A stretch of 64,000 nucleotides of DNA from Chelatococcus caeni (GTDB lineage: Bacteria; Pseudomonadota; Alphaproteobacteria; Rhizobiales; Beijerinckiaceae). Position 1 is the first letter of the stretch; each line of letters begins with the position of its first letter. Both the position numbers and the translations under genes were made by a program. The stretch lies in NCBI RefSeq assembly GCF_014196925.1, contig NZ_JACIEN010000003.1:310001-374000 (forward strand), in the 5' to 3' direction. The notes under the pieces are model-generated. The model saw nothing but the letters and a program-made list of their open reading frames with translations, had not been told where the DNA came from and did not search any database. Below are positions 1 to 64,000 of the stretch, piece after piece.

Positions 1-754
1 TGAGCCGCTTCTCGATGGCCGTGACGAAGGTGTCGATGACGATGACGAAGATGGCGAGCACCAGCATGCCCGAGAACACGCCGGTGACGTCGAAGACGCT
101 CTCGGCCTCGTGGATCTTGTAGCCGAGCCCGGCCGAGGAGCCGAGATATTCGCCGACCACGGCCCCGACGAGCGCGAAGCCGACCGAAGTGTGCAGCGAG
201 GAGAACATCCAGGTGAGCGCCGCCGGCCAGTAGACGTGGCGCAAGAGCTGGCGCTCGTTCATGCCCAGCATGCGGGCATTGGCGAGCACTACGGGGCTCA
301 CCTCGCGCACGCCCTGGTAGACGTTGAAGAACACGATGAAGAAGACGAGCGTGAAGCCGAGCGCCACCTTCGACCAGATGCCGAGGCCGAACCACAGGGC
401 GAAGATCGGCGCCAGCACCACGCGCGGCAGGGCGTTCGCAGCCTTGATGTAAGGGTCGAACACGCTGGCGAGGATCTCGCGCCGCGCGAAGAGGAAGCCG
501 AAGGCGATGCCGCCGATGGCGCCGAAGGTGAAGGCGAGCACCGTCTCGGTCAGGGTGATGCCGAGGTGGTACCACAATTCGCCCGAGGCGAGATCCTTCC
601 ACGTGCGGGCGAGGACATCGAGCGGCGTCGAGAAGAAGAAGGGGTCGAACAGCGGCTTGCCGCCGCTCATGGGCACGGCGGTGAGGAGATGCCAGACGAG
701 AAGGAAGGCGAGCCCGACGCCCACCTGCATGGCAAGAAGCGTCACGCGTCTCAT
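1..754 (-). CDS. ABC transporter permease, NitT/TauT (SsuC-like) type, 3' end outside window
   Basis: Inner-membrane permease of an importer for nitrate, taurine, sulfonate or pyrimidine-precursor type substrates. The ATG is at 754 and the frame is open to the window edge, about 251 codons, so the C-terminal end is missing. Hydrophobic segments are spread along the protein. An EAA-type cytoplasmic loop that docks on the ATPase is visible (VLANARMLGMNERQLLRHVY). The start overlaps the stop of the upstream ATPase gene by four bases (ATGA), so the two are translationally coupled. A periplasmic binding-protein gene would be expected beyond the left edge. The substrate cannot be told from this sequence. 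Confidence 0.9.
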   Translation of the reverse strand, partial: MRRVTLLAMQVGVGLAFLLVWHLLTAVPMSGGKPLFDPFFFSTPLDVLARTWKDLASGELWYHLGITLTETVLAFTFGAIGGIAFGFLFARREILASVFDPYIKAANALPRVVLAPIFALWFGLGIWSKVALGFTLVFFIVFFNVYQGVREVSPVVLANARMLGMNERQLLRHVYWPAALTWMFSSLHTSVGFALVGAVVGEYLGSSAGLGYKIHEAESVFDVTGVFSGMLVLAIFVIVIDTFVTAIEKRL

Positions 755-1587
755 GCGTTACCCCCTTCGCCCTGTGCGTAGGCCTTCTGCACCTCGACGC
801 GCAGGGTCCCCCAGATGGCCTTGTGGATGGCGTGGAAGGCCGGATCGAGGCGGATCTCCGCGATGTCGCGCGGCCGCGGCAGGGAGACGGGATAATCGCC
901 GACGATCCGCGCCGCCGGTCCCGCCGACATCACGACCACCCGGTCCGCGAGCGCGATCGCTTCCTCGAGGTCGTGCGTGACGAACATCACCGCCTTTCGG
1001 TCCTGCGCCCACAGGTCGAGCAGGAGATTGCCCATGATCTGCCGCGTCTGCGCGTCGAGCGGCCCGAACGGCTCGTCCATCAGCAGGATCTGCGGGTTGC
1101 GGATCAGCATCTGCGCCAGCGCGACGCGCTTGCGCTGGCCGCCCGACAGCATGTGCGGATAGCGGTCGGCAAAGGCCGCGAGGCCGACACGGCTAAGCCA
1201 TTCACGGCTCCTCGCCAGCGCCTCGGCCCGCGGCACGCCCTTCGGCTCCAGCGCCACGGCGACATTGTCGATGGCCGTCTTCCAGGGCATGAGCGCGTCC
1301 TGCTGGAAGAGGTAGCCGGCGCGGGCATTGAGCCCGGACAACCGCTCGCCGAAGATGTCCGCCCCGCCGGTCGAGGGCTTGAGCAGCCCCGCCGCCGCGT
1401 TGAGCAGGGTCGACTTGCCACAGCCCGTCGGCCCGACGATGGCGACGAACTCGCTGGCGCCGACGGCAAGGTCGATGTCGCGCACGGCCTGGTAGGTGCC
1501 GCCGCCCTTGAGCGCGAAGGTGATCGCCACCTGCGACAACCTAACCGCCGGGCTGTCCGCCTCCCTCACCTGTGCCGGAGCGTGCAT
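751..1587 (-). CDS. ABC transporter ATP-binding protein, NitT/TauT family
   Basis: Cytoplasmic ATPase that drives the adjacent permease. It is 278 residues, usual for the family. Walker A GPTGCGKST lies at about 52-60, the Q-loop near 95, the signature LSGGQ at 147-151, Walker B ILLMDEP at 167-173, and the switch His is in FVTHD near 203. Its stop overlaps the permease start by four bases. The first ~15 residues are weakly conserved, so an internal start is possible. The family (SsuB/TauB/ThiZ-like) is clear but the substrate is not. I looked for a TPP riboswitch upstream and could not support one. Confidence 0.93.
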   Translation of the reverse strand: MHAPAQVREADSPAVRLSQVAITFALKGGGTYQAVRDIDLAVGASEFVAIVGPTGCGKSTLLNAAAGLLKPSTGGADIFGERLSGLNARAGYLFQQDALMPWKTAIDNVAVALEPKGVPRAEALARSREWLSRVGLAAFADRYPHMLSGGQRKRVALAQMLIRNPQILLMDEPFGPLDAQTRQIMGNLLLDLWAQDRKAVMFVTHDLEEAIALADRVVVMSAGPAARIVGDYPVSLPRPRDIAEIRLDPAFHAIHKAIWGTLRVEVQKAYAQGEGGNA

Positions 1588-1765
1588 GCCCGTCCCATCA
1601 TTGAGCGTCCCCCGATTCCTTGTCTTCGTTTGAAGCAGGAGACGTTACCCGATACGGCCTGCGACGCAACCGCCGCGGACCCCGCGGCAGCACCTGCCGG
1701 TCCGCCACTTGCACTCTCCTGTTGGCTTCCGACATATGGAGCCGTTCCTTCCACCCGGGCCCCTG

Positions 1766-2296
1766 ATGACCTTTGACAGTTTCGTTTCCGGCACCGTGGC
1801 CTTCGTCCGCGATCACGGCGAATGGGCCCCGGCCATCGTCTTCGGGCTCGCCTTCGCGGAATCCTTCGCCTTCCTCTCGCTCCTGGTGCCGGCCTGGGGC
1901 ATTCTCGTCGGCATCGGCGCCCTCATCGGCGTCAGCGGCCTCGAATTCTGGCCGATCTGGCTGGGCGCCGCCGCGGGCGCGAGCCTCGGCGACTGGGTCT
2001 CCTACCTGATCGGCTTCTATTTCAAGGATGCGGCCACGCGCGTGTGGCCCCTGTCGCGCTATCCGCAGATGGTGGCGCGCGGCCACCTGTTCTTCATGCG
2101 CTGGGGTCCCTGGAGCATCTTCATCGGCCGTTTCTTCGGGCCGTTGCGGGCGGTCGTCCCGCTCATCGCGGGCATCTTCGCCATGCCGCAGTTCCTGTTC
2201 CAGATGGCCAACATCTCCTCCGCCATGGTCTGGGCCTTCGTCCTGCTCGCCCCCGGTGCCTTCGCGTTGCAGAAGCTCTGGCCGGCGTTCATGTGA
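1766..2296 (+). CDS. DedA/SNARE-associated family membrane protein
   Basis: Small integral membrane protein of the DedA (VTT domain) superfamily; members act in membrane homeostasis and lipid-carrier flipping. About 176 residues from the chosen ATG. Visible are the N-terminal FAESFAFLSLLVPAWGILVG re-entrant region with its Glu, the GDWVSYLIG segment, and the conserved GRFFGPLRAVVPLIAG motif with the functionally important Arg residues. The C-terminal helix is hydrophobic. ATG 1766 is chosen because family similarity begins there; ATG 1736 and TTG 1709 in the same frame are possible, and none has a strong ribosome site. A hairpin terminator follows the stop directly. Transcribed away from the ABC genes. 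Confidence 0.85.
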   Translation: MTFDSFVSGTVAFVRDHGEWAPAIVFGLAFAESFAFLSLLVPAWGILVGIGALIGVSGLEFWPIWLGAAAGASLGDWVSYLIGFYFKDAATRVWPLSRYPQMVARGHLFFMRWGPWSIFIGRFFGPLRAVVPLIAGIFAMPQFLFQMANISSAMVWAFVLLAPGAFALQKLWPAFM

Positions 2297-2297
2297 A

Positions 2298-2330
2298 AAA
2301 GCCCCGGCGCGATGCACCGGGGCTTTGATT
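2298..2330 (+). terminator. Rho-independent terminator after dedA
   Basis: A 10-bp stem AAAGCCCCGG / CCGGGGCTTT (2298-2307 with 2317-2326) begins one base after the dedA stop and is followed by a short T-rich run. The A-rich 5' flank means it could also work weakly on the other strand. Confidence 0.8.
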
Positions 2331-2355
2331 GGGAGCGCAAGGAGATCCCTTTCAC

Positions 2356-2446
2356 CGTCATGCCCGGGCTCGTCCCGGGCATCCACGTATCGCCAGCAGC
2401 GCCAGGCTGAGAGGCGTGGATGGCCGGGACAAGCCCGGCCATGACG
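2356..2446. repeat. Nested palindromic intergenic repeat
   Basis: Two 32-base arms (2356-2387 and 2415-2446) are near-perfect reverse complements of each other. Each arm is itself a palindrome: ATGCCCGGGCTCGTCCCGGG in the left arm, and GGCCGGGACAAGCCCGGCC in the right. The spacer is about 27 bases. A related single palindrome (GCCCGCGACAAGCGCGGGC) occurs at 63928-63946. The form matches the short dispersed intergenic palindromes common in Hyphomicrobiales. It lies between the ends of convergent dedA and ilvC. Confidence 0.75.
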
Positions 2447-2464
2447 ACGCAGCGGCCCAGGTCC

Positions 2465-4242
<1,778 letters not shown>

Positions 4243-4245
4243 CAC

Positions 4246-5490
4246 TCACGAACGCCCCGCGAGCGCCCTGCGCAGGATGGCCATGAACGGCTCGTCACGC
4301 TCCGCCCCGCGCGGCCGCTCCCCACGCCGCAGCGCAGCGCGGACGGCGGCCTTCGGCCTCCCGGTCCCGAGCTCGTAGTCGTAGCCGTCCCAGGCATCCT
4401 CCCGGAAGGAATAGAAGGCCCAGTGCAGGCCAGCCTCCTCGACGAGCGAGACGACGTCGGCGAGATAGGCGCTGCAGCCCCTGTTCCAGCGCACGCAGCC
4501 GAATTCGCCCACCATCAGGCGTGAGCGCGGGATCCTTCTCGCCTCGGCCCATTCCAGGAACGGCGACAGGTGCCGCGCAACGCGCGCCCTGTCCCAGTAC
4601 TCCGCCCTGCCATGGGCCCGCACGACGCCGGGGTAGGTGAAGCGCCCCCGGTTCTCGTGACTGGTGAAATCATAGGGCGCGTAGAGATGCACCGAATAGA
4701 TGACGTTGTCGTCCGCGATCGGCACAAGGCAGCGCACCGCCGCCGGCTGGCCGTAGGAGCCGGTGTCGAGGACGATCGGCACCGTGGCGTCGACGGCGCG
4801 GATGGCCGCGACCATGTGGCGATAGAAGGCATCGAGGTCCCGCGCCGTGCCCCTTGCCGCCGCGCACCAGCGGTCGCGTGCGGCAAGGTCGTCCTCGGGC
4901 AGGCGATGGCCCCTCTCCGGCACCGGCTCGTTGACGACGTTGTAGGCCGCGATGGCGGGGTGGCCCTTGAAGGCTGTCGCGATGTCGCGCCAGTAGGCGG
5001 CCGCCTCATCCCAATAGGCCTTGTCGCGCCAGAGCCGGCCGTCGTGGCGACGGCCGTTGAGCTGCACCCAGCGGGCGCCGGGCAGGCCGAGCGGCGTCAG
5101 CACCACCTTGACGCCGGCGGTGGCAGCGTCGTCGAGCACCCGCTTGAGCCGCGCCAGATCGGCCGGCACGAGCCCCGCGTAGGCATCGAGACTGCCGGCG
5201 AGGAAATCGCGCCGCTCGCCCCGCCACTTGTCGAAGGTCAGGCGCACGAAATCGACGCCGAAGTCCCTCGCGGCGTCGAGCCGGGCGCGCGTCTCGACCT
5301 TGTTGAAGAAATTGGCGCCGCGCCGCTGCTCGCCCCAGAAGCCGCCCGGCTCGCCGGCCGCGGCCGGCAGGGCGGCAAGTCCGGTGACAAGCCCGGCCAG
5401 GAACGCGGCCAGGAGCCTGGCCGCCAGTGCCAGACGCGCCCGTCCCCGACGGCTGAATGAACCCCGGCCCGCGCGCCGCGCCTGTCTCAC
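4246..5490 (-). CDS. Secreted glycoside hydrolase family 5 (cellulase-like) protein
   Basis: Probable retaining beta-glycosidase of the GH5 clan, exported to periplasm or medium. 414 residues with a signal peptide: a very Arg-rich N-region, hydrophobic core about 20-45, cleavage near AAAGEP. The catalytic acid is E188 in the AAYNVVNEP motif, the nucleophile E329 in LMVGEFG, and a conserved His is in SVHLY near 268. The only start near the family N-terminus is GTG 5490, because an in-frame TGA lies just upstream. It follows ilvH on the same strand with an 18-base gap and may ride its transcript, although the product is unrelated. Substrate (cellulose, glucan, mannan) is not predictable here. 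Confidence 0.85.
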   Translation of the reverse strand: MRQARRAGRGSFSRRGRARLALAARLLAAFLAGLVTGLAALPAAAGEPGGFWGEQRRGANFFNKVETRARLDAARDFGVDFVRLTFDKWRGERRDFLAGSLDAYAGLVPADLARLKRVLDDAATAGVKVVLTPLGLPGARWVQLNGRRHDGRLWRDKAYWDEAAAYWRDIATAFKGHPAIAAYNVVNEPVPERGHRLPEDDLAARDRWCAAARGTARDLDAFYRHMVAAIRAVDATVPIVLDTGSYGQPAAVRCLVPIADDNVIYSVHLYAPYDFTSHENRGRFTYPGVVRAHGRAEYWDRARVARHLSPFLEWAEARRIPRSRLMVGEFGCVRWNRGCSAYLADVVSLVEEAGLHWAFYSFREDAWDGYDYELGTGRPKAAVRAALRRGERPRGAERDEPFMAILRRALAGRS

Positions 5491-5516
5491 ATGGCTCTCA
5501 CATGGCTCTTACATGG
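5489..5516. repeat. Short imperfect tandem repeat at the ilvH/GH5 junction
   Basis: The unit ACATGGCTCT is repeated back to back, with a third partial copy (ACATGG). It spans the gap between the ilvH stop (5509) and the GTG start of the GH5 gene. Probably slippage; on the minus strand it creates two consecutive ATGTGA mini-stops. Confidence 0.6.
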
Positions 5517-6078
5517 ACTCGGCGCCGCGGCCGATGGCCGCGATGCCGGTGCGGGCCACTTCCGTCAGCCCGCAGGCCGTCATCAGGCTGATGAAACGCT
5601 CCGTCTCGTCGCTGGTCCCCGTCAGCTCGAAGATGAAGGACGAGAGCGTCGCATCGACCGTGCGGGCGCCGAAGGCCTGGGCGAGCCGCATCGCCTCCAC
5701 GCGAGCCTCGCCCTTGCCCACCACCTTGACGAGCACCAGCTCGCGCTCGATGGCATCGCCGTTGACCGTCAGGTCGTCCACCCGGTGCACCGGCACGAGG
5801 CGCGAGAGCTGGGCCTTGATCTGCTCGATGACATGCGCCGTGCCCGTCGTCACGATGGTGATGCGCGACAGGTGCTTCTCGTGCTCGGTCTCGGAAACCG
5901 TGAGGCTCTCGATGTTGTAGCCCCGGCCGGAGAACAGGCCGGCGATGCGCGCCAGCACGCCCGGCTCGTTGTCGACGATCACCGCGAGCGTATGGCGCGC
6001 GATGGGCTCGGCGGCGGGAGCATCTGAATAGTGGGACTTCATCGGCGGACCTGCGAAGGGGGGCTGAACATGCTGCAT
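5509..6078 (-). CDS. ilvH: Acetolactate synthase small (regulatory) subunit
   Basis: Regulatory subunit that activates the catalytic subunit IlvI and confers feedback inhibition by valine. 189 residues from ATG 6078. The N-terminal ACT domain (about 29-100) begins HTLAVIVDNEPGVLARIAG and contains GRGYNIESLTV; the C-terminal ALS small-subunit domain holds LVLVKVVGKGEARVEAMRLA. Family similarity begins near residue 29, so ATG 6042 (MKSHYSD) is an alternative start. A GST gene lies between ilvH and ilvI, all on one strand; ilvI-GST-ilvH may be one transcript under the ilvI attenuator. Confidence 0.95.
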   Translation of the reverse strand: MQHVQPPFAGPPMKSHYSDAPAAEPIARHTLAVIVDNEPGVLARIAGLFSGRGYNIESLTVSETEHEKHLSRITIVTTGTAHVIEQIKAQLSRLVPVHRVDDLTVNGDAIERELVLVKVVGKGEARVEAMRLAQAFGARTVDATLSSFIFELTGTSDETERFISLMTACGLTEVARTGIAAIGRGAESM

Positions 6079-6086
6079 GATTGTCC

Positions 6087-6779
6087 TCACGCACTCTTGC
6101 GATAATTCGCGATGGGCTCTGCGTCCACCTCGTCTTCGGCGACGATCCAGGGCTCGGCCAGCGCATCCTCGCGCCACGCGCGGAAGGCCGGCAGGTCGAG
6201 GACCGCGTCCATATAGGCGCGTGTCGCCGCATCGACGGGGAAGGAATAGGTCTCGAGACGGGTGACGACCGGCGCGTACATCGCGTCAGCCGCCGTGAAG
6301 GCGCCGAAGAGGAACGGGCCGCCGGCGCCGAAGCGCTCCCGCGCCTCGCGCCAGGCGAAGGCGGCGCGCGCCACGTCGCGCGCGACCTGCGGGCCGAGAT
6401 CCATGGCCGCATACTTCTTGCCGAGGTTCATCGGGCAGGCCGAGCGCAGGGCCGAGAAACCGGCATGCATCTCGGCCGCCATCGCGCGCGCCATGGCCCG
6501 CGCCGCCCGCTCGCGCGGCCAGATCGGGAGGTCGGGGTGCGTGTCGGCGAGATAGTCGATGATGGCGAGCGATTCCCAGACGGGGATGTCGCCGTCGACG
6601 AGGGCCGGCACCTTGCCGGCCGGCGTAAAGCGGGCAACCTCGGCCTTCCACGCCGGATCGTCGAAGGTCGGGCCGAAGGGCACCTTCACCTCCTCGAAGG
6701 GGATGCCGAAGTGGCGCATGAGGAGCCACGGGCGCAGCGACCAGGAGGAATAGCACTTGTTGGCGATGACGAGCTTCAT
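6087..6779 (-). CDS. Glutathione S-transferase family protein
   Basis: Cytosolic GST-fold protein, 230 residues. The N-terminal thioredoxin-like domain (1-80) starts MKLVIANKCYSSWSLRPWLL and carries VPALVDGDIPVWESLAIIDYL, the glutathione-binding segment with cis-Pro and the Glu-Ser pair. The C-terminal domain is all-helical with FGAFTAADAMYAPVVTRLE, a typical GST N-capping region. ATG 6779 is chosen because it starts at the first beta strand; an upstream in-frame ATG would add an unconserved tail. It sits between ilvI and ilvH, an unusual insertion. Substrate unknown. Confidence 0.9.
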   Translation of the reverse strand: MKLVIANKCYSSWSLRPWLLMRHFGIPFEEVKVPFGPTFDDPAWKAEVARFTPAGKVPALVDGDIPVWESLAIIDYLADTHPDLPIWPRERAARAMARAMAAEMHAGFSALRSACPMNLGKKYAAMDLGPQVARDVARAAFAWREARERFGAGGPFLFGAFTAADAMYAPVVTRLETYSFPVDAATRAYMDAVLDLPAFRAWREDALAEPWIVAEDEVDAEPIANYRKSA

Positions 6780-6886
6780 GGGCCTTCGTCCGATTTCGAC
6801 TGTGGGGCGCCGAGACTGCCGCGGCAGCCGGCGCCCGTCCAATCAAGGCATGTGAGGGAAACGATCACGGTTGACGCGCACGCGGC

Positions 6887-6913
6887 GCACCCTCCCCCCG
6901 GGGGGGAGGGTGC
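6887..6913. repeat. 13-bp perfect G/C palindrome after ilvI
   Basis: GCACCCTCCCCCC (6887-6899) pairs with GGGGGGAGGGTGC (6901-6913). It follows the ilvI stop by 12 bases but has no T tract, so it is not a standard intrinsic terminator. It belongs to a family of CCTCCCC/GGGGAGG palindromes also seen near 32.2 kb and twice near 36 kb. Confidence 0.7.
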
Positions 6914-6924
6914 GGTGCCTCACC

Positions 6925-8685
6925 TCACACCAGCATCTTGCCCTTGGCGTCGATGACCGAGCCGATGTCCTCGGCCGCGTCGCCCAGGATCATCTCGTTG
7001 TGCGCCTTGCCCGAGGGGATCATGGGGAAGCAGTTCTCGCTCTTGTCGACCACGCAGTCGAAGATGACGGGACGGGGCGTGTCGATCATCTCGCGGATGG
7101 CATCGTCGAGCTCGTCCGGCTTGTCGCAGCGGATGCCGACGCCGCCATAGGCCTCGGCCAGCTTCACGAAATCCGGCAGCGAGTGCGAGTAGCTCTCCGA
7201 ATAGCGCCCGCCGTGCAGCAGCTCCTGCCACTGCCGCACCATCCCCATGTACTGGTTGTTGAGGATGAAGACCTTGACCGGCAGGCGGTACTGCAGCGCC
7301 GTCGACATCTCCTGCATGTTCATGAGGATGGAGGCTTCGCCCGCGATGTCGACGACGAGCGCGTTCGGATGCGCGAGCTGCGCCCCGATGGCCGCCGGCA
7401 GGCCGTAGCCCATGGTGCCGAGCCCGCCGGAGGTCATCCACCGGTTCGGCTCCTCGAACTTGAAGAACTGGGCGGCCCACATCTGGTGCTGGCCGACCTC
7501 GGTGGTGACGTAGACCTCCCGGTCCTTGCTCAGTTCGTACAGCCGCTCGATGGCGTACTGCGGCTTGATGACGTCGCTCGACTTGCGATAGGCGAGGCAG
7601 TTGCGGCTCCGCCAGCCGGTGATGTCGTCCCACCAGCCCTTGAGCGCGGCCTTGTCCACCTGCGGCGCCGTGGAGCGCCACAGGCGCACCATGTCCTCGA
7701 GCACGTGGGCGCAGTCGCCGACGATGCCGATGTCGACCTTGACGTTCTTGTTGATCGACGAGGGATCGATGTCGACGTGGATCTTGCGCGAATGCGGCGA
7801 GAAGGCATCGAGCCGCCCCGTGATGCGGTCGTCGAAGCGCGCGCCGATGTTGATCATCACGTCGCAGCCGTGCATCGCGAGGTTGGCCTCGTAGGTGCCG
7901 TGCATCCCGAGCATGCCCAGGAACTGCGGGTCGGAGGCCGGATAGGCGCCGAGGCCCATCAGCGTCGAGGTGACGGGAAAGCCCGTGAGGCGCACGAGCT
8001 CGCGCAGCAGCGCCGCGGCCTGCGGCCCGGCGTTGACGACGCCGCCGCCGGTGTAGAACACCGGCCGCTTGGCCGAAGCCATAAGGGCGATCGCGGCCTT
8101 GATCTTCTCCATGTCGCCCTGCACCTGCGGGCGATAGGTCTTGTGCTGGTTGCTCGCCGGGCGCGCATAGGTGCCGCTGGCGAACTGGATGTCCTTCGGC
8201 AGGTCGATGACGACCGGGCCGGGCCGGCCGTTCGCCGCGACATAGAAGGCCTCGTGCATGATGCGCGGCAGGTCCTCGATGCGCTTGACGAGATAATTGT
8301 GCTTCGTGCAGTGCCGCGTGATGCCGACGGTGTCCGCCTCCTGGAAGGCGTCCGAGCCGATGAGATGCGTCGGCACCTGCCCGGTGAGGCAGACGAGCGG
8401 GATCGAATCCATCAGCGCGTCGGTGAGGCCGGTGACCGCATTGGTCGCGCCCGGGCCCGACGTCACCAGCACGACGCCGACCTTGCCCGAGGAGCGCGCA
8501 TAGCCCTCGGCCGCATGCACGGCGCCCTGCTCGTGCCGCACGAGCACGTGCTTGACCTTGTCCTGGTGGAACAATGCGTCATAGATCGGCAGCACGGCGC
8601 CGCCGGGATAGCCGAAGATATGTTCGACCCCCTGGTCCTGCAGCGCGCGAACCACCATTTCGGCGCCGGTCATCGTCTCGCTCAT
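6925..8685 (-). CDS. ilvI: Acetolactate synthase large (catalytic) subunit
   Basis: ThDP-dependent enzyme that condenses pyruvate with pyruvate or 2-oxobutyrate, the first common step of branched-chain amino-acid synthesis. 586 residues. The N-terminal pyrimidine-binding domain has FGYPGGAVLPIYDAL with the catalytic-type Glu in HEQGAVHAAEGYAR; the central FAD region follows. The C-terminal pyrophosphate-binding motif starts AGEASILMN, with Glu in place of the usual Asp of the GD(G/A)S motif, and includes NNQYMGMVRQWQ. ATG 8685 matches the family N-terminus (MVVRALQDQGVEHIFGYPGG). A 180-base leader carries an attenuator. Could equally be named ilvB. Confidence 0.97.
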   Translation of the reverse strand: MSETMTGAEMVVRALQDQGVEHIFGYPGGAVLPIYDALFHQDKVKHVLVRHEQGAVHAAEGYARSSGKVGVVLVTSGPGATNAVTGLTDALMDSIPLVCLTGQVPTHLIGSDAFQEADTVGITRHCTKHNYLVKRIEDLPRIMHEAFYVAANGRPGPVVIDLPKDIQFASGTYARPASNQHKTYRPQVQGDMEKIKAAIALMASAKRPVFYTGGGVVNAGPQAAALLRELVRLTGFPVTSTLMGLGAYPASDPQFLGMLGMHGTYEANLAMHGCDVMINIGARFDDRITGRLDAFSPHSRKIHVDIDPSSINKNVKVDIGIVGDCAHVLEDMVRLWRSTAPQVDKAALKGWWDDITGWRSRNCLAYRKSSDVIKPQYAIERLYELSKDREVYVTTEVGQHQMWAAQFFKFEEPNRWMTSGGLGTMGYGLPAAIGAQLAHPNALVVDIAGEASILMNMQEMSTALQYRLPVKVFILNNQYMGMVRQWQELLHGGRYSESYSHSLPDFVKLAEAYGGVGIRCDKPDELDDAIREMIDTPRPVIFDCVVDKSENCFPMIPSGKAHNEMILGDAAEDIGSVIDAKGKMLV

Positions 8686-8737
8686 CGTCTTCTCCGTTCC
8701 CTCGTCGGCGTGGCCGGACGGGTCGGACAGGGGCAAC

Positions 8738-8760
8738 AAAAAAGGGCCCCGAAGGACCCT
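8738..8760 (-). terminator. Attenuator terminator in the ilvI leader
   Basis: On the minus strand a 7-bp stem AGGGTCC / GGGCCCT closes a TTCG tetraloop and runs into a T tract. It lies 27 bases after the leader-peptide stop and 52 bases before the ilvI ATG, so it would stop transcription before ilvI. A competing pairing of GCGCCA (8806-8811) with TGGCGC (8765-8770) is visible upstream. Confidence 0.85.
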
Positions 8761-8787
8761 GCATGCGCCACCAGCCGGACCTGCGGA

Positions 8788-8838
8788 TCATCTCCGCTCC
8801 GTCGATGGCGCCCCCGTTACAATAAGAATTGCGCGCAT
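8788..8838 (-). CDS. ilvI leader peptide (attenuation), 16 residues
   Basis: Short ORF encoding MRAILIVTGAPSTERR. Codons 4-7 are Ile, Leu, Ile, Val, exactly the end products controlled by the pathway. GGAAGGA lies about ten bases upstream of the ATG, and a promoter is visible further up. The stop TGA overlaps another ATG (ATGA). It ends 27 bases before the terminator stem. By analogy with known ilv and leu leaders, ribosome stalling at these codons under amino-acid shortage should prevent the terminator from forming. The function is inferred from layout and codon content. Confidence 0.8.
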   Translation of the reverse strand: MRAILIVTGAPSTERR

Positions 8839-8871
8839 AAGCCGCACGTTCCTTCCACGTCTGTGGCGGGC

Positions 8872-8900
8872 ACGCTAGCCGAGGCCCGCCGGGCGGTCAA
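8872..8900 (-). promoter_or_regulatory. Putative promoter of the ilvI leader
   Basis: On the minus strand TTGACC (8895-8900) and TAGCGT (8872-8877) are spaced by exactly 17 bases. The -35 overlaps the miaA stop codon. Transcription would begin near 8865, about 27 bases before the leader-peptide ATG. Confidence 0.6.
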
Positions 8901-9838
8901 GCGGAAGATCGCTCCTGCACGTCGCGGGGTGCCGCCCGCAGGGCCTCGCCCATCGCCTCATGAGCGGCTTCCGGGGCGAGCCACGAGAAATCCGGCAGCT
9001 GATGGCGCACCCAGGTGAACTGCCGCTTGGCATAGTGGCGCGTGTCGGCCTGCGCCTTCTCGATCGCTTCGGCGAGGTCGATCTCCCCGCGGATGTGGCG
9101 GATGAGCCAGGGCACGCCGTGGGCCCGCATCACCGGCAGCGTGGGATCGAGCCCCCGCGCCGCGAGCGCCCTCACCTCCTCGAGCGCGCCCGCCGCCATC
9201 ATCGCCGCAAAGCGGCTGTCGATGCGGGCGAAGAGCGCCGCCCGCTCCGGCGCGAGAAAATATTTGTAGAGGCGCCAGCCGGCGAGGAGAGGCCGGCTGC
9301 GCCGGCCGTGGAAGCTCGCGATCGGCTTGCCCGTCGCCGCGAAGACCTCCATGGCGCGCAGGATGCGCAGCCGGTCGGTCGGGTTGAGCCGGGCCGCGGT
9401 GACGGGATCGCGCGCGGCGAGATCGGCATAGAGCAGCGGCGTCCCCCGGCCCTCGGCGGCCGCGCGCACGGCCGCCCGCACCTCTTCCGGCACCGGCGGA
9501 ATCTCCGACAGCCCCTCGCACAGCGCCTTGAAATAGAGGCCCGTGCCGCCGACGAAGATGGGCAGCCTCCCCTTCGCCTGCGCCTCGGCGAGCACCGTGG
9601 CGGCATCGGCGAGATAGCGCCCGACGGAATAGTTCACCGCGCCGTCCACATGCCCGTAGAGCCGGTGCGGCACCGTCGCCTCCTCGGCCTCGCTCGGCCG
9701 CGCGGTGATGGTGCGGAGGTCGCGGTAGACCTGCATGGAATCGGCATTGACGACGATGCCGCCATGCTCCTGCGCGAGCGCGATCGCCAATGCGGACTTG
9801 CCGGAAGCCGTCGGCCCTGCGATGAGGACGGCTCGCAT
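8897..9838 (-). CDS. miaA: tRNA dimethylallyltransferase
   Basis: Adds a dimethylallyl group to A37 of tRNAs reading UNN codons. 313 residues from ATG 9838. The P-loop is GPTASGKS at about 8-15, followed by the DSMQVYRDL segment and [18 protein letters not shown]. The basic C-terminal part ends with [16 protein letters not shown], typical of the family. A TTG at 9865 would add nine residues (MPEKIVTER) and overlap the divergent serB start codon. Its 3' end overlaps the -35 box of the ilvI promoter. MiaA affects translation at UNN codons, but no specific link to the ilv leader is implied. Confidence 0.95.
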
Positions 9839-9864
9839 CCTTTCCGTCACGATCTTCTCCGGCA

Positions 9865-10764
9865 ATGACTGAGACCTTGACCCACGTCGCTACTCTCATA
9901 ACCAATCCGGCCGCGCCCGTCCTCAGCCAAGATCTGGTCGAGGCGGCGGCCAGAAGCCTCGAGGCGGTCCCGGTGCCGGCCTGGCTGGACGAAGGCGTGG
10001 CGGCCGACATCCGCTTCTCGCCCCACGACGGCGTGTCTGCCCACGAGAGGCTGCGCGAGGCGCTGGGCGATGCGCCCGTCGACATCGTCGTGCAGCCGCT
10101 CGCCGGCCGGCGCAAGCGCCTGTTCCTCGCCGACATGGATTCGACCATGATCGGGCAGGAATGCATCGACGAGCTCGCCGATCTGGTCGGGCTGAAGGCC
10201 GAGGTGTCGGCCATCACCGAGCGCGCCATGCGCGGCGAGCTGCCGTTCGAGCCGGCGCTGCGCGAGCGCGTCGCCCTCCTCGGCGGCCTGCCGGTCTCGG
10301 TGGTCGACCGCATCATCGCCGAGCGCATCACCTTGACGCCGGGCGGCACCGAACTCGTGCGCACCATGCGCGCGCAGGGCGCGTACACCTGCCTCGTGTC
10401 CGGCGGCTTCACCCTGTTCACCGGCCCCATCGCGGCCCGCATCGGCTTCCACGAGCACCGCTCCAATCTCCTCATCGAGGAGAACGGCACCCTCGCCGGG
10501 CGGGTGGAGGAGCCCATTCTCGGGCGCGAGGCCAAGCTGGCGACGCTGCGCGAGCTGCGGACCCGTCTCGACCTCGCCGACAGCGACACGCTCGCCGTCG
10601 GCGACGGCGCCAATGACCTCGCCATGCTCGCCGAAGCGGGCCTCGGCGTCGCCTATCACGCCAAGCCGGCGGTCGCGGCCGCCGCCCATGCCCGCATCGA
10701 CCATGGCGACCTGAGCGCCCTGCTCTATCTCCAGGGCTATCGCCGCGACGACTTCGTGGCCTGA
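9865..10764 (+). CDS. serB: Phosphoserine phosphatase
   Basis: Last step of serine synthesis, hydrolysis of O-phosphoserine. 299-residue HAD-family enzyme. The nucleophile motif [17 protein letters not shown] starts at D90, with D92 as the general acid. Motif II Ser is in [10 protein letters not shown] and motif III/IV is [17 protein letters not shown]. The N-terminal ~80 residues form the usual small ACT-like regulatory extension. Divergent from miaA with almost no intergenic space, so the promoters lie inside the partner's coding region or are shared. A bidirectional terminator follows. Confidence 0.96.
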
Positions 10765-10780
10765 GCCGCGCCCCAAACAG

Positions 10781-10808
10781 AAAGGGCGGCCCGAGGGCCG
10801 CCCTTTTT
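10781..10808. terminator. Bidirectional terminator between serB and degP
   Basis: AAAGGGCGGCC (10781-10791) pairs with GGCCGCCCTTT (10796-10806). T runs follow on the plus strand, and A-rich sequence on the other side gives T's on the minus strand. It therefore serves the convergent serB and degP genes. Confidence 0.85.
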
Positions 10809-10826
10809 CGTTGCGTGCGACAGGGC

Positions 10827-12311
10827 TCACTGCAGGCTGAGCGCCACGAAACGCACTTCGCCCTGGGCGGAAGAGACGAGCAGAAGCACGGACTTCTTTC
10901 CCTCCTTCTTCACGGCGTCGATGCGCTTGGTCACGTCCTGCGGGTTCGCCACCTGCTCCTGGTTGACCTCGACGATGACGTCGCCGGCCTGGATGCGCTT
11001 GTCGGCTGCGGCCGAATTGGGATCGACGCTGGTGACGACGACGCCCTTGATGTCTTCCTTGATGTTGTAGCGCTGGCGCAGCATGCCGTTGAGGGCCGAC
11101 ATCTCGAGGCCGAGCGCCTGGCTGACCGCCGGCTTGTCGCTCTGGCCGCTCTGGCCGGGCGTGGTCTCGTCCGTCGCCTCCTCGAGGCGGCCGAGGGCGA
11201 TGCGCTTCGTCTCTTCCTTGCCCTTGCGGATGATGACGACCTCGACCTCCTTGCCGACCGGCGTCTGGGCCACCATCAGCGGCAGGTCGCGCGATTGGGC
11301 CACCGGCTTGCCGTCGAAGGAGACGATGACGTCGCCGACCTCGATGCCGCCGGCCTTGGAGGGGCCCTTGTCGTCGACGCCGGCGACGAGCGCGCCGCGC
11401 GCCTTGTCGAGGCCGAGCGCTTCGGCAGTCGCGTCGTCGACGTTCTGGATGCGCACGCCGAGCCAGCCGCGGCGCGTCTCGCCGAAGTCGATGAGCTGGC
11501 GGATCGTCGGCTCGGCGAGCGAGGACGGCACGGCGAAGCCGATGCCGACCGAGCCGCCGGTGGGCGACAGGATGGCGGTGTTGATGCCGATGACCTCGCC
11601 GTTCATGTTGAACAGCGGGCCGCCCGAATTGCCCTTGTTGATGGCGGCGTCGGTCTGGATGTAGTTGCCGAAGGCCGAGGAATCGATGTCGCGCTTGTTG
11701 GCCGAGACGATGCCGGCCGACACCGAGCCGCCGAGGCCGAAGGGATTGCCGATGGCGAGCACCCAGTCGCCGATGCGCAGCGCCTCGGAATCGCCGAAGC
11801 GCACGGCCTTGAGCGGCCGGTCCGGCTTCACCCTGAGCACGGCGAGGTCGAGCTTCGAATCCTTGCCGACGATCTCGGCCTTGAGCTTGCTGCCGTCGGT
11901 GAAGACGACCGTGATGTCGTTGGCTTCGCCGATGACGTGGTTGTTGGTGACGATGATGCCCTCGGCATCGATGACGAAGCCCGAGCCGAGCGAATTGGAG
12001 CGGCGCTGCTGGCGTGGCGCGTTGTCGCCCTGACCGCGGCGGTTGAAGAATTCCTCGAACAGGTCTTCGAACGGAGTGCCGGGCGGCAGCTGCGGAAAGG
12101 ACGGGCTGCGCGCCTCCACGGTGGTCGAGGCCGAGATGTTCACCACGGCATCGATGACATCCTGGGCGACATCGGCCAGCGATTCCGGCCCGCGCGCCAA
12201 GGCAGCGGCCGGAAGCTGGACGGCCATGACGGCCGCCACCGCAAAGGCCGAGAACGCGCGCCGCAGCCCCGTGCCGCCGAGAGCGCGTGGAATGGGCGGA
12301 AGAAATGTCAT
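10827..12311 (-). CDS. degP: Do family periplasmic serine endoprotease (DegP/HtrA)
   Basis: Periplasmic protease/chaperone that handles misfolded envelope proteins. 494 residues from ATG 12311. A signal peptide or anchor spans residues 15-40 (hydrophobic, then AAALARG). The trypsin-like triad is H125 (VTNNHVIG), D155 (KLDLAVLRV) and S229 (NKGNSGGPLF). Two PDZ domains follow, at about 285-375 and 400-490. A longer in-frame start at 12695 is rejected because it lacks conservation and runs through the DUF2065 gene. It sits downstream of hflK-hflC-DUF2065, a conserved alphaproteobacterial arrangement; a 229-base gap suggests its own promoter. Confidence 0.95.
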   Translation of the reverse strand: MTFLPPIPRALGGTGLRRAFSAFAVAAVMAVQLPAAALARGPESLADVAQDVIDAVVNISASTTVEARSPSFPQLPPGTPFEDLFEEFFNRRGQGDNAPRQQRRSNSLGSGFVIDAEGIIVTNNHVIGEANDITVVFTDGSKLKAEIVGKDSKLDLAVLRVKPDRPLKAVRFGDSEALRIGDWVLAIGNPFGLGGSVSAGIVSANKRDIDSSAFGNYIQTDAAINKGNSGGPLFNMNGEVIGINTAILSPTGGSVGIGFAVPSSLAEPTIRQLIDFGETRRGWLGVRIQNVDDATAEALGLDKARGALVAGVDDKGPSKAGGIEVGDVIVSFDGKPVAQSRDLPLMVAQTPVGKEVEVVIIRKGKEETKRIALGRLEEATDETTPGQSGQSDKPAVSQALGLEMSALNGMLRQRYNIKEDIKGVVVTSVDPNSAAADKRIQAGDVIVEVNQEQVANPQDVTKRIDAVKKEGKKSVLLLVSSAQGEVRFVALSLQ

Positions 12312-12540
12312 TGTAATCCTCGTTCCCTGGGGCGCAGGCTCGCGCCACCGTGTCGCTGGTTGCCCCGGCAGCGGCCCGCACCGCCGAACCTTCCGGTCTT
12401 CCGAGGTTTCATTCTTCAAATACGGCGGAACGGCGGCTTGCACACGCAACTGTGCGTGATCGTGCCCGCTGCCGCAAGGCGCCCGGCGCAGAGCGGGGTG
12501 CCGGAACGGACGGTCCCGGCCGGCGTCGGACAGCCCCGCC

Positions 12541-12735
12541 TCAGGCGCCGCCCCACCGCACGTACCAGATGATGATGACGCCGAGCACCGCCGAGACGAC
12601 GCCGACGATGCGCATGCGCTCGATGGGCGCCTCGGAGGCCTCCGCCAGCGCCCTCTTGGCCGCGCTCGGAAAGGCCGCGAAGATGAGCCCTTCAATGGCC
12701 AGGACGAGGCCGAGCGCCGCGAGAAAATCCATCAT
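12541..12735 (-). CDS. DUF2065 family small membrane protein
   Basis: 64 residues with two hydrophobic segments: residues 3-21 (LAALGLVLAIEGLIFAAF) and 43-58 (IVGVVSAVLGVIIIWYV). These are joined by a short charged stretch. Matches the DUF2065 (YjeT-like) family, which commonly lies beside hflKC. Role unknown; proximity suggests an accessory of the HflKC membrane complex, but this is only inference. Gap to hflC is 27 bases, so co-transcription is likely. Confidence 0.88.
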   Translation of the reverse strand: MMDFLAALGLVLAIEGLIFAAFPSAAKRALAEASEAPIERMRIVGVVSAVLGVIIIWYVRWGGA

Positions 12736-12762
12736 ACGCCAGCGCCCCCCTCGCTCGCGCCG

Positions 12763-13725
12763 TCAGGGCGTCGCCAGGCCCGACTGCGGCCCCGGAGCGG
12801 GCTGCTGCTGCGGCGCCGACGGCCGGCCGCCCCCGGCCGGAGCCGAGTTGGAGTTGCGACCGAAGGCGTTGCCGAAGTACCGGAAGAAGTCCGTTTCCGG
12901 CGCCAGCACGAGCCGCGTGTCCGAAGCCTGCAGGCTCGTCTCGTAAGCCTGCATGGAGCGATAGAACGCGAAGAAGTCGGGGTCGCGCCCGTAGGCGTCG
13001 GCGAAGACGCGGTTGCTCTCGGCGTCGCCCTCACCGCGCAGTTCCTGTGCCCTGCGGTCGGCATCGGCCTTGATCACCGTCACATCGCGGTCGGCACGCG
13101 CCCGGATGCTCTGGGCGATCTGCGAGCCGTTGGCGCGGATATCCGCCGCCTCGCGCTGGCGCTCCGTCTGCATGCGCTGGTAGACCGCCTGGCTGTTGGC
13201 CTGCGGCAGGTCGACCCGGCGCAGCCGCACGTCGACGACGGTGATGCCGAAGCCCTGCGCCTGCGTGTTCACGTCGTCGCGGATCGAGCGCATCAGCCTG
13301 GCGCGCTGCTCGCGCACGATGTCGGTGAAGGTCGCATCCGCCAGCACGGCGCGGGCCGTCGAGTTGACGATGTTGCCCAGCCTCAGGTTGGCGCCGGCGA
13401 CATTGTTCACCGTCTGGTAGAAGCGCACGGGATCGGTAATGCGGTAGCGCGTGAAGGCGTCGACGACGAGACGCTTCTGGTCGGCGGCGATGACCTCCTG
13501 CTCCGACAGGTCGAGGTCGAGCACGCGCTTGTCGACGTAGACGACGTTCTCGACCATCGGCACCTTGAAGTAGAGGCCCGGCTCCATGACGACCTTGCGC
13601 ACGCCGCCGAAGCGCAGCACCAGCGCCGACTGCGTCTGATAGACGATAAAGGTCGAGGCGTAGGCGAGAATGAGGGCCGCGGCGACGAGGATGAGGCCGC
13701 CCATCTTCCAGACGTTGCCGTTCAT
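12763..13725 (-). CDS. hflC: HflC, SPFH-domain membrane protease modulator
   Basis: Forms with HflK a large periplasm-facing complex that encloses and modulates the FtsH protease. 320 residues. An N-terminal signal anchor (residues 9-29) is followed by an SPFH/band-7 domain (FIVYQTQSALVLRFGGVRKV onward). A helical stretch rich in Arg, Ala and Gln (about 190-245) forms the cage wall. The C-terminus is Pro/Gln/Gly-rich and disordered, an extension common in alphaproteobacteria. The ATG overlaps the hflK stop by four bases, as expected for a fixed-ratio complex. Confidence 0.96.
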   Translation of the reverse strand: MNGNVWKMGGLILVAAALILAYASTFIVYQTQSALVLRFGGVRKVVMEPGLYFKVPMVENVVYVDKRVLDLDLSEQEVIAADQKRLVVDAFTRYRITDPVRFYQTVNNVAGANLRLGNIVNSTARAVLADATFTDIVREQRARLMRSIRDDVNTQAQGFGITVVDVRLRRVDLPQANSQAVYQRMQTERQREAADIRANGSQIAQSIRARADRDVTVIKADADRRAQELRGEGDAESNRVFADAYGRDPDFFAFYRSMQAYETSLQASDTRLVLAPETDFFRYFGNAFGRNSNSAPAGGGRPSAPQQQPAPGPQSGLATP

Positions 13726-14858
13726 CGGGCCGCTCCCTGCTGTGCGTTGCCGCGCGGCTGCTGCTGCGGCCTGGTGAGTTCGTTCAGCGGCAGGTACGGC
13801 AACACGCCCTGGCCCCCTTCCTTCTGGTCGATGATCACCTTCTCCATGCCGCCGAGCACGCGCTCCATGGTCTCGAGGAAGATGCGCTCGCGCGTCAGCT
13901 CGGGCGCGGCGCGATAGGTCTCGTAGACCTGGGTGAAGCGGGACGCCGCACCCTGCGCCTCGGCGACCACGCGCTCGCGATAGGCCTCGGCGGACTGCAG
14001 GATCTGCGCCGCCTGGCCGCGGGCCTCGGGCACGATGCGGCTCGCGTAGGTCTCGGCCTCGTTGCGCATGCGGTCCTGGTCCTGCCGGGCCGCCTGCACG
14101 TCGCGGAAGGCGTCGATGACCTGCTGCGGCGGATCGACCTTCTGCAGCTGCACGAGCCGGATCTGCACGCCGGCGCCGTAGCTGTCGAGGGTCTCCTGCA
14201 TGAGCTGCCGCACCTCGCCCTCGATGGCGACACGGTCCGTCGTCAGCACGGTCTGGATGTTGCGCCGGCCCACGACCTCGCGCATGGCGCTCTCGGCCAC
14301 GGCCTTGATGGCGGCATCAGGGTTCTGCAGGTTGAAGACGTAGTCCTCGGGCCTCGCCGGGTCGATCTGCCACTGCACGGCGAAGTTGATGTCGACGATG
14401 TTCTCGTCGCCGGTCAGCATCAGGCTTTCTTCCGGCACTTCGCGGCCGGCCACGACGCGGCGCGTCGTGTCGCCCGTGCGCATGCCGACCTCGATGGTGT
14501 TGACCGTCGTGACCTCGGGCTTCACCACCGTGCCGATCGGATACGGCAGGTTGTAGCGCAGGCCCTCGTTGGTCTTGCCGACGTACTTGCCGAAGATGAG
14601 GTTGAGGCCGACCTCGTTGGGCCGGACGGTGTAGAAGCCCGTCGCGAGCCAGAGGAGGACGGCGCCGAGCACGATGAAGGCGACGCCCCGGCCGCCCATG
14701 CCGCCGCCGGGCAGCATGGTCTTCAGGCGGTCCTGGCTGCGCCGGAGCAATTCCTCGAGGTCCGGAGGCGTGTTGCCTCCCCCGCCCTGCGGTCCTGTAC
14801 CCCACGGACCGCCGGGCTTCTGGCCCCACGGTCCGCCGCTCTGGTTGCTCCAAGGCAT
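13722..14858 (-). CDS. hflK: HflK, SPFH-domain membrane protease modulator
   Basis: Partner of HflC. 378 residues from ATG 14858. The N-terminus (1-70) is Gly/Pro/Gln-rich and cytoplasmic (MPWSNQSGGPWGQKPGG), followed by a transmembrane helix about 74-95 and the SPFH domain (TVRPNEVGLNLIFGKYVG). A long helical region contains repeated EA-rich segments such as AEAYRERVVAEAQGAASRF. An upstream in-frame ATG at 14909 is not supported by homology. On the minus strand a TTGACA box lies at 14947-14952, about 90 bases upstream, but no good -10 was found with it. Confidence 0.96.
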   Translation of the reverse strand: MPWSNQSGGPWGQKPGGPWGTGPQGGGGNTPPDLEELLRRSQDRLKTMLPGGGMGGRGVAFIVLGAVLLWLATGFYTVRPNEVGLNLIFGKYVGKTNEGLRYNLPYPIGTVVKPEVTTVNTIEVGMRTGDTTRRVVAGREVPEESLMLTGDENIVDINFAVQWQIDPARPEDYVFNLQNPDAAIKAVAESAMREVVGRRNIQTVLTTDRVAIEGEVRQLMQETLDSYGAGVQIRLVQLQKVDPPQQVIDAFRDVQAARQDQDRMRNEAETYASRIVPEARGQAAQILQSAEAYRERVVAEAQGAASRFTQVYETYRAAPELTRERIFLETMERVLGGMEKVIIDQKEGGQGVLPYLPLNELTRPQQQPRGNAQQGAAR

Positions 14859-14982
14859 GCTGAGACGTTCCTCACCTGTTTCGGAGCGGCCGCAGCCGCA
14901 GCGTTGCAACGATCCGCCAGCGTTGATGGGTTGTCCATCCCCGACCTGTCAAGGGCGGAAGTGGGGAATGAATCGCTGAACG

Positions 14983-15546
14983 TCAACGGTTTTCGACGGT
15001 TGGAGCCCCTTGCGACCGTTCACGTTTGCGCTTGTAGTTGATGAAGGTGAACGCGTGCTCGTCCTCGGCGCCGGCCGGGTGCGCCTCGCGGCCCGTCTCC
15101 GCGAAGAATTCGGGGTCGATCACCGGGAACACGGCATCGCCGGCGGGAGCGGCATGGACGCGGGTGAGCAGGATCTCGTCCGCGAGCGGCAGGCACTCGG
15201 CATAGACCTGCGCACCCCCGGCGACCATCAGCCGCCCGACGCCGAGGCGGCGCGCCGCCTCCCGCCCGAGCGCCAGTGCCTCGTCGAGGCTCGTCGCCCG
15301 CACGATGCCCGGCGGCAGCTCGCCGCCCCCGCGCGTCAGCACGATCGTCTCGCGGCCGGCGAGCGGCTTGCCGATCGATTCGAAGGTCTTGCGCCCCATC
15401 AGCACCGGATGGCCCATCGTCAGGCTGCGGAAGCGCCGCATGTCCGTGCGCAGCCGCCAGAGCAGCCGGTTGTCCCGGCCGATGACGTCGTTGTCCGCCG
15501 CCGCAACGATGATGGCGAGCGAAACGGGCGAACCCTCCCCGCTCAC
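14983..15546 (-). CDS. folA: Dihydrofolate reductase
   Basis: NADPH-dependent reduction of dihydrofolate, regenerating the cofactor used up by the nearby thymidylate synthase. 187 residues. The active-site region AADNDVIGRDNRLLWRLRTD carries the conserved Trp and the acidic residue of the substrate site; GRKTFESIGKPLAGRETIVL and VAGGAQVYAECL bind NADPH. The start is GTG 15546, which overlaps the stop of the GNAT gene (GTGA), with GGAGG eight bases upstream. Order thyA-GNAT-folA on one strand. The C-terminus ends with a basic tail. Confidence 0.95.
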   Translation of the reverse strand: MSGEGSPVSLAIIVAAADNDVIGRDNRLLWRLRTDMRRFRSLTMGHPVLMGRKTFESIGKPLAGRETIVLTRGGGELPPGIVRATSLDEALALGREAARRLGVGRLMVAGGAQVYAECLPLADEILLTRVHAAPAGDAVFPVIDPEFFAETGREAHPAGAEDEHAFTFINYKRKRERSQGAPTVENR

Positions 15547-16028
15547 GGCGCCGCCTCCGCCAGTTTCGTCAGCGCGTCGCCCGTGACGCGGCAGACGGTC
15601 CATTCGTCCATCATGCGCGCGCCCTGGCGCTTGTAGAAGCCGATCGCGGGCTCGTTCCAGTCGAGCACCCACCACTCGAGCCGCCCGAGCCCCTCCTCGA
15701 CGCAGCGCCGGGCGAGATGGGCGAGGAGCGCCTTGCCGATGCCCTCGCCACGGAAGGCCGGACGCACGAAGAGGTCCTCGAGATAGAGGCCGTGGCGGCC
15801 GAGGAAGGTGGAGAAATTGTAGAACCACAGGGCAAAGCCCGCCGGCTCGCCCCGCCATTCGGCGATATCGCAGAAGACGCGCGGATTGGCGCCGAAGAGC
15901 GCAGTTTCGAGATCGCCCTCGGTCGCTTCGACCTCGTGGGCCAGCTTCTCGTATTCGGCAAGCTCGCGCACGAGCGCGGCGACGAGGCCGAGATCGGCCG
16001 GTTGTGCAGGACGGATGACGAGCGACAT
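15543..16028 (-). CDS. GNAT family N-acetyltransferase
   Basis: 161-residue acetyltransferase. The N-terminal IRPAQPADLGLVAALVRELAEYEK and the acetyl-CoA loop VRPAFRGEGIGKALLAHLAR (about 89-108) are typical. LEWWVLDWNEPAIGFYKRQGARMMDEW near the end is characteristic of the diamine/thialysine N-acetyltransferase group. Translationally coupled to folA by the GTGA overlap and 39 bases after thyA. The substrate is not proven; a small amine or lysine analogue is most plausible from the sequence type. Confidence 0.92.
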   Translation of the reverse strand: MSLVIRPAQPADLGLVAALVRELAEYEKLAHEVEATEGDLETALFGANPRVFCDIAEWRGEPAGFALWFYNFSTFLGRHGLYLEDLFVRPAFRGEGIGKALLAHLARRCVEEGLGRLEWWVLDWNEPAIGFYKRQGARMMDEWTVCRVTGDALTKLAEAAP

Positions 16029-16067
16029 CGCGGGTCTTCTTCGGTGAGCCTTCCGGGGCGGGAGCCC

Positions 16068-16862
16068 TCAAACGGCGACGGGCGCCTTGATGGCGGGATG
16101 GGGATCATAGTCCTCGATCACGATGTCCTCGAAGGTGAAATCGAAGATCGAGCGCACCGCAGGGTTGAGCACGAGGCGCGGCAGCGGCCGCGGTTCGCGC
16201 GAAAGCTGCTGGCGCGCCTGGTCGAGATGGTTGAGATAGAGATGCGCATCGCCGAAGGAATGGACGAAGTCGCCGGGCACGAGGCCCGTGACCTGCGCCA
16301 TCATCTGCGTCAGCAGCGCATAGCTCGCGATGTTGAAGGGCACGCCGAGGAAGACATCCGCCGAGCGCTGGTAGAGCTGGCAGGACAGGCGGCCGTCGGC
16401 GACATGGAACTGGAAGAGGCAATGGCAGGGCGCCAGCGCCATCCTGTCGATCTCGGCCGGGTTCCAGGCCGACACGACAAGGCGCCGCGAATCGGGGTTG
16501 CGGCGGATTTCGTCCACCACCCAGGCGATCTGGTCCACCGTGCGCCCGTCGGCGCCTTCCCACGCGCGCCACTGCTTGCCATAGACGGGGCCGAGATCGC
16601 CGTTCTCGTCCGCCCACTCGTCCCAGATGCTGACCTTGTTCTCCTGAAGGTAGCGCACGTTGGTGTCGCCCTTCAGGAACCACAGCAGCTCGTGCACGAT
16701 GGAGCGCAGATGGAGCTTCTTCGTCGTGACGAGCGGGAAGCCCTCGGCGAGGTCGAAACGCATCTGGTGGCCGAAGACGGACAAGGTGCCCGTCCCGGTC
16801 CGGTCGCTCTTGCGCACGCCCTCGTCGAGCACGCGGCGCAGCAGGTCGAGATAAGCGCGCAT
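16068..16862 (-). CDS. thyA: Thymidylate synthase
   Basis: Converts dUMP to dTMP using methylene-tetrahydrofolate. 264 residues, the standard bacterial length. The catalytic Cys146 is in [12 protein letters not shown]. Other family signatures are [13 protein letters not shown] (phosphate-binding Arg), [32 protein letters not shown] and [14 protein letters not shown] 16862 matches the family N-terminus; an upstream in-frame ATG adds an unconserved segment. First gene of the thyA-GNAT-folA group. Confidence 0.98.
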
Positions 16863-17345
16863 CGTCGCCTCACGTGATTCCGTCCCGTCGAGGCATAGCA
16901 TCGGCAACGGCGCCGGTGAATGCCTCCGGCGCCGGCGAAGGCGCGTCGCAGGCCACGAAAGGACGAGCGCAGACGTTCATCCGTCTGCGCTCGGAGGCAA
17001 CTGTCTTTCACAATGAAGCCGTGACGCCGCAATGCACGAATGGCCGCCACGACAGCGATCCGGCCCGACCGCAAATCGCATGATTATTATTGTTTAAGCA
17101 GTATACACACCGAGTGCCAAACGGCGCTCCAATAATGCTTCCTCCATACGCCATGTCAACAGACATAAACTTTCATAATTGGAATTTATTTATAAATAGA
17201 ACGACAGCAACATATCTTCTACATGTCGCATCGCAATGGCTGCAGGCCACAGTGCTGCCGGGAGGGCGCGGCAAGCCGCCGTTCGGATGGCATGCCGCCG
17301 GCCCTCCCTTGCCTGTCGGCAACTGCGCGAGAATGGCGGTGAAGG
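16863..17345. other. Gene-free stretch with a hairpin and an AT-rich block
   Basis: No credible gene. At 16965-16992 an 11-bp perfect hairpin (GAGCGCAGACG with a TTCATC loop) stands without a T tract. From about 17079 to 17235 the sequence is markedly AT-rich (for example TTTATTTATAAATAG), unlike the ~68% GC of its surroundings. Frames open across this block run on into the ssrA promoter and resemble nothing. It may hold the thyA promoter on the left; the AT-rich block could be a remnant of acquired DNA or an upstream activating region for ssrA. Confidence 0.6.
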
Positions 17346-17375
17346 CCTTCCATCGGGCCGAGAAGGTCCCTATAT
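17346..17375 (+). promoter_or_regulatory. Putative ssrA promoter
   Basis: TATATT at 17370-17375 (context CCCTATATT) as the -10, with CTTCCA at 17346-17351 as a weak -35 and an 18-base spacer. It would start transcription near 17382, just before the acceptor piece of tmRNA. The same TCCCTATATT context recurs before the small gene at 34548. Confidence 0.5.
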
Positions 17376-17381
17376 TCTGGG

Positions 17382-17700
17382 TGCCGTCGCAAGGCGGCTA
17401 TGGCGATAAACGGCCATCGCAATAAACCCATCGGACCCGGGGGCGGTACCCGGCGCCTCCACCCAAACGCGAGCGGGCCTCGCGTTTCGGCGGGGGCGAA
17501 ATAGGATCGACGAGGGTGTAAAGGGTGCGCTTTCGCTCGGCATGGTTCCGCCGTTATCGGGCCGAACTTATAGTTGCCAACGACAACTATGCTCCGGTCG
17601 CCGCGGCTGCGTAACGCAGCTTAGGTTACCGATCCAAAGTCCTGACGGTTAGCCCCGGCAGGCGGGGTTCGGAGGCACCTGGCAACAGAAGCCTCCACTT
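17382..17700 (+). ncRNA. ssrA: tmRNA, circularly permuted two-piece alphaproteobacterial form
   Basis: The acceptor piece comes first: the T arm CCGGG/CCCGG with a seven-base loop ends at CGCCTCC-ACC (17454-17463). After a short intervening hairpin, the coding piece starts GGGGGCG at 17492, which pairs with CGCCTCC to close the tRNA-like acceptor stem. The tag frame after ATAGTT reads ANDNYAPVAAAA and stop, matching the ANDN...AA pattern of alphaproteobacteria. Downstream are pseudoknot-like stems ending in GGAGGC/GCCTCC (to about 17697). CCA is not fully encoded. Both ends are approximate. The RNA rescues stalled ribosomes; sspB follows 41 bases later. Confidence 0.93.
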
Positions 17701-17741
17701 TCTTGTCAATCGCTGGCCTAGAAGGCATCGCTCCGGAACAC

Positions 17742-18344
17742 ATGGCGAAGGATCTCATCCGCTACGACCTGCTCGTCCAGGAGGCGCTCAGGGGCGTCGT
17801 GCGCAAGCTGCTGGCCGATGCCGTGCGCGACGGCCTGCCCGGCGACCACTACTTCTACATCTCCTTCCGCACCGATCATCCGGGCGTGCGGCTGTCGAGC
17901 CGCCAGCGCGAGCGCTACCCGCACGAGATGACGATCGTGCTCCAGCACCAGTTCTGGGACCTCGCCGTCACGGACCAGGCCTTCGAGGTGGGCCTGTCCT
18001 TCCAGGGCGTGCCCGAGCGGCTGATGATCCCCTTCGAGGCCGTGGTCGGCTTCTACGACCCCTCGGTCCAGTTCGGCCTGAAGTTCGGCCAGGACGGCGA
18101 GGCGGGCGAGGCCGAAGGCGGTGGACCGCCGCCGCTCGCGGGGGACGCACACGACGCCTTTCCCGAGCCGGCCGGGGCGATGCCCGCGGCGGCAAAGGCG
18201 GAGCCCCCTGCCGAGGCGCCCAAGCCCAAGGACAAGGCTCCCGCCGCCACCGACATGCCGGCCGAGGAGCCCAAGCCCGAGGACAATGCGGATGGCAAGG
18301 GCGCCCAGGTGGTCAGCCTCGATGCCTTCCGCAAGAAGACCTGA
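17742..18344 (+). CDS. sspB: SspB, ClpXP adaptor for ssrA-tagged proteins (alpha type)
   Basis: Binds the ssrA tag and tethers tagged proteins to ClpX. 200 residues from ATG 17742. The folded tag-binding domain spans about 1-115 (MAKDLIRYDLLVQEALRGVV, then FYISFRTDHPGVRLS and GLSFQGVPERLMIPFEAVVGF). A long disordered Pro/Ala/Glu linker follows, then a short C-terminal ClpX-docking tail, VVSLDAFRKK. In-frame codons upstream of 17742 lie within the tmRNA. Direct proximity to ssrA puts tag and adaptor in one locus, possibly one transcript. Confidence 0.95.
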   Translation: MAKDLIRYDLLVQEALRGVVRKLLADAVRDGLPGDHYFYISFRTDHPGVRLSSRQRERYPHEMTIVLQHQFWDLAVTDQAFEVGLSFQGVPERLMIPFEAVVGFYDPSVQFGLKFGQDGEAGEAEGGGPPPLAGDAHDAFPEPAGAMPAAAKAEPPAEAPKPKDKAPAATDMPAEEPKPEDNADGKGAQVVSLDAFRKKT

Positions 18345-18431
18345 TGGGCCGGGCCGCTCCTGCTGCGCGGTACCTTCGGCCGCTGCGACGCGACCCGCGC
18401 CTGTTGCCCTTTGAGATGAAAGGCGACTGCC

Positions 18432-19859
18432 ATGTCCGACGCATCCGGAACGAAGACTGAGGCCGAGGGCGGTGCCGTCCGGCAGGAAGAGGACAGCTTC
18501 GGCCCCATCGCCGTTTCCGCCGCCCGGTACTGGGGCGCCCAGACCCAACGGTCGATCCAGAACTTCCGCATCGGCGGCGAGCGCATGCCGCTGCCGCTCA
18601 TCCGCGCCCTCGCCCTCATCAAGCGCATCGCGGCCGAGACCAACGGCGAATTGGGCCTTCTCGAGCCGCGCCTCGCGCAGGCCATCGCCACCGCCGCGGA
18701 CGAGGTCCTCGAGGGGCGGCATGACGAGGAGTTCCCCCTCGTCATCTGGCAGACCGGCTCGGGCACCCAGACGAACATGAACGTCAACGAGGTGATCGCC
18801 GGCCGGGCCAACGAGATTCTCGGCGCCGACCGCGGCGGCAAGAGCCCGGTCCATCCCAACGACCACGTCAATCTCGGCCAGTCGTCCAACGACACCTTCC
18901 CGACGGCGATCCACATCGCGGCCGCCATCGAGATCGAGCGCCACCTTCTGCCCGCCCTCGCCCATCTCGGCGGCGTCATCGATGCCAAGGCCCGCGCCTT
19001 CGTCGACATCATCAAGATCGGCCGCACGCACCTGCAGGATGCGACGCCGGTCACGCTCGGCCAGGAATTCTCCGGCTATGCGGCGCAGATCGCGCTCGCC
19101 ATGGACCAGATCCGCGCCGCCCAGCCGGGCCTCCTCTCCCTCGCCCAGGGCGGCACCGCCGTGGGCACCGGGCTCAATGCCCATCGCGACTTCGCCGCGC
19201 GTTTCGCGGCCCGCGTCGCCGAGCACACGGGGCTCGCCTTCACCTCGGCACCGAACAAGTTCGCCGCCCTCGCCGGCCATGAGGCCGCCGTTTTCGCCCA
19301 CGGCGCCCTGGCGAGCACCGCGACCGCCCTGTTCAAGATCGCCAACGACATCCGCCTGCTCGGCTCTGGGCCGCGCTCGGGCCTCGGCGAGCTGTCGCTG
19401 CCCGAGAACGAGCCCGGCTCGTCGATCATGCCCGGCAAGGTCAATCCCACCCAGGCCGAGGCCATGACCATGGTCTGCGCCCAGGTGCTGGGCAACAACA
19501 CCACCGTCGCCTTCGCGGCGAGCCAGGGCCATTTCGAGCTCAACGTCTTCAAGCCGGTCATCGCCCATGCCCTGCTGCAGTCGATCCGTCTCCTCGGCGA
19601 TGCGGCGACGAGCTTCGCCGACAACTGCGTCGCCGGCATCACGGCCAACGAGGCGCGCATCGGCGAGCTCATGGGCCGCTCGCTGATGCTCGTCACCGCG
19701 CTCGCCCCGCATATCGGCTACGACAATGCGGCGAAGATCGCCAAGACGGCGCACAGGAACGGCACGACGCTGCGCGAGGAAGCGCTCGCCTCCGGCCTCG
19801 TCGGCGCCGAGGATTTCGACCGCTGGGTCGACCCGTCGGGCATGCTCGGCCCGCGGTGA
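18432..19859 (+). CDS. fumC: Fumarate hydratase class II
   Basis: TCA-cycle hydration of fumarate to L-malate; iron-independent homotetramer. 475 residues. Signatures are [13 protein letters not shown], the [20 protein letters not shown] region with catalytic-site His, [20 protein letters not shown], and the superfamily signature [13 protein letters not shown] with the flexible-loop Ser. The first ~20 residues are a variable extension. It follows sspB by 87 bases and precedes two small genes on the same strand. Confidence 0.97.
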
Positions 19860-19869
19860 GGAGGGCGCC

Positions 19870-20061
19870 ATGGCCGAGATCGTGAACCTGCGCATGGCCC
19901 GCAAGGCCAAGGCCCGCAGCCGGAAGGAGGCCGAGGCCGAAGCCAACCGGGCCCGCTTCGGCCGGCCGAAGGCCGAGCGCCTCAAGATGGAGCGCGAGGA
20001 GGAGCGGGCGGCGCGGGCGCATGAGGGCCACCGGCTGGCCGCGCCCGACGAGGAGACATGA
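19870..20061 (+). CDS. DUF4169 family small protein
   Basis: 63-residue, highly charged (Arg/Lys/Glu/Ala) protein beginning MAEIVNLRMARKAKARSRKE, probably one long helix. The pattern fits DUF4169, found next to fumC in Hyphomicrobiales; function unknown. The ATG is ten bases after the fumC stop, with GAGGGCG just upstream. Its stop overlaps the start of the next gene by four bases (ATGA), so the pair is probably a functional unit. Confidence 0.85.
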   Translation: MAEIVNLRMARKAKARSRKEAEAEANRARFGRPKAERLKMEREEERAARAHEGHRLAAPDEET

Positions 20062-20294
20062 CGCCGCCCGGCCGCGCCGGCATCGTCAAGCGCTCGCTGG
20101 TCATCGCCGGCCACAGCACCAGCGTGTCGCTGGAAGAGCCGTTCTGGGCAGCGCTCAAGGAGATGGCTGCGGCGCGCGGCATCTCCGTCGCCCAGGCGGT
20201 CGCCGCCATCGACGAGGAGCGTGGCGAGCAGAACCTGTCCTCCGCCATTCGCGTTGCCGTGCTCGCCTATGTGCGCGCCGCGGCGCGCGGCTGA
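20058..20294 (+). CDS. Ribbon-helix-helix domain protein
   Basis: 78 residues matching the RHH_4 type: KRSLVIAGHSTSVSLEEPFW would form the DNA-contacting beta strand and first helix, ISVAQAVAAIDEE the second. The C-terminus (NLSSAIRVAVLAYVRAAARG) is helical. Likely a small dimeric DNA-binding regulator; target unknown. Four-base overlap with the DUF4169 gene. It ends six bases before the convergent AsmA-like gene. Confidence 0.85.
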   Translation: MTPPGRAGIVKRSLVIAGHSTSVSLEEPFWAALKEMAAARGISVAQAVAAIDEERGEQNLSSAIRVAVLAYVRAAARG

Positions 20295-20300
20295 GCTGCG

Positions 20301-23300
20301 TCAGCGGGCCGTCGGCCGGATATCGAGCGGTCCGCCCGGAGGAGGCGGCGTACGGCCGCTTGGCGCCGTCGGAGCCTCGGGCGAGCCCCCGCTGCCGCCC
20401 GTCGGCGACACCGTCGGCTCCCCTGCCCCATCCGGCTCGAACTCCGGCAGGCGGTGGATGGCCGGAAGCTGCAGCTGCGTCGGCCCGCGCCCCTCCTGCG
20501 ACTGCGGCTGCAGCCGGAACGGGGTCTCGGGTGGGACAGGCGCCTGCTCCTGCCGCTGGCTTTCCTCGCGCAGCAACTCCTCCAGCCGCCTCTGATCCTC
20601 CTGGCGCTGCAAGTCCTGCTGCCGCTGCAAGTCCTGCTGCCGCTGCGCCTCCTCCTCGCGTCGCCTCGCCTCCTCCGCCGCGCGGCGCTCGGCCTCGCGG
20701 GCGCGCTGCTCGCGCTCCGCCCTGAGACGGCGGTTGTGGAAGGCGCGCTCGCGCGCGTCGGCTTCCATCGCCTCGATGCGCTCGAGTTCACGCACGATGC
20801 CGATGGCGGCGAGGCCATTGGCGAGGCTGCCCGCATCGAGGCTGCGCTTCGGCGCATCGACCGGCCCGGACCAGATGGCCACCGCCTGGGGCGACGGCCC
20901 TGTCCAGCCTTTCGGCGACGTCGCCGCGATGACGGTCGCCCGCAGGTCGACGGTGAGGCTGCGCAGGTCGAGCGTGCCCGAGAGCGACCCCTCGGCCACC
21001 CCGGCCTGCGTCGGCATCGTCAGCGGGCCGAAGCGCAGGACGCCGCCGGACAGGCTGACGGGGCCGGACAGCTGCGGCAAGGGCCACGTGCCCTCGTCGA
21101 GCTCCTCGGCAAGCGCGGCCGTCACGATCGGCAGGTCCGGCCGCAGCGTATCGGCGGCGAGTGCCTGCGCCACCATGCGGGTGACGGCCGATGGATCGAG
21201 CCCCGGGATCGACGCATCCGCCACCGACAGGGTGGCGCCGCCGGCAAGGTTGGCGACGAGCCGCGCCGGGCTTTCCCCGGCCGTGCCGATCTCGAAATCG
21301 CCGCTGAGGGTGCCGGGAAGCCCGCTGCCGGCGATGCTCGAAAGCGGAATGGTCGTGAGCTTGCCGCGCGCCGAGATCGCGGCGAGGGAGCCTTCCCGGC
21401 GCATCGTCAGACTGGTCTCGATGCGGCCGCCCGAGAGCTCGCCATTGAGATCGTCGATGGCGAGCCCGGCCGGATGCAGCGACAACCGCAGCGCCGCATC
21501 GCGCAAAGTGAGCGTCGGCGTCAGGGCCAGGCTGCCGGCGGTCAGCGTCAGGGCACCGTCGACAGGCGGGGCGGCGGCACCAAGGCGCTCGCCGGACCAT
21601 GCGCGCCCCTCGGGCGCCATGGGCAGCGGGCCCAGTGCGAGCGCCGCGACATTGGCGAGCGCCAGGCGCTCGAAATGGACCGCCCCCTCGACACGGCCGC
21701 CCTCGCCCACGGTCAGGCGCCCGTGCAGCGGAACGCCGCCCGCCGTCGCCGCAAGATTGACGAGCGACAGCCCCCTGCCGCCGAGCGTCGCATCGGCGGT
21801 CAGTTCGAGCGGCAATGCCCCTGCGCCCGGCAACGGCCGCGCCAGCACCTCCGCGAGGCGGCCGAGGTCGCCCGCCGTCATCGTTACCCGCCCGGCGAAG
21901 AGCGGCGCCGTTTCGAAAAAGCTGAAGGTTCCCTCGCCGGCGAGGCTCGCTCCGGCGGCCGCGAGCGAGAAGCGCCCGGCCATGTCGTCGAGCGAAGCGC
22001 CCCGCGCCGAGATCGACAGGCGGCCCCCCTCGCCGTCCGGCAGCGGCAGGACATCGAAGCCGAGCTGCCCGAGCAGTTGCGCCCCGTCGCCGGCCCCGAG
22101 GCTGACCTCGAGCTCCGCCCCCACCCCTGAAGCGGGCGGCAGCGACAGCCCCATGTCCACCTCGGTGTCGCCGATCCTGCCGTCGGCCTTGACGAAGAGC
22201 GGCGCACCGGCGTCCACGCGCCCCGCCTCGAGCGTGAGGCGGAGCGCCCCGCCGTCCGCGACCGCCCGCGTCAGCGCCGCCGCGGCGCGCGCCGGCAGGA
22301 AACGGGAGGCGAGCGCGGCGAGCGCCTGCGGATGGTCGGCGTCGATGGTCGCGCCCAGCCGCCCGCCAGCGGCATCGATGCGCCCTTGCGCCTCGATCTG
22401 CGCGCCGCCGAAGCCCGACGCATTGAGATATTCGACGACGACGCCCTGCGATCCGGCCTCCACGAGGGCGCTGAGGCGCCCCAGCGCGTCACGGCCGGAC
22501 GCCCCGAGGCCGAGGTCGCGCGCATCGAGCGACAGGCCGATGTCGGCGCCGGAAGCAAGGGCGAGCAGCCCTTCGAATTGCGGCAGGGCGGCGATGTCGA
22601 CCCTGCTCGCCGTCACCTCGGCCTCGTAGCGCGGGCGCCCGCCGCTGCCATCCGCTGGCATGAAACGGATCGCGCCGCCGACCTCCGCCTCACCCGCCTT
22701 CACGGCGATGTTGCGCGCGCCGATGCTGCCGTGATCGAGCGCGAGCTCGGCGCTGGCGGACAATCGCGGCAGGCCCGCGAGCGCTTCGGCCAGCGACTGC
22801 GACGCCCCCATGCGCACCAGCGCCCGCGCGAACACCAGCGGCTGGCCGCTGTCGAGCGAAATGGACCCCGTTCCCGAGATGTCGTCCTTCGGCCCGCCGA
22901 GCGGGATGAGCCCCTCGCCGCGTGCCGCGATGCGGGTTTCCCCCGGCAGCCCGAGATCGAACCGGGACAGGGCGAGGACGTCCCCGTCGCGATGCAATCC
23001 GGCCGTGAGCGGGCCGAACTCCTCGCCCGCGATCGCCAATGCCTCGAGCGACAGGTCGAGGCGGAGCGGCAGCCGCGCAAGCAAGCCGGCCGCGCGAAGC
23101 CCGAGCGCGCCTTCGTCGATCCGCTCGCGCAGCACGTCGAGGTCGACGCGCCGGCCGCCGAGGCTCGCCCGGAGGGCCGGCCGGCCGCCGAGGTCGAGCG
23201 TCGCCGTGCCCGTCAGCGCAAGGTCCTTGCTGCCCTCGCCGTGCGTGAGGTCGAGCGTGAGGTCGCGCGCCGAAAGGCTGCGGATGTCGCCTTCCACGGC

Positions 23301-24071
23301 GCCGGAGAGAATGATCTGGCGAGGCTCGCCGGCGCCGGCCAAGGGTTCGGTGTATCGCACGGCGGCCGCAAGGCCGGGCAGCAATCTCCCGCCGGGCCCG
23401 TCGGCGAGCTTCAGCACGCCATCGACGTCGAGCAGGCCTCCACCTGCGGCGCGGCCGAGCACGGCCTTCAGCCGCATGTCGCCGCCGGCTTCACGCACCC
23501 CCGTCGACACGCGCAGCGGAACGCCGTTCGCCTCGCCCTCGATGCGCCAGGGCCCGGCGAGGCTCGCCGCCACGATCTCGGCCTCGATCTCGCCGATTCG
23601 CGCGATCTCGGCGCCGGCGGCATCCTCCACCCTGATCTCACCGCGCGTGATGCCGAGGCGTTCGATGGCGATCGCGACATTGGCGGCCGAGACAGAACCG
23701 GGGCGCGGCAGGACAAGGGTTCCGTCGTCGGTGACGCGTACGGCAAGAACGGGCGCGTCGAGGCCCGCCTCGATCACCCGCACCTCGCCCTTGATGAGGG
23801 GCATCGGCGCGACCTCGACCGAGAGCCGCCGGGCGGCAAGCATGGCCCCGCCGGCTTCGCCGAGGCTGACGTCGCTCAGCACGATCTCCGGCGTCGGCAG
23901 GAGGCGCAGCTCGATGACCCCGCCGGTGCGCACCGGCAGCCCGAGGGCCTCGCCCAGCACGCCCTCCACCTCGCCGCGGCGCGCCTCCCAATCGATGAAA
24001 TAGGGCACCGCGAGAGCCGCGCTCAACACAAGGATGAGGAGGATGGCAATGACCGTCAGAAAGTCGCGCAC
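20301..24071 (-). CDS. AsmA-like family protein with Gln-rich C-terminal tail
   Basis: Large envelope protein of the AsmA/TamB-like group, implicated in lipid transport and outer-membrane homeostasis. 1256 residues. One N-terminal membrane anchor (FLTVIAILLILVLSAALAV), then AsmA repeats beginning EGVLGEALGLPVRTGGVIEL, a long beta-rich body, and the AsmA C-terminal domain at about 880-1080 (SAEGTF-like and LNGELSGGRIETSLTM segments). After about 1100 there is a coiled coil with REERE-, RQQDLQ- and RRLEE-type repeats, then a Pro/Gly-rich end. The coiled-coil tail is not part of the usual AsmA domain. Frame is intact throughout. Confidence 0.88.
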   Translation of the reverse strand: MRDFLTVIAILLILVLSAALAVPYFIDWEARRGEVEGVLGEALGLPVRTGGVIELRLLPTPEIVLSDVSLGEAGGAMLAARRLSVEVAPMPLIKGEVRVIEAGLDAPVLAVRVTDDGTLVLPRPGSVSAANVAIAIERLGITRGEIRVEDAAGAEIARIGEIEAEIVAASLAGPWRIEGEANGVPLRVSTGVREAGGDMRLKAVLGRAAGGGLLDVDGVLKLADGPGGRLLPGLAAAVRYTEPLAGAGEPRQIILSGAVEGDIRSLSARDLTLDLTHGEGSKDLALTGTATLDLGGRPALRASLGGRRVDLDVLRERIDEGALGLRAAGLLARLPLRLDLSLEALAIAGEEFGPLTAGLHRDGDVLALSRFDLGLPGETRIAARGEGLIPLGGPKDDISGTGSISLDSGQPLVFARALVRMGASQSLAEALAGLPRLSASAELALDHGSIGARNIAVKAGEAEVGGAIRFMPADGSGGRPRYEAEVTASRVDIAALPQFEGLLALASGADIGLSLDARDLGLGASGRDALGRLSALVEAGSQGVVVEYLNASGFGGAQIEAQGRIDAAGGRLGATIDADHPQALAALASRFLPARAAAALTRAVADGGALRLTLEAGRVDAGAPLFVKADGRIGDTEVDMGLSLPPASGVGAELEVSLGAGDGAQLLGQLGFDVLPLPDGEGGRLSISARGASLDDMAGRFSLAAAGASLAGEGTFSFFETAPLFAGRVTMTAGDLGRLAEVLARPLPGAGALPLELTADATLGGRGLSLVNLAATAGGVPLHGRLTVGEGGRVEGAVHFERLALANVAALALGPLPMAPEGRAWSGERLGAAAPPVDGALTLTAGSLALTPTLTLRDAALRLSLHPAGLAIDDLNGELSGGRIETSLTMRREGSLAAISARGKLTTIPLSSIAGSGLPGTLSGDFEIGTAGESPARLVANLAGGATLSVADASIPGLDPSAVTRMVAQALAADTLRPDLPIVTAALAEELDEGTWPLPQLSGPVSLSGGVLRFGPLTMPTQAGVAEGSLSGTLDLRSLTVDLRATVIAATSPKGWTGPSPQAVAIWSGPVDAPKRSLDAGSLANGLAAIGIVRELERIEAMEADARERAFHNRRLRAEREQRAREAERRAAEEARRREEEAQRQQDLQRQQDLQRQEDQRRLEELLREESQRQEQAPVPPETPFRLQPQSQEGRGPTQLQLPAIHRLPEFEPDGAGEPTVSPTGGSGGSPEAPTAPSGRTPPPPGGPLDIRPTAR
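20606..20641. repeat. 18-bp tandem duplication inside the AsmA-like gene
   Basis: The unit GCTGCAAGTCCTGCTGCC occurs twice in tandem (20606-20623 and 20624-20641). On the coding strand this gives a repeated QRQQDL hexapeptide in the coiled-coil tail. It keeps frame and is a likely site of length variation. Confidence 0.85.
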
Positions 24072-24198
24072 GCTCGTCGGGCTCGGCTGATCGAGGTTTT
24101 CACCTCACTTTAGCGGATTTGACGGCGCGGCTGTGGCGAGCCTTGCGTCGCCAACCGCGGCTCGGCCCTTTCATCTCTGGCACGTCGGCCGGGCAAGC

Positions 24199-24762
24199 TC
24201 AATGGACCGGGCGCCGGCCGATGGCTTCGCCAGCGCCGCCGGGCGGCAGCCACCGCCTCGCGGCGTCCCCCGCCATGAAGCGGGCGTGGCGCGCAGCGAG
24301 CGCGGCGAGCGCTTCGCCGGGTCCCGGTTGCGTCTTCCCGGCTTCCTGCACCTTCCACATGTGCACGCAACGCCAGCCCCCGCCCGGCCCCCGACGCAGG
24401 CGGCGCAGGCTGCGGCCGGAGAAGACGGTGCCACGCAGGTCGCGGACGACGGGCAGCGCCTTGCCCGGCGCTGCCACGAGATCGACCAGCCAGGTCTCTT
24501 CACCCGCATCGAAATCCGCATCGAGGAGCTCGCGCTCGCCGGTCAGGAGCCCATCGGCCGCCTCTCGCGTCAGATAGGCCCAGGTGGCGAAGGCCTGCGG
24601 CTCCCCGTCGGCAAGGTAGAATTTGATCTGCCCGCGCGAGATGGCCGGCACGAGGCGCTGCTCGACATCCTCGAGGCGCATGTCGCGATACCGGGGCGAG
24701 CGCGGCAGCAGGGAAACCGCGGCGCCGAGCGCCTGCTGCTCCCAGAAACGGGTTGCATTCAT
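24199..24762 (-). CDS. HlyC/RtxC-type (toxin-activating) lysine acyltransferase homologue
   Basis: 187 residues. Similar to the HlyC family that acylates internal lysines of RTX toxins from acyl-ACP: VEQRLVPAISRGQIKFYLA, ADGEPQAFATWAYLTREA and the acidic-site motif ETWLVDLVAAPG, then VVRDLRGTVFSG. In HlyC a catalytic His sits in SP-x-HR before this; here the aligned motif is SPRYRD, with Tyr25 (codon 24688-24690). No RTX protein, HlyB or HlyD gene is in the window. Divergent from the region on its right; AsmA follows 127 bases downstream on the same strand. May act on another protein, or be inactive. Confidence 0.78.
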   Translation of the reverse strand: MNATRFWEQQALGAAVSLLPRSPRYRDMRLEDVEQRLVPAISRGQIKFYLADGEPQAFATWAYLTREAADGLLTGERELLDADFDAGEETWLVDLVAAPGKALPVVRDLRGTVFSGRSLRRLRRGPGGGWRCVHMWKVQEAGKTQPGPGEALAALAARHARFMAGDAARRWLPPGGAGEAIGRRPVH

Positions 24763-24811
24763 CTGAAAATGATCTTGCTTTGAAAATATGGAGGCGATCG
24801 CAATGCGCGCC

Positions 24812-24840
24812 TCTATAGCCCAACCGGATCACATAAAGAA
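24812..24840 (-). promoter_or_regulatory. Putative promoter of the HlyC-like gene
   Basis: On the minus strand TTCTTT (24835-24840) and TATAGA (24812-24817) are spaced by 17 bases, in a locally AT-rich stretch. This would give a leader of about 45 bases. Sequence inference only. Confidence 0.4.
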
Positions 24841-24920
24841 GAAGCAGAATGTCGGCTCCCGGCCTTGTGATTGCCGTCGGGGCGGGGCGGAGAAGCAAGC
24901 CGCCTCTCCACCCCGGTTCT

Positions 24921-26339
24921 TCACGCCCGCGGCGGCAGCGTCTTGCCGGGATTCATGATGTTGAGGGGGTCAAGCGCGGCCTTGAGCGTGTGCATCACCT
25001 CAAGCGCCGGCGCGCCGTGCTCCTCGACGAGATAGACCATCTTCTTCTGACCGACGCCATGCTCGCCGGTGCAGGTGCCGCCCATGGCGATGGCGCGGCG
25101 CACGAGCCGGTCGATGAAGCCCTTCACCCGCTCGACCTCGTCCGCATTGTCGAGGTCGAGGAGAGGCTGGCAATGGAAATTGCCGTCGCCCACATGGCCC
25201 GCGATCGGCGAGATGAGGCCGCTCGCCTCGATGTCGCGCTTGGTCTCGTCGACGCATTCGGCAAGGCGGGAGATCGGCACGCACACGTCGGTGGCGACGG
25301 AGCGGGCGCCGGGCCGCAGCGCCAGCGCCGCCCAATAGGCGTCGTGCCGCGCCTGCCAGAGGCGGGAGCGATCCTCGGGCTGGGTCGCCCAGTCGAAGGC
25401 GCCGCCTTCGAACTCCGCCGCGATCTCGCCGAAGCGCTCTGCCTGCTCCTTCACGCCCGCTTCCGTGCCGTGGAACTCGACGAAGAGCATCGGCGTCTCC
25501 TGGAGGCCGAGCTTGGCGTGCAGGTTGACGCCGCGAATCATCACCTCGTCGAGCAGCTCGATGCGGGCGACCGGCAGGCCCATCTGGATGGTGGCGATGA
25601 CGGTGTCGCACGCGGCCTTGACGGAGGGGAACGGGCACACGCCAGCCGACACCGCCTCGGGAATGCCGGAGAGCTTCAGCGTGACCTCGGTGATGACGCC
25701 GAGCGTGCCCTCGGAGCCCACGTAGAGCCGCGTGAGATCATAGCCCGCCGAGGTCTTGCGGGCGCGCGTCGAGGTCTTGACGATCTCGCCCGCCGGCGTG
25801 ACCACCGTGAGCGCCAGCACATTGTCCTTCATCGTGCCGTAGCGGACCGCATTGGTGCCGGAGGCCCGCGTCGCCGCCATGCCGCCGAGGGAAGCATCCG
25901 CCCCCGGATCGATGGGGAAGAAGAGCCCCTGGTCGCGCAGGTGCTCGTTGAGCTCCTTGCGCGTGACGCCCGCCTCCACCGTGCAGTCGAGGTCCTCCGC
26001 ATGGACGGCGACGATGCGCTTCATGCGGCTCATGTCGATGGATACGCCTCCGTAGGGCGCGTTGACATGGCCTTCGAGCGAGGTGCCCGTGCCGAAGGGG
26101 ATGACCGGCATGCGGTGCGCGGCGCACAGCCGCACGATCTCCGCAACCTCCTCGGTGCTCTCGGGGAAGACCACGGCGTCCGGCGGCTGGTTCGGGATCC
26201 ATGTGAGGGTATGGCCGTGCTGCTCGCGCACGGCCTGGCTCGTGACGAGGCGGTTGCCGAAGCGCTCGGCGAGCGCGGCGACGACGGCCGCCACGGTCGT
26301 CTCGTCGGGCCTTGCCGGCCGTTCTGCGGCGGTGGTCAT
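24921..26339 (-). CDS. FAD-binding oxidoreductase, D-lactate dehydrogenase (cytochrome) / GlcD type
   Basis: Flavoprotein that oxidises D-2-hydroxy acids and passes electrons to the respiratory chain. 472 residues. The N-terminal PCMH-type FAD domain (about 35-210) has VIPFGTGTSLEGHVN, IDPGADASLGGMAATRASGTNAVRYG and YVGSEGTLGVITEV. The C-terminal FAD-oxidase domain has the metal/substrate motif GHVGDGNFHC and ends GTCTGEHGVGQKK...LNIMNPGK. This arrangement fits D-lactate dehydrogenase best; glycolate oxidase subunit GlcD is the main alternative. ATG 26339 is chosen; an upstream ATG adds an unconserved tail. Confidence 0.9.
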   Translation of the reverse strand: MTTAAERPARPDETTVAAVVAALAERFGNRLVTSQAVREQHGHTLTWIPNQPPDAVVFPESTEEVAEIVRLCAAHRMPVIPFGTGTSLEGHVNAPYGGVSIDMSRMKRIVAVHAEDLDCTVEAGVTRKELNEHLRDQGLFFPIDPGADASLGGMAATRASGTNAVRYGTMKDNVLALTVVTPAGEIVKTSTRARKTSAGYDLTRLYVGSEGTLGVITEVTLKLSGIPEAVSAGVCPFPSVKAACDTVIATIQMGLPVARIELLDEVMIRGVNLHAKLGLQETPMLFVEFHGTEAGVKEQAERFGEIAAEFEGGAFDWATQPEDRSRLWQARHDAYWAALALRPGARSVATDVCVPISRLAECVDETKRDIEASGLISPIAGHVGDGNFHCQPLLDLDNADEVERVKGFIDRLVRRAIAMGGTCTGEHGVGQKKMVYLVEEHGAPALEVMHTLKAALDPLNIMNPGKTLPPRA

Positions 26340-26526
26340 TCTCGAATCCTCGGGCTGTTGCTCATGGGCTCGAGCGCATCTTCTATGCCCTTGCGCCGCG
26401 CACAAGTGCGCATTCGTCGCAAGGCGACACGATTCATTAGGTTTGCATTCAGGTTGGAATGCTTAAACTTTGACCTTGGGGTGCCTCGCCCGGCGCCCGA
26501 CAGCCAGCACGATCCGGAGAGGTTCC

Positions 26527-27078
26527 TTGCGCAACCCGGCAGACGCACCGGCCCTGTTCTTTGCCCCCTTCGTCTCCTCGACCATGCGGGCGGAGGCGCA
26601 CTGGATCGACTACAACGGCCACCTCAACGCCGCCTATTACAACGTCTTCTTCGACCGGGCGGTGGATGAGGCCTTCGGGCTCGTCGGGCTCGGCCCCGGC
26701 TATGTCGAGGAGCGCAAGGCCTCGTTCTTCGTGGTCGAGAGCCACATCCGCTACCGGCGCGAACTGCGCGAGAACGACCCGGTCCGCGTGACGCTGCAGC
26801 TCCTCGCCTTCGACGAGAAGCGCATCCACTATTTCATGGAGCTGCATCACGCCGCCGAGGGCTGGCTGGCGGCCTCCTGCGAGAACCTGTCGCTGCACGT
26901 CGACATGCGCACGCGCAAGGTAGCGGCCTTCCCGCCGGACATCCTGGCGAACCTCGCCGTCATGCGCGCGGCGCATGCCCGCCTTCCGCATCCGGAAGAC
27001 GCCGGCAGGTCCATCGCCGTGCCCGACCGGGGCGAGGAAGAGCACGAGCCGCAACTCGCCTCCGGCACCCGCCACTGA
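26527..27078 (+). CDS. Hot-dog fold acyl-CoA thioesterase family protein
   Basis: 183 residues from TTG 26527, supported by GGAGAGG about four bases upstream; ATG 26584 is the alternative. The 4HBT-type pattern is clear: HWIDYNGHLNAAYYNVFFDR with the conserved Asp-x-x-x-His region, followed by YRRELRENDPVRVTLQLLAF. The sequence type resembles the thioesterases linked to carnitine/betainyl-CoA degradation, but no carnitine genes are near. The C-terminus is a charged, unconserved tail. Ends six bases before the convergent small secreted gene. Confidence 0.82.
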   Translation: MRNPADAPALFFAPFVSSTMRAEAHWIDYNGHLNAAYYNVFFDRAVDEAFGLVGLGPGYVEERKASFFVVESHIRYRRELRENDPVRVTLQLLAFDEKRIHYFMELHHAAEGWLAASCENLSLHVDMRTRKVAAFPPDILANLAVMRAAHARLPHPEDAGRSIAVPDRGEEEHEPQLASGTRH

Positions 27079-27084
27079 CCGCGA

Positions 27085-27357
27085 TCAGCAGCGCGGGCAT
27101 TCCAGGGAGCGCAGGGGCTGCTGGAAGCGGTCGATCTGCTGCTGCTGCCGCATCTGGTTGAATTCGAACTGCTGCTGCTGCCGGTCCTGCGAGCGCTGCA
27201 ACTCGCGTGTCACGTCGCGATCGGACTGGCGGTATTGCCGCTCCACGCGGTTGAGCGCCCCTTCCTGGCCGTGCGCCGGCAGCGGGCCGGCAAGGCCGAC
27301 CATCAGCGCCGCGCCCGCGGCAAGGGCCGGCGCGAGCAACACCATCCTGCGGGGCAT
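27085..27357 (-). CDS. Small secreted Gln/Arg-rich protein, unknown function
   Basis: 90 residues. A clear signal peptide (MPRRMVLLAPALAAGAALMV, cleavage near PAHG-QEG) is followed by about 50 residues dominated by Gln, Arg and Asp (SQDRQQQQFEFNQMRQQQQI), and the end is SLECPRC with two Cys. AGAGGAG nine bases before ATG 27357 selects this start over ATG 27378. I do not recognise a family. Lies between the convergent thioesterase gene and divergent uvrD. Probably a short periplasmic helix or coiled coil. Confidence 0.7.
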   Translation of the reverse strand: MPRRMVLLAPALAAGAALMVGLAGPLPAHGQEGALNRVERQYRQSDRDVTRELQRSQDRQQQQFEFNQMRQQQQIDRFQQPLRSLECPRC

Positions 27358-27459
27358 TCTGTCCACTCCTCTCGTCATGCCCCTTATATAGGGGCTGCGT
27401 GCCTCCCATCCTAGGCCGGCAGGCGTCCTCGACACTCGACGCCGTTCGCCTTTTGGTCC

Positions 27460-29871
27460 ATGGTCCGACCGATGACTCGCGTACCCCCACAGGGCCCTGC
27501 GTCCGGCCCCGACGATCTCGCCCACACGCCCCGCCCCGGCTCGCTCGCCGCACGGGCGCGCGCGGCCGCCGCGCCGACGCCCTATCTCTCCGGTCTCAAT
27601 GCCGAGCAGCGCCGGGCGGTGGAGGCGACCGAAGGCCCGGTCCTCGTGCTCGCCGGGGCCGGAACGGGCAAGACGCGCGTCCTGACGACGCGCATCGCCC
27701 ATCTCATCGCCACCGGGCTCGCCTGGCCGTCCGGCATCCTCGCCGTGACCTTCACCAACAAGGCCGCGCGCGAGATGAAGGAGCGCGTCGCGCACCTCGT
27801 CGGCCCCGCGGCGGAGGGCATGCCCTGGCTCGGCACCTTCCACGCCATCGGCACCAAGATCCTGCGCCGCCACGCCGAGCTCGTCGGCCTCAAATCCGAC
27901 TTCACCATCCTCGACGTCGACGACCAGATCCGGCTGCTGAAACAGGTGCTGCAGGCCGAGAATATCGACGACAAGCGCTGGCCGGCCCGCCAGCTCGCCA
28001 GCCTCATCGACGGCTGGAAGAACCGCGCCCTGCAGCCCTCGAAGGTGCCGCACGGCGAGGCCGCCGCCTTCGCCCACGGGCGCGGCGCGGAACTCTATGC
28101 GCTCTATGAGGAGCGGCTGAAGATCCTCAACGCGGCGGACTTCGGCGACCTGCTGCTGGAATCGATCCGGCTCTTCCAGGAGCATCCCGACGTCCTCGCC
28201 GACTACCAACGCCGCTTCCGCTACATCCTCGTCGACGAGTACCAGGACACCAACGTCGCCCAGTACCTGTGGCTGCGCCTCGTCGCCCAGGCGCACCGCA
28301 ACCTGTGCTGCGTCGGCGACGATGACCAGTCCATCTACGGCTGGCGCGGCGCGGAGGTGGACAACATCCTGCGCTTCGAGCACGACTTCCCCGGCGCCAC
28401 CGTGGTGCGGCTCGAGCGCAACTACCGCTCCACCGGCCATATCCTCGCCGCCGCCTCGCATCTCATCGCCCATAACGAGGGTCGTCTCGGCAAGACCCTG
28501 CGCACCGAGGACGAGCCGGGCGAGAAGGTCACCGTCACCGGTGCCTGGGATTCCGAAGAGGAGGCCCGCCTCATCGGCGAGGAGATCGAGGCCTTGCAGA
28601 GAAAGGGCCATCCGCTCTCCGAAATGGCCGTGCTCGTGCGCATCTCGGCGCAGATGCGCGAGATCGAGGACCGCTTCGTCCAGCTCGGCCTGCCCTACCG
28701 CGTCATCGGCGGCCCGCGCTTCTACGAGCGCATGGAGATCCGCGACGCCCTCGCCTATCTGCGCTGCGTCGTGCAGCCGGCCGACGACCTCGCCTTCGAG
28801 CGCATCGTCAATACGCCGAAGCGCGGCCTCGGCGACGCCACGCTGCAGGTGCTGCACGCCCATGCCCGCGCCGCGCGCATCCCGCTCATGGAGGCGGCGC
28901 GCTTCATCGTCGAGACCGAGGAGCTGAAGCCGAAGCCCCGCAGGACGCTGCGCGACCTCCTCGCCAGCTTCTCGCGCTGGTCGCAGAGCCTCGAGGCGAC
29001 GCCCCACACCGAGCTCGCCGAGGTGGTGCTGGAGGAATCCGGCTACACCGAGATGTGGCAGAAGGACCGTTCGGCCGAGGCCGCGGGCCGGCTGGAGAAC
29101 CTCAAGGAGCTCGTCCGTTCGCTCGAGGAGTTCCCCGACCTGCAGAGCTTCCTCGAACATGTCTCGCTCGTCATGGACGCGGTCGAGAGCGACAGCGACG
29201 ACCGCGTCAGCATCATGACCCTGCACGCCGCCAAGGGGCTCGAGTTCGACACCGTCTTCCTGCCCGGCTGGGAGGAAGGGCTGTTCCCGAACCAGCGCGC
29301 CCTCGACGAGAGCGGCCGTGCCGGCCTCGAGGAGGAGCGGCGCCTCGCCCATGTCGGCCTCACGCGGGCGCGGCGCCGGGCCAAGCTCTATTTCGCCTCC
29401 AACCGCCGCATCCACGGCCTGTGGAACTCGACCATCCCGAGCCGCTTCATCGATGAATTGCCGGAGGCGAGCGTCGAGGTGACCGAGGCGCCGGCTGCCT
29501 ATACCTACGGCAGCTACGGCCAGAGCCGCTTCGACATGGCCGAGCCCTTCCGCTCCTCCTATGCGACGCCGGGCTGGCAGCGCGCGCAGGCCAACAGCGC
29601 CGGCTGGGCCGGCGGACGCGGCGGCCAGTCGGGCAGCTTCGCGTCGGGGCGCGGTGCCGGCGCGAGGCGCGGCGGACCGCTGATGATCGAGGGCGAGCTC
29701 GTCGCCAAGTCGACGGGCACGGCATCGGCCTTCGGCACGGGCGACCGCGTGTTCCATCTCAAGTTCGGCCCCGGCACGGTCACGGCTGTGGACGGCAACA
29801 AGCTCACCGTCGATTTCGACAAGGCCGGCCGCAAGATGGTGCTCGACAGTTTCGTTGAGCGCGGCAGCTGA
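27460..29871 (+). CDS. uvrD: UvrD/PcrA-type ATP-dependent 3'-5' DNA helicase
   Basis: Superfamily 1A helicase for nucleotide-excision and mismatch repair. 803 residues. Walker A GAGTGKT at 66-72, motif Ia VTFTNKAAREMKERV, motif II LVDEYQDTN, motif III CCVGDDDQSIYGWRGA, motif IV LERNYRS, motif V VSIMTLHAAKGLEFDTVF, and motif VI EERRLAHVGLTRARRR. The C-terminal ~60 residues form the small Tudor-like domain (GDRVFHLKFGPGTVTAVDGN) that contacts RNA polymerase in PcrA/UvrD. The first ~40 residues are a variable extension. pcrA is an equally valid name. Confidence 0.96.
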   Translation: MVRPMTRVPPQGPASGPDDLAHTPRPGSLAARARAAAAPTPYLSGLNAEQRRAVEATEGPVLVLAGAGTGKTRVLTTRIAHLIATGLAWPSGILAVTFTNKAAREMKERVAHLVGPAAEGMPWLGTFHAIGTKILRRHAELVGLKSDFTILDVDDQIRLLKQVLQAENIDDKRWPARQLASLIDGWKNRALQPSKVPHGEAAAFAHGRGAELYALYEERLKILNAADFGDLLLESIRLFQEHPDVLADYQRRFRYILVDEYQDTNVAQYLWLRLVAQAHRNLCCVGDDDQSIYGWRGAEVDNILRFEHDFPGATVVRLERNYRSTGHILAAASHLIAHNEGRLGKTLRTEDEPGEKVTVTGAWDSEEEARLIGEEIEALQRKGHPLSEMAVLVRISAQMREIEDRFVQLGLPYRVIGGPRFYERMEIRDALAYLRCVVQPADDLAFERIVNTPKRGLGDATLQVLHAHARAARIPLMEAARFIVETEELKPKPRRTLRDLLASFSRWSQSLEATPHTELAEVVLEESGYTEMWQKDRSAEAAGRLENLKELVRSLEEFPDLQSFLEHVSLVMDAVESDSDDRVSIMTLHAAKGLEFDTVFLPGWEEGLFPNQRALDESGRAGLEEERRLAHVGLTRARRRAKLYFASNRRIHGLWNSTIPSRFIDELPEASVEVTEAPAAYTYGSYGQSRFDMAEPFRSSYATPGWQRAQANSAGWAGGRGGQSGSFASGRGAGARRGGPLMIEGELVAKSTGTASAFGTGDRVFHLKFGPGTVTAVDGNKLTVDFDKAGRKMVLDSFVERGS

Positions 29872-29886
29872 GGGGGAGATGAGCCA

Positions 29887-30189
29887 ATGAGCTTTCTAAA
29901 GGGACTTTTGGGCGGGCTCTTCGGCGGCGGGCGGGAGGCCTCGGCCGAGGAGGCGCCTGCGGGCGAGGCCGTGGAATACAAGGGCTTCCGCATCCGCCCC
30001 GCGCCCTACCCCGCCGGCGGCCAGTTCCAGACCGCCGGCATCATCGAGAAGGACATCGGCGGCGAGATCAAGGAATATCGCTTCGTGCGCGCCGAGACCC
30101 ACGCGAGCCGCAGCGACGCGGAGAATTTCGCGCTCACCAAGGGCCGGCAGATCGTCGACGAGCAGGGCGAGCGTATCTTCAAGGATTGA
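29887..30189 (+). CDS. HlyU family protein
   Basis: 100 residues matching the HlyU family (PF10115 type): short N-terminal Gly-rich segment, then EYKGFRIRPAPYPAGGQFQT, AGIIEKDIGGEIKEYRFVRA and SRSDAENFALTKGRQIVDEQ. The founding HlyU is an ArsR-type regulator; this small alphaproteobacterial family shares the name but has no visible helix-turn-helix, so a DNA-binding role is doubtful. Starts 15 bases after uvrD and is probably co-transcribed. It lies 5 kb from the HlyC-like gene; no functional link is shown. Confidence 0.85.
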   Translation: MSFLKGLLGGLFGGGREASAEEAPAGEAVEYKGFRIRPAPYPAGGQFQTAGIIEKDIGGEIKEYRFVRAETHASRSDAENFALTKGRQIVDEQGERIFKD

Positions 30190-30249
30190 GATCGCTCGCA
30201 TCACTTTTGTTCAAGACCGGCCTCGGGCGCTTTCGCGTATGATGGCGGC

Positions 30250-31113
30250 ATGGATACGGTGACACAGGAAGAGGCTTTTGCGGCGACGCCGCTCGCGGAT
30301 GACGAGCGGGCGCGTTTCTTCGCGGCCTCGCCCTTCGGCGGGCTGGAGTGCCTGACCGCCACCTTCCGCTCGCACCGCTACGCTCCGCATGCGCACGAGA
30401 CCTATGCCGTCGGCGCCATCCTCGCCGGCTGCGAGACCTTCTCCAGCCGCCGGGGGCGCGGCTATGCGGGACCGGGCGAACTCGTCTTCATGAACCCGCA
30501 CGAGGTGCACGACGGCGCCCCGCACGACGGCGGCTATGCCTACCGCATGAGCTACCCCTCCATCGAGACGCTGAGCGCCGTCGCCGCCGAGGTGAGCGGG
30601 CGCTCCGATTTGGGCATCCCCTTCTTCCCCCAGCCCGTGGTGCACGATCCGGCCGGCTTCGCCCTCTTCGTGGAGGCCCACGTGGCCCTGCAAGAGGAGG
30701 AGGACGCCCTCAAGGGCGCCGAGCTCCTCTACAGGTTCCTGTCCCTCGCCATCGTGCGCCATGCCCGCCTGCCCGCGCGCGAGCCCGGGCGTGAGCACGG
30801 CCCCGTCGCGCGCATCAAGGCGCTGCTCGGCGAGCGTTTCGCCGAGCCCTTCACGCTGGAAGACCTGGCGGCGGAGGCGCGCCTGTCGCGCCATCATCTC
30901 ATCCGCGCCTTCGCGCGCGAGACGGGAATGACCCCGCACGCCTTCCTCGTCAATCGCCGCATCAATGCCGCCGAAACCCTGCTGCGCGCCGGGCTCTCGC
31001 CGGCCGAGGTGGCGCAGGCGACGGGCTTTGCCGACCAGAGCCACCTCACCCGCGCCTTCAAGCTGCGCCGCGGCGTTACGCCCGGCGCCTACCGCATGGC
31101 CTTTGCCCGATGA
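30250..31113 (+). CDS. AraC family transcriptional regulator
   Basis: 287 residues. N-terminal cupin-type sensing domain (about 30-170: HAHETYAVGAILAGCETF and GELVFMNPHEVHDG). C-terminal double helix-turn-helix (about 190-285: FTLEDLAAEARLSRHHLIRA, MTPHAFLVNRRINAAETLL, EVAQATGFADQSHLTRAFKL). The stop overlaps the azlC start by four bases (ATGA), so it is the first gene of an araC-azlC-azlD operon and most likely controls the exporter. The effector is unknown; an amino acid is a reasonable guess. Confidence 0.93.
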   Translation: MDTVTQEEAFAATPLADDERARFFAASPFGGLECLTATFRSHRYAPHAHETYAVGAILAGCETFSSRRGRGYAGPGELVFMNPHEVHDGAPHDGGYAYRMSYPSIETLSAVAAEVSGRSDLGIPFFPQPVVHDPAGFALFVEAHVALQEEEDALKGAELLYRFLSLAIVRHARLPAREPGREHGPVARIKALLGERFAEPFTLEDLAAEARLSRHHLIRAFARETGMTPHAFLVNRRINAAETLLRAGLSPAEVAQATGFADQSHLTRAFKLRRGVTPGAYRMAFAR

Positions 31114-31841
31114 ACAAGCCCTTTGCGCCCTCGGCGCCGGTCGACATGGCGCGCGAGCGCGCGGCCGGCATTCGCGACATCATGCCCGTGATGATCGCCG
31201 CCGCGCCCATCGGCCTCCTGTTCGGCGCCCTGTGCGCCGGCAAGGGCCTGAGCCCGGCCGAGGCCGGCCTCATGTCCGTCCTCGTCTTCGCCGGCGGGGC
31301 CCAGTTCGCGGCGCTCGAACTGTGGACATGGCCGGTGCCCATCGCCACGCTCGCCTTCTCGACCTTGCTCATCAACGCCCGCCACATCCTCATGGGCGCC
31401 TCGCTGGCGCCGAAGATGCGCGGCTTCTCCCTCGGCCAGAAGCTCGCCGGCTTCTACGTCCTCACCGATGAATCCTGGGCGCTGGCCGAGCGGCGGGCGA
31501 AGGACAGGCCGCTCACCCCGGCCTACTGGTTCGCCGTCGCGGGACTGCTGCCCCTCTCCTGGGTGGGCGCAACCATCGCCGGGGCCGTCCTCGGCTCGTT
31601 CCTGGGCGATCCGGCGCGCATCGGCGCGGATTTCGCCTTCACCGCGCTTTTCATCGGCCTCATCGCCGGCTTCTGGAACGGCCGCGTCAGCGCCGCCGCC
31701 ATCGGCGCGAGCGCCGCCGCCTCGGCCGCCACCTATTTCGCCTTCGGCCCGCCGTGGCACGTGGCGGCCGGCGCACTCACCGGCATCGCCGCCGCCTATG
31801 TCGCCGCCCCCGCCGGCGAGGACGCGCCGGAGGCCGCATGA
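31110..31841 (+). CDS. azlC: AzlC family branched-chain amino acid exporter, large subunit
   Basis: 243-residue inner-membrane protein with five or more hydrophobic segments. The family pattern GIRDIMPVMIAAAPIGLLFG, LMSVLVFAGGAQFAALELW and LLINARHILMGASLAPKM is clear. Together with AzlD it forms an export permease for leucine/valine-type amino acids. Overlaps the AraC regulator upstream and azlD downstream by four bases each. Confidence 0.92.
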   Translation: MNKPFAPSAPVDMARERAAGIRDIMPVMIAAAPIGLLFGALCAGKGLSPAEAGLMSVLVFAGGAQFAALELWTWPVPIATLAFSTLLINARHILMGASLAPKMRGFSLGQKLAGFYVLTDESWALAERRAKDRPLTPAYWFAVAGLLPLSWVGATIAGAVLGSFLGDPARIGADFAFTALFIGLIAGFWNGRVSAAAIGASAAASAATYFAFGPPWHVAAGALTGIAAAYVAAPAGEDAPEAA

Positions 31842-32140
31842 CCATCGACCCGACCACGCTCGCCGCCATCCTCGCGATGGCGGTGATCACCTACCTCACG
31901 CGCATCGCCGGCATCTTCCTCGTCGGACGGCTCGCCCTCTCCGGCCGCGCCAAGGCGGCCTTCGACGCCATCCCGCCGGCTGTGCTCGTCGCCGTCATCG
32001 CACCGACCGCGCTCGCCACCGGCTGGCCGGAGACGCTCGCCGCCCTCGTCACCGCCGTGGCCGCGACGCGCCTGCCCCTCCTCGCCACCATCGCCGTGGG
32101 TGTCGCGAGCGTGGTCCTGCTGCGGATGGTCGCGGGATAG
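31838..32140 (+). CDS. azlD: AzlD family branched-chain amino acid exporter, small subunit
   Basis: 100 residues and about four membrane helices; AVITYLTRIAGIFLVGRL and FDAIPPAVLVAVIAPTAL are the AzlD signatures. Small partner of AzlC. ATG 31838 overlaps the azlC stop (ATGA). Last gene of the operon; a palindromic repeat and a homopolymer tract follow. Confidence 0.92.
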   Translation: MTIDPTTLAAILAMAVITYLTRIAGIFLVGRLALSGRAKAAFDAIPPAVLVAVIAPTALATGWPETLAALVTAVAATRLPLLATIAVGVASVVLLRMVAG

Positions 32141-32462
<322 letters not shown>

Positions 32463-34289
32463 TCAGCCCCCGATCGCCCGCGTCGCCTCTTCCAGCCACT
32501 CCCGGTCCGCGCCTTCCAGCGCCGGCGTCAGCGCCTCGCGCACGCGGACGTGGTAGGCGTCGAGCCAGGAACGCTCCTCGTCGGTGAGCAGCGAAGGCTC
32601 GACAAGCGCGAGGTCGATCGGTGCCAGCGTCAGCGTCTCGAAGCCGAGCATCGGCCGGTCGGCACCGGGCATGTCCCGCTCCTCGACGAGGACGAGGTTC
32701 TCGATGCGGATGCCGTATTCGCCTTCCTTGTAGTAACCTGGCTCGTTGGAGAGGATGACGCCCGGCTCGAGCGGCGTCGTGCCGAGCTTGGAGATGCGGT
32801 GCGGCCCCTCGTGCACCGAGAGGAAGGCGCCGACGCCGTGGCCCGTGCCGTGATCGAAGTCGAGCCCCGCCTCCCACAGCGGCCGGCGGGCGAAGCTGTC
32901 GAGCTGCGCGCCGCTGGTGCCCTTGGGGAAGACCGCCGTGGCGATGGCGATGTGACCCTTGAGCACGCGGGTGAAGCGCTCGCGCATCTCGGCGCTCGGC
33001 GTGCCCACGGCGAGCGTGCGCGTGATGTCCGTCGTGCCGTCCTCGTATTGCGCGCCGGAATCGATGAGGAAGATGCCCTCGCCGATGCGGCGGTTGCTCG
33101 CCATCGTGACATGGTAATGCGGCAGGGCCGCATTCGGCCCGGCGCCGGCGATGGTGTCGAAGGAGATGTCGACGAGCGCATTCGTCTCGGCGCGGAAATT
33201 CTCCAGCGCGACCGCGGCGTCGATCTCGGTGAGGCCGCCGCCGGGCGCCTCGCGGGCGAACCAGGCGAGGAAGCGGGCGACGGCCACGGCGTCGCGGCGC
33301 TGCGCGGCACGGGCCCCGGCCTTCTCCGCCTCGTTCTTCACCGCCTTCATGAGGCTGATCGGGTCATCGCCGACATCGGCCGTGCCACCGGCCGCGTTCA
33401 CCGTCTCGCGCAAGGCCGCCGCCGCCGTCGCCGCGTCGAGCCGCACACGCCGTCCGCCGGCCGCCGCCGTGGCGAGCGCGGCGGGAAAAGTGTCAGGAGG
33501 GGCGATATCGGCGAGCGGCGCCAGCGCCTCGCGCAACTCCGCCCCGATCTTGCCCTCGTCCATGAAGATCGTCGCCCTGCCCTCGCGCGGCACGAGCGCA
33601 TAGCCGAGGGCCAGCGGCGTATGGGTGACGTCCGCCCCCCGCAGGTTGAAGAGCCAGGCGAGATTATGCGGGTCGCTGACGACGAGGGCATCGCTGCGCG
33701 CCTTGGCGAGCTTCTCGTTGAGCTGCGACAGCTTGTCGGCCGCGGAGATGCCGGCGAAGACGAGCGGATAGGGCCGCGCCGGTGCGCGCGGCGGCGCGGG
33801 GCGGTCGCTCCAGATGGCATCGACGGGGTTGTCGGCCACCGGCACCAGCGTGCCGCCCGCCTCCTCGGCCGCCCGGGCGAGCCTGTCCACCGCCGCCGGC
33901 GTGTGCAGCCATGGGTCGTAGCCGAGTTTCGCCCCCTCCGGCAGGTTCTCGCCGATCCAGGCCGAAGGCGGCGTTTCGTTGCTCGCGACCGGCCCGAAGA
34001 GTTCGGTGTCGACCTGCTCGCGCACCTGCAGCGTATAGCGCCCGTCGACGAAGATCGCCGCCTTGTCCAGGAGCACCACCGCCGTGCCGGCCGAACCGGC
34101 GAAGCCCGTGAGCCAGGCGAGCCGCTCCGCATGGGGCGGCACGTATTCGCCCTGGTGCTCGTCGGCGCGCGGCACGACGAAGCCGTCGAGGCCCCGGCGG
34201 CGCAATTCATGCCGCAGCGCAGCAAGACGCGGCCCGCAGGCCGCCGGGTCGCGATCGTTGTCGAAGGCCTGAAAGCGGCTCTGCCTCAT
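32463..34289 (-). CDS. pepP: Aminopeptidase P family (Xaa-Pro) metallopeptidase
   Basis: Removes N-terminal residues preceding proline. 608 residues, the long eukaryotic-like three-domain form rather than the ~440-residue E. coli PepP. Two creatinase-like N-terminal domains (about 15-320) precede the pita-bread catalytic domain. Visible metal-site segments are IDSGAQYEDGTTDITRT (two Asp), GHGVGAFLSVHEGPH (His), SNEPGYYKEGEYGIRIENL (Glu) and the last Glu in the following FETLTLAPID region. ATG 34289 fits. Ends directly beside the homopolymer tract, which lies just outside the stop. Confidence 0.93.
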   Translation of the reverse strand: MRQSRFQAFDNDRDPAACGPRLAALRHELRRRGLDGFVVPRADEHQGEYVPPHAERLAWLTGFAGSAGTAVVLLDKAAIFVDGRYTLQVREQVDTELFGPVASNETPPSAWIGENLPEGAKLGYDPWLHTPAAVDRLARAAEEAGGTLVPVADNPVDAIWSDRPAPPRAPARPYPLVFAGISAADKLSQLNEKLAKARSDALVVSDPHNLAWLFNLRGADVTHTPLALGYALVPREGRATIFMDEGKIGAELREALAPLADIAPPDTFPAALATAAAGGRRVRLDAATAAAALRETVNAAGGTADVGDDPISLMKAVKNEAEKAGARAAQRRDAVAVARFLAWFAREAPGGGLTEIDAAVALENFRAETNALVDISFDTIAGAGPNAALPHYHVTMASNRRIGEGIFLIDSGAQYEDGTTDITRTLAVGTPSAEMRERFTRVLKGHIAIATAVFPKGTSGAQLDSFARRPLWEAGLDFDHGTGHGVGAFLSVHEGPHRISKLGTTPLEPGVILSNEPGYYKEGEYGIRIENLVLVEERDMPGADRPMLGFETLTLAPIDLALVEPSLLTDEERSWLDAYHVRVREALTPALEGADREWLEEATRAIGG

Positions 34290-34457
34290 CAGCTTCGGGC
34301 TCGCTCATGCAAATGTTTCATATGTAACCGGTTTTTGGGCTTCGCGCGCCCAATGCGGCGGCAGCGTCGCACAATTGTCATGCACCTCACGCTGCTCTGG
34401 CAAGCATCCCGCGAACAGGCCCGATCAGCATGCATAGGTCATATGCGCTGACCCATC

Positions 34458-34486
34458 TTCTTCGCACATGCAGCATTCCCTATATT
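34458..34486 (+). promoter_or_regulatory. Putative promoter of the small gene at 34548
   Basis: TTCTTC (34458-34463), 17-base spacer, TATATT (34481-34486) in the context TCCCTATATT, identical to the ssrA -10 context. This gives a leader of about 55 bases. Confidence 0.45.
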
Positions 34487-34547
34487 GCGACCATAAACAC
34501 GCGAGGAAGCGTTCCCGGGCTGTCCTCCAACGTGCGGAGATGGACCC

Positions 34548-34760
34548 ATGGCTTACGTTACGACCGACATCGCTTATGTAGCGCCCAAGAAGACCGGTGT
34601 CTTCAAGCGCATCCTCAATGCCCTCGTCGAGGCGCGCATGCGCGCTGCCGACCGGGAAATCCGCCGCCTCGAGGCGATCTACGGCCCGCTGACCTTGAAG
34701 GACGCGGACCTCGACAAGGTCAGCCTCGGCAAGTCCGGCGCCCTGCCCTTCGCCCGCTGA
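34548..34760 (+). CDS. Small protein of unknown function (70 residues)
   Basis: Begins MAYVTTDIAYVAPKK, then an amphipathic, Arg-rich helix (FKRILNALVEARMRAADREI) and a C-terminal KDADLDKVSLGKSGALPF segment. CGGAGATGG precedes the ATG. No family recognised. The helix resembles DUF1127-type small basic proteins in character only. Followed 47 bases later by another tiny gene on the same strand; promoter visible upstream. Base composition and codon use match the genome, and the ribosome sites support both as real genes. Confidence 0.72.
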   Translation: MAYVTTDIAYVAPKKTGVFKRILNALVEARMRAADREIRRLEAIYGPLTLKDADLDKVSLGKSGALPFAR

Positions 34761-34807
34761 GGCGAGGGACTGCGCAGCCGGTTCACATCGATCGAAAGGC
34801 AACAGAC

Positions 34808-34930
34808 ATGTTCATCGTGACCATCCTGAGGGCAATCGGCCGTTTTACGGTCACGATGGCCGAGATCGTCGCTGAGGCGCAGGCCATGCGCCGCGAGATG
34901 CGTCGCCGCTACCCGGCCATCGATTACTGA
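34808..34930 (+). CDS. Very small protein of unknown function (40 residues)
   Basis: MFIVTILRAIGRFTVTMAEI then VAEAQAMRREMRRRYPAIDY: a hydrophobic first half and an Arg-rich second half, one probable amphipathic or membrane-surface helix. GAAAGG lies about ten bases before the ATG. Probably co-transcribed with the preceding 70-residue gene. The form resembles the tiny DUF1127-associated proteins of rhizobia; no firm family call. Confidence 0.65.
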   Translation: MFIVTILRAIGRFTVTMAEIVAEAQAMRREMRRRYPAIDY

Positions 34931-34940
34931 CAGCGGCCTT

Positions 34941-35858
34941 TCATCGACGCGGGCGGGGGGCAGCGCCTCCCCGCCTCAGAACCAGCGTCGCCCAGCCTTC
35001 ACGCTCGGCACGCCTGACGAGCGCCAGCCCCTGCGAGGCATAGGCGCTGACGACCCCCGGCACATCGCGGACGAGCAGCCCCGAGAGCACCAAGGTGCCC
35101 TGCGGGGCAAGCACTTTGCGCAGGGACGGCGCGAGAAGCCTGAGCGGCCGGGCAAGGATATTCGCAAAGACGAGATCGTAGTGACCCGCGCGGGCGGCAA
35201 GACGGTGCTGCACGCCCGGCGCTGCGTAAAGCCGCACGTGGTCGCGCGCGCCGTTCAGTCTCGCGTTGGCGCGCGCGACCGCGACGGCCACCGGATCGAT
35301 GTCCCCCGCCACCACCGGCTCGTGCAGCGCCCGCGCCGCGGCGATGGCAAGGATGCCGGTGCCGGTGCCGACGTCGAGAACATGGCGCGGGCGCCCGCGC
35401 TTCAGCTCCGCAACAAGCTCCAGGAGGCAGCCGAGCGTCGTGCCGTGATGGCCGGTGCCGAAGGCGAGCGCCGCGTCGATCTCGATGGCGATGTCGTTCG
35501 CCCGCACGACCTCCCGGTCATGGCTGCCGTGGACGAGGAAGCGCCCGGCCCGCACGGGCTTCAGGCCCTCGAGGCTCGCCCTCACCCAGTCCTTCACCTC
35601 GATCGGCGCGAAAACCGCCGCGTCCACCGCATCGCCGACGATGGGGCGCAGCAGGCTCAGGATCGCCGCCTCGTCCGGCGCACTGGAGAAATAGACCTCC
35701 AGGTGCCAGCGTCCGTCCGCCGCCTCGAAGGCCGCCACCGCCGTCTCGGCCGGATCGAAGAACTCCCCGAGGAGCTCGACCATGGCCTTCGCGGACGCCT
35801 CGTCCGCGGCAAGGCGCATGGAATGGGTGGGCTTGTGCGGCGGCAGGCCTTCGAGCAT
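34941..35858 (-). CDS. prmA: Ribosomal protein L11 methyltransferase
   Basis: S-adenosylmethionine-dependent trimethylation of ribosomal protein L11. 305 residues. The N-terminal substrate domain (1-110) is followed by the methyltransferase domain: ALAFGTGHHGTTLGCLLEL, motif I LDVGTGTGILAIAAARA (161-177), then GDIDPVAVAVARANARLNG, and the catalytic region YDLVFANILARPLRLLAP. N(I)LA after the Asn is typical for PrmA. Convergent with the tiny gene at 34808, ten bases apart. Confidence 0.95.
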   Translation of the reverse strand: MLEGLPPHKPTHSMRLAADEASAKAMVELLGEFFDPAETAVAAFEAADGRWHLEVYFSSAPDEAAILSLLRPIVGDAVDAAVFAPIEVKDWVRASLEGLKPVRAGRFLVHGSHDREVVRANDIAIEIDAALAFGTGHHGTTLGCLLELVAELKRGRPRHVLDVGTGTGILAIAAARALHEPVVAGDIDPVAVAVARANARLNGARDHVRLYAAPGVQHRLAARAGHYDLVFANILARPLRLLAPSLRKVLAPQGTLVLSGLLVRDVPGVVSAYASQGLALVRRAEREGWATLVLRRGGAAPRPRR

Positions 35859-36216
35859 GGGGCAGGCTTTCAGATGGAGAATGCGCGTGTCTTAGACCGT
35901 GTCGCCGCCGGAGGAAAGGGCGGGAGCGCTTCACGCCAAGGTACTCACATATGAACGAGCGCAATTGATCCCTCCCCTTGAGGGGAGGGTGGATCGCGCC
36001 GTCCGAAGTCGGATCTATCCGACTTCGGCTTCCTCAGGTGTCGAACTCGGACAAGCCCGAGCTCGACCGCGCGAGACGGGTGGGGGCGAGGCCGGGGACG
36101 GCGCTCTTGATATCTGCCGCTCGCCCCCTCCGTCGCTGCTACGCAGCGCCACCTCCCCCATGCGGGGGAGGATCAAGGCCTCGATGTTCATATGCCGAGC
36201 GACGAAAGGGCGCGAT
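35859..36216. repeat. Intergenic repeat block with four palindromes
   Basis: No gene. In order: CCCTCCCC/GGGGAGGG with loop TTGA (35970-35989); a 12-bp perfect palindrome CCGAAGTCGGAT/ATCCGACTTCGG (36003-36028); a GCTGC/GCAGC stem near 36131-36148; and CCTCCCCC/GGGGGAGG with loop ATGC (36152-36171). The outer two are inverted copies of one motif, so the whole block looks like a single mobile intergenic palindromic element of about 200 bases. The right end may carry the ligA terminator and the left end the prmA promoter. Confidence 0.75.
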
Positions 36217-38427
<2,211 letters not shown>

Positions 38428-38454
38428 CTATATGACAAAGCGGGCCGTCTTCAC

Positions 38455-64000: not shown

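Follow-up and report, generated by a model that had tools for sequence, protein, structure and literature searches.

An attenuator of ilvBN/ilvIH in Caulobacter crescentus was reportedly the subject of work by Tarleton et al. in 1994. The Caulobacter ilvBN/ilvIH genes are described as attenuated in a further paper (PMC4117421). In Sinorhizobium meliloti, a 2008 paper presents an “ilvIH cis regulatory” element, at that time absent from Rfam, for which the comparative study of Vitreschak 2004 is cited (PMC2573895). Another attenuator of Sinorhizobium is known for its products, peTrpL and rnTrpL, which have been published as trans-acting (PMC10117765). Here, the region upstream of the acetolactate synthase gene ilvI of Chelatococcus caeni is compared with these systems.

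Organization of the ilvI upstream region

The window, i.e., the whole stretch of 64,000 nucleotides that was analysed, is part of a 5.43-Mb genome (G000, contig C3). On its minus strand, miaA is followed in turn by a promoter, the sequence GGAAGGA, a leader ORF, a hairpin, a terminator, ilvI and the small-subunit gene (Table 1). The promoter with its 17-nt spacer, the ribosome site, the 16-codon ORF and the terminator before ilvI had been pointed out in a preliminary description of this DNA, and all of them were confirmed in the sequence. Among named records, Chelatococcus sambhunathii has the closest IlvI (98%). The mechanically called ilvI ORF begins at TTG 8739, ATG 8685 being its residue 19; since the IlvI proteins of 50 of 80 relatives match the window ORF only from residue 12-19, ATG 8685 is the more likely start. 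Transcription of the leader would begin near 8865, leaving an untranslated region of about 27 nt, and an in-frame GTG found 9 nt 5′ of the leader ATG could conceivably serve as an alternative start.

Table 1. Coordinates of the leader elements and flanking genes in the window.
Feature	Position	Strand	Basis or detail
miaA, upstream neighbour	8897..9865	-	Homology
-35 box TTGACC	8895..8900	-	Sequence; 5/6 match to sigma-70 box; overlaps miaA stop codon
-10 box TAGCGT	8872..8877	-	Sequence; 3/6 match to sigma-70 box; 17-nt spacer
Shine-Dalgarno-like GGAAGGA	8850..8856	-	Sequence
Leader peptide ORF MRAILIVTGAPSTERR, 16 codons + stop	8788..8838	-	ATG 8838, TGA 8790-8788
Regulatory codons AUU CUU AUU GUA	8829-8818	-	Sequence
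Valine codon GUA, likely trigger	8818..8820	-	Columns G19 T20 A21 invariant over 79 leaders
Hairpin 1:2 (protector), loop holds leader stop codon	8765..8811	-	Fold and compensatory changes
Predicted antiterminator 2:3	8753..8782	-	AGG-UCC 8782-8777 with GGG-U-CCU 8759-8753
Intrinsic terminator 3:4 with U-run	8737..8760	-	AGGGTCC-TTCG-GGGCCCT 8760-8743, then T's
ilvI (large subunit of acetolactate synthase), presumed target of control	6925..8685	-	NCBIfam PRK09107, 1144.6 bits, cut-off 974
ORF with acetolactate synthase small subunit, downstream of ilvI	5509..6177	-	Homology from residue 60

Two further elements were noticed. A permuted (two-piece) alphaproteobacterial tmRNA gene of ordinary type, with the tag ANDNYAPVAAAA, lies at 17344-17705 on the plus strand of the window. 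Outside the window, at about C3:303,400-303,550 on the minus strand of the same genome (L198), a short ORF that ends ...GVLRLSGLLLLLSRP* stands before leuA. Its codon run CTG CTT CTT CTC CTT makes a leucine attenuator likely there too; a clear U-run terminator was not found by eye at this site.

Conservation of the leader module

By IlvI similarity, 307 related stretches were fetched and the best 80 were kept. Because IlvI alone decided, the leader played no part in the choice. A detector asking for a short ORF with a run of isoleucine, leucine and valine codons (ILV run), then a terminator, recovered the module in 78 of the best 80 of these 307 relatives. The other two were recognized by hand, giving 80/80, or 81/81 with the window. 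In one of them (L028), MRAVLIVTGAPSTERR is accompanied by a promoter and a terminator, the leader lying 456 nt upstream of ilvI behind inserted repeats; in the other (L059), ...LIVPEAPSTGRA is found within a longer frame. The repeats of L028, of the CTCTCCCG...CGGGAGAG type, occupy about 2650-2980 and separate the attenuator terminator from ilvI. Retention of the module in all 80 relatives picked by IlvI argues that it is not a chance occurrence. Counts of 79 below refer to the window plus the 78 detected relatives, L028 and L059 being left out.

The leader promoter was not listed by a strict consensus scan because its -10 box matches only three of six positions, and the case for its being real would lie in its conservation. 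Indeed, TTGAC and a -10 element starting with TA occur in 79/79 leaders, window included, with a spacer of 17 nt in 76 and of 18 nt in three, and the -10 sequence is TAGCGT in 39. The Shine-Dalgarno-like site is less clear in the relatives than in the window. At five of the 79 loci, named by eye (L032, L033, L034, L049 and L068), the -10 element ends at most 12 nt from the leader start codon, so that these leaders may be transcribed as leaderless mRNAs, which has been reported for Sinorhizobium trpL.

Beyond these relatives, 121 genomes of the order were drawn and the loci of the best-scoring matches retrieved. Among the 29 ilvI loci examined besides that of the window, the module was present in 21 and no leader was found in eight. 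Outside the order, a sample of the class gave 29 ilvI loci, of which L145 has little upstream DNA. The detector returned two ILV-run ORFs with a terminator (L128 and L132), both unlike the window leader, and seven ILV-run ORFs without a detected terminator. Among the latter, L140 carries the ORF MTTQLVLIRQPLSGRD about 216 nt before the point where the IlvI match begins, with the codons CTC GTA CTT ATT; next come a hairpin able to fold and a GC-rich stem that has few T's. The detector missed this terminator, which has a poor T-run; by eye, L140 may be a distant counterpart of the ilvI attenuator.

A search was also run with model R1. In the window's own genome its single strong match was the window's leader, itself part of the model, and in 385 genomes of the class matches were obtained in 10, the window's genome included. 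Under strict filters R1 is too narrow, and no claim of absence is drawn from it. Two weak R1 matches in the same genome (L083 and L084; E 0.10 and 0.16) were discarded, being by eye terminator-like stretches elsewhere.

Terminator and protector hairpin

Three terminator-like sites were found in 8650-9000 against a shuffle mean of 0.1, the leader terminator being the strongest. A terminator is present in 79/79 detected leaders and, by eye, in L028 and L059. Between the regulatory codons and this terminator stands the protector hairpin. The GUA codon occupies leader nt 19-21 and the stem of hairpin 1:2 runs from nt 28, so that a hairpin of conserved structure lies just 3′ of the regulatory codons, as in an attenuator. 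The 126-nt stretch folds only moderately better than its shuffles (z -1.89, 14/200 shuffles as good).

Covariation was assessed in 30 of the 79 leaders, picked for a similar peptide layout and making 29 distinct rows, which were aligned with plain MAFFT. Together, terminator and two-part hairpin are paired in 93.7% of cells, a value favoured by construction since the structure was derived partly from the window's own fold. Within the same alignment, nine pairs are altered in both partners (5.3 on average in shuffles, 2/500 as high), and 42 cells are changed on both sides (shuffle mean 15.2, 0/500 as high); further pair types are less striking (19 vs. 16.3, 25/500). When partners were slid by 1-3 columns, at most three double-changed pairs and nine cells remained. 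The check proposed in the preliminary description, an alignment of relatives, hence came out in its favour: the ILV codons are kept in 81/81 loci and the stem is kept with compensatory changes in the 30 aligned leaders. Its central proposal, i.e., that stalling at isoleucine, leucine and valine codons controls termination before ilvI, gains support from this conservation and these compensating changes. It had also suggested that the overlap of the leader stop with another ATG may add coupling. The UGA does overlap an ATG in the window; however, this arrangement is not conserved, and translational coupling was rejected because the overlap occurs in only 4/102 leaders (window, L002, L003 and L042).

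A valine codon, GUA, is favoured in the leader

A GUA codon lies within the ILV run in 79/79 leaders (65 distinct). In these leaders, the codon preceding it ends in C in 57 and in T in 22, and the second codon before it has T as third base in 74. Valine codons of the 79 leader peptides are GUA in 92 of 109 cases inside the ILV run and in two of 42 outside it. Among 3150 valine codons in the ilvI genes at these loci, 0.9% are GUA, and in the same genes AUU makes up 11% of isoleucine codons and CUU 6% of leucine codons; in seven genes of the window, GUA makes up 0.5% of 219 valine codons. When both locus sets are taken together, the run contains GUA in 99/102 leaders with terminators. The exceptions are L114, where the run has GUC/GUU instead, and L128 and L132, whose ORFs look chance-like. 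At the Atu_C8 loci described below, only 31 of 50 run valine codons are GUA, the rest being GUG, GUC and GUU (28 leaders, partly overlapping the earlier sets). Judged by these counts, the nearer relatives obey the GUA rule strictly, and across the order it holds only loosely.

By standard decoding, GUA is read solely by the UAC tRNA. Among 45 tRNA matches in the window's genome, one gene each was found for tRNA-Val UAC, GAC and CAC. Biased regulatory codons in attenuators have been explained by selective charging, and rare-codon choice alone is regarded as an oversimplification in that work (PMC1183508). Codon conservation, together with the folding described below, makes valine GUA the likely main trigger, rather than isoleucine.

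Switch geometry

Ribosome stalling was modelled by removing the covered bases from the fold and calculating the cost of freeing terminator strand 3 before strand 4 exists; the model, which folds partial transcripts at equilibrium, is crude. The leading edge of a ribosome extends 13-15 nt. Counted from the first base of GUA, stalling three codons before it corresponds to offsets 4-6, two codons before to 7-9, one codon before to 10-12 and at GUA itself to 13-15. Among the 79 leaders, the proportion with a cost above 2 kcal/mol was 3% at offsets 6-8, 18% at 9, 34-54% at 10-12, 70% at 13, 95% at 14 and 92% at 15. Such values suggest that the terminator's first strand would be sequestered by a ribosome halted at GUA and rarely by one halted two or three codons earlier. 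Past GUA, at offsets 20-29, 61-76% of the 79 leaders still exceeded this cost, and the cost at GUA was higher than that at the stop codon by 0.5 kcal/mol in 39/79 leaders, with the reverse in 34/79. The model would hence tell where the switch opens and is silent on how it closes.

In the window, the 2:3 pairing is the best fold only with leader nt 33 to 42 as the first free base: the cost is 0.98 kcal/mol at nt 32 and 3.01 at nt 33, where 1:2 yields to 2:3. With a 13-nt edge, the cost is 0.98 kcal/mol at GUA vs. 2.15 with the ribosome at the stop, and 3.0-3.1 kcal/mol is reached only with an edge of 14-15 nt. An antiterminator exclusive with the terminator is predicted in most leaders. L012 and L038 have a strong one, and leaders such as L012, with 9.11 at GUA vs. 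0.39 at the stop, make a convincing case; in the window it is weak and depends on the edge assumed. When paired with upstream RNA, strand 3 gives duplex energies that improve on shuffles only a little (mean z -0.62). A single fixed antiterminator helix common to all leaders was sought and not found, the partners varying by lineage.

The leader region and the Rfam family Atu_C8

At the gathering cut-off, Rfam gave no match at the leader and none in the loci of 10 relatives. In a permissive search, RF02502 (“Rhizobiales sRNA Atu_C8”) aligned over its full length at 8727-8842 with 35.7 bits (E 6e-6), below the family cut-off of 50 bits. Atu_C8 presumably has an experimental basis in Agrobacterium. 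Its consensus reads AUG AUU AUU CUU GUG GUG GGC CCG CGC AUG GGC AGG GCG GUG UAA, which in our own reading of the alignment would be a branched-chain leader. Of the 121 genomes of the order, 62 have a match at E <=0.001 and 18 exceed the cut-off. Every one of the 63 places, that of the window included, is followed on the same strand by an ilvI-type gene at a distance of 20-161 nt (median 72). An ILV-run ORF was seen in 28 of the 30 loci examined, L222 and L225 being those without one. No match was obtained in the 14 control genomes, which include Caulobacter vibrioides. One genome of the order (G407) has two ilvI-type genes, each with an Atu_C8-type leader (G407:C1559 and G407:C1049).

The position before ilvI-type genes and the ILV-run ORFs indicate that the Atu_C8 “sRNA” family is probably the terminated or nascent leader of the ilvI attenuator. 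A term search of the main text of an Agrobacterium ncRNA survey returned no word starting with “ilv”. Neither the identity of Atu_C8 with the ilvI attenuator nor the invariance of GUA was found in the literature searched, which covers few subscription journals; therefore, neither can be called unpublished.

Discussion

A short ORF with a run of pathway codons at 81/81 loci and a terminator between this ORF and ilvI lead us to predict, with high confidence, a ribosome-mediated transcription attenuator of ilvI. As far as sequence and comparison go, its parts, their order, their conservation, covariation and codon bias are established. Stalling, an antiterminator in this lineage and valine (GUA) as main trigger are what we infer. 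RNA polymerase would start near 8865 and a ribosome would begin the leader peptide. With ample charged tRNAs for valine (and leucine and isoleucine), this ribosome would proceed to the stop codon UGA within the hairpin 1:2 loop, strand 2 would be masked or 1:2 would re-form, and terminator 3:4 would stop transcription before ilvI. When charged tRNA is short, the ribosome would halt at AUU CUU AUU GUA; once GUA is in the A site, the base of hairpin 1:2 would lie under the leading edge, strand 2 would pair with strand 3 and transcription would enter ilvI.

Other explanations account for parts of these observations. The terminated leader could work chiefly in trans, as a functional peptide, a small RNA or both, with the terminator being no more than its 3′ end. 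The full-length alignment with a family filed as sRNA speaks for this, as do the published trans functions of peTrpL and rnTrpL of Sinorhizobium (PMC10117765). However, the window misses the family cut-off, and the 63/63 matches before ilvI-type genes, along with the conserved ILV run, are what a cis attenuator predicts. A trans role would add to cis attenuation and not replace it; we consider a mainly trans-acting leader very improbable. Still less credible is an ordinary terminator of the miaA transcript accompanied by a chance ORF, with ilvI expressed from a later promoter. Intrinsic terminators are common after genes and miaA ends at 8897, but a promoter just 5′ of the ORF keeps its position relative to it in 79/79 leaders, the ILV run, start position and rare codons of the ORF are conserved in 81/81, and hairpin 1:2 covaries. 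Equally hard to sustain is a metabolite- or tRNA-binding riboswitch in place of a ribosome sensor, which the structure and conservation of a leader ahead of a biosynthetic gene might bring to mind: conservation tracks the codons (second-base T's and GUA), the stop codon sits in a hairpin loop, and the four Rfam families listed at E up to 10 include no T-box or amino-acid riboswitch.

If the ribosome-mediated attenuator is accepted, a bolder proposal may be ventured, which as a whole is speculative and rather doubtful. The ilvI attenuator would, in this part of the Hyphomicrobiales, be tuned to one isoacceptor, tRNA-Val-UAC, through a GUA codon that is near-absent from ilvI genes and placed so that mainly a ribosome stalled there opens the switch. 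Valine would then serve as master signal for the three branched-chain amino acids together, and the terminated transcript would be Atu_C8, which may also act in trans like rnTrpL. The position of GUA offers a simple testable rule for the amino acid sensed. Describing Atu_C8 anew as the ilvI attenuator, or linking it to the latter, is suggested and would alter the reading of such RNAs in transcriptomes.

Comparison with described attenuators

Atu_C8 resembles the window leader by its site before ilvI, its full-length alignment and its aligned terminator; it differs in being filed as an sRNA gene, in the GUG valine codons of its consensus and in the window's score under 50 bits. Sinorhizobium meliloti, which we take to belong to the same order as the window organism, offers two comparisons. 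Its trpL/rnTrpL/peTrpL system shares an attenuator leader and a terminated RNA in a rhizobium; it is, however, a tryptophan attenuator with a leaderless mRNA and reported trans functions, whereas an untranslated region is expected in the window. Its ilvIH element concerns the same gene, also with predicted attenuation. This likeness is one of description, and peptides and stems vary between the lineages examined here; the window element is most likely an orthologue of this element. Caulobacter crescentus ilvBN/ilvIH belongs to another alphaproteobacterium and has a Rho-independent terminator and a leader with tandem isoleucine and valine codons before the acetolactate synthase genes, as here. 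It is likened by description and not by sequence; RF02502 has no match in Caulobacter vibrioides. With these precedents in Caulobacter and Sinorhizobium, attenuation of ilv genes is already known as a kind, and the window element therefore belongs to it as a further case: a mode of control that has been described in Caulobacter and predicted for a rhizobium is found here in all of the best 80 of 307 relatives.
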